From an uncultured Porphyromonadaceae bacterium (GTDB lineage Bacteria > Bacteroidota > Bacteroidia > Bacteroidales > Muribaculaceae): a DNA stretch of 64,000 bases. A program made the position numbers and the translations under genes. The notes beneath the pieces were generated by a model. That model worked only from the letters and a program-made list of their open reading frames with translations. It had not been told where the DNA came from and did no database searches. Location: the NCBI GenBank assembly GCA_947175645.1, contig CAMWNP010000008.1, positions 39,454 to 103,453 on the forward strand, read 5' to 3'. Positions 1-64,000 of the stretch are shown here, piece by piece (the stretch's first letter is position 1; each line of letters starts with the position of its first letter).

Positions 1-279
1 CAGACACACGTCAACGACTACGACCACTTCAATTCATTCGAGGAGTTCTACGACCTCTACCCCGGGCAGAAAGATGATATCATGGAGGAGTACTCACGCC
101 TGGTGTGGCAGTTCGGCAAACTGAACGATGAGATGGACACCCTTCCCATAGCCCTGCGCAATCACATCGGGTGGCACCGCACCATGACCGAAAAAGGATA
201 CCGCACCGGACAATTCCCCACCATGCAGCGCTGGCTCACCGAACAGTCATGGCGTGACAGGCTGCCCGATGTGGAATGA
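1..279 (+). CDS. 3' end of a replication-type protein (partial)
   Basis: The reading frame is open from base 1 to the TGA at 277-279, giving 92 residues, so the true start lies outside the window. The visible part begins with an acidic and aromatic stretch (FEEFYDLYPGQK) and ends with FPTMQRWLTEQSWRD. This pattern, an F-x-x-F-Y-x-x-YP segment followed about 50 residues later by a W-L-x-x-x-x-W tail, resembles the C-terminal tails of phage-like or DnaD-like replication proteins. That comparison is from memory and only suggestive. No catalytic motif is visible. The next gene is separated by a promoter and a riboswitch, so this gene is not part of the thiamine unit. Confidence 0.5.
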   Translation, partial: QTHVNDYDHFNSFEEFYDLYPGQKDDIMEEYSRLVWQFGKLNDEMDTLPIALRNHIGWHRTMTEKGYRTGQFPTMQRWLTEQSWRDRLPDVE

Positions 280-333
280 TACCCCGGTGGTATAATTCCC
301 CAAGCCCCGATTTTTTTTGGACAGTCAACATTC

Positions 334-364
334 TTTGATTTTTCTGAAAATATTACTACCTTTG
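334..364 (+). promoter_or_regulatory. Promoter of the thiamine unit
   Basis: A TTTG at 334-337 is followed 19 nt later by TACCTTTG at 357-364, matching the Bacteroidota -33/-7 pattern. Transcription would start near 368, just ahead of the TPP aptamer, so the riboswitch sits at the 5' end of the message. Confidence 0.7.
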
Positions 365-385
365 CGGTGACAAACATAATTTATT

Positions 386-460
386 AGGGGTGCTAAGTCA
401 CAGAAGACTGGCTGAGATCATACCCTTATAACCTGATCCGGGTAATACCGGCGTAGTGAA
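386..460 (+). promoter_or_regulatory. TPP (thiamine pyrophosphate) riboswitch
   Basis: The conserved THI-box blocks occur in the right order and spacing: GGGGTGC at 387-393, GGCTGAGA at 410-417, ACCC at 422-425, ACCTGATC at 431-438, GGGTAATACCGGCGTAG at 439-455. It ends about 10 nt before the receptor start codon. In this RNA class, bound TPP lowers expression of the downstream genes. The short distance to the ATG favours control of translation start, and no clear terminator stem lies between aptamer and gene. This riboswitch is the main evidence that the next two genes handle thiamine. Confidence 0.95.
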
Positions 461-469
461 AATAAACAG

Positions 470-2698
470 ATGAAAAAACTTGCATTAGCGGTGACGGCTA
501 TTGCCGTGGCACCGCTGGCGTGGGGTGATGACAATATCCCCGCCGATTCAATGAGTGTGAAACTCACCGATGTGGTGGTAGTAGCAAACCGTGCCGACTA
601 CAAGACCCCGGTAGCATTCTCAACCGTGACAAAGGCTCAGATAGAAAAGAGCAATGATGGTCATGACATCCCGTTTTTACTTGATTATACACCTTCAGTG
701 GTGACCACTTCCGATGCAGGCGCAGGTATAGGCTATTCTTCAATCAGGGTTCGCGGCACCGACGGCTCACGAATTAATGTTACCGCCAACGGTGTGCCCA
801 TCAATAACCCTGAAAGCCACAATGTGTACTGGGTCAACATGCCTGACCTTGCCTCCTCACTCACTGACATACAGATTCAGCGCGGCGTGGGCACATCCAC
901 CAATGGTGCGGGAGCGTTCGGTGCTTCCATAAACATGATTACCGATACTCCTTCAACAGTTCCATACGCCACCGTTTCCGGCAGTTACGGCTCCTACAAC
1001 AGTAATAAGGAGACTTTGCGTGTCGGGACAGGACTGATGGGTGGCCACTGGATGGCCGATGTCAGACTGAGTCATCTCGGCAGCGATGGTTACATTGACC
1101 GTGCCTGGTCAAAACTGTGGAGTTACTTCGGTCAGGTAGCCTACAAGACTGACAATACACTCGTCAGACTGCTGGCTTTCGGCGGAAAGGAACAGACCTA
1201 CATGGCCTGGGACTATGCATCGAAAGAACAGATGGAGGAATACGGACGTCGCTATAATCCGTGCGGCGAATATATTGATAACGCAGGGAATGTGGCATAC
1301 TACCCTGATCAGACAGACAATTACATCCAGCACCACTTTCACCTGCTGCTCACACAGAACCTGTCAGATGCCCTCACTCTCAACGTCGGACTCCATTACA
1401 CAAAGGACGATGGTTACTACAACCAGTATAAAACCAACCGCACTTTGGAAGAATACGGTCTTGAGCCTTACTATATCGATGGAGAAAAAATAAAGAAAAG
1501 TGACCTTGTGCGCCTGAAAAAGAACCGCAACGGGTTCGGAGGAGGTCTGTTCTCCTTCGCATATAATCAGGGAATAGTTCAGGCACAGGCCGGGGGTGCG
1601 ATCAATAATTTCAAGGGAAACCACTTCGGACAGGTGGCATGGGTCAGAAACTACGTCGGAAGCATTGACCCGCTGCAGGAATACTACCGCAATAAAGGTG
1701 AGAAATTCGACGCTAACATCTTCGCCCGTGCAAATGTGGCGGTGTCAAACAATGTCCGGGCGTTCGCTGACCTCCAGTATCGCTACATTACCTACAGTAT
1801 CACCGGACGAAGCGACAACTTTGACTACAACACCGGCGACATGCAACTGCTTGACATTCACCGAACCTATAACTTCTTCAATCCCAAGGTGGGTGTGAAC
1901 TGGCAGATAAACAATGCCAACCGCCTGTTCGCATCCTGGAGTGTAGCCCACAAAGAGCCGGTACGCGACAACTTCACTGACAGCGACATGAAGCATCTTC
2001 CCACAGCCGAACGTCTGTTCGACTACGAGGCGGGCTACAGTTACAACACATCGGTTTTCTCAGCGGGAGTCAACCTTTACTACATGGACTATAAGAACCA
2101 ACTCGTTGCTACCGGAGAATTATCGGACACAGGTAATCCGCTGAGTGTGAACGTGCCTGACAGTTACCGTGCCGGAATAGAGATCCAGACCACACTCCGC
2201 CCCTGCTCATGGTTCAACTGGAACTTCAATACCACACTCTCACGAAACCGCATCAAGAACTTCACCGAGTATATCTACGAAGATGAGTGGACTAACCCTA
2301 TATCATTTGATCTGGGTGATACGCCAATCTCATTCTCTCCCGACGTGACACTGTTCAACTCCTTCAGTTTCACCGTAAAGGGATTCGAGGCAAACCTCAA
2401 CAGCAAATATGTGTCAAAACAGTATCTGAACAATGCCAGAAACAATGAGCAGGCTCTTGACTCTTATTTCGTGACCGATCTGCATCTCGGCTACACCTTC
2501 AGGAATGTTCTCTCAGCGAAGGAAATACGCACCGGTTTCACCATCTATAACATCTTCAACGAGAAATATTGCAGCAACGGTTATGCCGGCGCGGGCTACT
2601 ACGTGAACGATGCCGGAGAAAAAGTCATCTACCGCTACTCCGGCTATGCCGCTCAGGCCCCCACTAACGTGATGGCATCCGTAACTCTCACATTCTAA
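470..2698 (+). CDS. TonB-dependent receptor, probable thiamine transporter
   Basis: 742-residue outer-membrane receptor. Residues 1-19 are a signal peptide ending near AWG. A TonB-box-like segment (TDVVVVANR) follows near residue 33, then a plug domain with SIRVRGTDGSR and DIQIQRGVGT, and a long beta-barrel ending in a terminal phenylalanine (VTLTF). It lacks the N-terminal carboxypeptidase-like domain of SusC proteins, so it is a classical siderophore/vitamin-type receptor. Its substrate is inferred from the TPP riboswitch directly upstream and from pnuT 16 nt downstream; a comparable riboswitch-controlled receptor has been described in Bacteroides. Expected role: TonB-powered import of thiamine or a thiamine precursor across the outer membrane, repressed when TPP is plentiful. 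Confidence 0.88.
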   Translation: MKKLALAVTAIAVAPLAWGDDNIPADSMSVKLTDVVVVANRADYKTPVAFSTVTKAQIEKSNDGHDIPFLLDYTPSVVTTSDAGAGIGYSSIRVRGTDGSRINVTANGVPINNPESHNVYWVNMPDLASSLTDIQIQRGVGTSTNGAGAFGASINMITDTPSTVPYATVSGSYGSYNSNKETLRVGTGLMGGHWMADVRLSHLGSDGYIDRAWSKLWSYFGQVAYKTDNTLVRLLAFGGKEQTYMAWDYASKEQMEEYGRRYNPCGEYIDNAGNVAYYPDQTDNYIQHHFHLLLTQNLSDALTLNVGLHYTKDDGYYNQYKTNRTLEEYGLEPYYIDGEKIKKSDLVRLKKNRNGFGGGLFSFAYNQGIVQAQAGGAINNFKGNHFGQVAWVRNYVGSIDPLQEYYRNKGEKFDANIFARANVAVSNNVRAFADLQYRYITYSITGRSDNFDYNTGDMQLLDIHRTYNFFNPKVGVNWQINNANRLFASWSVAHKEPVRDNFTDSDMKHLPTAERLFDYEAGYSYNTSVFSAGVNLYYMDYKNQLVATGELSDTGNPLSVNVPDSYRAGIEIQTTLRPCSWFNWNFNTTLSRNRIKNFTEYIYEDEWTNPISFDLGDTPISFSPDVTLFNSFSFTVKGFEANLNSKYVSKQYLNNARNNEQALDSYFVTDLHLGYTFRNVLSAKEIRTGFTIYNIFNEKYCSNGYAGAGYYVNDAGEKVIYRYSGYAAQAPTNVMASVTLTF

Positions 2699-2714
2699 GG
2701 ATTCTAAGGACAGT

Positions 2715-3320
2715 ATGGAGGAAGTAATCGCATTTTTCACCCCCGAAAGATTTCTGGAGATAGGAGGACTGCTGGTAGGTCTGGGCTATCTTTACTTCGA
2801 GTATCATGCCAACCCACTGGTGTGGCTTATGAGTGTCATCATGCCCATGATCTCCATGGTGATATACTTCAAAGCAGGGATATATGCTGATTTCGCCATA
2901 AACATCTATTATCTGATTATAGCCGTATACGGTTATGTTGCATGGAGTTTCAATCTCCGGCGCCGTAAAAAGGAGCCGCTCCCCATAAGCCATCTTCCGC
3001 GGGGGTATTATCTCCCTGCGGGAGCGGTGCTGGCGGCTCTGTTCTTTCTCATGTCATGGGCGCTGATACGCTTCACCAACAGCACCGTCCCTCACTGGGA
3101 TGCCTTCACTACAGCCCTGAGCATTGTTGCCATGTGGATGCTGGCAAGAAAATATGCGGAACAATGGCTCGCATGGTTCGTGGTGGATGCCGCATGTGCG
3201 GGACTTTATTTCTACAAAGGGATATATTTCTATTCAGTCCTGTATGCCGTCTACACCGTTATCGCACTGTTAGGCTACCGCAAATGGCTCAGACTGATGG
3301 CATCAGAGAACCGGGTCTAA
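2715..3320 (+). CDS. pnuT: PnuC/PnuT-family thiamine transporter
   Basis: 201-residue inner-membrane protein with about seven hydrophobic helices, the usual size and profile of the PnuC vitamin facilitator family. Family-type features are the aromatic-rich YGYVAW segment near residue 72 and the last helices with VYTVIALLGYRKW near the C terminus. Members beside thiamine receptors and under TPP riboswitches are called PnuT and pass thiamine by facilitated diffusion, with trapping by phosphorylation inside the cell. The gene starts 16 nt after the receptor and clearly shares its message. No thiamine pyrophosphokinase follows; instead the stop codon overlaps the end of the convergent queG by 4 nt. 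Confidence 0.88.
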   Translation: MEEVIAFFTPERFLEIGGLLVGLGYLYFEYHANPLVWLMSVIMPMISMVIYFKAGIYADFAINIYYLIIAVYGYVAWSFNLRRRKKEPLPISHLPRGYYLPAGAVLAALFFLMSWALIRFTNSTVPHWDAFTTALSIVAMWMLARKYAEQWLAWFVVDAACAGLYFYKGIYFYSVLYAVYTVIALLGYRKWLRLMASENRV

Positions 3321-4216
3321 CCCTTGTCCATATACCGGAGGTTCCGCTGTAATCCCTCGAGTTTGGCCCTTTTCACCGCAGAGTGGCGGAAGATTGTGCT
3401 GAACTCCTCCCGGGTCATGCAGCGCACCTGTTCAAGTGTCAGAGTCCTCAGAGAATCTCTCAGATGAAACTCCATGACGTCTGTTTCAGGAACATCCCGG
3501 TTATGTGGGCATACGCGCTGACATTCATCGCACCCGTAAAGCATCTTCAGGTCTGTTCCGGCAGGCAGTTCACCCTTGTGCTCTATGCTGAGATATGAGT
3601 GACACCTCCGGGCGTCGATCTTCCCTCCGCCGGTTATAGCCTTTCCCGGACAACTGTATATACACCTGTCACACCCCATGCATCCGTATTCTATGGGCTT
3701 GTCAGGCTCAAGAGGTGCATCGGTTATTATCTCGCACAGGAAGCAGAACGACCCTACACCGGGCACTATCACAAGTCCGTTGCGCCCGGCAAACCCCACG
3801 CCGCTTTTCAGTGCCCAGTAACGTTCACGCACCGGAGCGGTGTCGACACAGATCCGTGCACCGTAGCCATGCGCGGCAAGCAGTTCCGTAAGCGGACGCA
3901 TCATGGCGCGCGCCACCTCATGATAGTCATCACCATGAGCATACATCGCCAAAGATGCCTCTGCGGAGCCTTCTGCCGCATGATAATAGTTCAGGGCAAG
4001 GGAGATAACGGAACGGGCGCCCGGAAGCAAGTGTGAGGGATCTGAACGCAAATCCGGATACTTTTCCAGATAATCCATACCGGCATTGTTGCCCTCGCCG
4101 AGCCACTCCCTGTAACTGCTGACCCATGATGCGTCAACCGGGGCTGCCTCCGCAACGCCGAACGCGCTGAAGCCGCTCTCAAGCGCCAACTGTTTCAAAT
4201 CCTCCTTTAGTGTCAT
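3317..4216 (-). CDS. queG: Epoxyqueuosine reductase QueG
   Basis: 299 residues. QueG is a cytoplasmic cobalamin and iron-sulfur enzyme that reduces epoxyqueuosine to queuosine in tRNA. Visible features: the N-terminal domain with CVDTAPVRERYWA (D125, the expected catalytic acid) and a two-cluster ferredoxin part with C179-x2-C182-x2-C185-x3-C189, C205 and C229-x2-C232-x3-C236-P. It lacks the long C-terminal HEAT-like extension of some homologues, which is common. It is the last gene of the minus-strand operon: its ATG shares one base with the stop of the deacetylase gene (TGATG), implying translational coupling. The 3' end overlaps the convergent pnuT by 4 nt. Confidence 0.93.
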   Translation of the reverse strand: MTLKEDLKQLALESGFSAFGVAEAAPVDASWVSSYREWLGEGNNAGMDYLEKYPDLRSDPSHLLPGARSVISLALNYYHAAEGSAEASLAMYAHGDDYHEVARAMMRPLTELLAAHGYGARICVDTAPVRERYWALKSGVGFAGRNGLVIVPGVGSFCFLCEIITDAPLEPDKPIEYGCMGCDRCIYSCPGKAITGGGKIDARRCHSYLSIEHKGELPAGTDLKMLYGCDECQRVCPHNRDVPETDVMEFHLRDSLRTLTLEQVRCMTREEFSTIFRHSAVKRAKLEGLQRNLRYMDKG

Positions 4217-4836
4217 CAGTGCATGTTGAGGGGAAGGAGTTCATAGCCCTGATCAAGGAGCCACTCTATGGCCTGAGGAAGCGCCTGATGCGTGTGTTCA
4301 AGTGACTTCAGCGAGTCATGGAACACAATTATAGACCCGTTTCTGGTGTAACGTTTTACGTTGTGGAGAATCTTCGCCGAGGGGAGTGTGGGGTCGTAAT
4401 CGCGGGTAATGACATCATACATCACCACGTTGAAACTTTTCTTCACGGCATGGGCTTGTTTCCAGCGCATAATTCCGTGGGGAGGACGGAACAGATGACT
4501 GTCGATGTAGGTTTCCGCCTGCCGGATGTCACGCAGATAAGTGGGCCAGGTGACTTTCATTCCCTGTATATGGTGCATCGTATGGTTGCCGTAGGCATGT
4601 CCGCGCCGTTTTATCTCCCGGAACAGTTCGGGATGTTTCCTCACGTTGTCTCCTACCATGAAGAAAGTGGCCTTGACTCCGTAGCGGTCAAGGATGTCAA
4701 GAATCAGCGGTGTGGACTCGGGTATCGGGCCGTCGTCAAACGTGAGGAACGCACGCTTTTGCTTGCGACCGGGTAAACGCCATATCGCCTCCGGAAAAAG
4801 GAGGCGATACAGCAGAGGTGGTTGTTCGATAAGCAT
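4216..4836 (-). CDS. Polysaccharide deacetylase (NodB/CE4 family)
   Basis: 206 residues covering little more than the catalytic domain. The CE4 motifs are in order: TFDDGP at 32-37 with the catalytic-base and metal aspartates, the metal-binding H85-x3-H89, RPPHG, then DVITRDYDP and the final VFHDS. The RPPHG form replaces the usual RxPY arginine motif, as in some Bacteroidota enzymes. No clear signal peptide is visible, although the first 20 residues are fairly hydrophobic, so it may act at the inner face or be anchored by its N terminus. Substrate is unknown; N-acetylated glycans are typical. It is coupled to the DUF2723 gene upstream and queG downstream by one-base stop/start overlaps. Confidence 0.88.
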   Translation of the reverse strand: MLIEQPPLLYRLLFPEAIWRLPGRKQKRAFLTFDDGPIPESTPLILDILDRYGVKATFFMVGDNVRKHPELFREIKRRGHAYGNHTMHHIQGMKVTWPTYLRDIRQAETYIDSHLFRPPHGIMRWKQAHAVKKSFNVVMYDVITRDYDPTLPSAKILHNVKRYTRNGSIIVFHDSLKSLEHTHQALPQAIEWLLDQGYELLPLNMH

Positions 4837-7800
4837 CAGGCTCCCAACTGGTTGATGTCGACACCGGAAATCATCAGTTCTTTTTCAAGTTCCTCGATGT
4901 TTCCGCCGCCTACATAGTAGGTCTGGATCAGACGGACCAGATAAGTGGGCGCGTAGCGGTCGATCCGGCTCAACAGTCCGCCGTTTCCTATGCGTGACTG
5001 ATACTGTACGTAGCGGGCGATTTCGGCATACCGTTCAATTTCGTCGTGGAGTAACTGCAGACCTTTTCCTTTCAGTTCCTCATCGTTGGTTTCTTTGCCC
5101 AGCGATACATAGAGGTTGCCTATCTGTTCCCCTATCTGCACTCCCAGAGGTGCGTAGCGGACGGGGAGTTTCTCCATGATTATATTCAGGATATCGGCAC
5201 TTTTCCGGAACTTGTCGTTGGCAATACCCACACCTTCAGGATTGATCTCGTCGGAGTCTTCCACATATTTGGCCTCTATACCCTGGTTGTAGAGTTCCAC
5301 GGCCAGGTCGATGAGCGCGGAGCGGTGGGTGGTGACCATTTTGCGCACTGTCTCGTCGAGATAGAGCGGTCTGTCGGCCTCGGCGGCTTCGGGGAGACCA
5401 CCCCAGCGGAATTTTTCGGTGACATTTTTGTACATGGTTTCCGCGTCGACGGCAGGTTCGTCGCCATACTGATTTTGTAGAGGCACAACCTGATATGTCA
5501 GACCGGTGTTGCGCATATAGGGCGAGAGTCCGAGGTAGTAGTCCTCAGGAACAGTCATGGCGAAATATATCGGACGGTTCCATCCGTTCTTGACGCTTGT
5601 GGCGAGCATGTCCAGCGAGAGAACCTTGCCGAGCGATGCGCCCCGGTCCTGAGCGGTGTAATGGTCCTCTACCAGATTGACGGGGATGTAGGGGAGGATG
5701 GAGGCGGAATCGCTCTCGCTGACTATACCGGCGTTGATAGCAGTCTGCGCGTCAATGGGGATATACATGTTTGCGGAGTTCCATGTGGCCTGGTTGTCAG
5801 CGGTTTTAGGAGCGTTCCGGTAGAGTTCGCCCAGTGATGCGAGAACCTCCACGGGAACTTTATGGGAGGGGTCTTCGGAATCGATGTAATTGAACTGCAG
5901 CCGGTCGTAGGTGTAAGCCTCGGGAGTGGCGAGCATATCGATGGCTGCCGCGTGATATGTGGGGAGTTTCATCTGGTTGGCATACCAGTCAGTGGTGAGA
6001 TAGGAGAGGTTCACCACGCGCACGTCGGTGCGGTAGTCCTCAACCTCCTGAGCGTACCACAGGGGGAATGTGTCGTTATCGCCGTTGGTGAAGATAATGG
6101 CATCGGGAGCGAGCGATGACAGGTAGTTCATTCCGAAGTCACGTGCGGTGTAGCGTCCGGAGCGGTCATGGTCATCCCAGGTCTGTGACACCATCTGCAG
6201 CGGGATAGCCAGCCCAATGACCACAGCCACTGCGGCGGCAATCTTTTCGGCGTTACGGTTCTTTTTCATGTAACTTGCCAGGATATTGGCTATTGCAGCC
6301 ACACCCAGGCCGATCCAGATGGCGTAGGCGTAGAATGAGCCGGCGAACGCATAGTCACGCTCACGGGGCTGTGACGGCGGCTGATTCAGATAGAGAACGA
6401 TTGCTATTCCTGTCATGAAGAAGAGGAAGAACACCACCCAGAACTGTTCTATACCGCGTTTTGAGTGGAACGCCTGCCAGAGCAGACCTATGATTCCGAG
6501 CAACAGCGGGAGCATGTAGAACACGTTGTGTCCGGCATTACCTTCTCCCTGTTCGTAGGGGAGGAGCGACTGGTCGCCGAGACGGAGGTTGTCAAGCGGA
6601 GCGATACCGGTAATCCAGTTTCCACGGTTCAGTTCGCCATTGCCCTGAAGGTCGTTCTGGCGTCCGGCGAAGTTCCAGAGGAAATAGCGGAAATACATGT
6701 GGTTCAACTGATAGTTGATGAAGTAGCGGAGATTCTGGGCGAACGAGGGAGTCTTGACGGTCATTTTGATGGGTTCTCCCCAGCCGTTGGTGAGCACGTT
6801 ACCTTCCGCATCCAGATAGGGAGAGATCTCCACATCCTTGAGGTCGGCCTGGGTTGCTCCGATCCAGTCGAGATACTGCGGTCCGTGCTGGCGGGAATAC
6901 ATGCGTGGGAAAATGGTATTGGGAGTCCATTGGTAACTGTCCTTGGTTCCGGTGACTATGTATTGGTCACGCTGGGTGGAATCAGTTTTCACCACTTTGC
7001 CGTAGAGTTTCCTGCCCTGTTTCAGTCTGGCCTTTACATTGTTGTCGTTGACGTAAGTGTAAATGGGGGTTGAGGTGAACTGCTGACCGTAGAGGAGCGG
7101 AGTTTCGCCATATTGTTCGCGGCTCAGGTAAGAGGCGAGCGAGAACACGTTGTCAGGTGAGTTCTGGTTCATCGGCGGATTTGCTCCGGAACGTATCAGC
7201 AGGAGTGCGTAACTTGAGTAGCCGGCAAATATCACCGTTATGCTCAGTGAGGCTATGGCCAGGATGCGCACGGGGAGTTTCTTAGCCTTGAACAGATAGA
7301 TGGCGAGCGCCACGAAAAGGGCTGCCGGAATGAGCAGACTGTCGCCTATGAAGAGTATTCCTGACATGAGGGTCATGAGCAGGAACGAGATGCGGATGGC
7401 AAGCGGTCGGCGGTCGGCATAGAGTTCGTATATGCTCCATACGGCCGCGGAAACGAACAGGACGGCATAGACAATAACTCCGACATTGTAACTGCAGTGG
7501 AAGAGGTTCACGAAGAGCAGTTCAAAATATTGCGCCACTTCAACGAATCCCGGTACAAGTCCGAACAGAATCAGCGCCACGATGACGAATGAAATGAGCA
7601 GTGACACCAGCGAGCCTTTGACGTTGACGGTTTTCCATTTCCTGTAGTAGATGACCAGCACTATTGCAGGAATACAGAGCAGGTTGAGCAGGTGAACGGC
7701 AATTGAGATGCCGATGATGTAGGCTATCAGTATGAGATACCGGTCGCTGTGAGGCTGGTCGGCACGGTTTTCCCATTTGAGAATGAGCCAGAACACCAGT

Positions 7801-8270
7801 GCGGTGCAGAAAGATGAGAATGCATACACCTCACCTTCCACGGCTGAGAACCAGAATGTGTCGCTCCAGGTGTAGGCCAGTGCGCCACAGAGTCCGGAGG
7901 CCATGATCACTATTGTCTTGGGGATGGAAACCGCAGTTTCATCATCCTGCACCAGCAGGCGTTTGGCCAGATGGGTGACAGTCCAGAACAACAGCAGGAT
8001 GGTTCCCGCGCTGAGCAGCGCCGACATGGAATTGACCATGAGAGCGACCTTTGTGACGTCGCCGCCGGCAAAGTTTACAAAGAAGCGTGCGGCGAGCATG
8101 AAGATGGGGTTGCCCGGCGGGTGACCCACTTCAAGTTTGAAACCTTGTGAAATGAATTCCGGACAGTCCCAGAAACTGGCGGTAGGCTCCAGTGTGAGCA
8201 GGTAAGTCACGGATGCTATCAGGAAGCAGAGCCATCCCAGCGAGTTGTTGATGAGGTTATATCTCTTCAT
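4836..8270 (-). CDS. DUF2723 polytopic membrane protein, candidate protein O-glycosyltransferase
   Basis: 1144 residues. The N-terminal two thirds contain many membrane helices, with the early periplasmic motif GHPPGNPIFML (residues about 50-60) typical of DUF2723. Further family-type blocks are QPPSQPRERDYAFAGSFY and NGDNDTFPLWYAQEVEDYRT, followed by a soluble C-terminal region of about 400 residues. DUF2723 proteins are GT-C-fold relatives of the vertebrate O-mannosyltransferase TMEM260, so transfer of a sugar to exported proteins is a reasonable inference, not shown here. The gene starts 13 nt after a secreted repeat protein and is coupled to a deacetylase, which fits envelope glycan work. 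Confidence 0.85.
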   Translation of the reverse strand: MKRYNLINNSLGWLCFLIASVTYLLTLEPTASFWDCPEFISQGFKLEVGHPPGNPIFMLAARFFVNFAGGDVTKVALMVNSMSALLSAGTILLLFWTVTHLAKRLLVQDDETAVSIPKTIVIMASGLCGALAYTWSDTFWFSAVEGEVYAFSSFCTALVFWLILKWENRADQPHSDRYLILIAYIIGISIAVHLLNLLCIPAIVLVIYYRKWKTVNVKGSLVSLLISFVIVALILFGLVPGFVEVAQYFELLFVNLFHCSYNVGVIVYAVLFVSAAVWSIYELYADRRPLAIRISFLLMTLMSGILFIGDSLLIPAALFVALAIYLFKAKKLPVRILAIASLSITVIFAGYSSYALLLIRSGANPPMNQNSPDNVFSLASYLSREQYGETPLLYGQQFTSTPIYTYVNDNNVKARLKQGRKLYGKVVKTDSTQRDQYIVTGTKDSYQWTPNTIFPRMYSRQHGPQYLDWIGATQADLKDVEISPYLDAEGNVLTNGWGEPIKMTVKTPSFAQNLRYFINYQLNHMYFRYFLWNFAGRQNDLQGNGELNRGNWITGIAPLDNLRLGDQSLLPYEQGEGNAGHNVFYMLPLLLGIIGLLWQAFHSKRGIEQFWVVFFLFFMTGIAIVLYLNQPPSQPRERDYAFAGSFYAYAIWIGLGVAAIANILASYMKKNRNAEKIAAAVAVVIGLAIPLQMVSQTWDDHDRSGRYTARDFGMNYLSSLAPDAIIFTNGDNDTFPLWYAQEVEDYRTDVRVVNLSYLTTDWYANQMKLPTYHAAAIDMLATPEAYTYDRLQFNYIDSEDPSHKVPVEVLASLGELYRNAPKTADNQATWNSANMYIPIDAQTAINAGIVSESDSASILPYIPVNLVEDHYTAQDRGASLGKVLSLDMLATSVKNGWNRPIYFAMTVPEDYYLGLSPYMRNTGLTYQVVPLQNQYGDEPAVDAETMYKNVTEKFRWGGLPEAAEADRPLYLDETVRKMVTTHRSALIDLAVELYNQGIEAKYVEDSDEINPEGVGIANDKFRKSADILNIIMEKLPVRYAPLGVQIGEQIGNLYVSLGKETNDEELKGKGLQLLHDEIERYAEIARYVQYQSRIGNGGLLSRIDRYAPTYLVRLIQTYYVGGGNIEELEKELMISGVDINQLGA

Positions 8271-8283
8271 GGATTAAAATATG

Positions 8284-9711
8284 TTACTTTCGGAGAATTT
8301 TTCGGTTCAGTGTTTTGTTATCGGTGGTCGTCACACGCAGCAGAAGTATGTCCCGGGAGCCTGTGGAGAGAGTGGCGGTGGTGGCGTCCGGCGCTGTCCG
8401 GGCAATGAGGTGGCCCGACAGATCAAACAGGGCGACCTCTGTCATGGGTATGTCACAGGTCACTGTGATGAGGTTTCCGTTGAATTCCACGTTCAGGTAT
8501 CCGTTCTCTTCACTGCCGGTGGCTATGGGTTCATCGGTACTCATGTCGGTCACACGGAATTCTTTCCATTGTGGAGTTGACCGGAACTCTTCAGCAAGTG
8601 TGGCGGATGATACGTTCAGGCTGACATTTTCCTGCGGCGTCTGGTGCCATACGTTCTCGCCCAGTGCGGGAGCCTGTTCCATCCCTTCCTTAACGGTAAT
8701 GCTTTCCAGTGATTCCCACTGCTGCATGGCGTTGTCACCCAGATAGTTGAGGGTAGATGGAAGAGTTACAGTTCCGGCACTTTTCCAGTTGGCCATCCCA
8801 TAGTCACCGATGGTTTCAACCGCTGTGTTGCTGATGAAATCCTCATGGGCGGGATTTATTGAGGTCAGTCCGGCCAGTGATAGTGTGGCAATACCGGTAA
8901 GAGTTGACGGCAGCAGGAGTCGGGTGAGTGAACTGTCGCCGAAGAAGAATGCTTCGGGGAGTGTGGTCACACCTTCCGGAAGTGTGGCGAGGGTCAGGTC
9001 AGGACATTCTGAAAAAGCCCCTTTCCCGAGTGTTTTCAGTGACTTCATCTGCTGGAGGTCCGCTGTCAGGAGCGACGTGCCGGAGAATGCGTAATCGCCA
9101 ATTTCTTTCAGTTGAGCCGTAAAGGGATAGTCTGTCAGGGAGGTGCAACCGTTGAAAGCATGGTCGGAGATGACTGTCACGCCGGAAGCCTCCACGGCAG
9201 TAAGGGCAGTGCATCCTTCAAAGGCGCTTGCTCCTATTTCTGTTACGGAGGGTGACAGGATGACGGTGTGGAGAGTGGCTACATCTTTGGCCATATATGG
9301 GGGAAGGGCTGAGATGTTGGCTGTAACGGTAAGTTTCTCAAGGTTCGTACCGGCAAGTGCGGCTTCGCCTATTGTGGTTGTATTTCCGCTGATTGTCAGG
9401 TTTTTAACCGTTGATCCGAACAGGGCGAAAGGGGGTAGGGCACGTGGGGCTGAAACTCCTGAACCGTTGCGTGTGGGATTACCTTTGTAGGGTACTATTT
9501 CCGCGTCGATTACCAGAGTGGTCAGATCAGGCATACGGTCGGCGATGAAGTCAAAGTCGGTCACGTCCATCTGTCCGTTGACTGTAAGTGACGTCATATC
9601 CGTGTGTTCACCGACAAGCGCACGCAATCCGCCGGGGGTGCAATCAATCACCTCGGCTAACGCAGTAACATCTACAATAAGGAATAATATGTAACAAAGC
9701 AAATGCCTCAA
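8284..9711 (-). CDS. Secreted leucine-rich-repeat (BspA/LRR_5-like) protein
   Basis: About 475 residues from the chosen TTG start at 9711, which gives a compact signal peptide (MRHLLCYILFLIVDVTALA, cut before EV). A longer reading up to 9750 would begin inside the -7 promoter box and is rejected. The body consists of BspA-type repeats with units such as IGASAFEGCTAL and ISDHAFNGCTSL. The last 70 residues form a small beta domain (VALFDLSGHLIART, then NRKILRK at the very end) resembling C-terminal sorting or anchoring tails of Bacteroidota secreted proteins. Likely surface-located binding protein; ligand unknown. It is the first gene of the operon with the DUF2723 protein, deacetylase and QueG. 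Confidence 0.75.
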   Translation of the reverse strand: MRHLLCYILFLIVDVTALAEVIDCTPGGLRALVGEHTDMTSLTVNGQMDVTDFDFIADRMPDLTTLVIDAEIVPYKGNPTRNGSGVSAPRALPPFALFGSTVKNLTISGNTTTIGEAALAGTNLEKLTVTANISALPPYMAKDVATLHTVILSPSVTEIGASAFEGCTALTAVEASGVTVISDHAFNGCTSLTDYPFTAQLKEIGDYAFSGTSLLTADLQQMKSLKTLGKGAFSECPDLTLATLPEGVTTLPEAFFFGDSSLTRLLLPSTLTGIATLSLAGLTSINPAHEDFISNTAVETIGDYGMANWKSAGTVTLPSTLNYLGDNAMQQWESLESITVKEGMEQAPALGENVWHQTPQENVSLNVSSATLAEEFRSTPQWKEFRVTDMSTDEPIATGSEENGYLNVEFNGNLITVTCDIPMTEVALFDLSGHLIARTAPDATTATLSTGSRDILLLRVTTTDNKTLNRKILRK

Positions 9712-9738
9712 AGCAAGTTCATTAAAGGATATCAACCA

Positions 9739-9746
9739 CAAAAGTA
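9739..9746 (-). promoter_or_regulatory. -7 box for the LRR-DUF2723-deacetylase-queG operon
   Basis: TACTTTTG on the minus strand fits TAnnTTTG. Transcription would begin near 9735, about 24 nt before the TTG start chosen for the repeat protein. No good -33 box was found. This box decides the start codon because the longer frame would begin upstream of the message. Confidence 0.5.
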
Positions 9747-9855
9747 GCAATTTTTCACGAATCTACTGTAAAACAAACAATTAAAAATAATTAATATCGG
9801 CATAATCCGGATGTGCTTACATCCGTTAAGAATAACAGATGCCGGCAAACGCTAC

Positions 9856-10851
9856 CTATAAGTTTTTGTACCTGACAACCCAATATCCGTTACGGTTATC
9901 ACCCTTACGTTCCAGCCAACCACATTCTTTCATCCTGAGGATGATTTTCTTCACCCCGCTTTCGGAAATACCAATTTTTTCCGCAAGTTCTACCCGGGTC
10001 AACCGCGGGTTGTCCTGTAGAAGATGCAACAGCGTAATCTCAGATTTTTGGGGTACTTTTTTGGGTACTTTTTGGGTCACTTTTTTGGGTACTTTTATTC
10101 GGGTACCGGTTTCTAAGGTCTTTAATATCTCATTCAGCATGAAGTCGATGAAAGGACCTGACTGACCTTCCGCAGTGGACAGGGCTATGGCATCGTAATA
10201 TGCCTGCTGATTAGCATAAACCATATTTTCCACCGGCAGATGTTCAAACAGAGGGTTAAGCCTGCCAAGAATCAATGACTGCCACAATCTTCCGGTCCGT
10301 CCATTACCATCAGAAAACGGATGTATGAACTCAAATTCATAATGGAATACGCATGAGCGTATCAACAGATGATCTTGGGATTTTTTCAACCAACAAAACA
10401 GGTTGTCCATCAGTTCCGAAACACGTTGGAATGGAGGTGCCATGTGAACAAGTCCGGTATCTCCAAACACACCTACTCCTCCTCTGCGATATCTTCCCGC
10501 ATCATCACTCAGAGCCTCCATCATAATGCCATGGGCCTTTAGTAAATCTTTCTCTGAAAATGGGTTTAATTGATGGAATATGTCATAAACCCGAATGGCA
10601 TTTTTAACCTCCCGGATCTGACGGATTGGTGCGATGACTTGCTTACCATTGATAATGTCTCGGACTTCCTCCTCACTCAATGTATTTCCCTCAATGGCAA
10701 GAGACGAGTGGATGGTTTTCACACGGTTAGCCTTGCGCAACTTAAGTTCCTGCTCTCTTTCGATGGCAATGTTGTGTCGTTCCAGAAGCGCGGATATCTC
10801 TGCAATTTTATTGATTGCATCTGCTGAAACGGTGAAGGGGGGATTTGTCAT
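9856..10851 (-). CDS. Fic-domain AMP-transferase with C-terminal winged helix
   Basis: 331 residues. The Fic catalytic motif HPFSDGNGRTGR is complete at 177-188, including the catalytic His and the ATP-phosphate-binding GNGR. An upstream S50-x3-E54-G55-N56 motif matches the inhibitory helix of class II Fic proteins, so the enzyme is probably self-restrained. Family members usually transfer AMP to Ser, Thr or Tyr of a target protein. The C-terminal 70 residues look like a winged-helix DNA-binding domain (TRVELAEKIGISESGVKKI), joined by a lysine-rich linker with repeated KVPKK/KVTQK units (about 252-269). It has its own -7 box and no partner antitoxin gene beside it. Target unknown. Confidence 0.9.
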   Translation of the reverse strand: MTNPPFTVSADAINKIAEISALLERHNIAIEREQELKLRKANRVKTIHSSLAIEGNTLSEEEVRDIINGKQVIAPIRQIREVKNAIRVYDIFHQLNPFSEKDLLKAHGIMMEALSDDAGRYRRGGVGVFGDTGLVHMAPPFQRVSELMDNLFCWLKKSQDHLLIRSCVFHYEFEFIHPFSDGNGRTGRLWQSLILGRLNPLFEHLPVENMVYANQQAYYDAIALSTAEGQSGPFIDFMLNEILKTLETGTRIKVPKKVTQKVPKKVPQKSEITLLHLLQDNPRLTRVELAEKIGISESGVKKIILRMKECGWLERKGDNRNGYWVVRYKNL

Positions 10852-10902
10852 AAGCCTTTTGTTGATCTAAGAGAGTACTAAAATTATAAATTGCTCCTGA
10901 GA

Positions 10903-10910
10903 CAAAGTTA
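10903..10910 (-). promoter_or_regulatory. -7 box for the Fic gene
   Basis: TAACTTTG on the minus strand lies about 50 nt upstream of the Fic start codon. No convincing -33 box was found. The AT-rich stretch around it holds no gene. Confidence 0.5.
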
Positions 10911-11015
10911 ATTATTTTTTCTGAGAATACAGTATAACGGACCAGATTTTAAATGTCAAACGGCGATGCATCAAGTGAATGACGCACCGCCGTTGTGGGA
11001 TTATTCCGAAAGGAA

Positions 11016-13970
11016 TCAGAGTTCTTTGTATTCGGTTACGGATTTTATTCCTTTCTGACCGAAATATGCTTCAAGATTACCTTTGAGGAGAAGATGTTTC
11101 TTGTATACATCGGGGTGATCCTGAAGATTGAGTGCAGTGCGGACATCGTTGTTGGGAAGTTGCACGGGGACGCACTTGGCAAGATCAGTCTCAGAGGGTG
11201 ATGCCGCCACAAGGAGGTTTGTTTTGACGGTGGCTTCGTTGTTGAACTTAGCGGTATCGTAACTCTTACCTTCGATCCAGCCGACAACGTAGCAGTCAAC
11301 CCAGACGCCTGTACCACTGGTTCCGGCGAGGACGTCAGCGATGGTGTAGGGTGAGGTTTCCGTTCCGTTACCGGGGTCATCTGCGGGGGGAGTGACAGGG
11401 GGGTCGCCACCGCCACCGTCAAGCAGATATTCTGAAACTGACTTCATACCCATCTGACCGAAATATTTCTCAATCGAGCCTTTCAGTTTGACTTTCTGCT
11501 TGTAGTTTTCAGGATGATCCTTGAGGTTGAGGGCTGTGCGGACTGAGCCTGAAGGCAACTGGATTGGAATACATTTGCTGAGATCGGTTTCATCAGGTGT
11601 GGCTGCCAGCAGGAGATTGGTCTGCACAGTGGCGTCAGCGTTGAATTGTGCGGTATCGTAGGTTTTGTCAGCGATCCATCCTACGATATATCCTTCGATC
11701 CAAACAGAGGAACCGGTGGCGGTGCCTGCGATTACCTGACCCACGGTGAAGGGATCGCTTTCCGAGCCGGCGCCGGTGGAGGGACCGGGATCAGGCTCGG
11801 TGCCTGAGCCGGGACCGAATGAGGGAGTGCCGCTCATTTCATAGAGATAGGGGAGGTATCCGTTTTCCTGGGCGGAGTCGTATGCACCGAAGGAGTTGTA
11901 GTTTTTAGAGTACTGGATGTATTTACCGTTACCAACGTTGGTGATCTTGAAAGTTCCGTCGCTCTGGCGCACGGGGTTCCACACGAAAGTGTTGTCACCG
12001 GCAATCAGGGAGGTGGACAACTGGAAACTTGTGTAGGTGCCGCTCATGTAGAGGTAGCGACCTTTGGAGTCAACGATGTTGTAACCTCCGGCTGTGGCCA
12101 CGAAGAGGAATGCGTTATCTTCCACAGACTGGATGGTGCCGTTGCTTTCAGTTACATTGGCGCTGTAAAGATATCCGTAGGATGCGGTTGCGTTGGTCAC
12201 GGGAGTACCGCAGATGCCGTCGGCATAGAGCATGTAGCCTTTACCTCCGATAACGGAAGAAGCCAGGGTGAAGGTTACGTTGCCTGAGGGTTCGGGAGTG
12301 TCGTTTCCTGAGCCTTCAAGTGAGTATTCTGTGATTGTTTTCAGACCCATCTGGCCGAAGTATTTCTCAACGGAGCCGAGCAGAGCCACCTGTTTCTTGT
12401 AGTTTTCAGGGTGAGTCTGGAGGTTAAGGGCAGTACGTACGGCTCCGGAGGGCAACTGTACGGGAATACATTTTGCTGGGTCGGTCTCGTCCGGGGTGGG
12501 AGCGAGAATGAGGTTTGTCTGGACAGTAGCGTTGGGGTTGAATTCAGCGGTGTCGTAAGTCTTGTCGGCGATCCAACCTACAATGTAGCCTGCTACCCAA
12601 ACAGAAGAACCGGATGCTGTACCCGAGAGGACCTGACCTACGTTGAAGGGAGATGCTTTCTGACCGTCACCGTCGGGAATTGTAGCGCCTTCAGGTGTCA
12701 CGCCTTCTATTTTCCATTCGGAGGTGGTGCCATAGTTGTCAAGTACGGCGTAAGTGCTCATCAGGGTACCGAAGTTACCGCTTACCCAGATCTGTTTGCC
12801 GTAGTTTTCGGGGTGGGTCATGAGGTTACCGTATTCGCGGAGTGATGAGCCGGCGGGGAGTTCGATGATAAGACACCGGGTGAAATCCTTGCAGTCTGCA
12901 TCGGGAGCGATGACCAGAGTGTTGTTCATGGCAACATCCGCGCCCCATTCAATATCTTCATCAGAGGTGATTTCGGTTACGGCGGGAGCGACGGCACCGG
13001 CGATGTAGCCTGTTACCCAGCCTGATGCGGCCTGATTGTTCTGAATCAGAGTGATTACGTCAGCCACGGCGAACGGATTGTTCTGTGTTCCCTGGTTTTC
13101 GGTGGGGTTACCTATGTTCATGAGGCCTTCGGCATCGTTGAGGAGCAACTGCCATCCGCTTGTGCCGTAGTAACTCAGGATGCCCACAACGTCGAGTTTC
13201 TTTTCGGGAACGATCATGTTCCAGAAACGGGCGTAGCCGCTGGTTCGTACGTTGATTGTACCGCCGCTAACGTTCAGAGCCTGGTTGTAGCCGCTTGAAT
13301 GGTATTCGTCAACGAGGGTAGTTCCGGGGTTTGCGAACTGGCAGTCGTTGAAGCGCACCAGTTGGCCCTGGTACTTGCGGAGTTCCTCAGGAGAAGATCC
13401 GATCATGCTGAAGTCCTTGATGACCAGCGTGTCGATTTTCTCCGGTTCGGGGAGTCCGTTCAGTTCGGTGTGTTCGTTGAACAGGGCGGGAGCCATGAAA
13501 GATGTTTCCCAGCAGTTGCCCTGGTCATACCATTCGGGGAATCCGAACTGTTGCATACCGTTGTATTTTCCAACGAACATGCCGGTGGCGTCGATGACGA
13601 CTTCCTGCCCCTGGCGGTAGTTCATGTAGAGGTTATACTGGTTGATGGAGAGTGCGATGGCGGCAGTCTCGTCCTGAATGTAAAGACATTTGAATATGTT
13701 GCCGTCATAGTCGCTTGAAATGACCCGTCCGCGGATAATGTAGTGTTCTCCGGCGTGCTCGCCTTCCTCTATTGTGCCAACTTCCGTGCAGTAGTTGGTT
13801 TCATCCTGCCAGTACTTCTCTTTGAGTTGGGCAATGGTGGTGTTCACCTTGTCGGCATTGGCTGCCACGGGAACTTTCATCTCCGGGGTGTCGAAGTCAT
13901 CCTGACATCCCGAGAATCCGAGTGAGGCAACCGCCAAAAATCCGTATAATAATTTTTTGAATGTTTTCAT
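11016..13970 (-). CDS. Modular surface lipoprotein with DUF5689-like domain and repeated OB-like modules
   Basis: 984 residues with a lipoprotein signal (lipobox GFSGC, Cys22). Order of parts: DUF5689-like region (about 35-290), a divergent OB-like module (298-423), an OB/DUF6359-like module (440-553), a trefoil-like module (563-713), a proline/glycine linker, then two more OB-like modules (739-852 and 873-984). The last three OB-like modules share blocks such as GYIVGWIADKTYDTA, VQTNLLLA, CIPVQLP and YFGQMGMKS. Family names are recalled, not searched. It is the last gene of an operon with a paralogous lipoprotein 12 nt upstream and a TonB-dependent receptor before that, so it probably captures a ligand for the receptor. 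The ligand is unknown; an OB fold suggests oligosaccharide or nucleic acid. Confidence 0.75.
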   Translation of the reverse strand: MKTFKKLLYGFLAVASLGFSGCQDDFDTPEMKVPVAANADKVNTTIAQLKEKYWQDETNYCTEVGTIEEGEHAGEHYIIRGRVISSDYDGNIFKCLYIQDETAAIALSINQYNLYMNYRQGQEVVIDATGMFVGKYNGMQQFGFPEWYDQGNCWETSFMAPALFNEHTELNGLPEPEKIDTLVIKDFSMIGSSPEELRKYQGQLVRFNDCQFANPGTTLVDEYHSSGYNQALNVSGGTINVRTSGYARFWNMIVPEKKLDVVGILSYYGTSGWQLLLNDAEGLMNIGNPTENQGTQNNPFAVADVITLIQNNQAASGWVTGYIAGAVAPAVTEITSDEDIEWGADVAMNNTLVIAPDADCKDFTRCLIIELPAGSSLREYGNLMTHPENYGKQIWVSGNFGTLMSTYAVLDNYGTTSEWKIEGVTPEGATIPDGDGQKASPFNVGQVLSGTASGSSVWVAGYIVGWIADKTYDTAEFNPNATVQTNLILAPTPDETDPAKCIPVQLPSGAVRTALNLQTHPENYKKQVALLGSVEKYFGQMGLKTITEYSLEGSGNDTPEPSGNVTFTLASSVIGGKGYMLYADGICGTPVTNATASYGYLYSANVTESNGTIQSVEDNAFLFVATAGGYNIVDSKGRYLYMSGTYTSFQLSTSLIAGDNTFVWNPVRQSDGTFKITNVGNGKYIQYSKNYNSFGAYDSAQENGYLPYLYEMSGTPSFGPGSGTEPDPGPSTGAGSESDPFTVGQVIAGTATGSSVWIEGYIVGWIADKTYDTAQFNADATVQTNLLLAATPDETDLSKCIPIQLPSGSVRTALNLKDHPENYKQKVKLKGSIEKYFGQMGMKSVSEYLLDGGGGDPPVTPPADDPGNGTETSPYTIADVLAGTSGTGVWVDCYVVGWIEGKSYDTAKFNNEATVKTNLLVAASPSETDLAKCVPVQLPNNDVRTALNLQDHPDVYKKHLLLKGNLEAYFGQKGIKSVTEYKEL
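11019..12653 (-). repeat. Three OB/DUF6359-like coding repeats
   Basis: Three copies of a module of about 114 codons lie at 12312-12653, 11415-11756 and 11019-11354. The first two are the closest pair and share long identical peptide blocks (GWIADKTYDTA, RTALNL, HPENYK, YFGQMG). A fourth related copy lies in the next gene at 14454-14798. The pattern indicates duplication inside the gene, with a trefoil-like module inserted between copies one and two. Confidence 0.8.
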
Positions 13971-13982
13971 GTCCTTGTCCTG

Positions 13983-15710
13983 TTATAGTTTTTCGTAGAG
14001 TGAAGGTAACACGGCACCCTCCTGGGTTGAGTCATAACTGCCGAAGGAGGTGTAGTTGGGGGAATACTGAATCCATTTGTTCATCCCTTTGTTCTTGATG
14101 GTGAAAGTTCCGTCGGCGTTAGGTGTGATATCCCACCAGGCTGCGTTGCTGTCACTGATCTGTGCGCTGAGGTTGAAAGAGTTGTATGTTCCTTCCTGAT
14201 AGAGATAACGGCTGTCAGAAGTCTGCTGGATTGTGTAGCCTTTGTCTGTAGCCGTCAGGATGAACGATTTGTCTTCGCTCATTGTGATGACATCCCCTTC
14301 GGGAGTGGCGGCGGCAACGTAGAGCCAGCCGTAGGTTTTGTCGGCTGCAATGGGCTGTGCCACCTGTGTTCCGGCAACAATCAGATACTGTTTTCCGGAG
14401 GTTACGGCGGTTACTTTCTTGAATTGCACTCCTTCAACGGGAGCGGGAGTCACTCCGTCGATGACATATTCAGTGACGGATTTGATGCCGGCAGTTCCGA
14501 AGTATGCCTCGATATTTCCCTTGAGGGCCACCTCTTTCTTGTAGTTGCCGGGGTTTGTCTGGAGATTGAGGGCGGTGCGAACATCTCCGGAGGGTAACTG
14601 AACGGGGATACAGTTGTTTATGTCGGTTTCATCGGCAGAGGCGGCTAACAGGAGGTTTGTCTGCACTGTGGCAGCGGCAGAGAGAACACCGGTGTCGAAA
14701 CTCTTGTCTGCGATGTAGCCGACGATGAATCCCTTAACCCATACGGAAGTGCCTGAAGCAGAGCCGTTTGCCACCTGAGTAACGGTGAAGGGACTTTCAG
14801 CGGTGCCGTTGCCGTCGCCGGGGCCCGGTTCGGGGATGTCAGGCACGGCATCGGGGTCGTAGTTCAGGAGTGATTCGGCGTCGATGAGCACCATCTGGAA
14901 GTCAGTTCCGTAGAAACTGAGGATGCCGACAACATCTCCATAGCCGTAAGGAAGAAGGTCGTAAGAGAAGTCGCTGTAGGCGGAATTACGGACAAGCAGT
15001 TTGTTTCCGTTCTCATCGACAATGTTGCGGTTTGCGCTGGCGGTGCCGGCGAATTCCTTTCCGGCATCTTCCCAACGTACGTTGTTGATGCGGATCAGAC
15101 GGCTTGTCCAACTGAGCAACTTGTCATGATTGTTCTTGATTTCATTGAGTTCGGGAATCGTGACCAGAGCGGTGTCGACCTTAGCGGGATCAGGGAGTCC
15201 GTTCTGGAAAGCGTGTGAAGTGAGCACATCTTCCTCCATGAAAGTGGTTTCATAGGTGTTGCCGGCGGCATACCATTCCGGGGCGCCGAGTTGCTGCAGA
15301 CCGTTGTATTTTCCGATGTGCATACCGGTAGCACGTACCAGCACCTTCTGACCGAACTTGTAGGTTTTGTAGATGTCCTTCATGTTAACGCTGATTGTGA
15401 GTGCACCTGACTCATCCTCGATAACGAAGTTTTTGTAGATGTTGCCTGAGGCATCCGAAGAGACCACGCGGCCTTCGATGATGTAATCCTCACCGGTGGC
15501 CTCGTTGACACCAATCTCGGTGCAATAGTTGCGGGCCTCGTCCCAGTAGGCTTCCTTGAGGTCGGCAATGGAGATGTTGGCTTCCATTCCCGCCGGTGCT
15601 TCGGGGATGACCATGGGGGGCAACTCGAAGTCGTTGTCACAACTGATGAGACCGATTACACCCATCAGCAGGGCTATGCTATAGAAAAATCTTTTTTTCA
15701 TGTTGTTCAC
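13983..15710 (-). CDS. Modular surface lipoprotein, paralogue of the downstream one
   Basis: 575 residues with lipobox GLISC (Cys24). The start may be either the first ATG or the ATG three codons later at 15701. Parts in order: DUF5689-like region (about 37-285), proline-rich linker, one OB/DUF6359-like module (305-419, with GFIVGYIADKSFDT and CIPVQLPSGDVRTALNLQ), and a C-terminal trefoil-like module (427-575, with WIQYSPNYTSFGSYDS). Both shared modules match parts of the neighbouring 984-residue lipoprotein, so the two arose by duplication and reshuffling. It begins 11 nt after the TonB-dependent receptor gene and is probably its main surface partner. Function unproven. Confidence 0.75.
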   Translation of the reverse strand: MNNMKKRFFYSIALLMGVIGLISCDNDFELPPMVIPEAPAGMEANISIADLKEAYWDEARNYCTEIGVNEATGEDYIIEGRVVSSDASGNIYKNFVIEDESGALTISVNMKDIYKTYKFGQKVLVRATGMHIGKYNGLQQLGAPEWYAAGNTYETTFMEEDVLTSHAFQNGLPDPAKVDTALVTIPELNEIKNNHDKLLSWTSRLIRINNVRWEDAGKEFAGTASANRNIVDENGNKLLVRNSAYSDFSYDLLPYGYGDVVGILSFYGTDFQMVLIDAESLLNYDPDAVPDIPEPGPGDGNGTAESPFTVTQVANGSASGTSVWVKGFIVGYIADKSFDTGVLSAAATVQTNLLLAASADETDINNCIPVQLPSGDVRTALNLQTNPGNYKKEVALKGNIEAYFGTAGIKSVTEYVIDGVTPAPVEGVQFKKVTAVTSGKQYLIVAGTQVAQPIAADKTYGWLYVAAATPEGDVITMSEDKSFILTATDKGYTIQQTSDSRYLYQEGTYNSFNLSAQISDSNAAWWDITPNADGTFTIKNKGMNKWIQYSPNYTSFGSYDSTQEGAVLPSLYEKL

Positions 15711-15721
15711 GGATTAAAAAG

Positions 15722-18493
15722 TTAGAAACGTATGCCGACGTTGACAAACACCTTGGTACCCTGGGAGTAACTGTACTTGTTGGGATACTTGTCGAGGTTC
15801 CAGTTGGTGCGGTCGATACGTCCCTGCTGATAAGCGTTGTTCATGATTTTGGTGTTGTTCAGAACATTGTCGACGTTTACGTTGATGTTCATGGACACCT
15901 TACGGTTTATGTAGATGAGTTTACCCACAGACACGTTCATGACGAAAGCGTCGTTCATTTTGGCCTGATCGGCGATCGCACGCAGTTTAGCCTCCATATC
16001 CTCGGCGGTGTCGAACGACTCCCAGAGGGTTGGCTGAGCCTCATGGTAGACGGGAGCGAGTTTGACGTATGCGTCGCCCATCCAGGAAGCGTTTACGTTG
16101 AAGAACCAGTTTTTGGGAGCGGCCCAGTCAATACCGATGTTAACGGCAGTCTGAGGAGTGCCTCCGGTGTAGAAGTTCTTGAGGTAAACGGTCTGGGTGG
16201 TGTCGGCATACATACCGTTCTCGAAGGAACGTGTACCGTCAGGGTTGTTCTTGTACTGATAGCGGGAGTATGTACCGGCAAGAGAGGCAGTGATGGAGGG
16301 TGTGATCTTGTATGCCATACCAATTTCTATACCTTTGTTGACTTTGCGTACGTCGCTGAGGATATAGTTGGTGAATGTGGAGTAGTTGTCATCGTAAAAA
16401 GCGGTGCGTTCTGTGGCGTTGTAGAACTCTGTCCAGTAGCCGGTGATGGCACCGCGGAAACGGCGGTAGTTCCATACGTAAGAGAGGTCACCGGTGAGGA
16501 TACGTTCGCTCTGTGGATTGTCGATGACGGCATCCTTGATGCGGGGAGAGATGTAGACGCTCTCGATCAGAGGGGCGTAGGATCCGTATTCAGCGTGAGC
16601 CATGAAGTAGTTGCGGCCGTCGAGTTTATATGTTGCACCAACTTTGATGGCAGCGTCGTCGAAGTGGTGTGTAGCGCCTTTGCCGAGAGAGTTTTCGGGA
16701 GCGCGACCGTTGCGCATGTGTCCGTCACGGTAGAACTGAGTGTAGGCGATGTTCATGCCGTAGTTGATGTCCCATTTGGGGAGGTTTATCATGTTCTGGA
16801 TCCATGCGTTGGCCTTGATTGCGTAGATATTGTAGTCATATCCGAACCGGTCGCCTTTGTAGACCTTGCGGTTGGGGTTGTCAAGGTCATTCTGGAGCAT
16901 GTCAGGTTTGATGGAGATTTCGCGGTCAGAGAACGGGTCAACGTCAACCCAGTATTCACCGCCGAGCAAATCCTTGACGGTTTTGTAATAATCGGCCTTG
17001 GTGTAGTTCAGGTTGATGCCCGCCTGCAATGACATGTGTTCGTTGATGCGGTGGTTGAGGTTAGAAGCCAACTGGAACTGGATGTTGTTGCTGTGACGGT
17101 TTTCCAGGATGTAACTTGAACCTTTCTGATTGTTGACATTCTCAGGGAGAGTGTTCAGATAATTGTTGAGGTCGTTGACCTGATACATGCGGTCCCAGTC
17201 AATCTGACGGAATGATTCGTCGGTGCGCCATTTGTTGGCCAGGTACTCGCTCTGCTCCGTGGGTTCGCCGTCATCGAAGTAGTTCGAGGGGAGGTTACGG
17301 TAGTAGTCAGGTTTCGGGTCGTTGGCGTTATACCAGTTGAGTGCGGAGTTAGCGTAGTTGACGGCACGGAATCCGGCAGCGGTGTTAAGCACTGTTCCGT
17401 CGTTAGGTTTCCACACCCAGTTCAGCGTGAATGTAGGATCGAATGTTTTAGTGACGCGAGAGTTGCGTTTTTTGCCGTCCTGCCAACCCCAGTTAGGGTT
17501 ATAGAGGTTAGAGCCGGCCAGGTCGTATGCTTCCTGGTAGGTTGGTGATGCGCCTGCGCGTTCAGTTGGTGCGCCGAAGGCGGTGAGTGTCAGTGAGTTT
17601 TTGGGACTGAACACTTTTTCCAGAGAGATGAAGTAGCCGAAGGAGTTGTAGAAAGTACCTTCAACCACACCTTCGTCGGCGTATCGTCCGATGGCACTGA
17701 CGGTCAGGCCCCATCCGTTTTTACTGATACCGGTGGAGTAAGTGGCCATAGCGCGGAGCATGTAGTTTGAATTGGTGTATGCCGCAGAGCCGTTGAAGCC
17801 GGGGGCGTACTCTTCAGTTACGGTGGAGATGTTGGTGGCGCCGCCAATACCGCCGAAACCGAAGGCTGCGGGAGCGATACCGATGGCGTTCGTGCGGTTA
17901 CGGAATGCACGTGATGTCATACCGCCGAGAGTAGAGTAGTTGAAACGTCCGCGGATGGGGTCGTTCATGTCGATACCGTTGATGTAGACTTTCTGATACT
18001 GGGAGTCATATCCCCGGAACCGGAAGTACATTGTGGAGAAGTTGTAGTTAGAGGCGTTGTAGAAGATGTTGTCCGACGCGCCTGTCAGAGCGGCGATGCT
18101 CTGAGCCTCACCTTCTTCATCCTCGAGGACATTTTCGTCGAAGTACATATCCTGCTGTTCCTCATAATAAGTGTCGAGGAGGTTCTCGTCGACCATGAGG
18201 ATTGGGGATGCGCTGACGCTCTGTCCGTTGAAGAGAGTGACAGCCGTGGATCCATCGGTAAAACCGGTGGCGGACGCGGTCAGCAGCACTTCCCCCGGGA
18301 AGAGGTTGCTGATAAGATAATCACCGGCAGGTCCAGTCACCACTGACTTGGACTGCCCCTGGATTGTGACGACGGCACCGGCGATTGGGGCGCCGGTGTC
18401 AGCGTTGACTACGGAACCTCTGACGGCCGCGGTCTGCGCCAGTGCCGGGAGCACTGCCGTTAACAGAAGCATAAGAAACAGTTTCAGTCTCAT
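15722..18493 (-). CDS. TonB-dependent receptor of the OB-lipoprotein system
   Basis: 923 residues. The signal peptide ends at ALAQ (residue 20) and is followed by a carboxypeptidase-like regulatory domain (RGSVVNADTGAPIAGA). The plug region contains NISTV and FRFRGYDSQYQKVYINGID, and the barrel ends in a terminal phenylalanine (VNVGIRF). An acidic stretch with YYEEQQDMYFDENVLEDEEG lies between the N-terminal domain and the plug. It is not a SusC with a SusD partner; instead it is followed directly by two DUF5689-like lipoproteins. Such receptor/DUF5689 pairs occur in other Bacteroidota, to my recollection sometimes beside a secreted nuclease, but no nuclease is present here. Substrate unknown. 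Confidence 0.85.
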   Translation of the reverse strand: MRLKLFLMLLLTAVLPALAQTAAVRGSVVNADTGAPIAGAVVTIQGQSKSVVTGPAGDYLISNLFPGEVLLTASATGFTDGSTAVTLFNGQSVSASPILMVDENLLDTYYEEQQDMYFDENVLEDEEGEAQSIAALTGASDNIFYNASNYNFSTMYFRFRGYDSQYQKVYINGIDMNDPIRGRFNYSTLGGMTSRAFRNRTNAIGIAPAAFGFGGIGGATNISTVTEEYAPGFNGSAAYTNSNYMLRAMATYSTGISKNGWGLTVSAIGRYADEGVVEGTFYNSFGYFISLEKVFSPKNSLTLTAFGAPTERAGASPTYQEAYDLAGSNLYNPNWGWQDGKKRNSRVTKTFDPTFTLNWVWKPNDGTVLNTAAGFRAVNYANSALNWYNANDPKPDYYRNLPSNYFDDGEPTEQSEYLANKWRTDESFRQIDWDRMYQVNDLNNYLNTLPENVNNQKGSSYILENRHSNNIQFQLASNLNHRINEHMSLQAGINLNYTKADYYKTVKDLLGGEYWVDVDPFSDREISIKPDMLQNDLDNPNRKVYKGDRFGYDYNIYAIKANAWIQNMINLPKWDINYGMNIAYTQFYRDGHMRNGRAPENSLGKGATHHFDDAAIKVGATYKLDGRNYFMAHAEYGSYAPLIESVYISPRIKDAVIDNPQSERILTGDLSYVWNYRRFRGAITGYWTEFYNATERTAFYDDNYSTFTNYILSDVRKVNKGIEIGMAYKITPSITASLAGTYSRYQYKNNPDGTRSFENGMYADTTQTVYLKNFYTGGTPQTAVNIGIDWAAPKNWFFNVNASWMGDAYVKLAPVYHEAQPTLWESFDTAEDMEAKLRAIADQAKMNDAFVMNVSVGKLIYINRKVSMNINVNVDNVLNNTKIMNNAYQQGRIDRTNWNLDKYPNKYSYSQGTKVFVNVGIRF

Positions 18494-18623
18494 ACAGATT
18501 CTTTTTTGATTGCTTATTTTTTTTGATTGTTTTATATCGGATTGGTTAAATTCACTTAAAGTGTAATGCGTTGATAGTCAAAACATTACATGTGTGATTG
18601 CTTTCATGGTCAGAAATCAGACC

Positions 18624-18631
18624 CAAAAGTA
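18624..18631 (-). promoter_or_regulatory. -7 box for the receptor/OB-lipoprotein operon
   Basis: TACTTTTG on the minus strand, giving an untranslated leader of about 125 nt before the receptor ATG. No clear -33 box. It lies back to back with the box at 18697 that serves the divergent gene. Confidence 0.5.
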
Positions 18632-18696
18632 GCCATTTTTTTTCAAATATTTGCTATTTATTGTAAAAAAATATTTCATATTTCACATTAATATAG

Positions 18697-18704
18697 TAAC
18701 TTTG
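18697..18704 (+). promoter_or_regulatory. -7 box for the divergent secreted protein
   Basis: TAACTTTG ends at 18704. An upstream GTG start at 18704 would overlap this box, so the protein must start at the ATG at 18743, which begins a proper signal peptide. The two divergent promoters lie about 70 bp apart and could share regulation. Confidence 0.6.
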
Positions 18705-18742
18705 TGGCCATAAATCACAAACCAAAAATAACCAATCTTTTT

Positions 18743-20659
18743 ATGAAAAAATTTTTACTCTCACTTCTTTCATTGTTGGCCGTGGCAGGTATGGCTTCCG
18801 CCAACACTGCAACTGTGACATTCTCTTCCCTGGGCTATTCAAATGGTGAGGATGTCACCTCGGTGAAAGTCAACGATGACATCACCCTTGTGTTTGACAA
18901 AGGTTCAAACAACAATACTCCGAAGTATTACAATGCCGGTAATGCCATCCGCATGTATGGTGGCAACACTCTCGAGGTGAAAGGTGCTGAAGGCGTCACT
19001 ATCACCGAAGCCGTTTTCACTACTGATGGATCTTCAAATAAATTCAAAGCAGAAGCATCTGCCGACGCCGGAACTTTTAATGTTGGGGAAAACACCTGGA
19101 CAGGTTCTGCCAATTCATTCACAATCACCAACGGCAGCGGTTCAGGTCACGCCCGCATCGTGTCAATCACCTTCACCTACACCGGTGGCACCGGCGGTGG
19201 CAACCCCACTCCCGATCCCACTCCCGATCCTACTCCTGACCCCACTCCCGATCCGGATGTGACCGAGGTTGCAGACATCGCCGCTTTCCTCGCTTTGGAT
19301 AACAATTCAGAAGCCGCTATCAAGAGCGATGCAGTGGTTGTACGTCAACTCGGCGCAAACCTCTGGATCAAGGATAACTCAGGCTGGCTGCTGGTTTACG
19401 GCCAGATCGACGGTGCGAACGCTCCTGAATACAACAACGGCGACGTTATCAAAGGTGGCTACAAAGGTAAACTGAGCATCTACAACAATCTCCCCGAAAT
19501 GGTCAGCACCACCAACTTCGTGAAGGATGGCACCACCACTGCCGTAGAGCCTACTCTGGTGAACACCGGTGACGCTGACGGCGAACCTCTCAACTCTTAC
19601 ATCAAGATGACCGGCTGCACCATCACCGGTTCAGGACGTAACTACACTGCCGATGACGGTTCAGGTGAAGTTGCACTCTACACCAACTCTGCTTCTTTCA
19701 ATGTTCCCACCGGCGAAGGCTATACAATCTACGCTTTCGTTTCAACCTACAAGGAGAACAAACAGATGACTCCCGTTGAAATCACCACCGCATCAGGCCG
19801 TGAAATTGTTTCCGCTCCTTACTTCACACCTGCCGCAGGTGTTGTTGACGCCGGAACAAAGGTTGAAATCAAGTGCTCAACCGAGGGTGCCACCATCTAT
19901 TACACTGTTGACGGAACCAACCCCAATGCTGAATCAGCCGTTTATTCCGAAGGAATCGAAATCAACGAGGATATGACCATCAAGGCTCTCGCCGTTAAGG
20001 AAGGTATGGACGACAGCGACATCGTTTCTGCTGCTTACACTGTTTTCGTTCCTTCTGCAAATGACGCTATCTTTAACTTCGCAGAACCTTCAACCCTGAG
20101 CGTGAAGTATGCTGAAAGTGACTATGAAGATGACGGTACCACCGGCAATACAATGGTAAATGTTCAGGATGTTGCGTTCACAGAAAAGGGTGTTACCGTA
20201 AAAGCGGTATACACTGACGAAAGTAATACCGGAACACAAGCACGTCTGTATCACCAGTCAGCAGGTACTAACAGTTTCCGCATCTATAACAAGTCATCAC
20301 TTGTTGTTACCGCACCCGAGGCCAACCCCATCACCAAAGTTGTCATCAACTACTATAATGGCAGTACAAGTTACAACAAAGTAACCGCTCCTGCAGAAGG
20401 TGAATGGAACGCAGGTGAATGGACCGCTCCCGCAGCAGGTGTAAGCGAGGTTCAGTTTGTCTTCACCGGCACTCAGCAGATCAAGACTATCACCGTATCC
20501 TGCAAGGATGAACTCTCAGGTGTTGAAAACGTGACTGTTGAGGATGCAGATGCTCCCGCAGAATATTTCAACCTCCAGGGTGTTCGTGTTCAGAATCCTG
20601 AAAACGGTCTCTTTATCCGTCGTCAGGGCAACAAGGTTTCAAAAGTTATCATCCGATAA
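18743..20659 (+). CDS. Large secreted multidomain protein (OB-like and chitobiase-type domains)
   Basis: 638 residues from the ATG at 18743; signal peptide MKKFLLSLLSLLAVAGMASA. Parts in order: an N-terminal beta domain (ATVTFSSLGYSNGEDV onward), a PTPD-repeat linker, an OB-like domain (VADIAAFLALDNNSEAAIKS through KGGYKGKLSIYNN), a chitobiase C-terminal-type domain (CSTEGATIYYTVDGTNPN), another beta domain, and a C-terminal tail (YFNLQGVRV, then GLFIRRQGNKVSKVIIR). That tail is a frequent ending in Bacteroidales secreted proteins. No enzyme motif is visible. The OB-like part and the back-to-back promoter link it loosely with the receptor/OB-lipoprotein operon. Confidence 0.7.
   Translation: MKKFLLSLLSLLAVAGMASANTATVTFSSLGYSNGEDVTSVKVNDDITLVFDKGSNNNTPKYYNAGNAIRMYGGNTLEVKGAEGVTITEAVFTTDGSSNKFKAEASADAGTFNVGENTWTGSANSFTITNGSGSGHARIVSITFTYTGGTGGGNPTPDPTPDPTPDPTPDPDVTEVADIAAFLALDNNSEAAIKSDAVVVRQLGANLWIKDNSGWLLVYGQIDGANAPEYNNGDVIKGGYKGKLSIYNNLPEMVSTTNFVKDGTTTAVEPTLVNTGDADGEPLNSYIKMTGCTITGSGRNYTADDGSGEVALYTNSASFNVPTGEGYTIYAFVSTYKENKQMTPVEITTASGREIVSAPYFTPAAGVVDAGTKVEIKCSTEGATIYYTVDGTNPNAESAVYSEGIEINEDMTIKALAVKEGMDDSDIVSAAYTVFVPSANDAIFNFAEPSTLSVKYAESDYEDDGTTGNTMVNVQDVAFTEKGVTVKAVYTDESNTGTQARLYHQSAGTNSFRIYNKSSLVVTAPEANPITKVVINYYNGSTSYNKVTAPAEGEWNAGEWTAPAAGVSEVQFVFTGTQQIKTITVSCKDELSGVENVTVEDADAPAEYFNLQGVRVQNPENGLFIRRQGNKVSKVIIR
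19205..19252 (+). repeat. Four in-frame 12-bp repeats coding PTPD linker
   Basis: Four units of CCC-ACT-CCC-GAT type codons encode PTPD four times, a flexible linker between the first beta domain and the OB-like domain. Silent changes in units three and four show the array is not brand new. Confidence 0.85.
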
Positions 20660-20680
20660 TTCCAACCTTATTCATATTCG

Positions 20681-20710
20681 GCGAGGCTGCCCGTTGCAGG
20701 GTGGCCTCGC
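20681..20710 (+). terminator. Probable terminator after the secreted protein
   Basis: GCGAGGC at 20681-20687 pairs with GCCTCGC at 20704-20710, with extra CCC/GGG pairs inside. The strong GC stem begins 21 nt after the stop codon. It lacks a real T tract, so termination is likely but not certain. Confidence 0.5.
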
Positions 20711-20791
20711 TTCCGTTATGGGGGATGTATCATCTTTTCGGAATGATTTTTGTTATACATATAAATATTGTAAAAGTAATTCCAAAATATT

Positions 20792-22039
20792 ATGCCAGTA
20801 TCAAAGGAAATTCCGGTGTTGCTTCTGACCGGTTATCTCGGAAGCGGGAAAACCACACTTCTCAATCACATACTCAGTAATAAGAAAGGAATCAGATTCG
20901 CGGTAATTGTGAATGACATAGGGGAGGTGAATATCGATGCCGACCTCATCCAGAAGGGTGGTATAGTGGGTCAGGATGATTCAGGTGACCTCGTGGCGTT
21001 GCAGAACGGTTGTATCTGCTGTACGCTGAAGATGGATCTTATCAAGCAGATAAGCGACCTTCTGGCAACGCGCCAGTTTGATTACATAGTCATCGAGGCG
21101 TCAGGCGTCTGCGAGCCGGCCCCTATAGCGCAGACCATCTGTACGATGAACCGGATGTTCAATCCGGGCGAAGATGTTCATCTGCGCCCTCGCCTTGACG
21201 CTATAGTCACTGTGGTTGACGCCCTGCGTCTGAAGGATGAGTTCGGATGTGGCGGTAGCCTGCGGAAAGAGGATGTGGATGAGGAGGATATTGAAAAACT
21301 GATAATAGAGCAGATTGAGTTCTGCAACATAATCCTACTGAATAAAATCTCGGAGGTGACTGCCGATGAGTCGTCGCAGATCCGCAGTGTGGTCCGTGCG
21401 CTGCAGCCCAAGGCACGGATAATAGAGTGTGATTATTGCAATGTGCCACTGGAAGAACTGATCGAAACAGGTTCGTTCGATTTCGAGAATGTCGCCACCT
21501 CTGCTACCTGGGTGCAGAAGATAGAGGGTCCGGCAGATGAGCAACTTGAGGAGGAACACCGCCACCATGAGCATCATCACCACCATGACCATGAACCGGC
21601 GCATGGGGAGCCGGGGCATCATTGTGACGAGCACTGCCATCACCATCATCATCACGGCGAGGGTGAAGCGGAGGAATATGGAATAGGGACATACGTCTAC
21701 TTCCGTCGCCGTCCGTTCGACTTCGAGAAGTTCGACCGGTTCGTGAACCTTCACTGGCCCAAGAATGTGATCCGCAGCAAGGGGGTGCTTTATTTCAGCC
21801 ATAACCGTGACATGTCGCTGTTGTTTGAAACCGCCGGCAAGCAAAAGGTGCTCAAGGAGGCGGGGTACTGGTTCGCCACCGCTCCACGTGAGGAACTGGA
21901 GAGCATGATGCGGAACGATGCCAATCTGCGCCGTGACTGGGATGAGACCTACGGCGACCGGATGGTGAAACTCGTGTTCATAGGCCGCGACCTTGACCGT
22001 GAGAAACTTGCCGCCGCGCTTGACCGCTGTCTGGCGTAA
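20792..22039 (+). CDS. COG0523 GTPase, probable zinc metallochaperone
   Basis: 415 residues of the CobW/YjiA/ZNG1 family, cytoplasmic G3E GTPases that deliver metals to proteins. Visible motifs: Walker A TGYLGSGKTT (13-22), the metal-binding C74-I-C76-C77, and a CobW C-terminal domain starting near YFRRRPFDFEKF. Between the two domains lies a very histidine-rich stretch (about residues 250-290) with runs of His broken by Glu and Asp plus two Cys, a typical zinc or nickel store. Zinc is the best guess from the CxCC motif; no Zur-type operator was recognised. It is monocistronic, with a terminator shared with the convergent repeat protein gene. Confidence 0.88.
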   Translation: MPVSKEIPVLLLTGYLGSGKTTLLNHILSNKKGIRFAVIVNDIGEVNIDADLIQKGGIVGQDDSGDLVALQNGCICCTLKMDLIKQISDLLATRQFDYIVIEASGVCEPAPIAQTICTMNRMFNPGEDVHLRPRLDAIVTVVDALRLKDEFGCGGSLRKEDVDEEDIEKLIIEQIEFCNIILLNKISEVTADESSQIRSVVRALQPKARIIECDYCNVPLEELIETGSFDFENVATSATWVQKIEGPADEQLEEEHRHHEHHHHHDHEPAHGEPGHHCDEHCHHHHHHGEGEAEEYGIGTYVYFRRRPFDFEKFDRFVNLHWPKNVIRSKGVLYFSHNRDMSLLFETAGKQKVLKEAGYWFATAPREELESMMRNDANLRRDWDETYGDRMVKLVFIGRDLDREKLAAALDRCLA

Positions 22040-22071
22040 GCATTTGGAATAGATTATGCCCCATGTCGGGC

Positions 22072-22115
22072 AAAAAAAGAGAGGCTGCTTCAAATTGAAC
22101 TGCCTCTCTTTTTTT
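22072..22115. terminator. Bidirectional terminator
   Basis: A perfect 14-bp inverted repeat (AAAAAAAGAGAGGC at 22072-22085 and its complement at 22102-22115) with a 16-nt loop gives a T7 tract on both strands. It serves the COG0523 gene and the convergent repeat protein gene. Confidence 0.9.
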
Positions 22116-22133
22116 CAATGTTTAGTAAATTGT

Positions 22134-25100
22134 TTAATTCCTGAGATATACCTTTTCAGCCTTACCTTTACGGATGATTATATATAACCCATTTAAAGCA
22201 GGCATTTCACAGGCGCTGCCATCATAGATTTTCAAACCTTCAAGGGTATAAATCTTTACTATACAATTTTCATCCGTCAGAACGTCTTCAATACCGGATA
22301 AAGAAGCATCCACATTCAGGAATTCCATCCATATGTCAGCCATGCTGTATGACGTGAGCGAACCTTCAGGAATGATCAGTTTACAGGTTTCCTTATTTGT
22401 GGATTCAAAGCATGCTATACCAAGTATCGGGGGCACCGGATTGTGGCTTTCAATCACATTTGGCATACATTCGCAAAATGCATAAGCACATAAGGTTTCC
22501 ACCTCATTTCCGAAAATTATTTTATCAACATTCCTATTTGACAAAGGCAGACACTCAGTTCCGTAACCGAAGTCACCGTCTTTACCGGAGTATTCCTCAA
22601 GATTAATAGCGTTGAAATGCAGGGTAACCGGATTATCTGAGGGGTTTTTCAATCCAAAAGCATCAGCCCGCATTGCTTTAACACCTTTGCCAATTGTTAT
22701 GTCCTCCAGTTGATAACACTCAGCGAAACAACCTTCAGACAATATGGTCACATTGTCAGGAATCACTATTGATTTAATATTCGTTGACTTAAAGATATAT
22801 TGAGGCAGAGTTATGACACTTTCGCCAATTTCAATATCATTAAGTTTCGGGCAATTGGCAAATACCGGATTATCAGCCGCGTTATCATCACATATAGCCT
22901 CAATAGCATTATAATTGACTTTTGTGAGAATAGGACAGTTCGCAAATGCTCCGGCCTGAATATTCCTGATAGTTTCCGGAATAACGACAGACATGAGCAA
23001 TTCAGAGTCTTTGAAAGCCGTATTATCGATAGAAGTAACGGCATATTCAACCCCATCTTTAGTAACAGATGCCGGAATAATTACATCCACCTCATAATCA
23101 GGTTTGAACCCAACGACTCTTGCTTCCTCACCTTCGTATTCGTAAGTCAGCAAGTATTCCTCGCCGGGTAAGCGATAAATATGTTTGAAATTACACCAAG
23201 GGGTCAAGTGCTGCGCTTCCTCACGTACTTCTTCAGCCAAATAAAGCATAGCCTTTTCATAAACCGTATTTTCAAACATATTGTCATAACCTCCAACCGG
23301 ATTGAGGGATTGATAATATATTTCTGTGATTTCCGGACATGAGTGCCATATTGACTCACCGAATGTGCGGACATTGTCACCTATGGTAAGTTTGGTCAGT
23401 TTCCTGCAAGATTCAAAAGCACGGTCCCCAATTTCTGAGACTGAATTAGGAATTGCAACCGATTCCAGATTGCCACAGGAAGCAAATGCTCCGGTTTCAA
23501 TAGTCAGTACGGATTCCGGTAAGATAACAGAGTTGATGCCGGAACCTTCAAAAGCATATTGAGAGATTGAAACAACCTTATATCCAGTGCCTCTGTAGAA
23601 TGCTGTTTCAGGTATGGAAAGGTCACCGTTCAAGTGATGTTGTTTCGCCACTAAGCAAGTGTTTTCATCAATAATTTCATATAAAAGAGTCTGACCGGCG
23701 TATTCATAAACAAACGATGGAATATTTTCAATATTCTCAAACAATTTCCATGGAGTAAGTTTAAGAGCCTCTTCACGTGAAGATTCACGAAGATAAAGTG
23801 TTGCCTGTTTATAGACAGTGTCATCGAAAGAATTACTGTTCATTTCCATTGGTTTGCCTGACGTGTAGTACACGTCCTTGATATTCGGACAGTCTTTCCA
23901 GACCTCAATTCCCCTCATAAAAATCAGATCCCCCCAAAAATACATATCCCCACTGAGATTTATAGTGTTAAGTTCTGTACAGCCCGAGAAAACCCTATCC
24001 CATAGTTCACATGACTTTAATGAAATGTCTTTAAGACTGCTACACCCTTTAAATGCATCAGATTTAATTGAACATTTTGATAATGTCAATGAAGACCCCA
24101 GTGCTTTACAGTTTTCAAAAGCACCACCATCAATAACTTTTAGATTCTCTCCATTACCAAAGGAAACTAAATTAGTGCAATTTTGAAACGCATACATTCC
24201 TATAGTTTGAAGATTATCACAATTTCCTAAAGAAACCAGGTTTGAACAGTTACTAAATGCAAAACGGCCTATAGTTTGCAGATTTACACAGTTGTCTAAA
24301 GAAGCCAAGGATGGGCAATTTAGAAATGCATAACTTCCTATAGTTTGGAGATTATCGCAATTTTCAACCGATGCAAGAGTAGTACAACGATTGAAAGCAG
24401 ATTCGTCAATCAAAGTTATTGATTCACCCAGTTTTACTGAAGTTAGTCCGGTACAATTTTCAAATACCGACTTTGCGATATGTGTCAGAGAGTCAGGAAT
24501 CTGTATTGATGTTAATCCTGAACAATTCTTGAATGCAAGATCTTCAATATTATTGATATGATCCGGAAGCGTGACTGATGTCAATCTGTTACAGTCCTGG
24601 AATGCCGATGGTCCTATTTCCTTGACAGACTCCGGAATATTAAAATCTCCTTCAATATCGGATGTAACAAAATATATTTTTTCCTTATTTGTATCATAGA
24701 TGACCCCATCTTCAATGGTAGAATTAACAGGATAACTAAAACAGAGGCCAAAGTTGAAGGGATTCTTGAGAGTCTCAGGATATGCTGATTTTACTAATGT
24801 GTAGCATTTAGCGAAAGCATCATTACCAACTGAAGTGACAGATTTCGGAATGATAAAGGTTTTTACTCCGGAGCAGCCTTTAAAAGCCTCATTACCGATA
24901 GTAGTTACGGAATTGCCAATACCAATTGATGTAAGACCGGTGCAGCCGGAAAAAGAGCGTTCACCTATCGATATTACTGAATTTGGAATTTCAACGGATG
25001 ACAGTGCGTTGCAACTGTTAAAAGCATTATTACCGATTGTAGTTACAGAATTGCCAATATCAATTGATGTTAGCCCGGTGCAACCGTAGAAGGCATTATC

Positions 25101-27245
25101 ACCGATTGTAATGACAGATTCTGGAATTATTATATTTTTTATACCTGTACAGTCTCGGAAAGCACTGTTTCCGATTAAAGTCACTGATTTTGATAAGGTC
25201 AATGAAGTTAATCCAGTGCAATGTCTGAACTCCCAATCGCTGATTATTGTTACTCCGGATCCGATTACCAACTCTTTAAGGCTTGTCTTGTTACTAAATG
25301 GATAATATTTATGCTTTAGATTTCTGCCTAAGTAAAGATTTTCTATAGGAGAGTCCAAAAATTGTTCACTACCCATGTCCAAAATATCATTACCATCCTC
25401 AATTGTCAGTTTCTTAATCCCTGAACATTCTTGGAACGCTTTGTCGCCTATTGACTTAATATTTTGGGGTATTGTGATTTCACTTAAACCGGAACATCCA
25501 TAGAATGCCTCATAACCAATTGTGGTAACAAAAGGTCCAAATGTTATAGACTGTAGTGATAAAGGTGAGGATATATTCCCATTCCAATCTCGGCCAATAT
25601 ACATAGAATCAATTTTTGTCCCTTGTAATGCGTCTTGACCAAAGTCTATTCGAGTGGTCCCATCATCTATTCGGATTTTGTCCAGTGCCGAACATCCTGA
25701 AAACGCGCATTTACCTATTTTAGAAACTGAGGAAGGAAGTTCAACAGAGGTCAATGCAGAGCAGCCGGAAAAAGCATAATCACTGATAGTAGCGACAGAG
25801 TTACCAATATTAACATAACTGAGTGCAGAGCAATCGGAAAAAGCATAATCATTGATGGAGGTTACATGATCCGGAATTGTGAAAGATGCCAATCCATCGC
25901 ATTTGGCAAAAGCATACTTGCCAATTCTTGTTACTGATGTGGGTAAAGCATAGGTGTCATCAACAGATAATCGCACAAAGTATACAGACTCTTTTTGGGT
26001 ATCATAGACAATACCGTCTTCAATCAGTCCATTGACAGGATACCCGATGCAAAGGCCATTGCCAAAAGGATTTTTAATTGTCTCAGGATACGCATTCTTA
26101 ATCAAATTGGTGCAACCTAAAAAAGCAGATCCATCGCATCCTACTATTGAAGGGGGTAGGATTATCTCTGTAAGACTGGTACATTCGTTGAATGCACGAT
26201 TTTCAATACTCTTTATTGAGTTCCCAAAGGTGATTTCAGATAAATTAGAGCAACCTTCAAATGCTCCATAATTAATATATTGAAGTGAATTGGGAAGAAT
26301 TAATTCAGTAATACCTGAACAGTTTTTAAAAGCATAATTATCAATATTCTTAAGAGACTCAGGAAGAATAATCTGTTTCAGGGCTGTACAGCCTGAAAAA
26401 GCAGATTCCCCAATCTCCATAACTGAATTAGGAATTGTCACAGACTCCAAAGAAGAACAATTATTGAAAACATTTTTTTGTATTGAAGTAACTTTATCCG
26501 GAATTATTATTGAAGTCAGTCCCGAACATTTGTAAAATGCTTTTTCCCCGATTGCAGTCACAGAATTACCAATTTCAATTGATGTCAGTACGGTAAAATC
26601 TGAAAAAGCGCTGGATTGGATATATTGAACAAGATTACCGATTTTTACCGATTTTAAGGTCTTAGCGATGTGGCCAAAATAACCATTCCAAGTACGTCCA
26701 AGATAAATATATTCTATGTTAGTATTTTTAAATACCCATTGTCCAAATTTTAGAAAGGTTTCGCCATCTTCAATTTTTATTTCAGTCAGCCCGGTACAGC
26801 CTGAAAAAGCCTCATCCATGATATCTGTTACCGAATTGGGAATTTCCAGGGATGTCAGCCCGGTACAGTCTGAAAATGCATACTTGCCGATATTAGTTAC
26901 CGAATTGGGAATTTTCAGGGATGTCAGCCCGGTACAGCCTGAAAATGCAGAATTGCCGATTGTTTTTACCGAATTGGGTATTTCTACAGAAGTCAGTTCG
27001 GTACATTCATTAAAAGCCTTTTCATAAATTTCTGTTAATGTGTATTCTGTTCCATTATATTGTGGATATTCAGGAATAACTACTGATTTTACACTTTTAT
27101 TAGCATACCACAGTTTACAAGTCTTTGCCTTACTGTCAACAACCTGATACCATAGTTCTGTACCCTCATATTTATAAGAGAAAAGTTGTGCCGACGCCGT
27201 GTGAAAAAGCAGAAATGTTAATAGTAATAATAGATATTTTTTCAT
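22134..27245 (-). CDS. Giant BspA-like leucine-rich-repeat surface protein
   Basis: 1703 residues. Signal peptide MKKYLLLLLTFLLFHTASA. Almost the whole length is BspA/LRR_5 repeats of about 23 residues with the core xxLTSIEIPNSVTxIGxxAF. Two non-repeat modules interrupt the array; they share IEDG-x-x-YDT-x-KE-x-x-YFV and a KNPF-x-x-GLC segment. The C terminus (SGIEDV, then YTLEGLKIYDG and GLYIIIRKGKAEKVYLR) is a small tail resembling those of other secreted proteins here. BspA-like proteins of oral and gut bacteria bind host matrix proteins or partner bacteria, so adhesion is the likely role. It is visibly AT-richer than the flanking genes and follows a smaller paralogue by 18 nt. Confidence 0.85.
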   Translation of the reverse strand: MKKYLLLLLTFLLFHTASAQLFSYKYEGTELWYQVVDSKAKTCKLWYANKSVKSVVIPEYPQYNGTEYTLTEIYEKAFNECTELTSVEIPNSVKTIGNSAFSGCTGLTSLKIPNSVTNIGKYAFSDCTGLTSLEIPNSVTDIMDEAFSGCTGLTEIKIEDGETFLKFGQWVFKNTNIEYIYLGRTWNGYFGHIAKTLKSVKIGNLVQYIQSSAFSDFTVLTSIEIGNSVTAIGEKAFYKCSGLTSIIIPDKVTSIQKNVFNNCSSLESVTIPNSVMEIGESAFSGCTALKQIILPESLKNIDNYAFKNCSGITELILPNSLQYINYGAFEGCSNLSEITFGNSIKSIENRAFNECTSLTEIILPPSIVGCDGSAFLGCTNLIKNAYPETIKNPFGNGLCIGYPVNGLIEDGIVYDTQKESVYFVRLSVDDTYALPTSVTRIGKYAFAKCDGLASFTIPDHVTSINDYAFSDCSALSYVNIGNSVATISDYAFSGCSALTSVELPSSVSKIGKCAFSGCSALDKIRIDDGTTRIDFGQDALQGTKIDSMYIGRDWNGNISSPLSLQSITFGPFVTTIGYEAFYGCSGLSEITIPQNIKSIGDKAFQECSGIKKLTIEDGNDILDMGSEQFLDSPIENLYLGRNLKHKYYPFSNKTSLKELVIGSGVTIISDWEFRHCTGLTSLTLSKSVTLIGNSAFRDCTGIKNIIIPESVITIGDNAFYGCTGLTSIDIGNSVTTIGNNAFNSCNALSSVEIPNSVISIGERSFSGCTGLTSIGIGNSVTTIGNEAFKGCSGVKTFIIPKSVTSVGNDAFAKCYTLVKSAYPETLKNPFNFGLCFSYPVNSTIEDGVIYDTNKEKIYFVTSDIEGDFNIPESVKEIGPSAFQDCNRLTSVTLPDHINNIEDLAFKNCSGLTSIQIPDSLTHIAKSVFENCTGLTSVKLGESITLIDESAFNRCTTLASVENCDNLQTIGSYAFLNCPSLASLDNCVNLQTIGRFAFSNCSNLVSLGNCDNLQTIGMYAFQNCTNLVSFGNGENLKVIDGGAFENCKALGSSLTLSKCSIKSDAFKGCSSLKDISLKSCELWDRVFSGCTELNTINLSGDMYFWGDLIFMRGIEVWKDCPNIKDVYYTSGKPMEMNSNSFDDTVYKQATLYLRESSREEALKLTPWKLFENIENIPSFVYEYAGQTLLYEIIDENTCLVAKQHHLNGDLSIPETAFYRGTGYKVVSISQYAFEGSGINSVILPESVLTIETGAFASCGNLESVAIPNSVSEIGDRAFESCRKLTKLTIGDNVRTFGESIWHSCPEITEIYYQSLNPVGGYDNMFENTVYEKAMLYLAEEVREEAQHLTPWCNFKHIYRLPGEEYLLTYEYEGEEARVVGFKPDYEVDVIIPASVTKDGVEYAVTSIDNTAFKDSELLMSVVIPETIRNIQAGAFANCPILTKVNYNAIEAICDDNAADNPVFANCPKLNDIEIGESVITLPQYIFKSTNIKSIVIPDNVTILSEGCFAECYQLEDITIGKGVKAMRADAFGLKNPSDNPVTLHFNAINLEEYSGKDGDFGYGTECLPLSNRNVDKIIFGNEVETLCAYAFCECMPNVIESHNPVPPILGIACFESTNKETCKLIIPEGSLTSYSMADIWMEFLNVDASLSGIEDVLTDENCIVKIYTLEGLKIYDGSACEMPALNGLYIIIRKGKAEKVYLRN

Positions 27246-27263
27246 GATGGGGTCATTTTAATA

Positions 27264-29648
27264 TTATCGAATTGCAATCTTTGTTCTTTTACATCCCTGT
27301 GATATGATATAAATGCCCGGCTTGAGCGTCATTTCCGATAAGATGCCGGAATATACTTTTTGTCCTGTCAGGGAATATACTGTCACCGGTGTCAGTTCAT
27401 CAATTACTGCATCAACAGTCACATCCTCAATTCCACTTAAATCATCATTGATCTTGTTAAACTGACGCCAGATATAGGCATAGGAGTAAGCGGTCTTAGA
27501 ACCAACCGGAACAAGCAACTTACATGAGAATTTATTGGCTGATTCAAGACAATAGTCACTCATTGACGGCGGTTCAGGATTATAACTCTCAATAACCGAC
27601 GGCTTACAATCGCGCAGCGTGTATTTAGGACATTTTTCCACATCCTCTCCAAAACGGATAGTGTCAATTGCGCAGTTGGCAAAGGCATCAGAGTAGTTTT
27701 TCATACTTATTGGATTAAAGTTGATGTTACGGTGAACAGGATCTTTTTCAGAAGGTAGAGAAAAAGCATCTGCTTCAATGGTTTCAATTCCTTTACCTAA
27801 AGTTATTTCCTTTATTTTGCCGCTGTTATAAAACGCGTTAACGCCTATGGTGAGCACATTGTCTGAGATGTTAATAATTTCGGCTGTAGTGGAATTGAAC
27901 AGATTAGCCGGAATCTCAGCAACGTCATCACATATATTTATCACTTTCAGATTGACACATTTTGAAAATAACGACGGAGGTACGTCATCCAAGGCTTTTG
28001 CATTATAATCAATTTTCAAAAGATTAGAACAGTCATTAAATGCATCAGGGGCTATTGTGGTTATAGTTTCAGGAATATACAATGATTTGAACATTGCGGA
28101 ACCCTTAAGCGCCTTATCAGAAATTTCTGTCACCGTGAAATTTTTACCATTGATTTTTGTTTCAGCAGGTATCACGAGGTTAACAACACGGTCACTGTTA
28201 AAACCGGTCAATGTAGCCTCCGAGCCGGTGAATTTATATGTAAGGGTGTAGCGAGGTTCAATAGTTCCATTAATATTCTCAAAGGCTCGCCATGGCATCA
28301 TAGATGAAATCCGTTTTTGTATTGATTCATCAACATGAAGTTCGGCGTCTTCATAGTTAGTATCGTCGAATACGCTCATTGAGGCTATCACAGGTTGGGT
28401 TGAAAGGTAATATATATCTTTTATTTTTTCACATCCCTTCCATATATTTTCTCCGAAAGAAGCGATATTGGGACTGATAATTACAGAATTAAGATCTGAA
28501 CAATCTTTAAAAGCCTCAGTGCCTATATACGTAACGGAATTAGGAATTTCAACAGATGTGAATTCTGTGCAGCCTTCAAAAGCAGAGTCATCAATGTTTT
28601 CTACTGAATTGGGAATAGTAAATGAAGTCAGGGCGGAACACCCTTTGAACGCCCCTTTGCCAATCTTCACCACAGAATCGCCTATTTTCACTTCTTTTAG
28701 CGAGGAACAGCCTTCAAATGTGGAGTCATCAATATGCTCCACAGATTCGGGAATTGTAATTGAAGTCAGGGCTGTACACCCTTTGAACGCTCCTTTTCCA
28801 ATTTTCACTATAGAATCGCCGAATCTCACTTCCTTTAGCGAGGAACAACCTTCAAAAGCAAAATCTTCGATGCTTTCTACTGAATTCGGGATGGTTATTG
28901 AGGAAAGAGATTTACACCCTTCAAAGGCCGATTCAGGAATGGATGAAACCTCAGGTATAGTTATGGATTTCAGACCACTACAACCTTTAAACATTGCTTT
29001 GCCTAATCCTGAAAACGTAACATCGGATAAATTGATACAATCCTCAAAAATACCTTCGCCATAATTGGTTCCTGAGGGGAGTGAAATAGAAGGCAACGCA
29101 ATACATCCTTTGAATGCATAATCTCCAATGTAAGTTAGAGAAGGTGGTAATTTTATATCGGTAAGTTTTTGACAATCCTGAAATGCACTGCGTCCAATTA
29201 TATGAAAACCGTCGTTGATAATTATATTAGTTGTGGGACTTCTCTTAAAGAGTTCGTCTGGAATATGGAAGTATAGAACTGATATATAACGGTCCTCATT
29301 AGTAATATAATCCGGAAGTTCAAATGTCACTGCGTGATGTATTATAGAGGCTTGTTTTGATGCAAAATGCAATGAAATATCATCCCCCATAATTAAATCG
29401 CCGCCGACATATTCAAATTTATATTCTGCGTCTTTATAGGAAGGTCCTATTCCTCTCCAGTATGTACATCTTGCATCAAATCCCGAATAGTATCTGACTT
29501 TATCCAGGTACGTAGTTGCCTTAAGCGTATATATCTTTCCCGTTTCATAATCTCCCCTACCTGCTACCAAATACCCATCAGCATGCATGTTTAAAGGCAG
29601 GGTTATTACAAAAATAATAAATAAAATGTTGAATATGTATTTATTCAT
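27264..29648 (-). CDS. BspA-like leucine-rich-repeat surface protein
   Basis: About 794 residues from the ATG at 29648, which starts a good signal peptide (MNKYIFNILFIIFVITLPLNMHA). The longer reading from 29678 adds ten charged residues and hides the signal. Repeats run from about residue 150 to the C-terminal quarter, with near-identical neighbouring units (FEGCSSLKEVRFGDSIVKIG and FEGCSSLKEVKIGDSVVKIG), a sign of recent repeat duplication. The C terminus (SGIEDV, YSLTGQKVYSG, GIYIISQG) closely parallels that of the giant neighbour. Probably an adhesin. It is the first gene of a two-gene unit; no standard promoter was recognised upstream. Confidence 0.82.
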   Translation of the reverse strand: MNKYIFNILFIIFVITLPLNMHADGYLVAGRGDYETGKIYTLKATTYLDKVRYYSGFDARCTYWRGIGPSYKDAEYKFEYVGGDLIMGDDISLHFASKQASIIHHAVTFELPDYITNEDRYISVLYFHIPDELFKRSPTTNIIINDGFHIIGRSAFQDCQKLTDIKLPPSLTYIGDYAFKGCIALPSISLPSGTNYGEGIFEDCINLSDVTFSGLGKAMFKGCSGLKSITIPEVSSIPESAFEGCKSLSSITIPNSVESIEDFAFEGCSSLKEVRFGDSIVKIGKGAFKGCTALTSITIPESVEHIDDSTFEGCSSLKEVKIGDSVVKIGKGAFKGCSALTSFTIPNSVENIDDSAFEGCTEFTSVEIPNSVTYIGTEAFKDCSDLNSVIISPNIASFGENIWKGCEKIKDIYYLSTQPVIASMSVFDDTNYEDAELHVDESIQKRISSMMPWRAFENINGTIEPRYTLTYKFTGSEATLTGFNSDRVVNLVIPAETKINGKNFTVTEISDKALKGSAMFKSLYIPETITTIAPDAFNDCSNLLKIDYNAKALDDVPPSLFSKCVNLKVINICDDVAEIPANLFNSTTAEIINISDNVLTIGVNAFYNSGKIKEITLGKGIETIEADAFSLPSEKDPVHRNINFNPISMKNYSDAFANCAIDTIRFGEDVEKCPKYTLRDCKPSVIESYNPEPPSMSDYCLESANKFSCKLLVPVGSKTAYSYAYIWRQFNKINDDLSGIEDVTVDAVIDELTPVTVYSLTGQKVYSGILSEMTLKPGIYIISQGCKRTKIAIR

Positions 29649-29718
29649 AATCAGTTCTTTGTCATGAAATAATTTCAATATCTTGTGATAACATTAACTA
29701 TTGTGTCACCAATGGTAA

Positions 29719-29741
29719 CATAGAAACTGTAAGTTTCTATG
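29719..29741. terminator. Perfect inverted repeat after the unknown protein gene
   Basis: CATAGAAACT at 29719-29728 and AGTTTCTATG at 29732-29741 are perfect 10-bp arms with a 3-nt loop. It begins 9 nt beyond the stop codon of the unknown gene and about 70 nt before the start of the repeat protein. The T tract is poor, so it could be a terminator, an operator, or the end of a mobile module. Confidence 0.5.
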
Positions 29742-29749
29742 CTTAATAA

Positions 29750-30688
29750 TCACCATCGGTTTCCCTTGGCGGAGTTCTGGCTTCTTTCCATTAGCAAGTA
29801 GAATTCCATTTCATTAATCAGGTCATATTCCTTTTTCAGTTTCCGGGGATTAACGTTTAATCCGTTGATTAAATTTTGGAATTCCGGGAAGCGTCCGGAC
29901 TTAATAATTAATGAAATAGCCGGAGAATGATCTATAGAAATTGATGACAACAGTATTGTGCCATTTGCATCACGGGCAACTTTAAACGGATGTATGCTGC
30001 CGTTTGCATGATAACCGTAAGCCTTGACAAAGGCCCCTTTAGAGTATATCTTCGGCATTACCTCAAGAATGTCACCTTTCCCTACACGCATTTTTTCAAT
30101 GTCAATTACACGATGGGGGCCTTTTTCTGTTAAAACAGATACTTTTTTCAATGCCTGGGTAATCCATGACTCGTCACTGTTTTTGCCTATGAGATCCCCT
30201 AATTTACTGGCGGGCCAATATGTGCTGTTACGAGACGAAATGCGGTTACGCAGATTTAGTTCATCAGGATAAAATTCCTCAGATGCCGTGAGTTCATTGG
30301 AAACTGATGAAGCCAGTCCTTGCATGACCGCCGGAGAAACAGAAATATTATTTTTCCCGGCTACTGATGTAAGGTATTCCTGGAACCTGCGGACTGCTGT
30401 ACAGATGTCGTTTTTATATCCTTCACTGATTTTCCCATCGGCAAAATCATCGCATACATAACGAATCATCAAATTGAATAAATCGTCAAGTAAATCAGGA
30501 CGATTGTGAACTAAGTATTGAAGAGTCCCCAGGTTACTTTCTATCGGAACAAGAATTTTAGATTTCCTATTCCAGATTTTAAAGGATTTACGAAGGCGCG
30601 TCATGTAAGACGCAGTTGAATGGGAAGTTGTGGTTATCCCGTTTTGGATGAGCCATTGCTGGAACATTTCAAGAAGATTGGCGCTCAT
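29750..30688 (-). CDS. Unrecognised protein behind a structured RNA
   Basis: 312 residues from the ATG at 30688 (MSANLLEMFQQWLIQNG). A longer open frame to 30910 exists, but its first 74 codons run through the stem-loops of an RNA gene and are taken as non-coding. The N-terminal half is helical and basic, and the part around DICTAVRRFQEYLTS looks loosely like the core-binding region of tyrosine recombinases. The C-terminal half has RNRISSRNSTYWPASKLGDL and KGPHRVIDIEKMRVGKGD, with no catalytic motif I can name. No signal peptide or membrane helix. No promoter was seen between the RNA terminator and the ATG, so expression may depend on read-through. Function unknown. Confidence 0.6.
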   Translation of the reverse strand: MSANLLEMFQQWLIQNGITTTSHSTASYMTRLRKSFKIWNRKSKILVPIESNLGTLQYLVHNRPDLLDDLFNLMIRYVCDDFADGKISEGYKNDICTAVRRFQEYLTSVAGKNNISVSPAVMQGLASSVSNELTASEEFYPDELNLRNRISSRNSTYWPASKLGDLIGKNSDESWITQALKKVSVLTEKGPHRVIDIEKMRVGKGDILEVMPKIYSKGAFVKAYGYHANGSIHPFKVARDANGTILLSSISIDHSPAISLIIKSGRFPEFQNLINGLNVNPRKLKKEYDLINEMEFYLLMERSQNSAKGNRW

Positions 30689-30744
30689 AACGATAAGTTT
30701 TGCCTTCGGGCTCACAACGTTGGCAATAGTCTGGTTTATAAATG

Positions 30745-31060
30745 AAAAAGCGTGGAGCCGTGCTTGTTGCCCTGTTCCACGTTCTGCGGCCTTCGCATTG
30801 CCGATCCTCAAAGAACAGAGCAACGCAGAAGCCCACGCTATATGTATATCCATGACGAGCCGCGCCCTTTCGCAAGGGTACGGCAAATGCCTATGGGATA
30901 TCCATAGCAATGCGACGTCTACTGTTGCCCGGGTCTGTTAAGGATTCATTGAAAGTTGCGAAGTTTCAGAACATCAGAACCGTAGCGTCAAGTAACGCTT
31001 TCTAAAAAATGTTGCCTGGCGACCTCTGTCGCGGCTTCGGGAGGTATGTGCCTGCCGTCA
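30745..31060 (-). ncRNA. Structured RNA of about 316 nt with own promoter and terminator
   Basis: A strong promoter (31064-31095) starts a transcript near 31060. It ends in a stem AGCGTGG/CCACGCT (plus-strand 30749-30755 with 30833-30839) followed by five T on the minus strand. Inside are a 12-bp helix with one wobble pair (30766-30777 with 30813-30824) and a 7-bp helix (30782-30788 with 30824-30830) that cross each other, a hairpin around CCCTTGCGAAAGGG (about 30864-30877), and several 5' stems. It is not tmRNA, RNase P RNA, SRP RNA or a riboswitch class I recognise. I have an unverified impression that this sequence recurs in other Bacteroidales, where parts are often annotated as small proteins. 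Confidence 0.65.
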
Positions 31061-31063
31061 GTG

Positions 31064-31095
31064 CAAATTTAGAATAATTTTTATTTTCTTCCAAA
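31064..31095 (-). promoter_or_regulatory. Promoter of the structured RNA
   Basis: Minus-strand TTTG (plus 31092-31095), exactly 20 nt, then TAAATTTG (plus 31064-31071). This is one of the best matches to the Bacteroidota promoter in the window and supports an RNA gene here. Confidence 0.75.
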
Positions 31096-31151
31096 TTTAT
31101 CCACAGAATTTTAACTTCCTAAAATTGGGACAGTTCCGCCGTTGGCAACAG

Positions 31152-31168
31152 GGGCTTCTGCGTTGCTC
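31152..31168. repeat. 17-nt inverted copy of part of the structured RNA
   Basis: GGGCTTCTGCGTTGCTC occurs here on the plus strand and once inside the RNA on the minus strand (plus coordinates 30818-30834). A minus-strand -7-like box (TAACTTTG, plus 31172-31179) lies just upstream, so a leftward transcript would carry a perfect antisense to the RNA's helix-forming strands. Confidence 0.7.
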
Positions 31169-31224
31169 CGGCAAAGTTAAATCAAAAAAATCATTGGCGG
31201 TGTGTTCACTTCGTTCATTACATG

Positions 31225-31263
31225 GGGGAAAGTTTCCCCGCTTTATTTTTTTGACTAATTTTG
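31225..31263 (+). promoter_or_regulatory. Promoter and operator-like repeat for the HTH-like gene
   Basis: A -7 box TAATTTTG lies at 31256-31263, about 20 nt before the chosen ATG at 31285. A perfect inverted repeat GGGGAAA-G-TTTCCCC at 31225-31239 occupies the place where a -33 box would be, as expected for an autoregulatory operator. No normal -33 box is present. Confidence 0.5.
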
Positions 31264-31284
31264 CAGTCAAAAGAAAGAATATGT

Positions 31285-31839
31285 ATGTTAAGCGAATGGA
31301 TAAGGAATTTAATTGCCGAGCGCTTTGGACGCGAAGTCAGGTATTCGCAGGAATGTGAGGCTCTTTCGGAGGATATTTTTGAGCGGACGGGGGAGCGTCT
31401 TGGGGTTTCAACGCTCAAACGGATGTTCGGATTCACCGGGGCTGATGTGGCTCCGCGACCGTCTACCATGGATATTATAGCAAAGTACCTGGGTTTTAAC
31501 GGAGGTTATAAGGAACTTGAAGTTGCTTTACGCGATGGCATGATTATTTCGGCGTTTGACACTATTGATACGGTTGACACTGCCAATCTACAAGCCGGCA
31601 CGCGTGTGGTTGTATGCTATAGCCCTAACCGCCGCATCGTTATGTCGTACATGGGTGACGGTCAATTCCGGATTGTTGAGGCTGTAAACAGCAAACTTAT
31701 GGCCGGCGATACGTTGAGGGTTGAAAACCTAACCGTGGGTTTTGAGTTTTATGCCTTGGATGTAATACGTGACGGAAAGAGCCTCGGCGCTTATCGCGCG
31801 GCTAAAAACGGCGGAATTGCATCAATCGATATTCTTTAG
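31285..31839 (+). CDS. Small HTH-like regulatory protein
   Basis: 184 residues from the ATG at 31285; an upstream TTG at 31261 would overlap the -7 box. The N-terminal 70 residues (LSEDIFERTGERLGVSTLKR, then FGFTG and PSTMDIIAKYLGF) look like a compact helical DNA-binding domain seen in small Bacteroidales regulators. The C-terminal half (AGTRVVVCYSPNRRIVMSYM, ending GGIASIDIL) is a beta-rich domain I do not recognise. No signal peptide or membrane segment, so probably cytoplasmic. It overlaps the end of the convergent kinase-like gene by 4 nt, and the pair may work together; a kinase that modifies this protein is possible but unproven. Confidence 0.6.
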   Translation: MLSEWIRNLIAERFGREVRYSQECEALSEDIFERTGERLGVSTLKRMFGFTGADVAPRPSTMDIIAKYLGFNGGYKELEVALRDGMIISAFDTIDTVDTANLQAGTRVVVCYSPNRRIVMSYMGDGQFRIVEAVNSKLMAGDTLRVENLTVGFEFYALDVIRDGKSLGAYRAAKNGGIASIDIL

Positions 31840-33128
31840 CCCCGGTTCCCGCGTGCTCGCCATTCATTGGAAACCATGCGTTTGATGCTGTCACTGTAAT
31901 GCATATATTTCCTCCAGGCATCAGACTCCCACACCAGTTTGGCTCCGACGGCTTGATTTGTGGTGTTATTGGCTTTAGCGACAGCGGTGTAAAGGTCACC
32001 GAAACAATCCTTCTCAGTATCATGATACAACTGCAGTGAACGGTATATGTCATCGGCAGTCAGCGTTGTGTCAGCAATCGTGCTTTCAAGGCTGTTGAGT
32101 TCACTGTATAGGAGGATGAACATTCCGGCAGTCATCGACTCCACATCAACCTTTGTGTTAATTTGTTGGTGTTTGATTTCAGTAGCGGACGTATATTCCT
32201 GTATAGCAACCGGTTTTTCGTCGGTAGCCGATGTGTCGGCAGCCACAATCAGTTGTTTCTCCTCCAATCCGTCAGTTTCTTTATGCTCATTTGATTTGTT
32301 GAAATAAAACCACAAGCCACCGCCTATTGCCAAAAACGTGAGAAGTGCCGGAATGGCCAAAAGAGTTTTTTGCGACCTATTCCTGCCGATGATTTCCATC
32401 AGGTCGTCAGCAGTAACGCCGTCAACAAAACAACGGTTGCGTAACTTGGCTAATCCGCTGAATTTAAGGTCATTGGCAATCAGGGTTTCGATAATTTTAC
32501 CGATGCCGTGGAAATCAATGTCAGTATTGCCACGTTTATCAGCCGCCACGCCGTACAGTGCCGGGGACCCCGAGGTATCATCAAGCCATGATGTGTAGGA
32601 TTTATCAAAGTCAATAAGCATCAGATTGAATGTTCCGTCGGTCAGGATGATGTTGTCAGGCTTGATGTCGCAGTGGACAACGTTGTGGCGATGCAGATAG
32701 CCCGTTACGTCAATGAGTTCCTTTAGCATGCGCCTCAGATTTCCGGGATGGCTAAGCCAACGGCGAGCAGCCGATGCCGGAGTTTCGGCATTGATTTCGC
32801 TTTTCATGGCTTCGGATAATGTTACACCATCGATAAAATCCATCACAATGTAATCATCATGAAATTCCCTGTACCGGGGCAATGACTTATGCTGCAATTC
32901 CACCCCTAAGTCAAATTCCTTGTCAAAGGCTGCACTATACACCGTGTTTGCGCGGAATTCTTTTTTTAGCCGCTTTACAAATACCCGCCGGCGGTGGAGG
33001 CGAGTGACAAAGACATCGCACGTCGACCCCTCGCGTTCAAGCCGTTGCGCTGCGCCAAAGTCTATCGGTCCATCATCAATGATTGATTGGGATTCAAAGC
33101 CTGAAATTTTGTCATCATCTGCCGCCAT
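31836..33128 (-). CDS. Membrane-anchored Ser/Thr kinase-like protein
   Basis: 430 residues. The kinase domain fills about residues 30-245: lysine at VFVKRLK (K52), hinge YIVMDFIDG, catalytic loop HCDIKPDN (152-159), a DFD instead of DFG (173-175), and DFHGIGKII in the place of the usual DxxSxG helix. The glycine-rich loop is degenerate (REGSTCDVF), yet the catalytic Asp, Asn and metal-binding Asp remain, so activity is plausible. One membrane helix (about 255-276, LLAIPALLTFLAIGGGLWFY) separates it from a 150-residue helical C-terminal part with no PASTA repeats. The promoter ends almost exactly at the ATG, so the message may have no leader. Confidence 0.8.
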   Translation of the reverse strand: MAADDDKISGFESQSIIDDGPIDFGAAQRLEREGSTCDVFVTRLHRRRVFVKRLKKEFRANTVYSAAFDKEFDLGVELQHKSLPRYREFHDDYIVMDFIDGVTLSEAMKSEINAETPASAARRWLSHPGNLRRMLKELIDVTGYLHRHNVVHCDIKPDNIILTDGTFNLMLIDFDKSYTSWLDDTSGSPALYGVAADKRGNTDIDFHGIGKIIETLIANDLKFSGLAKLRNRCFVDGVTADDLMEIIGRNRSQKTLLAIPALLTFLAIGGGLWFYFNKSNEHKETDGLEEKQLIVAADTSATDEKPVAIQEYTSATEIKHQQINTKVDVESMTAGMFILLYSELNSLESTIADTTLTADDIYRSLQLYHDTEKDCFGDLYTAVAKANNTTNQAVGAKLVWESDAWRKYMHYSDSIKRMVSNEWRARGNRG

Positions 33129-33132
33129 GATG

Positions 33133-33164
33133 CAAATTTAGTAATTATCGGTTTAATTTTCAAA
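33133..33164 (-). promoter_or_regulatory. Promoter of the kinase-like gene, possibly leaderless
   Basis: Minus-strand TTTG (plus 33161-33164), 20 nt, TAAATTTG (plus 33133-33140). The expected start point (about 33128-33130) falls on or next to the ATG at 33128. Confidence 0.7.
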
Positions 33165-33190
33165 ATTAAAACTGATACTTATATATAAGA

Positions 33191-33222
33191 ACAGAGCGAC
33201 TGCAGTGATGCGGTCGCTCTGT
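33191..33222 (-). terminator. Terminator after the aldolase gene
   Basis: ACAGAGCGAC and GTCGCTCTGT are perfect 10-bp arms with a 12-nt loop, 28 nt beyond the aldolase stop. The plus strand has a T5 tract after the stem; the minus strand continues TTCTTATATATAAG, a weaker U-rich tail. Confidence 0.75.
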
Positions 33223-33250
33223 TTTTAGGGTGTTTTTTACGTCAGTGGAA

Positions 33251-34249
33251 TCAGAGTGCTTTGTCCTTTGATCCGAGAACGTTTTCAATTTTGTGTTTGT
33301 AGAGTTTCTCCATGTTGTCACGAGCGGGACCGAGGTATTTGCGGGGGTCGAACTCAGCGGGTTTTTCAGCGAATACCTGACGGATTGCAGCAGTCATTGC
33401 GAGACGGCTGTCAGAGTCGATGTTGATTTTGCAAACGGCGCTCTTTGCTGCTTTGCGGAGTTGTTCTTCGGGGATACCGATGGCATCGGGGAGTTTTCCG
33501 CCGAATTTGTTGATGGTGTCAACTTCGTCCTGTGGAACTGATGATGAACCGTGGAGAACGATGGGGAATCCGGGGAGTTTTTCCATAACGGCATCGAGAA
33601 CGTCGAAAGCCAATGGAGGAGGAACGAGTTTGCCTTCTTCGTTGCGGGTGCACTGTTCGGGAGTGAATTTGTATGCGCCGTGAGAGGTACCGATTGAGAT
33701 GGCCAGTGAGTCGCATCCTGTGCGAGTGGCGAAGTCGATAACTTCTTCGGGGTCAGTGTAGGTGTGGTGGTCTGAAGAAACTTCGTCTTCAACACCTGCG
33801 AGAACGCCGAGTTCGCCTTCCACTGTAACGTCGAACTGGTGAGCGTAGTCAACTACTTTTTTTGTGAGGGCAACGTTTTCTTCGTAAGGGAGGTGTGAAC
33901 CGTCGATCATAACAGAAGAGAAACCGTTGTCGATGCAGGATTTGCAGAGTTCGAAACTGTCGCCGTGGTCAAGGTGGAGACAGATCTGGGGATGTTCCCA
34001 GCCGAATTCTTTGGCGTATTCAACGGCACCCTGGGCCATGTAGCGGAGAAGTGTGGCGTTAGCATAGTTTCGTGCGCCTTTGGAAACCTGGAGGATAACG
34101 GGAGAACGGTCTTCAGCGGCTGCCTTTATGATGGCCTGAAGTTGTTCCATGTTGTTGAAGTTGAAAGCGGGAACGGCGTAACCGCCTTTGATTGCTTTGG
34201 CGAACATTTCGCGAGTGTTCACCAGACCTAATTCTTTGTAACTTACCAT
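33251..34249 (-). CDS. fba: Class II fructose-bisphosphate aldolase
   Basis: 332 residues. This cytoplasmic zinc enzyme splits fructose 1,6-bisphosphate into dihydroxyacetone phosphate and glyceraldehyde 3-phosphate. Visible features: N-terminal AVPAFNFNNMEQ, the catalytic and zinc-binding HLDHGDS, the acidic segment TVEGELGVLAG, zinc histidines in ISIGTSHGAYKF and VLHGSSSV, and the phosphate-binding NIDSDSR. Length is normal for the class. It is a single gene with a -7 box 32 nt upstream and a hairpin terminator downstream. Nothing unusual. Confidence 0.96.
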   Translation of the reverse strand: MVSYKELGLVNTREMFAKAIKGGYAVPAFNFNNMEQLQAIIKAAAEDRSPVILQVSKGARNYANATLLRYMAQGAVEYAKEFGWEHPQICLHLDHGDSFELCKSCIDNGFSSVMIDGSHLPYEENVALTKKVVDYAHQFDVTVEGELGVLAGVEDEVSSDHHTYTDPEEVIDFATRTGCDSLAISIGTSHGAYKFTPEQCTRNEEGKLVPPPLAFDVLDAVMEKLPGFPIVLHGSSSVPQDEVDTINKFGGKLPDAIGIPEEQLRKAAKSAVCKINIDSDSRLAMTAAIRQVFAEKPAEFDPRKYLGPARDNMEKLYKHKIENVLGSKDKAL

Positions 34250-34280
34250 AGGGTTATAAATAATAATGTTTATTCTGATG

Positions 34281-34288
34281 CAAAGTTA
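34281..34288 (-). promoter_or_regulatory. -7 box of the aldolase gene
   Basis: TAACTTTG on the minus strand, 32 nt upstream of the ATG. No good -33 box was found. Confidence 0.55.
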
Positions 34289-34336
34289 GTGTTTATTTTT
34301 CAGATAAGCACTCTGTTTAATGATTTTTGTGGAATA

Positions 34337-35545
34337 TTATCCGATATTGTCCACTTCGAGGTCGGCGTTCAGAATTTCATGCCAGGGGAGTCCTTGAACG
34401 GCGAGTTGTTCGAGGAATGGATCGGGGTCGAATTCCTCCACGTTGTGGACTCCGGGTTTGACCCATTTGCCTGTCAGGAACATCATTGCGCCTGTCATTG
34501 CAGGCACACCGGTTGTGTAACTGACGGCCTGCATGCCTGTTTCGCGGTATGATTCTTCGTGAGAGCAGTTGTTGTAGATGTAGTATGTGAGAGGTTTTCC
34601 TTCTTTGTCATACCCTGCAATGCGGCAACCGATTGATGTTTCGCCGTGGTAGTTTTCGCCGAGATCCTGCGGGTTGGGGAGGACTGCTTTGAGGAACTGC
34701 AGGGGAACGATTTTCACGCCGTTGTAGTCTACTTCGTCGATGCGAGCCATTCCGATGTTCTGTATTACGCGGAGGTGAGTGAGGTATTCCTGTCCGAAGG
34801 TCATCCAGAAGCGTGCGCGCTTGATTGTGGGGAAGTTCTGGACGAGTGATTCAAGTTCCTCGTGGTAAAGGAGATATGAGTCACGCGGGCCGATGTTGGG
34901 GTAGTTGAGGGATGCGTGTATTTCCAGTGGACCTGTTGTGATCCATTTTCCGTCCTGATAGTAACGGCCGTTCTGGGTTATTTCACGAATGTTGATTTCA
35001 GGGTTGAAGTTGGTGGCGAATGCTTTACCGTGGTCACCTGCGTTGCAGTCAACGATGTCGAGATACTCCATGCGTGAGAAGTAGTGCTTGGCGGCGTAAG
35101 CGGTGAACACGCCTGTTACTCCGGGGTCGAATCCGCAACCGAGGATAGCAGTCAGACCGGCTTTTTCGAAACGTTCGCGGTAGGCCCATTGCCATGAGTA
35201 TTCGAAGTGTGCTTCATCTTTGGGCTCGTAGTTTGCGGTGTCGAGGTAGTTTACTCCACATTCCAGACATGCGTCCATAATGGTGAGGTCCTGATAGGGC
35301 AGGGCCACGTTTATGACCAGGTCAGGTTTGTGGCGGTTGAAGAGTTCCACGAGTTGTTCCACGCTGTCGGCATCGACAGAGTCAGTGGTGACGTTAGGTT
35401 TTCCAATTGCTTTTGCGACGGCATCACACTTGCTTTTGGTGCGTGAGGCAATTACTATTTCGTTGAAAACCTCAGGGTTCTGTGCGCATTTGTGGGCAAC
35501 GACGGTTCCAACGCCGCCACACCCGATGATGATAACTTTTGACAT
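34337..35545 (-). CDS. Saccharopine dehydrogenase-family enzyme, probable carboxy(nor)spermidine dehydrogenase
   Basis: 402 residues. The N terminus is a Rossmann fold with IIIGCGGVGTVVAHKC (5-20). Later blocks GCGFDPGVTGVFTAYAAKHY and TTGVPAMTGAMM match the Lys9-like/carboxynorspermidine dehydrogenase family. In Bacteroidota such proteins usually make carboxyspermidine or carboxynorspermidine from a diamine and aspartate semialdehyde with NADPH, a step in polyamine synthesis. The partner decarboxylase gene is not in the window, so the exact product is inferred. It has its own promoter and is transcribed toward the aldolase gene. Confidence 0.85.
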   Translation of the reverse strand: MSKVIIIGCGGVGTVVAHKCAQNPEVFNEIVIASRTKSKCDAVAKAIGKPNVTTDSVDADSVEQLVELFNRHKPDLVINVALPYQDLTIMDACLECGVNYLDTANYEPKDEAHFEYSWQWAYRERFEKAGLTAILGCGFDPGVTGVFTAYAAKHYFSRMEYLDIVDCNAGDHGKAFATNFNPEINIREITQNGRYYQDGKWITTGPLEIHASLNYPNIGPRDSYLLYHEELESLVQNFPTIKRARFWMTFGQEYLTHLRVIQNIGMARIDEVDYNGVKIVPLQFLKAVLPNPQDLGENYHGETSIGCRIAGYDKEGKPLTYYIYNNCSHEESYRETGMQAVSYTTGVPAMTGAMMFLTGKWVKPGVHNVEEFDPDPFLEQLAVQGLPWHEILNADLEVDNIG

Positions 35546-35584
35546 ATATTATATTTTTTTACTTTACTTCTGAATGAAAGAATG

Positions 35585-35615
35585 CAAAGTTAACCAATTA
35601 TTAGATATTTCACAA
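35585..35615 (-). promoter_or_regulatory. Promoter of the dehydrogenase gene
   Basis: Minus-strand TTG (plus 35613-35615), 20 nt, TAACTTTG (plus 35585-35592), about 40 nt upstream of the start codon. Confidence 0.65.
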
Positions 35616-35699
35616 GTTTTATTTTTCGGGTTTGAACCTCGTTTAGTTAAAAGAGAGTCATTACAGATCGGGGAGAAACTGCTGCAGCCATATATTTTG

Positions 35700-37580
35700 C
35701 TATCCGGCAGCGGTATATTTTTGATTCGGGTGGTTCTTCATTTCCGGGAATATGAATTCAATCCTGTGAGAGGCAAGTAGTTGAGGGATAATCTTATTTT
35801 TTATATGAGATTCTGTTCTACCTAATATTTTTGCAAGTTCATCACCTGAAAACGGGTGAAACTTACATAATTCAACAATTGTATCCTCCAAGACATTTTT
35901 GGGTACTCTTTGTCCAAAATGTCTTATTTTTTCTGTCAAATTATCAGGTAGAATCATCCTATTAATATTTAGGTCAATATTATTATCCGAGGTTCCACCA
36001 TTAGCGACTGAGGTTCCACCATTAGCGACCGAAGTTCCACCATTAGCGACCGAGGTTCCACCATTAGCGACTGAGGTTCCACCATTAGCATCTATGGATT
36101 TAATCTTTTCCGATGGAGTATAATAAGTTTGACGTCCTCGACCTTTAACCATAACAAAATTCAAGTTTGCTAATGATTTCAATCCTCTACTTGCTTCTTT
36201 TGTAGTGACTCCTGAAAGTTGACGATATGTAATATTATCGATGGCTCCCACCTCGCGTAAAAATATTAATGCTATTTTTTGAGCGTCATCTAACTTGTCT
36301 GTTCCCAGAGAAGTCAACCACATCAGGTCTTTTTCTGAAAGAAAATGATGTAGCAATATGCGCGTAGTGAATGAGTTTCTGATATGATTTGATTCAAATG
36401 TAGGTGGCATCATTTTTGAATCTTTCATCAAGCGACGCATGGTGCCGATACCGGTGCCTTTTGCTTCCGCTAATTGTGTTTCGTGGAAAATAGAACTGAT
36501 TGTTGGATTTCTCAAGCGTGAGCCAGGCTCGCCAAGTGTCTCGGCAGGTTTTAATGAGAATCCCGGATTGATTATTTCAAGTCTATTGGAGTATCTGATA
36601 ATCTGAATGGGTTGATGAATTCTGAAATTTTGATGTATAAGAGAATTAACAATCGCTTCACGTAGAGCATCCTCAGGAATAGATAGCGGTCTATCTGCTT
36701 GTAAATTGCCGGGCTTTAATGAAAATCCTCTTGGAAGATCATCAGCAATAGCATTAAAGGCGCGGTTTACCAACAGTAATAACGGACCACGCATATCAAT
36801 AGAGTCAAAACGCTTGTGAGGATCTGGCAACCACTCTGTTCCGGAAACACGAATGTAGTCAACCCGAACAGCCGGTAATTCTCTCCGTAATGCCATAGAT
36901 TTACCAAAAACGATAAGTCCTGTATTCGTAAGTTTCCATTCTCCTTCCTTGTTTTTGACAATGCAATTTAATGAGCGAAGCAGATCAATGTCAGAATAGT
37001 TTAATTCTTCAGCCTTTGTGTTGACTTCACTCCGAAGTCGACGATATGCTCTCACTGCATTTTCATCAATATCGTCAAGATCAGTTCCGTTTACCACCGC
37101 TATGTCAAAGTCATCGGATTCATGGAATAAGATATGTAAATCTTCTTCTGTGCAACGATGATCTGTAGAACCAATTCTTCTCCATGCACCTTTGGGCAAT
37201 CCCGTATCTTTGAAGTATAGCGGTTTAAACTTAGTGTCTAATTCCTGTACCTCAACTACAAGTACTTTCTTCCCTTCAATATTCTCCGCCTCAATAAGAG
37301 GGCGAATAGGATGGTTGAACATGGTAGCACATTGAGTAGCGAGGTCCTTTTGTAATTTATCCGAGTCAGTAACTCCCACAACATTATATTGATTTGAATT
37401 ATCTTCCGACTCTTGTAGCCCGATAATGATGGTGCCACCACCAAGTTCCGGTTCGTTAGAAAACGAACATATAGTTTCAAGCACACTTTTATCTATTTTA
37501 TCTGAACATTGTTTAGCCTCAATCTTAACATGTTCATCAATAGTGTTTAACTCATCAATATAACGTTTTGCTTTTTTCAT
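35700..37580 (-). CDS. AlbA_2/Schlafen-type putative DNA-binding regulator with ATPase-like domain
   Basis: 626 residues. The N-terminal AlbA_2 domain (about 10-135) shows EAKQC, the conserved ETICSFSNEPELGGGTIIIG and LFKDTG-like LYFKDTGLPKGAWRRIGS. The middle has a GHKL ATP-binding-like domain (REAIVNSLIHQNF, then GTGIGTMRRLM). Near the C terminus a seven-residue unit (GGTSVAN) is repeated in a row (about 497-530) between two winged-helix-like regions. Such proteins are common accessory regulators in Bacteroidales; some relatives act in phage defence, but no partner gene supports that here. It begins 41 nt after nadK with a pyrimidine-rich leader and may be read from the same upstream promoter. 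Confidence 0.82.
   Translation of the reverse strand: MKKAKRYIDELNTIDEHVKIEAKQCSDKIDKSVLETICSFSNEPELGGGTIIIGLQESEDNSNQYNVVGVTDSDKLQKDLATQCATMFNHPIRPLIEAENIEGKKVLVVEVQELDTKFKPLYFKDTGLPKGAWRRIGSTDHRCTEEDLHILFHESDDFDIAVVNGTDLDDIDENAVRAYRRLRSEVNTKAEELNYSDIDLLRSLNCIVKNKEGEWKLTNTGLIVFGKSMALRRELPAVRVDYIRVSGTEWLPDPHKRFDSIDMRGPLLLLVNRAFNAIADDLPRGFSLKPGNLQADRPLSIPEDALREAIVNSLIHQNFRIHQPIQIIRYSNRLEIINPGFSLKPAETLGEPGSRLRNPTISSIFHETQLAEAKGTGIGTMRRLMKDSKMMPPTFESNHIRNSFTTRILLHHFLSEKDLMWLTSLGTDKLDDAQKIALIFLREVGAIDNITYRQLSGVTTKEASRGLKSLANLNFVMVKGRGRQTYYTPSEKIKSIDANGGTSVANGGTSVANGGTSVANGGTSVANGGTSDNNIDLNINRMILPDNLTEKIRHFGQRVPKNVLEDTIVELCKFHPFSGDELAKILGRTESHIKNKIIPQLLASHRIEFIFPEMKNHPNQKYTAAG
35989..36093 (-). 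repeat. Five in-frame 21-bp tandem repeats
   Basis: Five units of the plus-strand form GAGGTTCCACCATTAGCGACT, differing at one or two bases, with the last unit ending in GCATCT. Because 21 is a multiple of three, copy-number change alters a Gly/Thr/Ser/Val/Ala/Asn linker without breaking the frame. Confidence 0.95.
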
Positions 37581-37621
37581 AAAAAAAAAGGAGTGGTGTT
37601 AGATGTAGGATTGCCGTGCGG

Positions 37622-38494
37622 TCAAATTCCCCAGAGGAGTTTTTCGCGGAGAGTTGTGGCGAATCCATGGTTGTCCGGCATGACCACTTTTATGGAGTAA
37701 GGTGCTTTGCTTACGGTAAGCGTAGCGCCGGTGGGGACAGGGAAGGAGTTTCCGTCGATGCTGACGAAGCATGACTGAGAGCGTCCGCCGACGGTTAGAG
37801 TGAGAATGGAGTTGTCAGTGATTACCAGGGGGCGCATTGTGAGGGAGTGTGCGGCGATGGGAGAGATTACGAAAGTTGGTGCGGTTGGCTGGATTATCGG
37901 TCCGCCTACAGAGAGGGAATATCCGGTTGAGCCTGTTGGAGTTGCCACCAGCAGTCCGTCGGCTTTGTATTGTGAGAGATGGTGCCCGTCAATGGCAGCG
38001 TCGATTGTAATCATGGAAGCGGAGTCATGCTTCATTATAGCAATTTCGTTGAGGGCGCAGTTGAATACAGCGGGGGGAAGATGTTCGCCGGCAACGCGTA
38101 TCACGGAGCGGCGTTCAACGAAGAATTCGCCGCTGAAGAGCATTTTGAGGAGTGCGGGAGTGTTTGTGATGTCGAAGGCTGTCAGGTAGCCGAGGTGTCC
38201 GGAGTTAACGCCCACGATGGGAATTTCCTTGTCTCCTACCCAACGGGCTGTTCTGAGGAATGTTCCGTCGCCACCGATGCTGATGACCAGTTTGGCGGAG
38301 AAACGGTCGGAGTCAGTTACGGCATAGAGGTTCCAGCAAGCGGGGTCGAAGCCTCCCTGAGTGAGGGAGGAGTAGATTTTGCTGTGGAGCAACAGCCTGC
38401 ATCCACGAGCCGAAAGTTCACGGAGGAGGGAGTCGATCAGTTTGAGCGAAGCCGGTTCCTGTCTGCGGCTTCCGTAAACGGCTATGGTAAGCAT
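37622..38494 (-). CDS. nadK: NAD kinase
   Basis: 290 residues. Cytoplasmic enzyme that phosphorylates NAD to NADP. The diagnostic GGDGTFLRTAR (74-84) and VGVNSGHLGYL are present, followed by FNCALNEIAIMK and the glycine-rich TPTGSTGYSLSVGGPI. Length is normal. It starts 6 nt after a short gene that looks like the remnant of the CBS-domain gene found here in related genomes, and both are read away from pdxJ. The arrangement nadK next to pdxJ is typical of Bacteroidales. Confidence 0.96.
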   Translation of the reverse strand: MLTIAVYGSRRQEPASLKLIDSLLRELSARGCRLLLHSKIYSSLTQGGFDPACWNLYAVTDSDRFSAKLVISIGGDGTFLRTARWVGDKEIPIVGVNSGHLGYLTAFDITNTPALLKMLFSGEFFVERRSVIRVAGEHLPPAVFNCALNEIAIMKHDSASMITIDAAIDGHHLSQYKADGLLVATPTGSTGYSLSVGGPIIQPTAPTFVISPIAAHSLTMRPLVITDNSILTLTVGGRSQSCFVSIDGNSFPVPTGATLTVSKAPYSIKVVMPDNHGFATTLREKLLWGI

Positions 38495-38500
38495 ATCGGG

Positions 38501-38935
38501 TCAGATGTTTAGGATTCTTAGAATTTCGTCGGCGCGGTTACGAGCGCGTTCCATGTCGGCCCCGGAGCCGAGGGTGTTGCCGTGGTCGAGGATTTCGTAG
38601 CCGTATCGTTCGAGAGATCGTGCCACGTTTGAAGAATCGGAGTGGTTGATGCGGAGGTCGACAATCATTTGTCCGCGGCCGGTAAGCAGTCGTGTAACGT
38701 TGAGGTTAATCAGATGTGCGTTACAGTCCTCCACGGCACCGGCGATCCGTGAAGCCGAGAAGTCTTCAGGCATGACCGCGAGAATAAGTTCCGAGGCGTC
38801 AGGGTTTTCCGGAAATCTGCGTGACCACAGGTCCTCCTTGGCCGGAGAAAAATCGGTGTTTTTTGAATTATATGAATCTTTTAGGTTCAAATTTGCTCCT
38901 TTTTTAAATTTTTCTGAGTATTTTTGCAGAACCAT
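38501..38935 (-). CDS. Shortened CBS/ACT-like protein between nadK and pdxJ
   Basis: 144 residues. Residues about 48-120 (SELILAVMPEDFSASRIAGA onward, with GQMIVDLRINHSDSSNVARS) look like the ACT-like C-terminal part of the CBS-domain proteins that occupy this position in related Bacteroidales, and the final RADEILRILNI matches their endings. The expected pair of CBS domains is missing: the first 45 residues are AT-rich, lysine- and asparagine-rich and look unstructured. Either a shortened functional protein or a decaying one; a later start is possible. A good promoter 38 nt upstream and tight spacing to nadK (6 nt) suggest it is still expressed. Confidence 0.6.
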   Translation of the reverse strand: MVLQKYSEKFKKGANLNLKDSYNSKNTDFSPAKEDLWSRRFPENPDASELILAVMPEDFSASRIAGAVEDCNAHLINLNVTRLLTGRGQMIVDLRINHSDSSNVARSLERYGYEILDHGNTLGSGADMERARNRADEILRILNI

Positions 38936-38972
38936 TCCGTGGGGAAGATATATCCGCGGAAAGTTCAGAGTA

Positions 38973-39003
38973 CAAATTTAGCAAATTTTCCTCACTTGCG
39001 CAA
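38973..39003 (-). promoter_or_regulatory. Promoter of the short CBS-remnant gene and nadK
   Basis: Minus-strand TTG (plus 39001-39003), 20 nt, TAAATTTG (plus 38973-38980). It lies back to back with the start of pdxJ, for which only a weak TAACTTTA (39026-39033) was seen. Confidence 0.65.
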
Positions 39004-39046
39004 CCCCGCCGGTTGACCGGTTGGATAACTTTAACAAAAAAGACCG

Positions 39047-39763
39047 ATGACTACCAATCTTAGTGTTAATGTAAATAAGATAGCCACGCTGCGAAATGCC
39101 CGCGGAGAGAATGTTCCTGACCTGCTGAAGGTTTCGGCAGACTGTGAGTTGTTCGGAGCGGATGGCATCACGGTTCATCCGCGTCCTGATGAGCGACACA
39201 TCCGTCGTGAGGATGTTTTCAATCTGCGTCCGGTTGTCACCACCGAGTTCAATATCGAGGGCTATCCATCGCCGGACTTCATAGATCTGGTTCTGAAGGT
39301 CCGTCCGGAGCAGGTTACGCTTGTTCCCGACAGTCCCTCGCAACTCACATCTGACTCAGGCTGGGATGTTGAGGGGAATTTTGATTTTCTGACAGATGTT
39401 ATTGAAAGATTCAAGGATGCGGGGATACGTACATCTGTATTCGTTGGTACGGAACCTGAGAATATCATTGCTGCGGCACGCGCGGGTGCTGACCGGGTGG
39501 AACTCTACACCAAGCCTTATGCGGATCAGTTTCCGCATGATCCGGAGTCGGCGGTTGCTCCTTTTGTGGCTGCCTCCGAGGTTGCTCATAAGGCAGGTTT
39601 AGGTGTTAATGCCGGTCATGACCTTAATCTTGACAATCTTAAGTTCTTCCATAGCCGTCTGCCTCATCTGAACGAGGTGTCGATTGGTCACGCGCTGATC
39701 AGTGACGCGCTCTACCTGGGGCTTGAGGAAACGGTGCGCCGCTACAAGGAGGCACTGTTGTGA
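39047..39763 (+). CDS. pdxJ: Pyridoxine 5'-phosphate synthase
   Basis: 238 residues. PdxJ joins 1-deoxyxylulose 5-phosphate and 3-amino-2-oxopropyl phosphate to pyridoxine phosphate, the last ring-forming step of vitamin B6 synthesis. Visible: N-terminal [15 protein letters not shown], the active-site [37 protein letters not shown] and the glycine-rich [11 protein letters not shown] near the end. Length and motifs are complete. It is the first gene of a plus-strand unit with exbB, exbD and a TonB-like gene, the usual order in Bacteroidales. Confidence 0.96.
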
Positions 39764-39826
39764 TAATTACGTCCTTTTTTGTGAAAAGATAAATAAGAAG
39801 AATTCCCAAACAATTTTTATATTCCG

Positions 39827-40558
39827 ATGCTCACTCTTGCAATCCAAACTCCTGACACAGTTGAAGTCATGAACGAATTTGCCGCCGATACCGTTGCGGC
39901 AGCGGTACAACAGCCCCCGGTGCCTGAGGTTGTAGAAACCTCGCTTCCCATCTGGGACCTGTGCATGCAGGGAGGTGTTCTGATGATACCCCTGCTGTTG
40001 CTTTCCCTAATCAGTATCTACATTCTGATAGAACGAGCCATAGTGATCAATCGTGCGGCACGTCACGATGAGACATTCATGAAAAGAATCAAGGATTATG
40101 TTCATGAAGGGGAGATTGAAAGCGCCATGAATCTGTGCAAGAAGGACAATTCGCCCTACGCCCGTCTGATAGCCAAAGGTTTGTCGCGCATAGGGCGTCC
40201 CATGCAGGATGTGCTTGTCACTATAGAGAACACCGGAAACATTGAGGTTGCCAATCTGGGCAAGGGTCTGCCCTGGCTTGCCACCACAGCCGCCGGAGCG
40301 CCGATGCTCGGTTTCCTTGGAACGGTCATAGGTATGGTCCAGGCATTTTTTGACATAGCGTCGCAGGGTAATGCCGCCTCAATCTCTACTTTTGCGGGAG
40401 GCATCTATACGGCTCTGGTGACGACGGTTGCCGGTCTGGTGGTCGGTGTGATAGCGATGTTCGCCTATAATTATCTGGTGGCGCGAATCAACCACGTGAT
40501 GAACCTGCTGGAGGCCAAAACCATGGAGTTCATGGATTTGCTCAATGAACCTGCTTGA
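39827..40558 (+). CDS. exbB: ExbB/TolQ-type proton channel subunit
   Basis: 243 residues. Inner-membrane proton channel subunit that, with ExbD, energises TonB. Visible: a long N-terminal region before the first membrane helix (GVLMIPLLLLSLISIYILIE), the cytoplasmic loop with GLPWLATTAAGAPMLGFLGT (second helix, with the conserved Thr/Pro-Gly-rich turn) and GGIYTALVTTVAGLVVGVIA (third helix). The gene follows pdxJ by 63 nt and precedes exbD by 21 nt. It would power the receptors seen elsewhere in this window. Confidence 0.93.
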   Translation: MLTLAIQTPDTVEVMNEFAADTVAAAVQQPPVPEVVETSLPIWDLCMQGGVLMIPLLLLSLISIYILIERAIVINRAARHDETFMKRIKDYVHEGEIESAMNLCKKDNSPYARLIAKGLSRIGRPMQDVLVTIENTGNIEVANLGKGLPWLATTAAGAPMLGFLGTVIGMVQAFFDIASQGNAASISTFAGGIYTALVTTVAGLVVGVIAMFAYNYLVARINHVMNLLEAKTMEFMDLLNEPA

Positions 40559-40579
40559 TAATCAATAAATTAGCGAATC

Positions 40580-41008
40580 ATGGCAATCAAGTCACAACAC
40601 CGGATGGAAGCGACTTTCTCCATGGCGTCAATGACTGACGTCATTTTCCTGCTGCTGATTTTTTTCATGGTCACTTCCACCTTTGTCATGCCAACCGCAC
40701 TTGAGGTTAATCTGCCCGAGAGTTCGGAGCAGCGTGCCATCAAGCCAGGCACAACGGTGTATCTGGATATGAATTCCAATCTGTATGCGTCGTTTCAGGG
40801 TGAGGAGCCGCAACCGATGACGCCGGAAACGCTTGTCACCTTCCTGCGTCTGGCTCATGAGAATGACCCCGAAGGGTTCATAGCGCTGTATGCCGATGAG
40901 GAAGTGCCGTATGGGAAAATCGTGGAGATTCTGAACATAGGAGCCGAAGGGAACTTGAAAATGGTCCTCGCAACGAAGCCGGCTCCAAAATCAGCACGTC
41001 CTGAATGA
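40580..41008 (+). CDS. exbD: ExbD/TolR-type protein
   Basis: 142 residues. Single membrane helix near the N terminus (MTDVIFLLLIFFMVTSTFVM) with the conserved aspartate just before it (D at MTDV), the proton-carrying residue of ExbD/TolR. A periplasmic domain follows. It lies 21 nt after exbB, and its stop overlaps the next ATG by 4 nt (ATGA), so the three proteins are made together. Confidence 0.93.
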   Translation: MAIKSQHRMEATFSMASMTDVIFLLLIFFMVTSTFVMPTALEVNLPESSEQRAIKPGTTVYLDMNSNLYASFQGEEPQPMTPETLVTFLRLAHENDPEGFIALYADEEVPYGKIVEILNIGAEGNLKMVLATKPAPKSARPE

Positions 41009-41778
41009 AACGCGACAAGGTCATATCCGCCGTAATCACCGTTGGTCTGCATCTGCTTCTGCTGCTGGTGCTTACGACCACATATCTGCGCTGGCCTCCG
41101 GAGAATCCGGATGACAGCCGTATCCCTGTTGACAGCTCTGAGATTCTGCTTGTGAGCGACTATATCAATTTAGGGGACATGCTGCGTGATGTAACCCCCT
41201 CGGATGCACCGGTGGCTAAGCCGCAGCAGGGGGAGACGCTTCAGGACGGACATGACATGGATAACAGCGGAGATGCCGGTCAGACCCCGCAGGAGGTTTC
41301 TTCGGAACAAGAATCACCCATGAAGGTCACCCCGGCAGAAAGGCCTGAGAAACAGGGCCCGACGAAGGAGGAACTGGAAGAGCAGGAACGTATGCGCCAT
41401 GAGCAGAAAACGCGGGATAAAATAGCGCGTCAGATGAATTTCTCCGGCACCGGTAAGGGTGAGGGGATAAGTGGCAAAGGGGAAGGTAGCAATGTGTCGG
41501 GGCTGCCTGTTGGCGAGCAGGGTCATGACCTTGCGGGACGAACCATCCTGCACTGGGGCGCGAACTCAAGCCGTAAGTCGGGCACCATACGCGTGAGTGT
41601 GACGGTGAATCCGGAGGGTAAGGTGATCAAGGCTGACTATGCCGGCGGAGAAGGTGCGGCAGCAGGTGATAATGCCATGCGAAACAAAACCATCAAGGCT
41701 ACGCTTGAAACCAAATTCTCGCCATTGCCCAATTCCACCAAGAATCAGACCGGAACCATAACCTGGCGATTCAAATAA
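41005..41778 (+). CDS. TonB/TolA-like energy transducer
   Basis: 257 residues. One N-terminal membrane helix (VITVGLHLLLLLVLTTTYL) includes the His-containing face typical of TonB. It is followed by an extended periplasmic linker rich in Pro, Glu, Gln and Lys with a coiled-coil-like run (EELEEQERMRHEQKTRDKIA). The C-terminal 75 residues resemble a TonB domain (GTIRVSVTVNPEGKVIKADY, ending TITWRFK). It probably passes the ExbB/ExbD energy to outer-membrane receptors; a TolA role is possible. It ends the pdxJ-exbB-exbD unit; no clear terminator follows. Confidence 0.87.
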   Translation: MKRDKVISAVITVGLHLLLLLVLTTTYLRWPPENPDDSRIPVDSSEILLVSDYINLGDMLRDVTPSDAPVAKPQQGETLQDGHDMDNSGDAGQTPQEVSSEQESPMKVTPAERPEKQGPTKEELEEQERMRHEQKTRDKIARQMNFSGTGKGEGISGKGEGSNVSGLPVGEQGHDLAGRTILHWGANSSRKSGTIRVSVTVNPEGKVIKADYAGGEGAAAGDNAMRNKTIKATLETKFSPLPNSTKNQTGTITWRFK

Positions 41779-41857
41779 AGGAGATGAAGCGACTTCATTC
41801 CATTGACGGTGTGTCATAACAAGCCATCTGCGTAGTTGCTTTCGGAAGCGGCTTCGG

Positions 41858-41959
41858 TCACATACTTAGGTGTGCTCCTATCGTCCTCATCCTCAGCGAC
41901 TTGTATCCGGCATATTCTGACAAACCCTCCTTTTCACTTGCACCTGTACTCTCCTTCAT
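41858..41959 (-). CDS. Possible 33-residue protein
   Basis: An ATG-to-TGA frame of 33 codons with a Glu/Gly-rich first half and a basic end (SLRMRTIGAHLSM). A minus-strand TATTTTTG (plus 41966-41973) lies only 7 nt upstream, so a message from it would be almost leaderless. No -33 box. Codon and length evidence is weak; it could equally be a chance frame in an RNA. Confidence 0.25.
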   Translation of the reverse strand: MKESTGASEKEGLSEYAGYKSLRMRTIGAHLSM

Positions 41960-42014
41960 CAAAAACAAAAATATCTCCTGAAAATTGAAACGAATTGAGG
42001 GGAGCCCCCACATC

Positions 42015-42257
42015 TATAAAAAATAAAAAAGGATACTCCTGCACCCTTTTCCATTTTTCATACACATCAGATGTATGAAGCATTACTAAACCAATCCTAA
42101 TAACCTGTGATTTCTCTATAAGTCAATTACCGGGAAATCAGCGGATTAATAACTATTATTCTCATGAAAAACAGTTTTCGCGTGATTGCCGGCCGGAGAA
42201 AAATCATAGAAAGCCGGGTTTCACGAATCCTAAATGTTTATTTGTACCATAAGGACG
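42015..42257 (-). ncRNA. Candidate small RNA, about 240 nt
   Basis: Starts just after a complete promoter and runs to a hairpin AGGA-GTA-TCCT followed by a T-rich tail (TTTTTTATTTTTT on the minus strand). Inside, AATCC/GGATT (42093-42097 with 42043-type partner 42143-42147) closes around TGATTTC/GAAATCA (42108-42114 with 42134-42140), and another imperfect hairpin sits at 42057-42079. It contains only very short reading frames. No known RNA family recognised. Confidence 0.45.
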
Positions 42258-42260
42258 GTG

Positions 42261-42291
42261 CAAAATTAATAATTTTATTTTTAATACACAA
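42261..42291 (-). promoter_or_regulatory. Minus-strand promoter inside the 819-nt gap
   Basis: TTG (plus 42289-42291), 20 nt, TAATTTTG (plus 42261-42268). No protein gene lies downstream on this strand for more than 2 kb, which is why an RNA product is proposed. Confidence 0.55.
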
Positions 42292-42567
42292 GAAATTTTG
42301 AAAAAACTCTAATAAACTATTTGTTTTTGTGTTGAAAAATTTATAAAACGTAGAAGGTTGAGAGTGAGTGGTTATAAATTATAGGGTGACGATTGAGCGG
42401 AGACAGACTCCATATTTGACTGAAGTGTTGAACTGCGTGTTGACGTGTGGGGATGATTCTGAGTGTCAGTGACGGGTGGTGGCGGTGACATTGTCAAAAA
42501 CGCCGTCAAATTCTGAGGGTTCGCCAAGTTTTTTTGACAAATATTTCATTTTTCCAACAATAATGAG

Positions 42568-42575
42568 TAAATTTG
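42568..42575 (+). promoter_or_regulatory. -7 box of rsh
   Basis: TAAATTTG, 22 nt before the rsh ATG. No TTTG at the usual distance. Confidence 0.5.
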
Positions 42576-42597
42576 TGACTTCACACCGGAAAGAATT

Positions 42598-44823
42598 ATG
42601 GCAGAATACAACAAGACCCCACAGGAAGAAGAGGCAATGATTCAGGAGGCGTTCAACGACCTGCTGAACGGCTATCTTAACAGCAATCACCGCAAGAAGG
42701 TGGAGATAATAGTCCGGGCTTTTGAATTTGCAAAGGAGGCCCACAAAGGGATACGCCGCCGTTCCGGCGAGCCGTATATTCTGCATCCTATAGCCGTGGC
42801 GAAAATAGCGAGTCAGGAGATAGGGCTTGGCTCCACTTCCATTTGTGCGGCGTTGCTGCATGATGTAGTCGAGGACACGGAGTTCACGGTGGAGGATATA
42901 GAGCAGCACTTCGGAAAGAAGATAGCGCAGTTGGTTTCCGGACTGACAAAGATCTCCGGAGGAATTTTCGGAGCGAAGGCATCGGCGCAGGCTGAGAATT
43001 TCCGTAAACTGCTGCTTACGATGAGCGAGGATATCCGCGTGGTGCTTATCAAGATGGCTGACCGTCTGCACAACATGCGCACACTTGGCTCAATGGCACC
43101 TGCGAAACAGTATAAAATTGCAGGAGAGACCCTGTATATCTATGCGCCCCTTGCGCATAGACTGGGACTGTTCGCCATAAAAACCGAACTGGAGGATCTG
43201 AGTTTCAAGTATGAGCATCCGGCCGCATATCAGGAAATCAGTGACAAAATCAAGGCAACGGAGGAACGCCGGAACGAGGTTTATACTGATTTCGCCACAC
43301 CTATCATAGAAAAACTCAAGGGTCTGGGTCTGACCTTCGATGCCAAGGCGAGGATGAAATCAGTCTATTCCATCTGGAACAAGATGGAGTCAAAGCATAT
43401 TCCATTTGAGGAAGTGTATGACCTGTATGCCATGCGAATAATTTTCGAGTGTGATGATCCGGCCAAGGAAAAGGGAATATGCTGGAGCATCTATACCGCC
43501 ATTACGGAACTCTACCGTCTGCACCCGGAACGTACGCGCGACTGGCTGTCGATACCCAAGGCCAACGGCTATCAGGCTCTTCACCTGACAGTCATGGGCC
43601 CTGACGGAAACTGGGTGGAGATCCAGATTCGCTCACGGCGCATGGACGAGATTGCTGAAAAAGGTTTCGCCGCCCACTGGAAATACAAGATAGGAGAGGG
43701 TGACGAGGAGAGCGAACTCAATGCATGGCTCCAGACAATCAAGGAGATTCTGGATAATCCGGATCCGAATGCCATAGATTTTCTTGACACGGTAAAACTG
43801 AATCTGTTCGCTACTGAGATTGTGGTATTTACGCCCAAAGGGGAACTTATAACTCTACCGGCCGGATCAACCGTGCTGGATGTTGCGTTCAACCTCCACA
43901 CTCAACTGGGTTTCCACTGTATAGCAGGTAAGGTCAACCATAAACTTGTGCCGCTGAGTCAGAAACTGAAGAGCGGTGACCAGGTTGAGGTACTGACCTC
44001 AAAGTCGCAGAAGCCCAAGGAGGAATGGATATCATTCCTTGCATCGGCAAAGGCAAAGACCCGTCTGCGGCAGGCATTGAAGCAGGCTCAGCGTCCGGCG
44101 ATAGAGACGGGCAGAGAACTGTATGAGCGTTTCCTGCAAAACAATGATATCAAGGAGACAAACGAGAGTTTCACCAAACTGTTGGGTATATGCAAGGTCA
44201 GCAACCGAGATGAACTCTACATGCGCATAGGCTCCGGAGAGGTGACATTGGGTGACTATGTTGTCAGGATGATGAAGAAGCAGAATGAGTCGCTGTTGTC
44301 ACGCCTGATTTTCCGTCGCTCGAAAAAGGCCGCCGAGGAGCATGCCGAGACAGAGAAGAAAGAGAGCATCAACAGGAAGGAAACTTATGTGCTCCATAGC
44401 GATGAGCATGGGTCGAACTTTGTTTTCGCGCCCTGTTGCAATCCTATTCCCGGAGATAATGTACTGGGCTACATCAATGACAACGATGAGGTTGAGGTTC
44501 ACTCGATGGACTGTCCGCGGGCACAGGCTCTGAAGGCAAGTTTCGGTCCCCGTCTGCTGCAAGTGAAGTGGGACGTGCAGAAACAGTCATTTCCGGCTCA
44601 GATCCACATAGAGGGTATAGACCGTTTCGGTATACTCCAGGAACTGACGCAGATGATATCGTCGCATCTGGCCATAGATATCCGCAAAATGAATATCGAG
44701 GCTGAGAAAGAGGTGTTTCATTGCGACCTCTGGATCAAGGTCGCGGACAATGAGGTAGTCCGTGATCTCTGTGCCAAAGTGGCTCAGGTCAACGGTGTGA
44801 AACAGGTTGCCAGAGTGCTGTAA
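42598..44823 (+). CDS. rsh: Bifunctional (p)ppGpp synthetase/hydrolase (RelA/SpoT homologue)
   Basis: 741 residues. It makes and breaks down the stringent-response alarmone (p)ppGpp. Order of domains: HD hydrolase (YILHPIAVAKIA, ALLHDVVEDTEFT near 85-97), synthetase domain (RTRDWLSIPKANGYQALHLT near 310-330), TGS domain (VFTPKGELITLPAGSTVLD), a helical linker and a C-terminal ACT domain (HIEGIDRFGILQELTQMI). Both catalytic centres look intact, so the protein should be able to do both reactions. Single gene with its own -7 box, followed after 51 nt by pgpH on the same strand. Confidence 0.96.
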   Translation: MAEYNKTPQEEEAMIQEAFNDLLNGYLNSNHRKKVEIIVRAFEFAKEAHKGIRRRSGEPYILHPIAVAKIASQEIGLGSTSICAALLHDVVEDTEFTVEDIEQHFGKKIAQLVSGLTKISGGIFGAKASAQAENFRKLLLTMSEDIRVVLIKMADRLHNMRTLGSMAPAKQYKIAGETLYIYAPLAHRLGLFAIKTELEDLSFKYEHPAAYQEISDKIKATEERRNEVYTDFATPIIEKLKGLGLTFDAKARMKSVYSIWNKMESKHIPFEEVYDLYAMRIIFECDDPAKEKGICWSIYTAITELYRLHPERTRDWLSIPKANGYQALHLTVMGPDGNWVEIQIRSRRMDEIAEKGFAAHWKYKIGEGDEESELNAWLQTIKEILDNPDPNAIDFLDTVKLNLFATEIVVFTPKGELITLPAGSTVLDVAFNLHTQLGFHCIAGKVNHKLVPLSQKLKSGDQVEVLTSKSQKPKEEWISFLASAKAKTRLRQALKQAQRPAIETGRELYERFLQNNDIKETNESFTKLLGICKVSNRDELYMRIGSGEVTLGDYVVRMMKKQNESLLSRLIFRRSKKAAEEHAETEKKESINRKETYVLHSDEHGSNFVFAPCCNPIPGDNVLGYINDNDEVEVHSMDCPRAQALKASFGPRLLQVKWDVQKQSFPAQIHIEGIDRFGILQELTQMISSHLAIDIRKMNIEAEKEVFHCDLWIKVADNEVVRDLCAKVAQVNGVKQVARVL

Positions 44824-44874
44824 GATATTGTCCCGCGGGGATAGAGCGTGATAAAATGATTAAACGATAGTGAA

Positions 44875-46902
44875 ATGTACAATAAAGACTATATATTGCG
44901 GATAATTGTGATACTGGCGGCCACGTCGCTGATCCTTCTGTTTTTCCCCAGGAGCGACAGCCGGCATTTCCAGTTCGAGATGAACCGTCCGTGGACCCAT
45001 TCACTGCTTACCGCACCGTTTGACATTCCCGTGTTCCGTGACTCCATCACGGTTAAGGAGATGCGTGATTCGCTGAACCGAACCTTCACACCTATAATGA
45101 AAGTGGACAATTCACCCAGGAAGGCTGTGCTCAACCGGTTGCTTTCCATACCGGGGATTGACCCATCGGACCGCACGCGTCTGCGTGAAACCGTGGGCAG
45201 GCTCTACTCTGACGGTATTGTCTCGCCGGAATTCTACAATGATTACATAAGGGCTCGCGGAATCAGGGAGGTTGGATTCGTGGAGAACAACACTGTGGTC
45301 AAGCGCAAGGTGGGTACGTTGCGCACGCCACGTCTGGCTTACGCGGTAATAGATTCACTTTTCCACACACCGAGGGCACGCACGGCGATCACCGAATTCC
45401 AACTCGCCACCATGATTCTGCCCAATATCCTGATTGACACGGTTGCAACCGAACGCCTCTATGATGACCGTCTTCGCCCCATAGAAGCGGCGATTGGGGT
45501 GGTGCAGCAGGGTGAACGCATCATAGACCGGGGTGACATAGTGACGCCTCAACTTTATGCCATCCTGTCGACCTACGAGTCAATGCTTGAGTCACGTTCA
45601 CAGGCATCGACGAGCGAAAACCTCTACGTTGGTCTGGGTCAGTTGCTGTTCACGGTCATGCTGTTGAGTTCACTGCTGATTTATCTGTGGATCTATAGAA
45701 GGAAGGATTTCCTGTCGCTGAAGCGTTTGAGCGCGATATTGCTGGCGATAACGCTTCTGTACGTCGTAGCGACGATTGTGGCTCCTCACATAAGTTCCGG
45801 CATCTACCTCATACCGTTTGCTATACTCCCGGTTATGACCGTGGTGTTCTTTGACTCCCGTACGGCCTTCATGTGTCTGGTGGTGGAGATATTGCTGTGT
45901 GGCCCCCTCTCTCTTTTCCCCATAGAGTTCATCACGGTTCAGACGCTGGCGGGATTGGCGGCAATCTTCTCCCTGAGGGAACTGACCCGCCGCTCGCAGT
46001 TGCTCCGGACGGCCCTGTTTGTATTTCTGGTTTACGCGGTCAGTTATCTGGCTATGGAATTGCTCCAGTCCGGCACAATATCATCCTCTACGGGTAAACT
46101 GATAGGATTCTTTGCCATCAACGCGGTTCTGATATCGTTTGCCTATATCTTGATTTTTGTTTTCGAGAAGATATTCTCTCTCACCTCCATGGTGACGCTT
46201 GTGGAGATGTCAGATATCAATAACCCTATTTTGAGGGATCTTTCGGAACAGTGTCCGGGCACGTTCCAACATTCAATGTCAGTCAGTTCACTGGCAAGCG
46301 ACGCAGCGCGCAAGATAGGCGCGAATCCTCTGACGGTTCGTGCGGGGGCTCTGTATCACGACATCGGGAAACTCTCCAACCCTGCTTTCTTCACTGAGAA
46401 TCAGCATGGCGTTAATCCGCATGACGCGCTTACTCCGCAGCAGAGTGCGGGGATAATAATTGGTCATGTGACGGAGGGGCTGAAGATGGCGGAAAAGAAC
46501 AAACTGCCTCAGATTATCAAGGATATGATCTCGCAGCATCACGGCAAGGGGTTGGTCAAATATTTCTATGCAATGGAGCAGCGACGTCATCCCGGTGAGG
46601 AGATCAGTGCGGCACCTTTCACTTATCCGGGGCCAAATCCAACGACGAAGGAGGCTTCTCTGTTGATGATGGCTGACAGTGTGGAGGCTGCTTCACGTTC
46701 GTTGCCTGAGCATACGATGGAGGCTATAACCTCGCTTGTAAACAAAATCATCGACGGGCAGGTGCAGCAGGGGCTTCACTCGCAGTCGCCGATTTCGTTC
46801 AAGGATATAAAGGTTATCAAGGAGGCTTTCATTTCAAGGCTCCGTACAATGTATCACGTGCGCATAGCGTATCCCTCTGATGCGAAGCCAAAATCAAACT
46901 GA
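44875..46902 (+). CDS. pgpH: 7TM-HD c-di-AMP phosphodiesterase (PgpH-like)
   Basis: 675 residues. N-terminal membrane helix (YILRIIVILAATSLILLFF), a periplasmic 7TMR-HD extracellular region to about 250, seven membrane helices (about 255-460), then a cytoplasmic HD domain with CPGTFQHSMSVSSLA, LYHDIGKL and ISQHHGKG. This architecture is that of PgpH, which cleaves the second messenger c-di-AMP to pApA. All metal-binding His/Asp motifs are visible. It follows rsh by 51 nt, and two alarmone/second-messenger enzymes are thus linked. Confidence 0.92.
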   Translation: MYNKDYILRIIVILAATSLILLFFPRSDSRHFQFEMNRPWTHSLLTAPFDIPVFRDSITVKEMRDSLNRTFTPIMKVDNSPRKAVLNRLLSIPGIDPSDRTRLRETVGRLYSDGIVSPEFYNDYIRARGIREVGFVENNTVVKRKVGTLRTPRLAYAVIDSLFHTPRARTAITEFQLATMILPNILIDTVATERLYDDRLRPIEAAIGVVQQGERIIDRGDIVTPQLYAILSTYESMLESRSQASTSENLYVGLGQLLFTVMLLSSLLIYLWIYRRKDFLSLKRLSAILLAITLLYVVATIVAPHISSGIYLIPFAILPVMTVVFFDSRTAFMCLVVEILLCGPLSLFPIEFITVQTLAGLAAIFSLRELTRRSQLLRTALFVFLVYAVSYLAMELLQSGTISSSTGKLIGFFAINAVLISFAYILIFVFEKIFSLTSMVTLVEMSDINNPILRDLSEQCPGTFQHSMSVSSLASDAARKIGANPLTVRAGALYHDIGKLSNPAFFTENQHGVNPHDALTPQQSAGIIIGHVTEGLKMAEKNKLPQIIKDMISQHHGKGLVKYFYAMEQRRHPGEEISAAPFTYPGPNPTTKEASLLMMADSVEAASRSLPEHTMEAITSLVNKIIDGQVQQGLHSQSPISFKDIKVIKEAFISRLRTMYHVRIAYPSDAKPKSN

Positions 46903-46917
46903 CGGACAGGGTCTTAA

Positions 46918-47757
46918 TCAATAATCGCTGAAATAGTTGGGACGGAACACAATTCCTATACGAGCCTGTGATTTGAATTTGTTGTAGTCAAGCAGCCCCT
47001 CGCCATAACCGTTGTAGTACTGGAAAAACAGGTTCCAGTCAGCATTTCGCAGGAAGCGGAAACTGACTTCGGTTATAGAGTTATAGTTAGGTTTCCAGCC
47101 CCGGCGTTTCACGAGGATTTCGCTGAATTTCCACCGCCGGTCGTTTGTCATCACCTGCAGCCCTGCCTGATATATGCCATAATAGTCCAGCAGATCGCGG
47201 TTGTTTTGACCGTCGACAATGGGAATCCACGCTTTTCCATGGATAATGAGGTTCTGGTCAAGGGCAATGTTCACACCAAACGATATCCTGTTCCATGAGC
47301 GTGACTGGATGGAGTCACGTCCGTTGCTTTCATGCTCAATCATCAGACTCAGTTTGCCAATGTATCTGTTGTTGGAGAAAAGCGGTTTTGCCAGACCTAT
47401 GCCGGGATTGAAGTTCAGGTCGGTCATGGGCATGGAGTTTTCCAGCACGTTCCAGAACACTTTCTGGGTGTAGTACAGGAACAGATAGGTGTTCAGCGGC
47501 AGTGTGCTCTTGGTGAGTTTACATTGCAGTGAAATCTGAAATTTTACGTTGGTGTTCTCCTTGTCCGGTCTGTGGTTCGTAGGACCTCCGAAAATGAAGT
47601 AATTGTCCTTATACATCGAAATAAGCGGGCGTTTGTCAAACTCTGTCCGGAGAGAGTCGGTGTTCAGTCCCGGATTCGCATGATTCTCCACTATCTGGGC
47701 GTTAGCCGAGAATAAAGACAGGAGAGAGAACAGGAGGAGAAGTCTGAAGTGCCGCAT
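46918..47757 (-). CDS. pldA: Outer-membrane phospholipase A1
   Basis: 279 residues. Signal peptide ends near ANA (residue 20). The OMPLA signature is present: LYYTQKVFWNV, then HESNGRDSIQSRSWNR, which supplies the catalytic His, Ser (H-x-S) and Asn. The rest is a 12-strand-type barrel ending in an aromatic-rich strand (IGIVFRPNYFSDY). The enzyme removes acyl chains from misplaced phospholipids in the outer leaflet. It lies 60 nt after ychF on the same strand, so co-transcription is likely; its end faces the convergent pgpH. Confidence 0.93.
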   Translation of the reverse strand: MRHFRLLLLFSLLSLFSANAQIVENHANPGLNTDSLRTEFDKRPLISMYKDNYFIFGGPTNHRPDKENTNVKFQISLQCKLTKSTLPLNTYLFLYYTQKVFWNVLENSMPMTDLNFNPGIGLAKPLFSNNRYIGKLSLMIEHESNGRDSIQSRSWNRISFGVNIALDQNLIIHGKAWIPIVDGQNNRDLLDYYGIYQAGLQVMTNDRRWKFSEILVKRRGWKPNYNSITEVSFRFLRNADWNLFFQYYNGYGEGLLDYNKFKSQARIGIVFRPNYFSDY

Positions 47758-47817
47758 GATAAGTGATTGACAGGTTTGTGTGGATGCCGGATTGGAGTAC
47801 TTTCCCGTGGAGTCCGG

Positions 47818-48921
47818 TCAGACGTTGAAACGGAAGTGCATTATGTCGCCGTCCTGAACAATGTATTCTTTCCCTTCCACTGACAGTTTGCCGGCTTCCT
47901 TCACTCCGTTTTCGCCGCCGAGTGCTACGTAATCGTCATATTTAATCACCTCGGCGCGAATGAACCCTTTCTCAAAGTCGGTGTGGATTATTCCTGCGCA
48001 CTGGGGCGCTTTCATGCCGTCAAGGAAAGTCCAAGCACGGACTTCATCAGCCCCGGCCGTGAAATAAGTCTTGAGGTTCAGGAGCGCATAGGCGGCACGG
48101 ATCAGTCGGCTGACACCTGATTCCTCGAGATCGATCTCGGCGAGGAATTCCTGGCGTTCTTCCCAGGTGTCGAGTTCCGCTATATCACTCTCGGTCTGTG
48201 CGGCCACAATCAGGAGTTGGGCGTTTTCATCCTTGATGGCCTCGCGTACGTCATCGACATATTTGTTGCCGTTTACGGCTGAAGCATCATCCACGTTGCA
48301 GACGTAGAGAACCGGTTTGTTAGTGAGCAGAAACAGTTCTTTGGCATATTTCTGTTCGTCTGCGGTCTCGAACTGAACGGAACGTGCGGGTTTCCCCTGC
48401 ATTAGAGCGTCGTGGAATTTTTTCAGAACCTCATATTGTAGTCTGGCAACCTTGTCACCTCCGGTCTGAGCGGCTTTCTGAGTTTTGGCCAGTCGGCTTT
48501 CAACAGTTTCCAGGTCTTTCAGTTGGAGTTCGTAGTCAATGATTTCCTTGTCGCGGACAGGGTCAACCGAACCGTCGACATGCGTGATGTTGTCGTCATC
48601 GAAACAGCGTAACACATGCAGTATGGCGTCTGTTTCGCGTATGTTGGCGAGGAACTTGTTGCCGAGACCCTCACCTTTGCTGGCTCCTTTTACCAGCCCG
48701 GCAATGTCAACAATCTCCACGGTTGCAGGAACAATGCTTTTGGGGTTACACATTTCCACGAGTTTGGTCAGTCGGTCATCCGGAACGGTAATTACCCCTA
48801 CGTTCGGTTCGATTGTGCAGAAGGGGAAATTGGCCGACTGAGCCTTAGCGTTTGACAGACAGTTGAAAAGAGTGGATTTTCCCACATTTGGGAGTCCGAC
48901 TATGCCGCATTGAAGTGCCAT
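47818..48921 (-). CDS. ychF: Ribosome-associated ATPase YchF/OLA1
   Basis: 367 residues. Walker [13 protein letters not shown] (8-19), switch regions with [11 protein letters not shown] and [17 protein letters not shown], a coiled-coil insertion (about 130-190), the NVDD variant of the NKxD motif that gives ATP preference, and a C-terminal TGS domain ending [12 protein letters not shown]. Members bind ribosomes and take part in stress responses. Length and motifs are standard. A -7 box lies about 43 nt upstream. Confidence 0.96.
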
Positions 48922-48963
48922 ATATATAATCTATGTGTAAGAACGTGTTAATGAATGAGACTG

Positions 48964-48971
48964 CAAAGTTA
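48964..48971 (-). promoter_or_regulatory. -7 box of ychF
   Basis: TAACTTTG on the minus strand; a possible TTG -33 box (plus 48994-48996) is 22 nt away, slightly long. Confidence 0.55.
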
Positions 48972-49054
48972 CTTATTTTCAGTGAGAATTCCGCAACCTT
49001 GCCACCTTATTCTTTTGGTTTGCAGCAGTTCCAACCGTTTTTTCATTTGAAGAG

Positions 49055-50491
49055 TTACGGATTTTTGTTGCTGTAATCCTCGTTCCAGCACTCGGTGAGG
49101 TGTTTTATCTCAGGGATTGTGTCCGAGGTGTAGACGGGGTTTTTCCCTTCTTTGCGCTGCCGGCGGTAGTCTTTGAGAAGCGTGAAGGCATATTTGCCAA
49201 GCATGAGGATGGCTGCGAGGTTGCACAGGGTCATCAGGGCCATTGTGATGTCAGCGAAGCCCCACACGATGGTCAGTGTGGTCAGCGAGCCTGTAAGCAC
49301 TATAGCGCACACCATCAGGCGGTAGATGGTTATCATGCGCTTGCTGTTGCGGATAAACAGGAGGTTGGTTTCGCCGTAGTAGTAGTTGGCCACTATGCTT
49401 GTGAATGCGAAGAACAGAATTGCTATGCTGACGAAAATGGAGCCGTAGTTGTGGCCGGAGCCGAGGTCGGCGTCAATGGCTTTCTGGGTGAGGATTATGC
49501 CGTCATGCCCCTCGGTGAAAATTCCCGAACACAGAATTATGAATGCAGTGCACGAGCATACCAATAGAGTGTCGGTGTAAACTCCCAGAGCCTGGATAAG
49601 TCCTTGTTTCACAGGGTGTGACACCGTGGCGGTGGCGGCAGCGTTAGGTGTTGATCCTTCACCTGCCTCATTGCTGAAAAGGCCGCGCTTGATACCCATT
49701 ATTATCCCCATTCCCACGGTGCCTCCAAGTGCGGAATCCGGTGAGAACGCATCGGTGAAAATCATTGTAAGAATCTCCCCTATGCGCCCTATGTTCAGTG
49801 CTACTATGACCACGGCTAAGAGAAGGTAGGCTATGGCCATAACGGGCACCACCATTTCGGAGAAACGGGAGACACGCTGTATCCCTCCGGTTATTATGAC
49901 GAAGGTGGCCACGGTGAGCACCGTCCCGGTCAGCAACGGAGAAACTCCGAACGACTCGTTGAAGGCGGATGCTATGGTGTTGGCCTGTACGGAGTTGAAC
50001 GCGAATCCGAAAGTCACGGTTATGAGCACGGCGAAGCATACCGCCCACGGACGGTTGCCTAATCCTTTCTGGATATAGTAGGCCGGCCCACCCATGAAGG
50101 ATTTCTCACCCTTGACCTTGAACAGTTGTGCAAGAGTTGACTCAACGAAGGCTGAGGCAGCCCCGAGCAGGGCTATAACCCACATCCAGAAAACCGCTCC
50201 CGGTCCACCCATGGCTATGGCAGTGGCCACACCGGCCATGTTTCCGGTGCCTACACGGGATGCGATTGAAAGAGAGAACGCCTGAAATGAACTGACGGTG
50301 TCGGCGGCAGGTACGCCATGGCTGTTTTCATCGCGTTTGCCGGAATGGAGAAGCAGACGTATCATTTCTCCGGCCATCCGGAACTGCACTCCGCCCGTGC
50401 GGATGGTGAAGTACACGGCTGCCGCAAGCAGCACGGCAATAAGAATATAATCGGTCAGAATTCCGCTTATGGCTGTGATTACCTGTTCCAT
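49055..50491 (-). CDS. Sodium:alanine symporter (AGCS family)
   Basis: 478 residues, about eleven membrane helices. AGCS-type blocks: FQAFSLSIASRVGTGNMAGV near the N terminus, FMGGPAYYIQKGLG, and GLFSNEAGEGSTPNAAATA, the family signature for substrate and sodium binding. These inner-membrane carriers import alanine or glycine with sodium. It has its own -7 box (50533-50540) and no linked metabolic gene. The exact amino acid is not determined. Confidence 0.93.
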   Translation of the reverse strand: MEQVITAISGILTDYILIAVLLAAAVYFTIRTGGVQFRMAGEMIRLLLHSGKRDENSHGVPAADTVSSFQAFSLSIASRVGTGNMAGVATAIAMGGPGAVFWMWVIALLGAASAFVESTLAQLFKVKGEKSFMGGPAYYIQKGLGNRPWAVCFAVLITVTFGFAFNSVQANTIASAFNESFGVSPLLTGTVLTVATFVIITGGIQRVSRFSEMVVPVMAIAYLLLAVVIVALNIGRIGEILTMIFTDAFSPDSALGGTVGMGIIMGIKRGLFSNEAGEGSTPNAAATATVSHPVKQGLIQALGVYTDTLLVCSCTAFIILCSGIFTEGHDGIILTQKAIDADLGSGHNYGSIFVSIAILFFAFTSIVANYYYGETNLLFIRNSKRMITIYRLMVCAIVLTGSLTTLTIVWGFADITMALMTLCNLAAILMLGKYAFTLLKDYRRQRKEGKNPVYTSDTIPEIKHLTECWNEDYSNKNP

Positions 50492-50532
50492 ATATTAATG
50501 CTCCATATATTTATATGAGAATTTTCGCATTG

Positions 50533-50540
50533 CAAATTTA
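50533..50540 (-). promoter_or_regulatory. -7 box of the alanine carrier gene
   Basis: TAAATTTG on the minus strand, 41 nt upstream of the ATG, with a CAAA (-33 TTTG) 22 nt farther at 50563-50566. The 307-nt divergent gap around it holds only this promoter and the one at 50708. Confidence 0.55.
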
Positions 50541-50707
50541 CGCATTATTAACTGAAAAAAAGCAAACAGATGTGTCAAAATGAAACTTAAAAGAAAAAAT
50601 TCAGCCCGAAATCACGCTCATCATCTACCCAAAGTGGGGCTATAACAACGGATTAAGTGCTTTTTTTATATAATATCGCAAATTTCACAAAAATTTATCC
50701 TCAATAA

Positions 50708-50739
50708 TTTGGAATATAAAAAAAGTTAAATTATTTTTG
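50708..50739 (+). promoter_or_regulatory. Promoter of the phosphatase/SusC/SusD unit
   Basis: TTTG at 50708-50711, 20 nt, TATTTTTG at 50732-50739. Predicted leader about 55 nt. No promoter was seen between the phosphatase and SusC genes, so this one may drive all three. Confidence 0.65.
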
Positions 50740-50798
50740 CCCTGTATTTTCCATAAACTACCGTACGGGCCTGACTGCCGGCGTAATATCATCAATCA

Positions 50799-52091
50799 AT
50801 GAAGAAGTTCTACATTATATTACTTGTGGCATTAATGCCATGTCTTATGTGGGGAAAAGATCGTCCTGATCTGAATCAGGTTGGCTCCCAGCAGATGGCT
50901 TACCCGGTTCCTGCCTACGGAATTCCTGCTCTTAGCGATGCTCCAAGAGGCTATATCCCGTTCCACATGGAGCATTACGGACGGCATGGATCGCGCTGGC
51001 TTCTCAATGCTAAGGATTATCAGGGTCCGGTTGATATTCTCGCCAAGGCTGATTCACTTGGAAAACTTACTCCCCGCGGTCAGGAACTTCTGACTCAGTT
51101 GAGCAAAATCAACGAGGCCTCACACAACCGTCTGGGAGAACTTACTCCGTTAGGCCATCGTCAGCACCGCGAGATAGCCGGCAGGATGGTTGAGAATTTT
51201 CCTCAGTTGTTCACAACCGGAACCAATGTCGATGCAAAGTCAACGGTTGTTATCCGTTGCATCCTTTCCATGGCCAATGAAATTGCGGAACTGCAACGCC
51301 TGGTGCCTGGAATCAACGTAACCTGCGACGCCACACGGGCTTATCAGCCTGTCCTTGCCTATAACAGCACGGACACCGTAGCCAAGAATCTCTCCAAGGC
51401 CGCTACGAAAATGAACAAGGAGTTCAATGAGCGTCACAGTGACCACTCGGCTTTTCTCGCCAAGGTGTTCAACGATCAGAAATATGTCAACGACTCTATA
51501 GATGAAAAGGATATTTTCGAAGGGGTTTTCGACATAGCGGTCAATGTACAGAGTCATGACGACCAGCCTGACCTTTATGACCTTTTCACCGAGGAAGAAC
51601 TCTTCAACCAGTGGCTGATAAAGAACGCATGGTGGTATGCCTACTCAGGCAACTCACCTCAGAACAACCACCGTTCACACTGGAATCAGCGTGTACTGCT
51701 GGAGAACATAATTGAATCGGCCGACACTGCCATGACCTCGCCGCTGCAGAGCGTGAACCTCCGTTTCGGTCATGAATCGATAGTGCTTCCGCTGACAATC
51801 CTTCTTGAACTGAACGATTCGGCCTACGATACCGACAATATAGACACACTGGCGGAAAACTGGCGAAACTTCGACGTTTTCCCAATGGCATCCAACATCC
51901 AGATAGTTTTCTACCGCCCGAAGAACCGCACGGAGAACAACCCTGATGATGTTCTTGTGAAGGTGCTCCTGAATGAAGCGGAGGCGCGACTCCCCCTGAA
52001 GCCGGTCGAAGGGAACTACTACCGGTGGACTGATTTCAGGAAATATTATACTGACAAACTCGCTTCGTTTTCCACGAAGTTCGAACAATAA
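50799..52091 (+). CDS. Histidine-type acid phosphatase, MINPP/phytase-like
   Basis: 430 residues with a signal peptide (MKKFYIILLVALMPCLMWG). The catalytic motif of the histidine acid phosphatase clan is present near residue 57 as HYGRHGSRW, and the proton-donor block as RFGHES near residue 325 (HE replaces the more common HD/HAE). Relatives include multiple inositol-polyphosphate phosphatases of Bacteroides, which remove phosphate from phytate. The substrate here is not proven. It lies 82 nt upstream of a SusC gene without an intervening promoter, which suggests that the transporter pair handles a phosphorylated ligand or its product. Confidence 0.85.
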   Translation: MKKFYIILLVALMPCLMWGKDRPDLNQVGSQQMAYPVPAYGIPALSDAPRGYIPFHMEHYGRHGSRWLLNAKDYQGPVDILAKADSLGKLTPRGQELLTQLSKINEASHNRLGELTPLGHRQHREIAGRMVENFPQLFTTGTNVDAKSTVVIRCILSMANEIAELQRLVPGINVTCDATRAYQPVLAYNSTDTVAKNLSKAATKMNKEFNERHSDHSAFLAKVFNDQKYVNDSIDEKDIFEGVFDIAVNVQSHDDQPDLYDLFTEEELFNQWLIKNAWWYAYSGNSPQNNHRSHWNQRVLLENIIESADTAMTSPLQSVNLRFGHESIVLPLTILLELNDSAYDTDNIDTLAENWRNFDVFPMASNIQIVFYRPKNRTENNPDDVLVKVLLNEAEARLPLKPVEGNYYRWTDFRKYYTDKLASFSTKFEQ

Positions 52092-52103
52092 ACCTTAAAT
52101 ATG

Positions 52104-52121
52104 ACACTGTTGCAACAGTGT
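52104..52121. promoter_or_regulatory. Perfect 18-bp palindrome between phosphatase and SusC
   Basis: ACACTGTTGCAACAGTGT reads the same on both strands, 13 nt after the phosphatase stop and 52 nt before the SusC ATG. With no loop and no T tract it looks more like a protein-binding site or RNA-processing site than a terminator. Confidence 0.5.
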
Positions 52122-52173
52122 TGCCATGAAACAGAGAAAACAAATCAATCATTAACTCATCAATCAAAATCAC

Positions 52174-55100
52174 ATGAAGCAAAGAATCTTATTCTTCTTG
52201 GTATGTATTGGTCTGTTAGCAGGCTCTGCATACGCACGTACCATCAAGGGTACGGTGATTGAAGCCTCCAACGATGAACCCATCGTGGGAGCATCTGTTT
52301 TTGTGAAAGGTACCCAGATCGGTGCCTCAACAGACATTGACGGACGATTCGTTCTCAATGTTCCTGACAATGCAAAAACACTTTCAGTCACTTACGTAGG
52401 TATGGTGCCTCAGGAAGTTCCTGTGGCAGACAATCTGACAATCAAACTTGAATCACAAGCCGCTAACCTTGACGAGGTTGTGGTTGTGGCCTATGGCGCG
52501 CAGAAAAAATCATCAATCACCGGTGCGATCACTCAGATCGACGCGCAGACGATTGAAAAACGACCCATCACCTCGGTTACAGCCGCGCTTGAGGGTACAA
52601 CCCCCGGTTTGACAACAACCGCCAACTATGGTGTCCCCGGTTCCTCATCAACCATTCAGATACGTGGTATCGGCACTGTAAACGGTTCAAACACTCCTCT
52701 TTACGTTGTTGACGGTGTGCCTTATCCCGGCTCCATCTCAGACATCAACCCCGAGGACGTTCAGTCAATGTCAGTGTTGAAGGATGCCGCGTCAGCCGCT
52801 CTTTACGGTAACCGCGCCGCCAACGGTGTCATCCTCATCACAACAAAGAAAGCCAAGAGCGAACGCACTCAGATCACTTTCAAGACCAACCAGGGTTTCT
52901 ACAACCGCGGTATCAAGGACTACAAGACAACCAATGTCAACCAGTGGATGAACGTGGCTTATCAGGATTATCTCTCAACCTACATCAACACTCAGGGTAT
53001 TTCACGCGCTGATAAGGAGAAGATGGCCGAGGCACACAAATATATCAACGAAAATTTCGTTGACGGATTCGCATTCATCAACATCTTCAACGCTGCTGAC
53101 GACGATCTTTTCGATTCAAACGGTAACTTCAAGAACCACTCCATCCAGAGCGGCTACAGCGATGACCTCGATTGGTTTGACCAGGCTGAACGCACCGGTT
53201 ATCGCGGTGAATACTATCTCTCCGGTTCAGGTGCATCAGAAAAGAGCGATTATTTCTTCTCTCTGGGCTATCTTTCAGAGGACGGCTACATGACTGACGC
53301 TTACTTCCGCCGATTCAGCGGACGTGCGGTTGTCAACCTCAATCCGGTTAAATGGATCAAGACCGGTCTGACTCTGTCAGCAACCCACAGCAAGACATCA
53401 TCTTCAATGAATGGTGCCGGTGACGGTAACTCCTCAATGAACAACCCCTTCCGTTCATGCCGTACCATGGCTCCTATCTATGCCGTTCATGCCCATAACC
53501 CCTTCACCGGTGAATATCTGCTTGATGAATCCGGAGAAAGATATTTCAATATGGGTCACCTTGACAACGTGACGCTCTACAATCCCGCCACCGGTCAGGA
53601 TGAATTCTACGAATATATCCAGGTAAACAACCGTACGCTTGACCGTCATGTCATCTATGAGTCAATCATGAACTCCGACAAGACTATCAAGAACACAATG
53701 AATGCCATTGCATACGTTGACTTCAATCTTCCCTACAACTTCGTATTCTCACTGAAAGGAAACCTCGCAACCCGTAACTCCGAGAACACCGTTATGGGTT
53801 CCGCTGTCATCGGTGACTACGTAGGTAAGAACGGTCAGTTGGACAAGGATATCTACAACTACAAGAACTGGACATTCCTGCAGCAACTCCGCTGGAACCA
53901 GACTTACGGCAAACACATGGTGGAAGTGCTTCTCGGTCATGAGAACTATTCATATATGTATGACTACACCTATGACACCAAGACATCCGAAGCATTCCCC
54001 AACATTCCGTTCCTCAGCAACTACTCTGAGTTGAAATCAATGACCGGCTCACGTACCCGCTACCGTACAGAATCTTATCTGGCACGCGTGCAGTATAACT
54101 TCGATGACCGTTATAACTTCGAGGCTTCATTCCGCCGCGATGCATCTTCACGTTTCGCCAAAGACGTACGCTGGGGTAACTTCGGTTCAGTCGGTGCAAA
54201 CTGGGTGTTCACCAACGAAGACTTCATGAAGGACTATACCTGGATCACAAACGGTAAACTCCGTGCTGACTGGGGTCAGGTTGGTCAGGATGCCGGTGCA
54301 GGTTATTATGCATCCTACGCAACCTACGTGTCAACCGTTCAGCAGCAGCAGTCAGCATACTACATCTCAAGCAATGCCGCCAATGACCTGAAGTGGGAAA
54401 CCGGTGAATCATGGGGTGTAGCACTCGAGGGTCGTCTGTTCAACAGATGGAATCTTACTCTTGAATATTACGACAAGCGCAACAAAAACCTGTTGTTCAA
54501 CGTTTATGCTCCTATCTCACAGGGTACTACCGCAGTAGGTTCAACCGCATCAAACTCATCAACATCATCTGTTACAATGAAGAACCTCGGTACAATCTCT
54601 AACCGTGGTATTGAAATCACAACAGATGTGGATATCTTCAGAAACAAAGATTGGAGCGTCAACCTCGCAGCCAACCTCTCTACCCTTAAGAACAAAGTGG
54701 TGAAACTGCCCGAACAGAACAAGGACGGTATCGACAACACCACCCAGTTCATCAAGGAAGGCAAGAGCCGTTATGAATTCTACACCCGCACCTACCGCGG
54801 TGTTGACCTCGCAACCGGTCAGGCTCTCTATGACCTTGACTTCCTCAAATATCACATCGTTGGTCCTGACGGACAGATCATCGGCGGTGTGCAGAAACTC
54901 GATGGTAACGGTAAGCCCGTGATAGATGCTGACGGTCAGCCCGTTTACTCTTCTGAAGCAACTGACAAATACGTATTCATCAACGGAAAATACTATTCTA
55001 CCGATTATCAGCAGGCTGAAAGAACATTCAAGGGTCATGCCATGCCTTCAGTATTCGGTTCATTCACTCCCAGTGTCCGTTTCAGAGACTTCAATTTCTC

Positions 55101-55587
55101 AATGATGATCTACTACAGCCTCGGCGGTCAGGTCTACGATAGCCCCTACAACAGCCTTATGACTGCGAACGGCAACCCCAGCAACCACCACCAGGACGCC
55201 CTCAACTCATGGAAAGAAATTCCTTCGTTCCTTCTCAATGCCGACGGCACAGTTAACACAGCATACGAAGGCGCTGACCGAATCAGCACATCAATCAATC
55301 CTGAATTCTCATCAGCCACAGCAAGCCATAACAATGCCGCTTCTGACCGTTGGCTGGTTAGTGCTGACTACTGGCAGATCAAAAACATCAACCTCACCTA
55401 CACGGTTCCCCGTAACCTGACTTCACAATGGGGTATTGATGTTGTCAGACTTTCTTTCTCTGCGGAAAATGTTTACACACACACCAAACGTCAGGGTATC
55501 AACCCCATGATGTCAATGAACGGTTATCAGTACAACTACATGGTTCCTGCACGTGTGTTTACTTTCGGTCTTAATGTCACCATCTAA
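52174..55587 (+). CDS. SusC-like TonB-linked outer-membrane transporter 1
   Basis: 1137 residues. Signal peptide ends at AYA (residue 22). The N-terminal carboxypeptidase-like domain (IKGTVIEASNDEPIVGASVF) and TonB box region (LDEVVVVAYGAQKKSSITGA) are followed by the plug (IQIRGIGTVNGSNTPLYVVD, SMSVLKDAASAALYGNRAAN) and a long barrel. All features are standard for SusC. With the SusD lipoprotein 17 nt downstream it forms a pedal-bin importer for a large nutrient. No glycoside hydrolase is nearby; the only enzyme in the unit is the histidine phosphatase upstream, so a phosphorylated substrate is a possible inference. Confidence 0.94.
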   Translation: MKQRILFFLVCIGLLAGSAYARTIKGTVIEASNDEPIVGASVFVKGTQIGASTDIDGRFVLNVPDNAKTLSVTYVGMVPQEVPVADNLTIKLESQAANLDEVVVVAYGAQKKSSITGAITQIDAQTIEKRPITSVTAALEGTTPGLTTTANYGVPGSSSTIQIRGIGTVNGSNTPLYVVDGVPYPGSISDINPEDVQSMSVLKDAASAALYGNRAANGVILITTKKAKSERTQITFKTNQGFYNRGIKDYKTTNVNQWMNVAYQDYLSTYINTQGISRADKEKMAEAHKYINENFVDGFAFINIFNAADDDLFDSNGNFKNHSIQSGYSDDLDWFDQAERTGYRGEYYLSGSGASEKSDYFFSLGYLSEDGYMTDAYFRRFSGRAVVNLNPVKWIKTGLTLSATHSKTSSSMNGAGDGNSSMNNPFRSCRTMAPIYAVHAHNPFTGEYLLDESGERYFNMGHLDNVTLYNPATGQDEFYEYIQVNNRTLDRHVIYESIMNSDKTIKNTMNAIAYVDFNLPYNFVFSLKGNLATRNSENTVMGSAVIGDYVGKNGQLDKDIYNYKNWTFLQQLRWNQTYGKHMVEVLLGHENYSYMYDYTYDTKTSEAFPNIPFLSNYSELKSMTGSRTRYRTESYLARVQYNFDDRYNFEASFRRDASSRFAKDVRWGNFGSVGANWVFTNEDFMKDYTWITNGKLRADWGQVGQDAGAGYYASYATYVSTVQQQQSAYYISSNAANDLKWETGESWGVALEGRLFNRWNLTLEYYDKRNKNLLFNVYAPISQGTTAVGSTASNSSTSSVTMKNLGTISNRGIEITTDVDIFRNKDWSVNLAANLSTLKNKVVKLPEQNKDGIDNTTQFIKEGKSRYEFYTRTYRGVDLATGQALYDLDFLKYHIVGPDGQIIGGVQKLDGNGKPVIDADGQPVYSSEATDKYVFINGKYYSTDYQQAERTFKGHAMPSVFGSFTPSVRFRDFNFSMMIYYSLGGQVYDSPYNSLMTANGNPSNHHQDALNSWKEIPSFLLNADGTVNTAYEGADRISTSINPEFSSATASHNNAASDRWLVSADYWQIKNINLTYTVPRNLTSQWGIDVVRLSFSAENVYTHTKRQGINPMMSMNGYQYNYMVPARVFTFGLNVTI

Positions 55588-55604
55588 AAAAGTCTATTAA
55601 AACA

Positions 55605-57269
55605 ATGAAAAAGATATTATATAGTTTGTTAGTCGCTTCGGCTGCTCTTGTATCAGGATGTTCTGAGAATTATCTTGAACTTTCCCCCACAACCAGCCCT
55701 ACCCCGGCTATATTGATTTCAACTACGGAGAATGCCCGGTATGCCATAAACGGTCTCGGTCGTCTGCAGTCAAACCAGTATATCAGCCAACAGGGTTGCT
55801 CCGGTGAAGGTGGTATGGCTGTCTGGTACGGCGAATTTCCCGGTAACGACATGGTTCACAACCGCTGGAATTCAACCTGGTATACCTATGCCAACTTCAA
55901 CCGCATGCTTTCTTCATCTCACTGGGCTTCAATGTATCCCTGGCTCTATAACTACAAGATGATCTCGAACGCCAACGTCATCATCAACAACATCGACCAG
56001 GCTGAAGGACCCGAGAATGAGAAGCAGTTCATCAAGGCACAGGCACTCACCTACCGTGCCCACGCCTACACATGGCTCGTACGTACCTATTGCCGCCGCT
56101 GGGTTGATTCACGCAACGGTGAATCACGCGGTGTTGTTCTCAGAACCGGTAACGAGCCTGATGATCAGGAATGTGCTACACTCGCTGAAAGTTACAAATT
56201 CATCTATGACGACCTTGATGAGGCTATCGCTCTTTACAAGGCTTCAGGACTTGACCGTTCTTCCGATCCTGAAGATCGCTGGAATGCAAATGAGGATGTG
56301 GCTCACGCAATCTATGCCCGTGCCGCTCTCGCACGCCAGGACTGGAACACTGCTGCCACTCAGGCCGCTCTTGCATCAGCAAAATATCCTCTCATGAGTT
56401 CCGATGAATATCGCGCCGGTTTCAGCACCGCCAACAAGGAGTGGATCTGGATGGCCTACAATGACAAGCAGCAGACCCTCAGTTACTACGGTCCTTTCGC
56501 TTATCTGGCATCAAACTCAAACGCTTCTGTCACCCGTGGCTACGGCAACATCATCAGCAAGCAGTTGTCTGACCTGATTCCCCAGGAAGACACCCGCCTG
56601 TGGCTCTACGGTATTCCCAAGCCCGGTGACAAAAACACAATCAACACCACATCAAAGCCCGGTAATATCACCAGAGGTGATCTCTACAACCGCTATCTGG
56701 ACGAATATTACGATCGTTACAACCACGAGAGCGCTATGACTTACTATGCTTACGCTGTCATGAAGTTCCAGCGTGCGGAAGGTATCGCTGACGGTTGCTG
56801 GGTTCTCTACCGTAGTGCTGAAATGGTTTACACACAGGCCGAAGCACTCTTCGAACTTGGCAAGGAAACCGATGCACGCAACCTGCTGATCAGCGCCGTG
56901 AAACCTTACCAGCCCAACTATACATGCAATCTTACCGGTGAAGCACTGCGTGACGAAATCCGTCTCTATCGCCGTTTCGACCTCCTCGGCGAAGGCCACA
57001 ACTGGTATGATTTCAAACGCTGGAATCTCCCCATCACACGTCTTGCATGGAAAGAAGGCGGTACATGGCCCGATGTGTTCTGCGGTGACGGTCATGACGG
57101 CGGTCTCGGCGGTAACTACGGCCCCTCTGACAAAAACCACTGGTGTGTGGTTATTCCTGATGAGGAACTTAACTTCAACAGAAACGTGAACTATGCAGTT
57201 GAACCCGAGACCTGGACAAAAGGATACGAGGTGAACAATCCCGGCGAACCCGGCGAACCTGAAGAATAA
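55605..57269 (+). CDS. SusD/RagB-like surface lipoprotein 1
   Basis: 554 residues with lipobox VSGC (Cys19). SusD-type features: LELSPTTSP near the N terminus, TPR-like helices including AQALTYRAHAYTWLVRTYCR and MVYTQAEALFELGKETDARN, and the C-terminal block RRFDLLGEGHNWYDFKRW. These match the SusD_RagB fold that caps SusC and delivers ligand. It is co-transcribed with SusC 1 (17-nt gap) and followed by a strong terminator, so the unit ends here. Confidence 0.94.
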   Translation: MKKILYSLLVASAALVSGCSENYLELSPTTSPTPAILISTTENARYAINGLGRLQSNQYISQQGCSGEGGMAVWYGEFPGNDMVHNRWNSTWYTYANFNRMLSSSHWASMYPWLYNYKMISNANVIINNIDQAEGPENEKQFIKAQALTYRAHAYTWLVRTYCRRWVDSRNGESRGVVLRTGNEPDDQECATLAESYKFIYDDLDEAIALYKASGLDRSSDPEDRWNANEDVAHAIYARAALARQDWNTAATQAALASAKYPLMSSDEYRAGFSTANKEWIWMAYNDKQQTLSYYGPFAYLASNSNASVTRGYGNIISKQLSDLIPQEDTRLWLYGIPKPGDKNTINTTSKPGNITRGDLYNRYLDEYYDRYNHESAMTYYAYAVMKFQRAEGIADGCWVLYRSAEMVYTQAEALFELGKETDARNLLISAVKPYQPNYTCNLTGEALRDEIRLYRRFDLLGEGHNWYDFKRWNLPITRLAWKEGGTWPDVFCGDGHDGGLGGNYGPSDKNHWCVVIPDEELNFNRNVNYAVEPETWTKGYEVNNPGEPGEPEE

Positions 57270-57287
57270 TAGTTTCTGACACATAGC

Positions 57288-57325
57288 AGGAGGTGCATCG
57301 CTGATACGGTGCACCTCCTTTTTTC
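57288..57325 (+). terminator. Terminator after SusD 1
   Basis: AGGAGGTGCA and TGCACCTCCT are perfect 10-bp arms with a 12-nt loop followed by a T tract, 19 nt beyond the stop. Confidence 0.9.
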
Positions 57326-57406
57326 ATCACATTTTCCAGCAGTTGCATATTGAAAAATTTGATTATGTTCCTGCATCATCCCGGAGTGGCCAGACGTTTC
57401 ACTCTG

Positions 57407-57437
57407 TTGCGGATAACAAATAAGTTTGCTAAATTTG
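57407..57437 (+). promoter_or_regulatory. Promoter of the surface lipoprotein gene
   Basis: TTG at 57407-57409, 20 nt, TAAATTTG at 57430-57437, giving a leader of about 40 nt before the ATG at 57480. A TTG start at 57426 is rejected because it overlaps this promoter. Confidence 0.7.
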
Positions 57438-57479
57438 CAGCCTAATCACAACTTCAATTTAAACAATGCTTCGTCTGTT

Positions 57480-58337
57480 ATGAAATATTACAAGTTTCTC
57501 CCGCTGCTTCTTCTGCTTTTCGCGGCATGTGACAACACCGGCGATGATGATGCCGTCACTGTCGATCCTCCCATGCAGACCAATCTCGAACGCGTCAAAG
57601 TACAAGTGGTGGATTATTCTCCGGCTCCGGGTCAGTTCGTCAACGAATTGCCAAAATACAATTCAGGGGATACCTATGGGGATATCTTGGAAAAAGTTGA
57701 GGCTGTGTTCAACGCCAATGACGATGCAGGAGTGGTTACCCTGGGCTCATTCGGCGGATCGGTGACCGTCAGAACATCGGAACCTATCAATGGCAGGTTT
57801 CAGGTTATAGGCAATGCCATACCCACTCAGGGTGAACCCGGACTGGTTTCCATCTCCCGCGACGGTAAGGAATGGTTTGATCTTCGCGGGGAGAATTTCG
57901 GAAAAGCAGTGATGACCACCGTCACCTACAGCCGCCCCGCAGCGGATGCTACCGATGGCGAATATATCCGTTGGCAGAGCACTTCCGGAGAATCCGGATG
58001 GTTATCCCGCATACCGCAATATCATACCCAGAATTATTTTCCGGATTGGGATGAAGCCCCCTCCTTGACATTCAGCGGGATGCGTCTGCCTGACACCGGA
58101 ACTTACAATCCGGCAACCTGGCAGTGGACACTCTCTCCCCTTGCCGGCTATGCCGACTGCTACCCTAACAGTGATGAACGCTCCATCCTTGATCCGGCCG
58201 ATGCCGTGGATGCCAAGGGAAACTCCGTCAGCATCCCCTCATTTAATTATATAAAGATAACTACCGCCGTCCTCCAGAACTGCGGACCTCTGGGCGAGGC
58301 ATCAACCGAAGTGGGCGGAATCAAGGTTGTCAAATAA
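57480..58337 (+). CDS. Surface lipoprotein of unknown ligand
   Basis: 285 residues from the ATG at 57480, with lipobox LFAAC. The mature part begins with an acidic spacer, then VVDYSPAPGQFVNELPKYNSG, GVVTLGSFGGSVTVRTSEPI, and PGLVSISRDGKEWFDLRGE. This arrangement is familiar from a family of Bacteroidales cell-surface proteins often found beside TonB receptors, but I cannot name a function with certainty. It contains no enzyme motif. The gene has its own promoter and stands alone between the two SusC/SusD pairs, so it may supply an accessory binding protein to either. Confidence 0.7.
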   Translation: MKYYKFLPLLLLLFAACDNTGDDDAVTVDPPMQTNLERVKVQVVDYSPAPGQFVNELPKYNSGDTYGDILEKVEAVFNANDDAGVVTLGSFGGSVTVRTSEPINGRFQVIGNAIPTQGEPGLVSISRDGKEWFDLRGENFGKAVMTTVTYSRPAADATDGEYIRWQSTSGESGWLSRIPQYHTQNYFPDWDEAPSLTFSGMRLPDTGTYNPATWQWTLSPLAGYADCYPNSDERSILDPADAVDAKGNSVSIPSFNYIKITTAVLQNCGPLGEASTEVGGIKVVK

Positions 58338-58556
58338 GACACCGTTCCCTAATATAAATGCTGTGGCGGATCAGAGTCTACCGGAGACCTATTATATTCA
58401 TGACCCGTTCCTTGCCGGAAATCTCTGTTTAAATAATGTTAAAAGACAAAGTGCAAGAAAAAGGCCCTGAGTGCTCTGAAAAACAATGTTCTTTAACATA
58501 AATTTGATGGTGAAACCTGAATTTTTTAAGATTTTCACAAAAAAAACTCTTAAAAG

Positions 58557-58587
58557 TTGTAGTAAAACAAAATAATATATAAATTTG
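58557..58587 (+). promoter_or_regulatory. Promoter of the second SusC/SusD pair
   Basis: TTG at 58557-58559, 20 nt, TAAATTTG at 58580-58587, about 90 nt before the SusC ATG. A second -7-like TAAATTTG at 58499-58506 lacks a -33 box. The 342-nt gap 58338-58679 contains nothing else recognisable. Confidence 0.65.
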
Positions 58588-58679
58588 CGACTGCATTCAG
58601 CGTACAGAAGTCCGTCTGAATGCATGAACCATGAACAACTATACTAAATCAACCAAATATTAACCTTCACGTTTATTGT

Positions 58680-61600
58680 ATGAAAAAGCAACTTGCAATG
58701 TTAGCGGCTTTAGCAATCGCATGCGGAACTCCCGTTGTTTATAACGGCGTTTCCATCTCCGGTTTCTCAGCCGTTGCACAGTCCGGCAAGGCAACAGGTG
58801 TCGTTGTTGACGAAACCGGTGAGCCTATGGTCGGTGTTTCTGTGATTGTCAAAGGCAAAGCAGGTGGTGTGAACACTGACATCGACGGTAAGTTCGCAAT
58901 CGCCGCTAACCCCGGACAGACAATCGTCCTCTCTTATGTAGGCTACAAGCCCATGGAAGTTAAGTATGCAGGACAACCCCTCAACATTACCATGCAGCCC
59001 AACGCCAACGCTCTTGACGAGGTTGTCGTTACCGCTCTTGGTCTGAAAAAGGAAAAGAAATCTCTCGGTTACGCCATCGATGACATTGATGCCGAAGAAC
59101 TTATGCGTAACAAAACTTCAAACGCACTGAGTTCATTGTCAGGTAAAATCGCCGGTGTTAACATCACACAGGCCGGTGGTGGTGCCGGTGAAGGTGCTCA
59201 GATCAACCTCCGTGGTGGTACATCACTCCAGCGTGACAACCAGCCTCTGATTGTTGTTGACGGTGTGATCTACGATAACTCTACCTCAGTTGCCGGTAAC
59301 TCCGGTTTCGACGGTACTCAGGCTGCTTCTACAACCAACTCTAACCGTTTGATGGATATCAACCCCGAGGATATCGAAAACATGTCAGTCCTCAAAGGCC
59401 CGGCCGCTGCCGCTCTCTACGGTTCCCGTGCTGCAAACGGTGTTGTGATCATCACTACTAAAAAAGGCTCTAACGAAGGGAACGTTGAAATCAACGTAAG
59501 TGCAAAATATATCACTTCATGGGTGAAGAACCTTCCCAAAACCCAGAAACGTTACGGCCACGGTAACTTCCAGGATCAGTTTGATGGCGACGGAAACTAC
59601 CTCGGAACCCAATATCTGGATTTCAACGGCGGTCAATCTTCTTACAACTCTTGGGGTAAGGAAATCACCGGCGAAACTTACGATAACATCTCTGACTTCT
59701 ATCAGCAGGGTGGTGCATGGGATACCAACGTGAGTGTTTCCGGTGGTTCTCAGAACAACAGTTTCTATCTGTCAGGATCATTCTACGATCAGGAAGGTGT
59801 AATCCCCACCACAGGCTATAAGAAAGCAACCTTCCGTTTCAACGGTGATCAGAAATGGAAAATGCTGACCTTCGGTGCTAACGTGGCTTACTCTCAGGCC
59901 CACACCAAAAAGACCCTTACTTCTGCCGGTCTTTATGGCAACGGTGGTTACGCAGGTGGTGCCATGATGGGTGTTAACTCATGGGCTCCTGACATGGACA
60001 TGAAGGTCTACGAAAACGAAGATGGCACCCGCTATCGCGTATTCGGTGATCAGATTGATCCCTGGAACGATAAAACCAACCCTTACTGGATTCTTAACAA
60101 GAATAAGATCAAAGACCAGACTGACCGTTTCACCGGAAGTTTCAACATCAAGGCAGACATCACTGACTGGTGGTGGATCTCTTTCCGCACAGGTATCGAC
60201 ACCTACACCTATGATGACTCTAAGATCATCGGTGCAGGCGGTACAAATAAGGAACTCTGGCAGAAAGGTATGTATGTTGAAAACGACTACAAACACCAGT
60301 ACATCCAGACTAACTTGATGACCAACTTCAACAAGACATTCGGTGACTTCGGTTTCAACCTTCTCGCCGGTCTGACAACTGATGATACCAAAACTGCATC
60401 AAACTACCGTATGGCCTGGAACTTCACTGTTCCCGAATTCTATTCTTTCAGCAACACAACTGACACCAACAAGAGATTCCAGAGCACAATCTCACGTAAA
60501 CGTCTCGTTGGTGTTTACGGTGAATTCCGTGCAGACTGGAAAAACACTGTCTTCCTGACTGTTACCGGACGTAACGACTGGTCTTCAACTCTTCCTATCG
60601 AAAACCGCTCTTACTTCTATCCCTCATTCAGCGGTAGCGTTGTGTTCACTGAATTCATGCAGCCCAACGACATCCTTTCATTCGGTCGCGTTCGCGCATC
60701 TTGGGCTCGCGTAGGTAAGGACACCGGTGCTTACCAACTTGACACCCAGGCATGGCCCGTTCAGGAATTCCTCGGTGGATTTGAAGGATCAGCCGCATAC
60801 TGGGAGGCAGGTAACCCATATCTGAAACCTGAAATCTCTGAATCTACAGAACTCGGTCTTGAACTCCGCTTCTTCAACAACCGTCTGAAACTCGACTACG
60901 CTTTCTACACCAACAACTCTTACAACCAGATCATGTCTCCCCGTCTGTCAAACGCAACCGGTTACATCCTCCGTTCAGTTAACGCCGGCGACGTTTACAA
61001 CAAAGGTATGGAACTTTCAGTCGGCGGTACTATCATCGAAAACAAGGACTGGACTTGGGAATCTAACATCAACTTCGCCGGCAACCGCGGTTCTGTTAAA
61101 CACCTCATGGCCGGTATGGAAGTTCTTTACGTAACTGATGTTCAACTTGGTAGCGTTAAGGCTGCCTCTTTCAACGACGGTGTGTTCATGGGTCTTACCG
61201 GTGCTCACTGGGTACGTGACGAAAAAGGTAATCCTGTTCTCGACGACAACAACATGCCCAAAAAGAACAATGATTCAAACGGCTATGCCGGAAACCGTGA
61301 ACCTAACTTCACCGGTGGTTGGAACAACAACCTCCGCTGGAAAGACTGGTCACTGAACATGCTCTGGGAATTCCGCTTCGGTGGTGTTGTTTACAACGGT
61401 ACCAACTATATGATGACTGCTGCCGGTACATCTCACCTTACCGGTGACCGCGAATCACTCACAATCACCGGTGTTCACCAGACAGGTAAAGACAATGACG
61501 GCAATCCCACCTACGGTGATCCTGAAACTACCACTTACTATGCTGACCAGACTTACACTTACAACAGCAAGACTGTCAGCGGTCGCTGGTTGATCAACAA

Positions 61601-61904
61601 CTACTATCAGGATTACTATCTCTACGAAACTGACAACTGGTTGAAGAAAGTCAACTCATTCCGTCTGAGAAGCATCTCACTTTCTTACAATGTGCCCAAG
61701 GTTGCACTTGCCAAAACTAAAGTTATCAAACGTGCAGTAATCACCGCTTCTGCAAGCAACCTTCTCCTCTTCACCAACTACGACGGTGATCCCGAAGTTG
61801 CATCAGCAGGTTCTGGCCGTTCAGGTTCATCTTCAGTAGGTATCGACTACTGCGGTGTTCCCTCAACTGCAAGTTTCGCATTCGGTGTTAATCTGACATT
61901 CTAA
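58680..61904 (+). CDS. SusC-like TonB-linked outer-membrane transporter 2
   Basis: 1074 residues. Long signal region ending near AVAQS (residue 35), carboxypeptidase-like domain (GVVVDETGEPMVGVSVIVKG), TonB-box region (LDEVVVTALGLKKEKKSLGY), plug (INLRGGTSLQRDNQPLIVVD, MSVLKGPAAAALYGSRAANG) and barrel ending VNLTF. Complete and typical. The gene pair 58680-63789 has no linked hydrolase, regulator or sulfatase in the window, so the substrate cannot be read from context; RagA-type peptide import is one possibility. Confidence 0.94.
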   Translation: MKKQLAMLAALAIACGTPVVYNGVSISGFSAVAQSGKATGVVVDETGEPMVGVSVIVKGKAGGVNTDIDGKFAIAANPGQTIVLSYVGYKPMEVKYAGQPLNITMQPNANALDEVVVTALGLKKEKKSLGYAIDDIDAEELMRNKTSNALSSLSGKIAGVNITQAGGGAGEGAQINLRGGTSLQRDNQPLIVVDGVIYDNSTSVAGNSGFDGTQAASTTNSNRLMDINPEDIENMSVLKGPAAAALYGSRAANGVVIITTKKGSNEGNVEINVSAKYITSWVKNLPKTQKRYGHGNFQDQFDGDGNYLGTQYLDFNGGQSSYNSWGKEITGETYDNISDFYQQGGAWDTNVSVSGGSQNNSFYLSGSFYDQEGVIPTTGYKKATFRFNGDQKWKMLTFGANVAYSQAHTKKTLTSAGLYGNGGYAGGAMMGVNSWAPDMDMKVYENEDGTRYRVFGDQIDPWNDKTNPYWILNKNKIKDQTDRFTGSFNIKADITDWWWISFRTGIDTYTYDDSKIIGAGGTNKELWQKGMYVENDYKHQYIQTNLMTNFNKTFGDFGFNLLAGLTTDDTKTASNYRMAWNFTVPEFYSFSNTTDTNKRFQSTISRKRLVGVYGEFRADWKNTVFLTVTGRNDWSSTLPIENRSYFYPSFSGSVVFTEFMQPNDILSFGRVRASWARVGKDTGAYQLDTQAWPVQEFLGGFEGSAAYWEAGNPYLKPEISESTELGLELRFFNNRLKLDYAFYTNNSYNQIMSPRLSNATGYILRSVNAGDVYNKGMELSVGGTIIENKDWTWESNINFAGNRGSVKHLMAGMEVLYVTDVQLGSVKAASFNDGVFMGLTGAHWVRDEKGNPVLDDNNMPKKNNDSNGYAGNREPNFTGGWNNNLRWKDWSLNMLWEFRFGGVVYNGTNYMMTAAGTSHLTGDRESLTITGVHQTGKDNDGNPTYGDPETTTYYADQTYTYNSKTVSGRWLINNYYQDYYLYETDNWLKKVNSFRLRSISLSYNVPKVALAKTKVIKRAVITASASNLLLFTNYDGDPEVASAGSGRSGSSSVGIDYCGVPSTASFAFGVNLTF

Positions 61905-61929
61905 TTTTAACTGTCAAAAGGATCTAATA

Positions 61930-63789
61930 ATGAAACTATATAATAAATTTCTGATTGGCGCTGCTTCAATCCTCGGTCTTGGGTTGGTATCTTGTACTGA
62001 CTACCTGGATGTCAATGACAACCCCAACTCACCCTCTATCAAGCAGACCAAATATGAGCAACTCCTGCCTACCACACAGTTCTACATGAACCACATCTAC
62101 AATATCGCAGGACAGAACGCCTCATTCTACACAGGTAACTACATGCGCAACGCTAACAACAATGAGGGTTATGCTTCACGTTGGTTCCTTAACGGAACTG
62201 CTCGTGGCGCTAACGCGCAGCAGTGGTTCTACACCATGGTAGGTAACTCCTACAAACCCATGTACGAGAAATCAATGGAAGCCGGCGCATATCACTATGC
62301 AGGTATTGCAAAGATGCTTTACGCGTGGGGTTATTTCATGGAAGTTGACCTCTTCGGTGAAGTTCCTTACTATGAAGCATTTGGTGAGGCTGTGCTCCCC
62401 AAATTCAACACCGGTGACGTTATCTATCAGGAATGTTTCAATAATCTTGACGAGGCTATTGAACTTCTTTCAAGAACTCAGGAAAAGGGTGCTGTTTCTC
62501 TGGCTGCCGCTGACTACTGGAACGGTGGTGACACACAGAAATGGATCAAGGCCTGCTATCTTATGAAAGCACGCTGGATGAACCACTTCTCCAAGAAAGG
62601 CAACGGTTCTTACAAAGATGGTAAATATGACATGGATGCTATCCTTGACTGTCTTGCAAAAGCACAACAGAGCAATGCTGACAATACTGTAGTTCGTCAT
62701 CAGGACAATAACACAAACAGTGTTGACGTTCTCTGGAAAGAGCCGGTTGACTACAACCCCCTCTACTCTTGTATTGGTATGAACACCGCTATCTATGCAA
62801 CTGAAGTTCTTGTTAAGAACCTGACCAACTTTGACGGCAAAGGAATCAATGACCCCCGTGCCGACAAGTATATCCCATGGACCCGTTCAAGAAAATCTGC
62901 TGACAGCCCCGCAGAACTTGTTTGGACTGCCGATGGCAAATGGCGTCGTTCTCTTGGTGTGAACATGCAGACTCCCATCATCAACGACAATGGTCCTCAG
63001 GCAACTCTCTGGGACAACAACACTGAAAGTTGGTATGTATCACTTGACTCTCGTGCGAATGACACAGTTTATGTGTTCACTACTTGCGGTGGTACAGGTT
63101 ACTACGGCGGTACTGATCCCTTCTGGCGTCGTCTTAAATCTAACGAGGCTTCTTCACTGAGTGGTATTTGGTCAGTTCGTCCCACCTCTCCCTCTTATGT
63201 TGCTTCTTATGCTGAGGCCTGCTTCATCAAGGCTGAAGTTCTGATGCGCAAGGGTGACAAGAACGGTGCATACGATGCATACGTTAAAGGTGTACGTGCA
63301 AGCATCGACCAGATTAACGACCTCAACAAGGACTGGCGTGCTGAATTCCCCACCGCTGCTGATAACCCCACTTTCACTGACATGACTGATCAGGAAATAA
63401 ACGCTTTCGTTAACGGTGCCCTCGGAACTGCCGCAAACCTTACTATGGGTAAAATCATGACTCAGAAACTGATCGCTATGCCTTTCCACATGGAAAACTG
63501 GTGTGACATGCGTCGTTTCGACTATGATCAATCTGTATTCATGAACTGGGCTCCCCCGTTCTACTACACTAACGGTACAGGTGACTCATTCACTTATTGC
63601 CCCCCCGGCAAACATCCCCGTCGTTGGAAACAGGCTTCTTACGAATATACCTACAACGTGGACAACCTGATTGCTATCGGTGCTGAAGTTCCCGGTGCTT
63701 ATGACCTCCCCGGTGATGACATCAAGAACACTTGGTGGAACTCACTGCAGATCATGACCCTCCCCGTATTCTGGGACCGTGCAGACTAA
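61930..63789 (+). CDS. SusD-like surface lipoprotein 2
   Basis: 619 residues, lipobox GLVSC (Cys22). The N-terminal YLDVNDNPNSPS and later blocks AWGYFMEVDLFGEVPYYEAF and SYAEACFIKAEVLMRKGD mark the SusD-like subfamily often annotated as SusD/RagB nutrient-binding lipoprotein, distinct from the first SusD here. It follows SusC 2 by 25 nt and is followed by a strong terminator. It should sit on SusC 2 at the cell surface and bring in ligand. Confidence 0.92.
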   Translation: MKLYNKFLIGAASILGLGLVSCTDYLDVNDNPNSPSIKQTKYEQLLPTTQFYMNHIYNIAGQNASFYTGNYMRNANNNEGYASRWFLNGTARGANAQQWFYTMVGNSYKPMYEKSMEAGAYHYAGIAKMLYAWGYFMEVDLFGEVPYYEAFGEAVLPKFNTGDVIYQECFNNLDEAIELLSRTQEKGAVSLAAADYWNGGDTQKWIKACYLMKARWMNHFSKKGNGSYKDGKYDMDAILDCLAKAQQSNADNTVVRHQDNNTNSVDVLWKEPVDYNPLYSCIGMNTAIYATEVLVKNLTNFDGKGINDPRADKYIPWTRSRKSADSPAELVWTADGKWRRSLGVNMQTPIINDNGPQATLWDNNTESWYVSLDSRANDTVYVFTTCGGTGYYGGTDPFWRRLKSNEASSLSGIWSVRPTSPSYVASYAEACFIKAEVLMRKGDKNGAYDAYVKGVRASIDQINDLNKDWRAEFPTAADNPTFTDMTDQEINAFVNGALGTAANLTMGKIMTQKLIAMPFHMENWCDMRRFDYDQSVFMNWAPPFYYTNGTGDSFTYCPPGKHPRRWKQASYEYTYNVDNLIAIGAEVPGAYDLPGDDIKNTWWNSLQIMTLPVFWDRAD

Positions 63790-63810
63790 TCTCTGAACAA
63801 GCATAAACTC

Positions 63811-63841
63811 AAAAAGAGCGGCTCTATGGGCCGCTCTTTTT
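63811..63841 (+). terminator. Terminator after SusD 2
   Basis: AAAAAGAGCGGC and GCCGCTCTTTTT form perfect 12-bp arms with a 7-nt loop; T tract at the end. 21 nt after the stop. Confidence 0.9.
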
Positions 63842-63854
63842 CTTTGTTCTCCCC

Positions 63855-63884
63855 TTGCAATTTCGCTTCAAAAAGTTACCTTTG
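63855..63884 (+). promoter_or_regulatory. Promoter of a leader RNA at the right edge
   Basis: TTG at 63855-63857, 19 nt, TACCTTTG at 63877-63884. Transcription would start near 63889. Confidence 0.65.
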
Positions 63885-63887
63885 CAA

Positions 63888-64000
63888 ATCACTCCGCCAG
63901 GCTCGTTTATCACTGCCCGCAAGCGGGCTAAGCAGGGGACGGATACCCGGTCAGTTTCAGCCTGTTTCGTTTCCAGGCGCCCCCAAGGGGGCTAAGCAGA
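63888..64000 (+). ncRNA. Start of a structured RNA or leader (cut by window end)
   Basis: After the promoter come two similar hairpins, GCCCG-CAAG-CGGGC (63915-63928) and GCCCC-CAAG-GGGGC (63979-63992), each followed by TAAGCAG. The unit CAAG-S-GGGCTAAGCAG thus occurs at 63920-63935 and 63984-63999, 15 of 16 bases the same, 64 nt apart. CTGC (63913) can pair with GCAG (63932). It does not match the TPP, cobalamin, SAM or other riboswitch cores I know. Could be a tandem aptamer leader or a small RNA gene; the downstream gene is not visible. Confidence 0.5.

Follow-up and report, generated by a model that had tools for sequence, protein, structure and literature searches.

The window analysed here, a 64-kb stretch of DNA from an uncultured Porphyromonadaceae bacterium, carries on its minus strand an RNA of ~316 nt that, judging from sequence comparison, is one copy of a large folded RNA family in Bacteroidales, often present in several copies per genome. 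This RNA probably defines a new class of leader in that order, acting in cis and carrying a conditional terminator. Comparison of the copies demonstrates its architecture, the long-range helices X, B and W, a terminator followed by a T-tract, a position ahead of genes, and a scarcity of promoter boxes in the gap between terminator and gene. That termination is conditional we infer, because the strands of a hairpin near its 5' end (P1) and of the outer stem of the terminator can swap partners and because, in some of the copies, the RNA begins with a stretch complementary to the terminator's 5' arm.

Layout of the copy in the window

The elements on the minus strand of the window follow one another in the order promoter, ~316-nt RNA, hairpin and T-tract, 56 nt, 312-aa ORF, and 10-bp hairpin. 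This is the layout that a first-pass annotation had described; the layout held, and two of its distances, 57 nt from RNA to gene and 9 nt from gene to inverted repeat, are corrected to 56 and 8 nt. The features of this copy, in order of transcription, are as follows.

31172–31179, minus: putative distal promoter box TAACTTTG, recognised by sequence
31152–31169, minus: anti-T element P0 (GGAGCAACGCAGAAGCCC), 18 nt, complementary to the 5' arm of the terminator hairpin with one G-U pair
31064–31095, minus: proximal promoter, read from the sequence, with −33 TTTG at 31095–31092, a 20-nt spacer and TAAATTTG at 31071–31064
30745–31060, minus: leader RNA, ~316 nt, from the presumed proximal start to the T-tract
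30985–30998, minus: P1 hairpin, GCGT...ACGC, near-invariant, a possible strand-exchange partner of the terminator
30967–30974, minus: 5' strand of helix X, partner 30779–30786, from the family pairing test
30957–30963, minus: 5' strand of helix B, CTTCGCA, partner 30791–30797
30938–30945, minus: 5' strand of helix W, ATCCTTAA, partner 30804–30811
30840–30904, minus: variable middle hairpin, sequence not conserved
30750–30838, minus: terminator hairpin, with W', B' and X' in its loop
30838–30834 / 30754–30750, minus: terminator outer stem, GCGTG/CACGC; inner stem at 30823–30813 / 30777–30767
30745–30749, minus: T-tract, TTTTT
30709–30713, minus: post-terminator element f (GAGCC), able to pair with GGCTC at 30759–30755 (5 bp here, by eye; tested at the family level)
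29750–30688, minus: 312-aa gene with stop codon, no known family, one among many genes found behind the RNA
29719–29741, minus: perfect 10-bp hairpin with a 3-nt loop, 8 nt past the gene stop, no T-tract

The textbook promoter claimed in the first-pass annotation is present as TTTG, 20 nt and TAAATTTG, which we take to be a promoter of the Bacteroidetes type. Exact TAnnTTTG boxes end 173, 93 and 65 nt ahead of the conserved core; the box at 93 nt is the proximal −33 region. The terminator is linked to the upstream region by a perfect inverted repeat of 17 bp (30818–30834 / 31152–31168), which the first-pass annotation had not mentioned; its upstream arm lies directly behind the second promoter box, TAACTTTG. 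Folding of the window RNA gave −121.9 kcal/mol against a mean of −95.8 kcal/mol for shuffled sequences (sd 4.8, z −5.4), with none of 100 shuffles folding as well, which bears out the earlier description of a structured RNA of 316 nt. The terminator was called from the family comparison; a simple terminator scan restricted to loops of 3–8 nt does not list it because its loop far exceeds that range. The perfect 10-bp inverted repeat behind the gene was confirmed; the window has three perfect hairpins this long or longer (loops of 3–8 nt), of which it is one.

Behind the 312-aa gene, and in the same orientation, lie two long genes that by eye encode BspA-like leucine-rich repeats (22134–29678). 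On the other side, beyond the RNA, lie a 184-aa gene with no Pfam match and a Ser/Thr-kinase-like gene (31285–33128). By eye, similar-looking proteins of 183–184 aa occur upstream of the RNA at loci L008 and L009, and kinase-like ones at L012 and L013.

Searches for known RNA families left the leader without an assignment. Rfam 15 at gathering threshold, run over the whole window, gave no match at the RNA, its sole match being a distant TPP riboswitch (376–477, plus strand, 67.7 bits). At E values up to 10 the window region gave three matches, all far under their thresholds, and at E values up to 1 the 11 related loci gave a tRNA in L022 and two sub-threshold matches, none of them within the RNA. 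ARAGORN found no tRNA or tmRNA in the 64 kb. As no score at the RNA reached a gathering threshold, a known Rfam family for the leader was rejected, and the clear match to a housekeeping RNA that the first-pass annotation had listed as counting against it did not appear in the Rfam searches.

Distribution and fold of the RNA family

A blastn search with a 445-base query matched 45 of 119 relatives (the source genome counted), mainly in two blocks, and a covariance model of the 3' block of the RNA was built from 30 of the sequences found in this way. The source genome has nine matches to this model, two of which are both strands of one site, leaving about eight copies, two of them weak; one match lies in the window, the ORF of one copy starts 276 nt away, and one weak copy is followed by just a 56-aa ORF. 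Within the same family the model matched 108 of 119 genomes, covering 25 of 26 genera, with up to 18 matches per genome, per-genome numbers that include some opposite-strand mirror matches. Across the order it matched 44 of 295 genomes (27 of 178 genera), five of the 44 belonging to the window's own family, and in a sample of the phylum 2 of 345, namely the source genome and one other of the same order; these large searches used stricter filters, at which weak matches are lost. The suggestion that the RNA recurs in other Bacteroidales is thus upheld.

Scanning named genomes with an 18-base pattern yielded at least 116 stretches (loci L102–L217); among the matches listed, L155 alone had no block by nhmmer. 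The carriers among these listed matches are mostly Bacteroidales metagenome-assembled genomes, many from animal guts, and include records titled as strains: Segatella copri iA622, Palleniella muris NM73_A23 and Bacteroides sp. GM023. The few carrier records titled as other phyla are presumably labels of mixed bins. With one copy (L015) as query, PLSDB plasmids gave no match and a phage search gave a single match of 75% identity over 51% of the query length, in an unannotated phage record. The 18-base pattern was found in one contig of a viral collection, L218, where the RNA stands ahead of a BREX BrxP-like gene. A piece of the terminator arm of ~30 nt (blastn query 329–361) also occurs alone: several genera have matches confined to that span, at 88% identity (for example G019:C3:71780, G023:C15:123833 and G039:C6:34511).

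After removal of identical sequences, 216 matches left 187 distinct copies. These were gathered with model R1 and the 18-base pattern, so strong matches are over-represented and the sequences from which R1 was made match by construction. The conserved 5' core is present in 180 of the 187. Each of six source-genome copies is closer to some copy elsewhere than to the other five, in a comparison with far more candidates elsewhere, and nothing suggests a recent burst of copies in that genome.

The core segments X, B and W have their pairing partners, X', B' and W', inside the loop of the terminator hairpin. For helix X, 1373 of 1412 cells were paired (97.2%), compared with 63.9% when copies were given mismatched partners, and all five inner pairs were found as AT, TA, GC and CG. 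Helix B was paired in 1250 of 1258 cells (90.5% with mismatched partners), helix H2 in 85.5% (78.0%) and the inner stem of the terminator in 98.1% (94.9%), while the outer stem was paired in 772 of 772 cells of the profile alignment. Helix W appeared weak in the fixed register of the alignment (42.8% versus 37.0%) because of length differences between copies; a test that allows shifts was used instead, in which at least 6 bp formed in 93% of 180 copies as opposed to 17% with mismatched partners. In a separate alignment of 65 sequences, hand-chosen from the first 120 of 146 non-redundant copies, 91.4% of positions were paired, compared with 78.9% after shuffling (sd 0.4) and at most 44.4% after sliding, and the covariation score was 0.418, compared with 0.177 and at most 0.099. 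The outer stem reached 66.7% in this alignment because the aligner split its GGCGTGG and GCGTGAG forms into different columns. Since the copies share descent, P values are not to be taken literally and the mismatched-partner control is the fairer one. Across the 187 distinct copies, compensatory change is strong in the long-range helices X, B and W. The consensus also carries GCAAC(A)GGTA in both the 5' core and the 3' block, as if one factor bound it twice.

Terminator, read-through and the genes behind the RNA

Directly after the outer stem, the first 8 nt hold a mean of 6.5 T, compared with 1.9 further on (165 copies), and at least 5 T are present in 158 of 165, which backs the hairpin and T-tract terminator first proposed from the window alone. 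A conserved terminator hairpin and U-tract stand between promoter and gene, as in an attenuator leader. In 141 of 167 copies (20 of the 187 were left out as having less than 600 nt downstream), an ORF of at least 100 aa on the same strand begins no more than 250 nt past the terminator block, 81 of them at 50–79 nt; at random places such ORFs were found in 1050 of 2257 cases, with no peak at 50–79 nt. Of the remaining 26 copies, 18 have an ORF of 37–99 aa starting within 170 nt, an uncontrolled count, and in 8 of the 167 no ORF was found after the RNA.

Promoter boxes lie ahead of the RNA and are rare behind it. In 166 of 173 copies a box occurs in the 260 nt ahead of the core; the corresponding counts are 20 of 164 for a control stretch and 42 of 173 for the opposite strand. 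The gap from terminator to ORF contains an exact box in 2 of 131 cases, in keeping with the earlier remark that the 312-aa gene seems to lack a promoter of its own. Because boxes are rare in the gap and common upstream of the core, read-through is the simplest route to expression, and the genes behind the RNA seem to depend on it. The element f that follows the terminator can pair with the 3' arm of the hairpin, by at least 6 bp in 78% of 161 copies versus 48% with mismatched partners. It is transcribed after the termination decision, so it can act only following read-through, and a pure attenuator does not explain it.

The genes themselves appear to be of many kinds, to share no pathway, and to encode a predicted excess of exported proteins. 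The 150 downstream proteins match 68 Pfam families; among the best 25 of these the BspA-type leucine-rich repeat is commonest (12 members), followed by BACON, DUF3575, WG repeats and DNA methylases with 2–5 each, and these 25 include neither a reverse transcriptase nor an RNA-guided nuclease (TnpB, IscB, Cas). Among the best 25 of 88 PADLOC families are type III methylases, with 2 members, and, in L218, a BREX BrxP-like protein. Under a crude rule for signal peptides, 81 of 146 downstream proteins (ORFs of at least 100 aa) look exported, compared with 63 of 263 genes upstream of the RNAs (ORFs of at least 150 aa). At two loci (L181:1325–2137 and L006:5055–5912) the downstream proteins seem, by eye, to join a helical domain to a PD-(D/E)XK-like and to an HNH-like nuclease; neither has a match above the Pfam threshold.

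Of 298 genomes of the family, 8 have a homolog of the 312-aa protein, as does 1 of 393 of the order, the source genome itself. The RNA lies directly upstream in three of the eight (the window, G039 and G133) and was not found there in five, one of which has the gene behind a tRNA-like stretch and another behind a transposase-like stretch, by eye. Two of the homologs lacking the RNA, L221 and L222, have in common a short upstream stretch with TTAACTTTTATTA. As the first-pass annotation had said, the protein belongs to no recognised family: Pfam, NCBIfam and PHROGs gave nothing significant, nor did PDB sequences (best E 0.46) or a Foldseek search with the predicted structure (best E 0.14; mean pLDDT 61.4, good in the N-terminal helical part only). 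Neither a reverse transcriptase nor an RNA-guided nuclease was matched, and the N-terminus has a sub-threshold resemblance to an integrase SAM-like domain (E 0.32).

A candidate switch among leader RNAs

Pairing at the 5' end of the transcript offers a candidate partner for the terminator. P0 scored at least 24 there in 59 of 162 copies, compared with 11% for mismatched partners and 1 of 162 in a control region upstream of the promoter; the other 103 copies scored under 24. A first test over a narrow upstream region was weak (77% versus 75% with at least 6 bp), and the signal for this predicted pairing is clear once the search region is the transcript 5' end. The window's score of 45.5 is the highest among 172 copies.

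The strands of P1 and of the outer stem could also exchange, as examined in the 105 of 180 copies that have all required columns. RRRRGCGU, the core purine run with GCGT, can form at least 7 bp with ACGCUUUU, the ACGC of the terminator with its U-tract, in 74 of the 105 (31 fall under 7 bp), and the ACGC of the 3' strand of P1 can pair with the GCGU of the terminator 5' arm in 104 of 104. The columns of P1 and of the outer stem are near-invariant, at 0–0.44 bits with one at 0.92, compared with 1.3–1.9 bits, close to random, in X. This invariance fits two partners for each strand, though it does not prove them: such helices have no covariation of their own, and protein binding would explain the invariance equally well. 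With a pseudoknot-free program, the X/B/W fold of the window RNA is 12 kcal/mol better than a forced terminator fold; for the distal transcript the best fold is at −155.5 kcal/mol, with P0 forced at −147.9 (7.6 worse) and the terminator forced at −144.1 (11.4 worse). Because X, B and W cross H2 and the inner stem, they may coexist with these as one pseudoknot instead of being alternatives, a choice that pseudoknot-free folding cannot decide.

On our preferred reading, transcription in the commonest layout would start ~60 nt ahead of the conserved core and pass the pseudoknotted domain (P1, H2, X, B and W) to an intrinsic terminator ~60 nt before the start codon, and the regulated gene would be expressed solely upon read-through by RNA polymerase. 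Exchange between P1 and the outer stem of the terminator would pair RRRRGCGU with ACGCUUUU and ACGC with GCGU. In the window copy P0 lies between two promoter boxes, and would be carried by the distal transcript and absent from the proximal one, so that promoter choice could set whether a terminated 316-nt RNA is made or the gene is expressed. A broader version we advance only tentatively: that this is an order-wide, so far undescribed RNA switch of gut Bacteroidales in which one common signal makes an upstream hairpin and the terminator exchange strands and so controls many accessory proteins, exported ones among them, in a set that shifts over time or lineage, with some copies adding promoter-coupled antitermination by an antiterminator at the 5' end of the distal transcript only.

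Other readings account for parts of these observations. A single fixed pseudoknotted fold could act on translation or stability of the read-through mRNA, for instance as a protein-binding 5' UTR behind a constitutive but leaky terminator; all the helices can be drawn together as one pseudoknot and element f is present solely in read-through RNA, yet exchangeable, near-invariant strands and a purine run facing the U-tract would then want another reason, and we judge this rather unlikely. It is quite unlikely that the RNA ends at the terminator as a stand-alone non-coding RNA, trans-acting or a scaffold, with the genes behind it incidental. A strong conserved terminator, a complex conserved core and the variety of downstream genes would suit such an RNA; the peak of ORF starts at 50–79 nt past the block, the few promoter boxes in the gap and the pairing of element f with the terminator arm speak against it.

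More remote are two readings suggested by the window itself. The 17-bp repeat is perfect and flanks a promoter, and invertible promoters are known in Bacteroidales; an invertible promoter segment bounded by it is nevertheless very improbable, given that elsewhere P0 fits the terminator arm of its own copy more closely than the arms of the rest and is located at the 5' end of the transcript, behind a promoter box, as expected of RNA pairing. The first-pass annotation had tied the RNA to the 312-aa protein as one functional system, retron-like, RNA-guided or transposon-linked. Their adjacency in the window and two other genomes and the integrase-like resemblance of the N-terminus favour this, but five of the eight homolog genomes have no RNA ahead of the gene, the protein has no significant PHROG or PDB match, and the downstream families considered above include no enzyme of the retron or RNA-guided kind. 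Copies elsewhere have no consistent downstream gene, an outcome that the annotation had itself named as telling against its reading. The pairing was rejected on the homolog genomes, mostly lacking the RNA upstream (3 of 8 with it), and we regard such a system as barely credible; of the earlier account the observed layout stands, while the link to the protein and the retron, RNA-guided and transposon interpretations are not borne out.

The conditional leader that we favour resembles riboswitches and protein-controlled attenuators in its 5' leader position, its intrinsic terminator before the start codon and its possible alternative partner strands, and, like second-messenger riboswitches, it occurs in several copies per genome. 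It differs in having no Rfam match, a large pseudoknotted core, possible partners for both arms of the terminator, and genes with no shared pathway, whereas most riboswitch regulons share one. Leader RNAs with terminators are a known kind, within which we rate this one, for all its unusual architecture, as a new class; in our judgement new RNA classes this large and this covarying are uncommon.

Comparative genomics has already given structured RNAs of Bacteroidetes, among them Bacteroidales-1, Bacteroides-1 and Bacteroid-trp (Weinberg, 2010; PMC2864571). The table of that paper gives Rfam accessions for these three, which as Rfam families have no match to the leader RNA, and none for Bacteroides-2, which falls outside the Rfam comparison. 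Candidate structured RNAs of 27–219 bp from the human microbiome include palindromic ones of 80–132 bp, mostly or only from Bacteroidetes, three of four being predicted terminators (Fremin and Bhatt, 2021; PMC8040213); going by the main-text description, none of these has the full architecture of the leader, and the supplement may hold a fragment of it. A search of the open literature outside supplements, three conserved strings included, found no description of this RNA.

The RNA fronts many kinds of gene, including those for surface proteins, lipoproteins and restriction-modification, in gut bacteria known chiefly from metagenomes, and its carriers include titled strains in which it can be tested directly. 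If it is a true switch, its signal would reveal a regulon for which our literature search gave no description.
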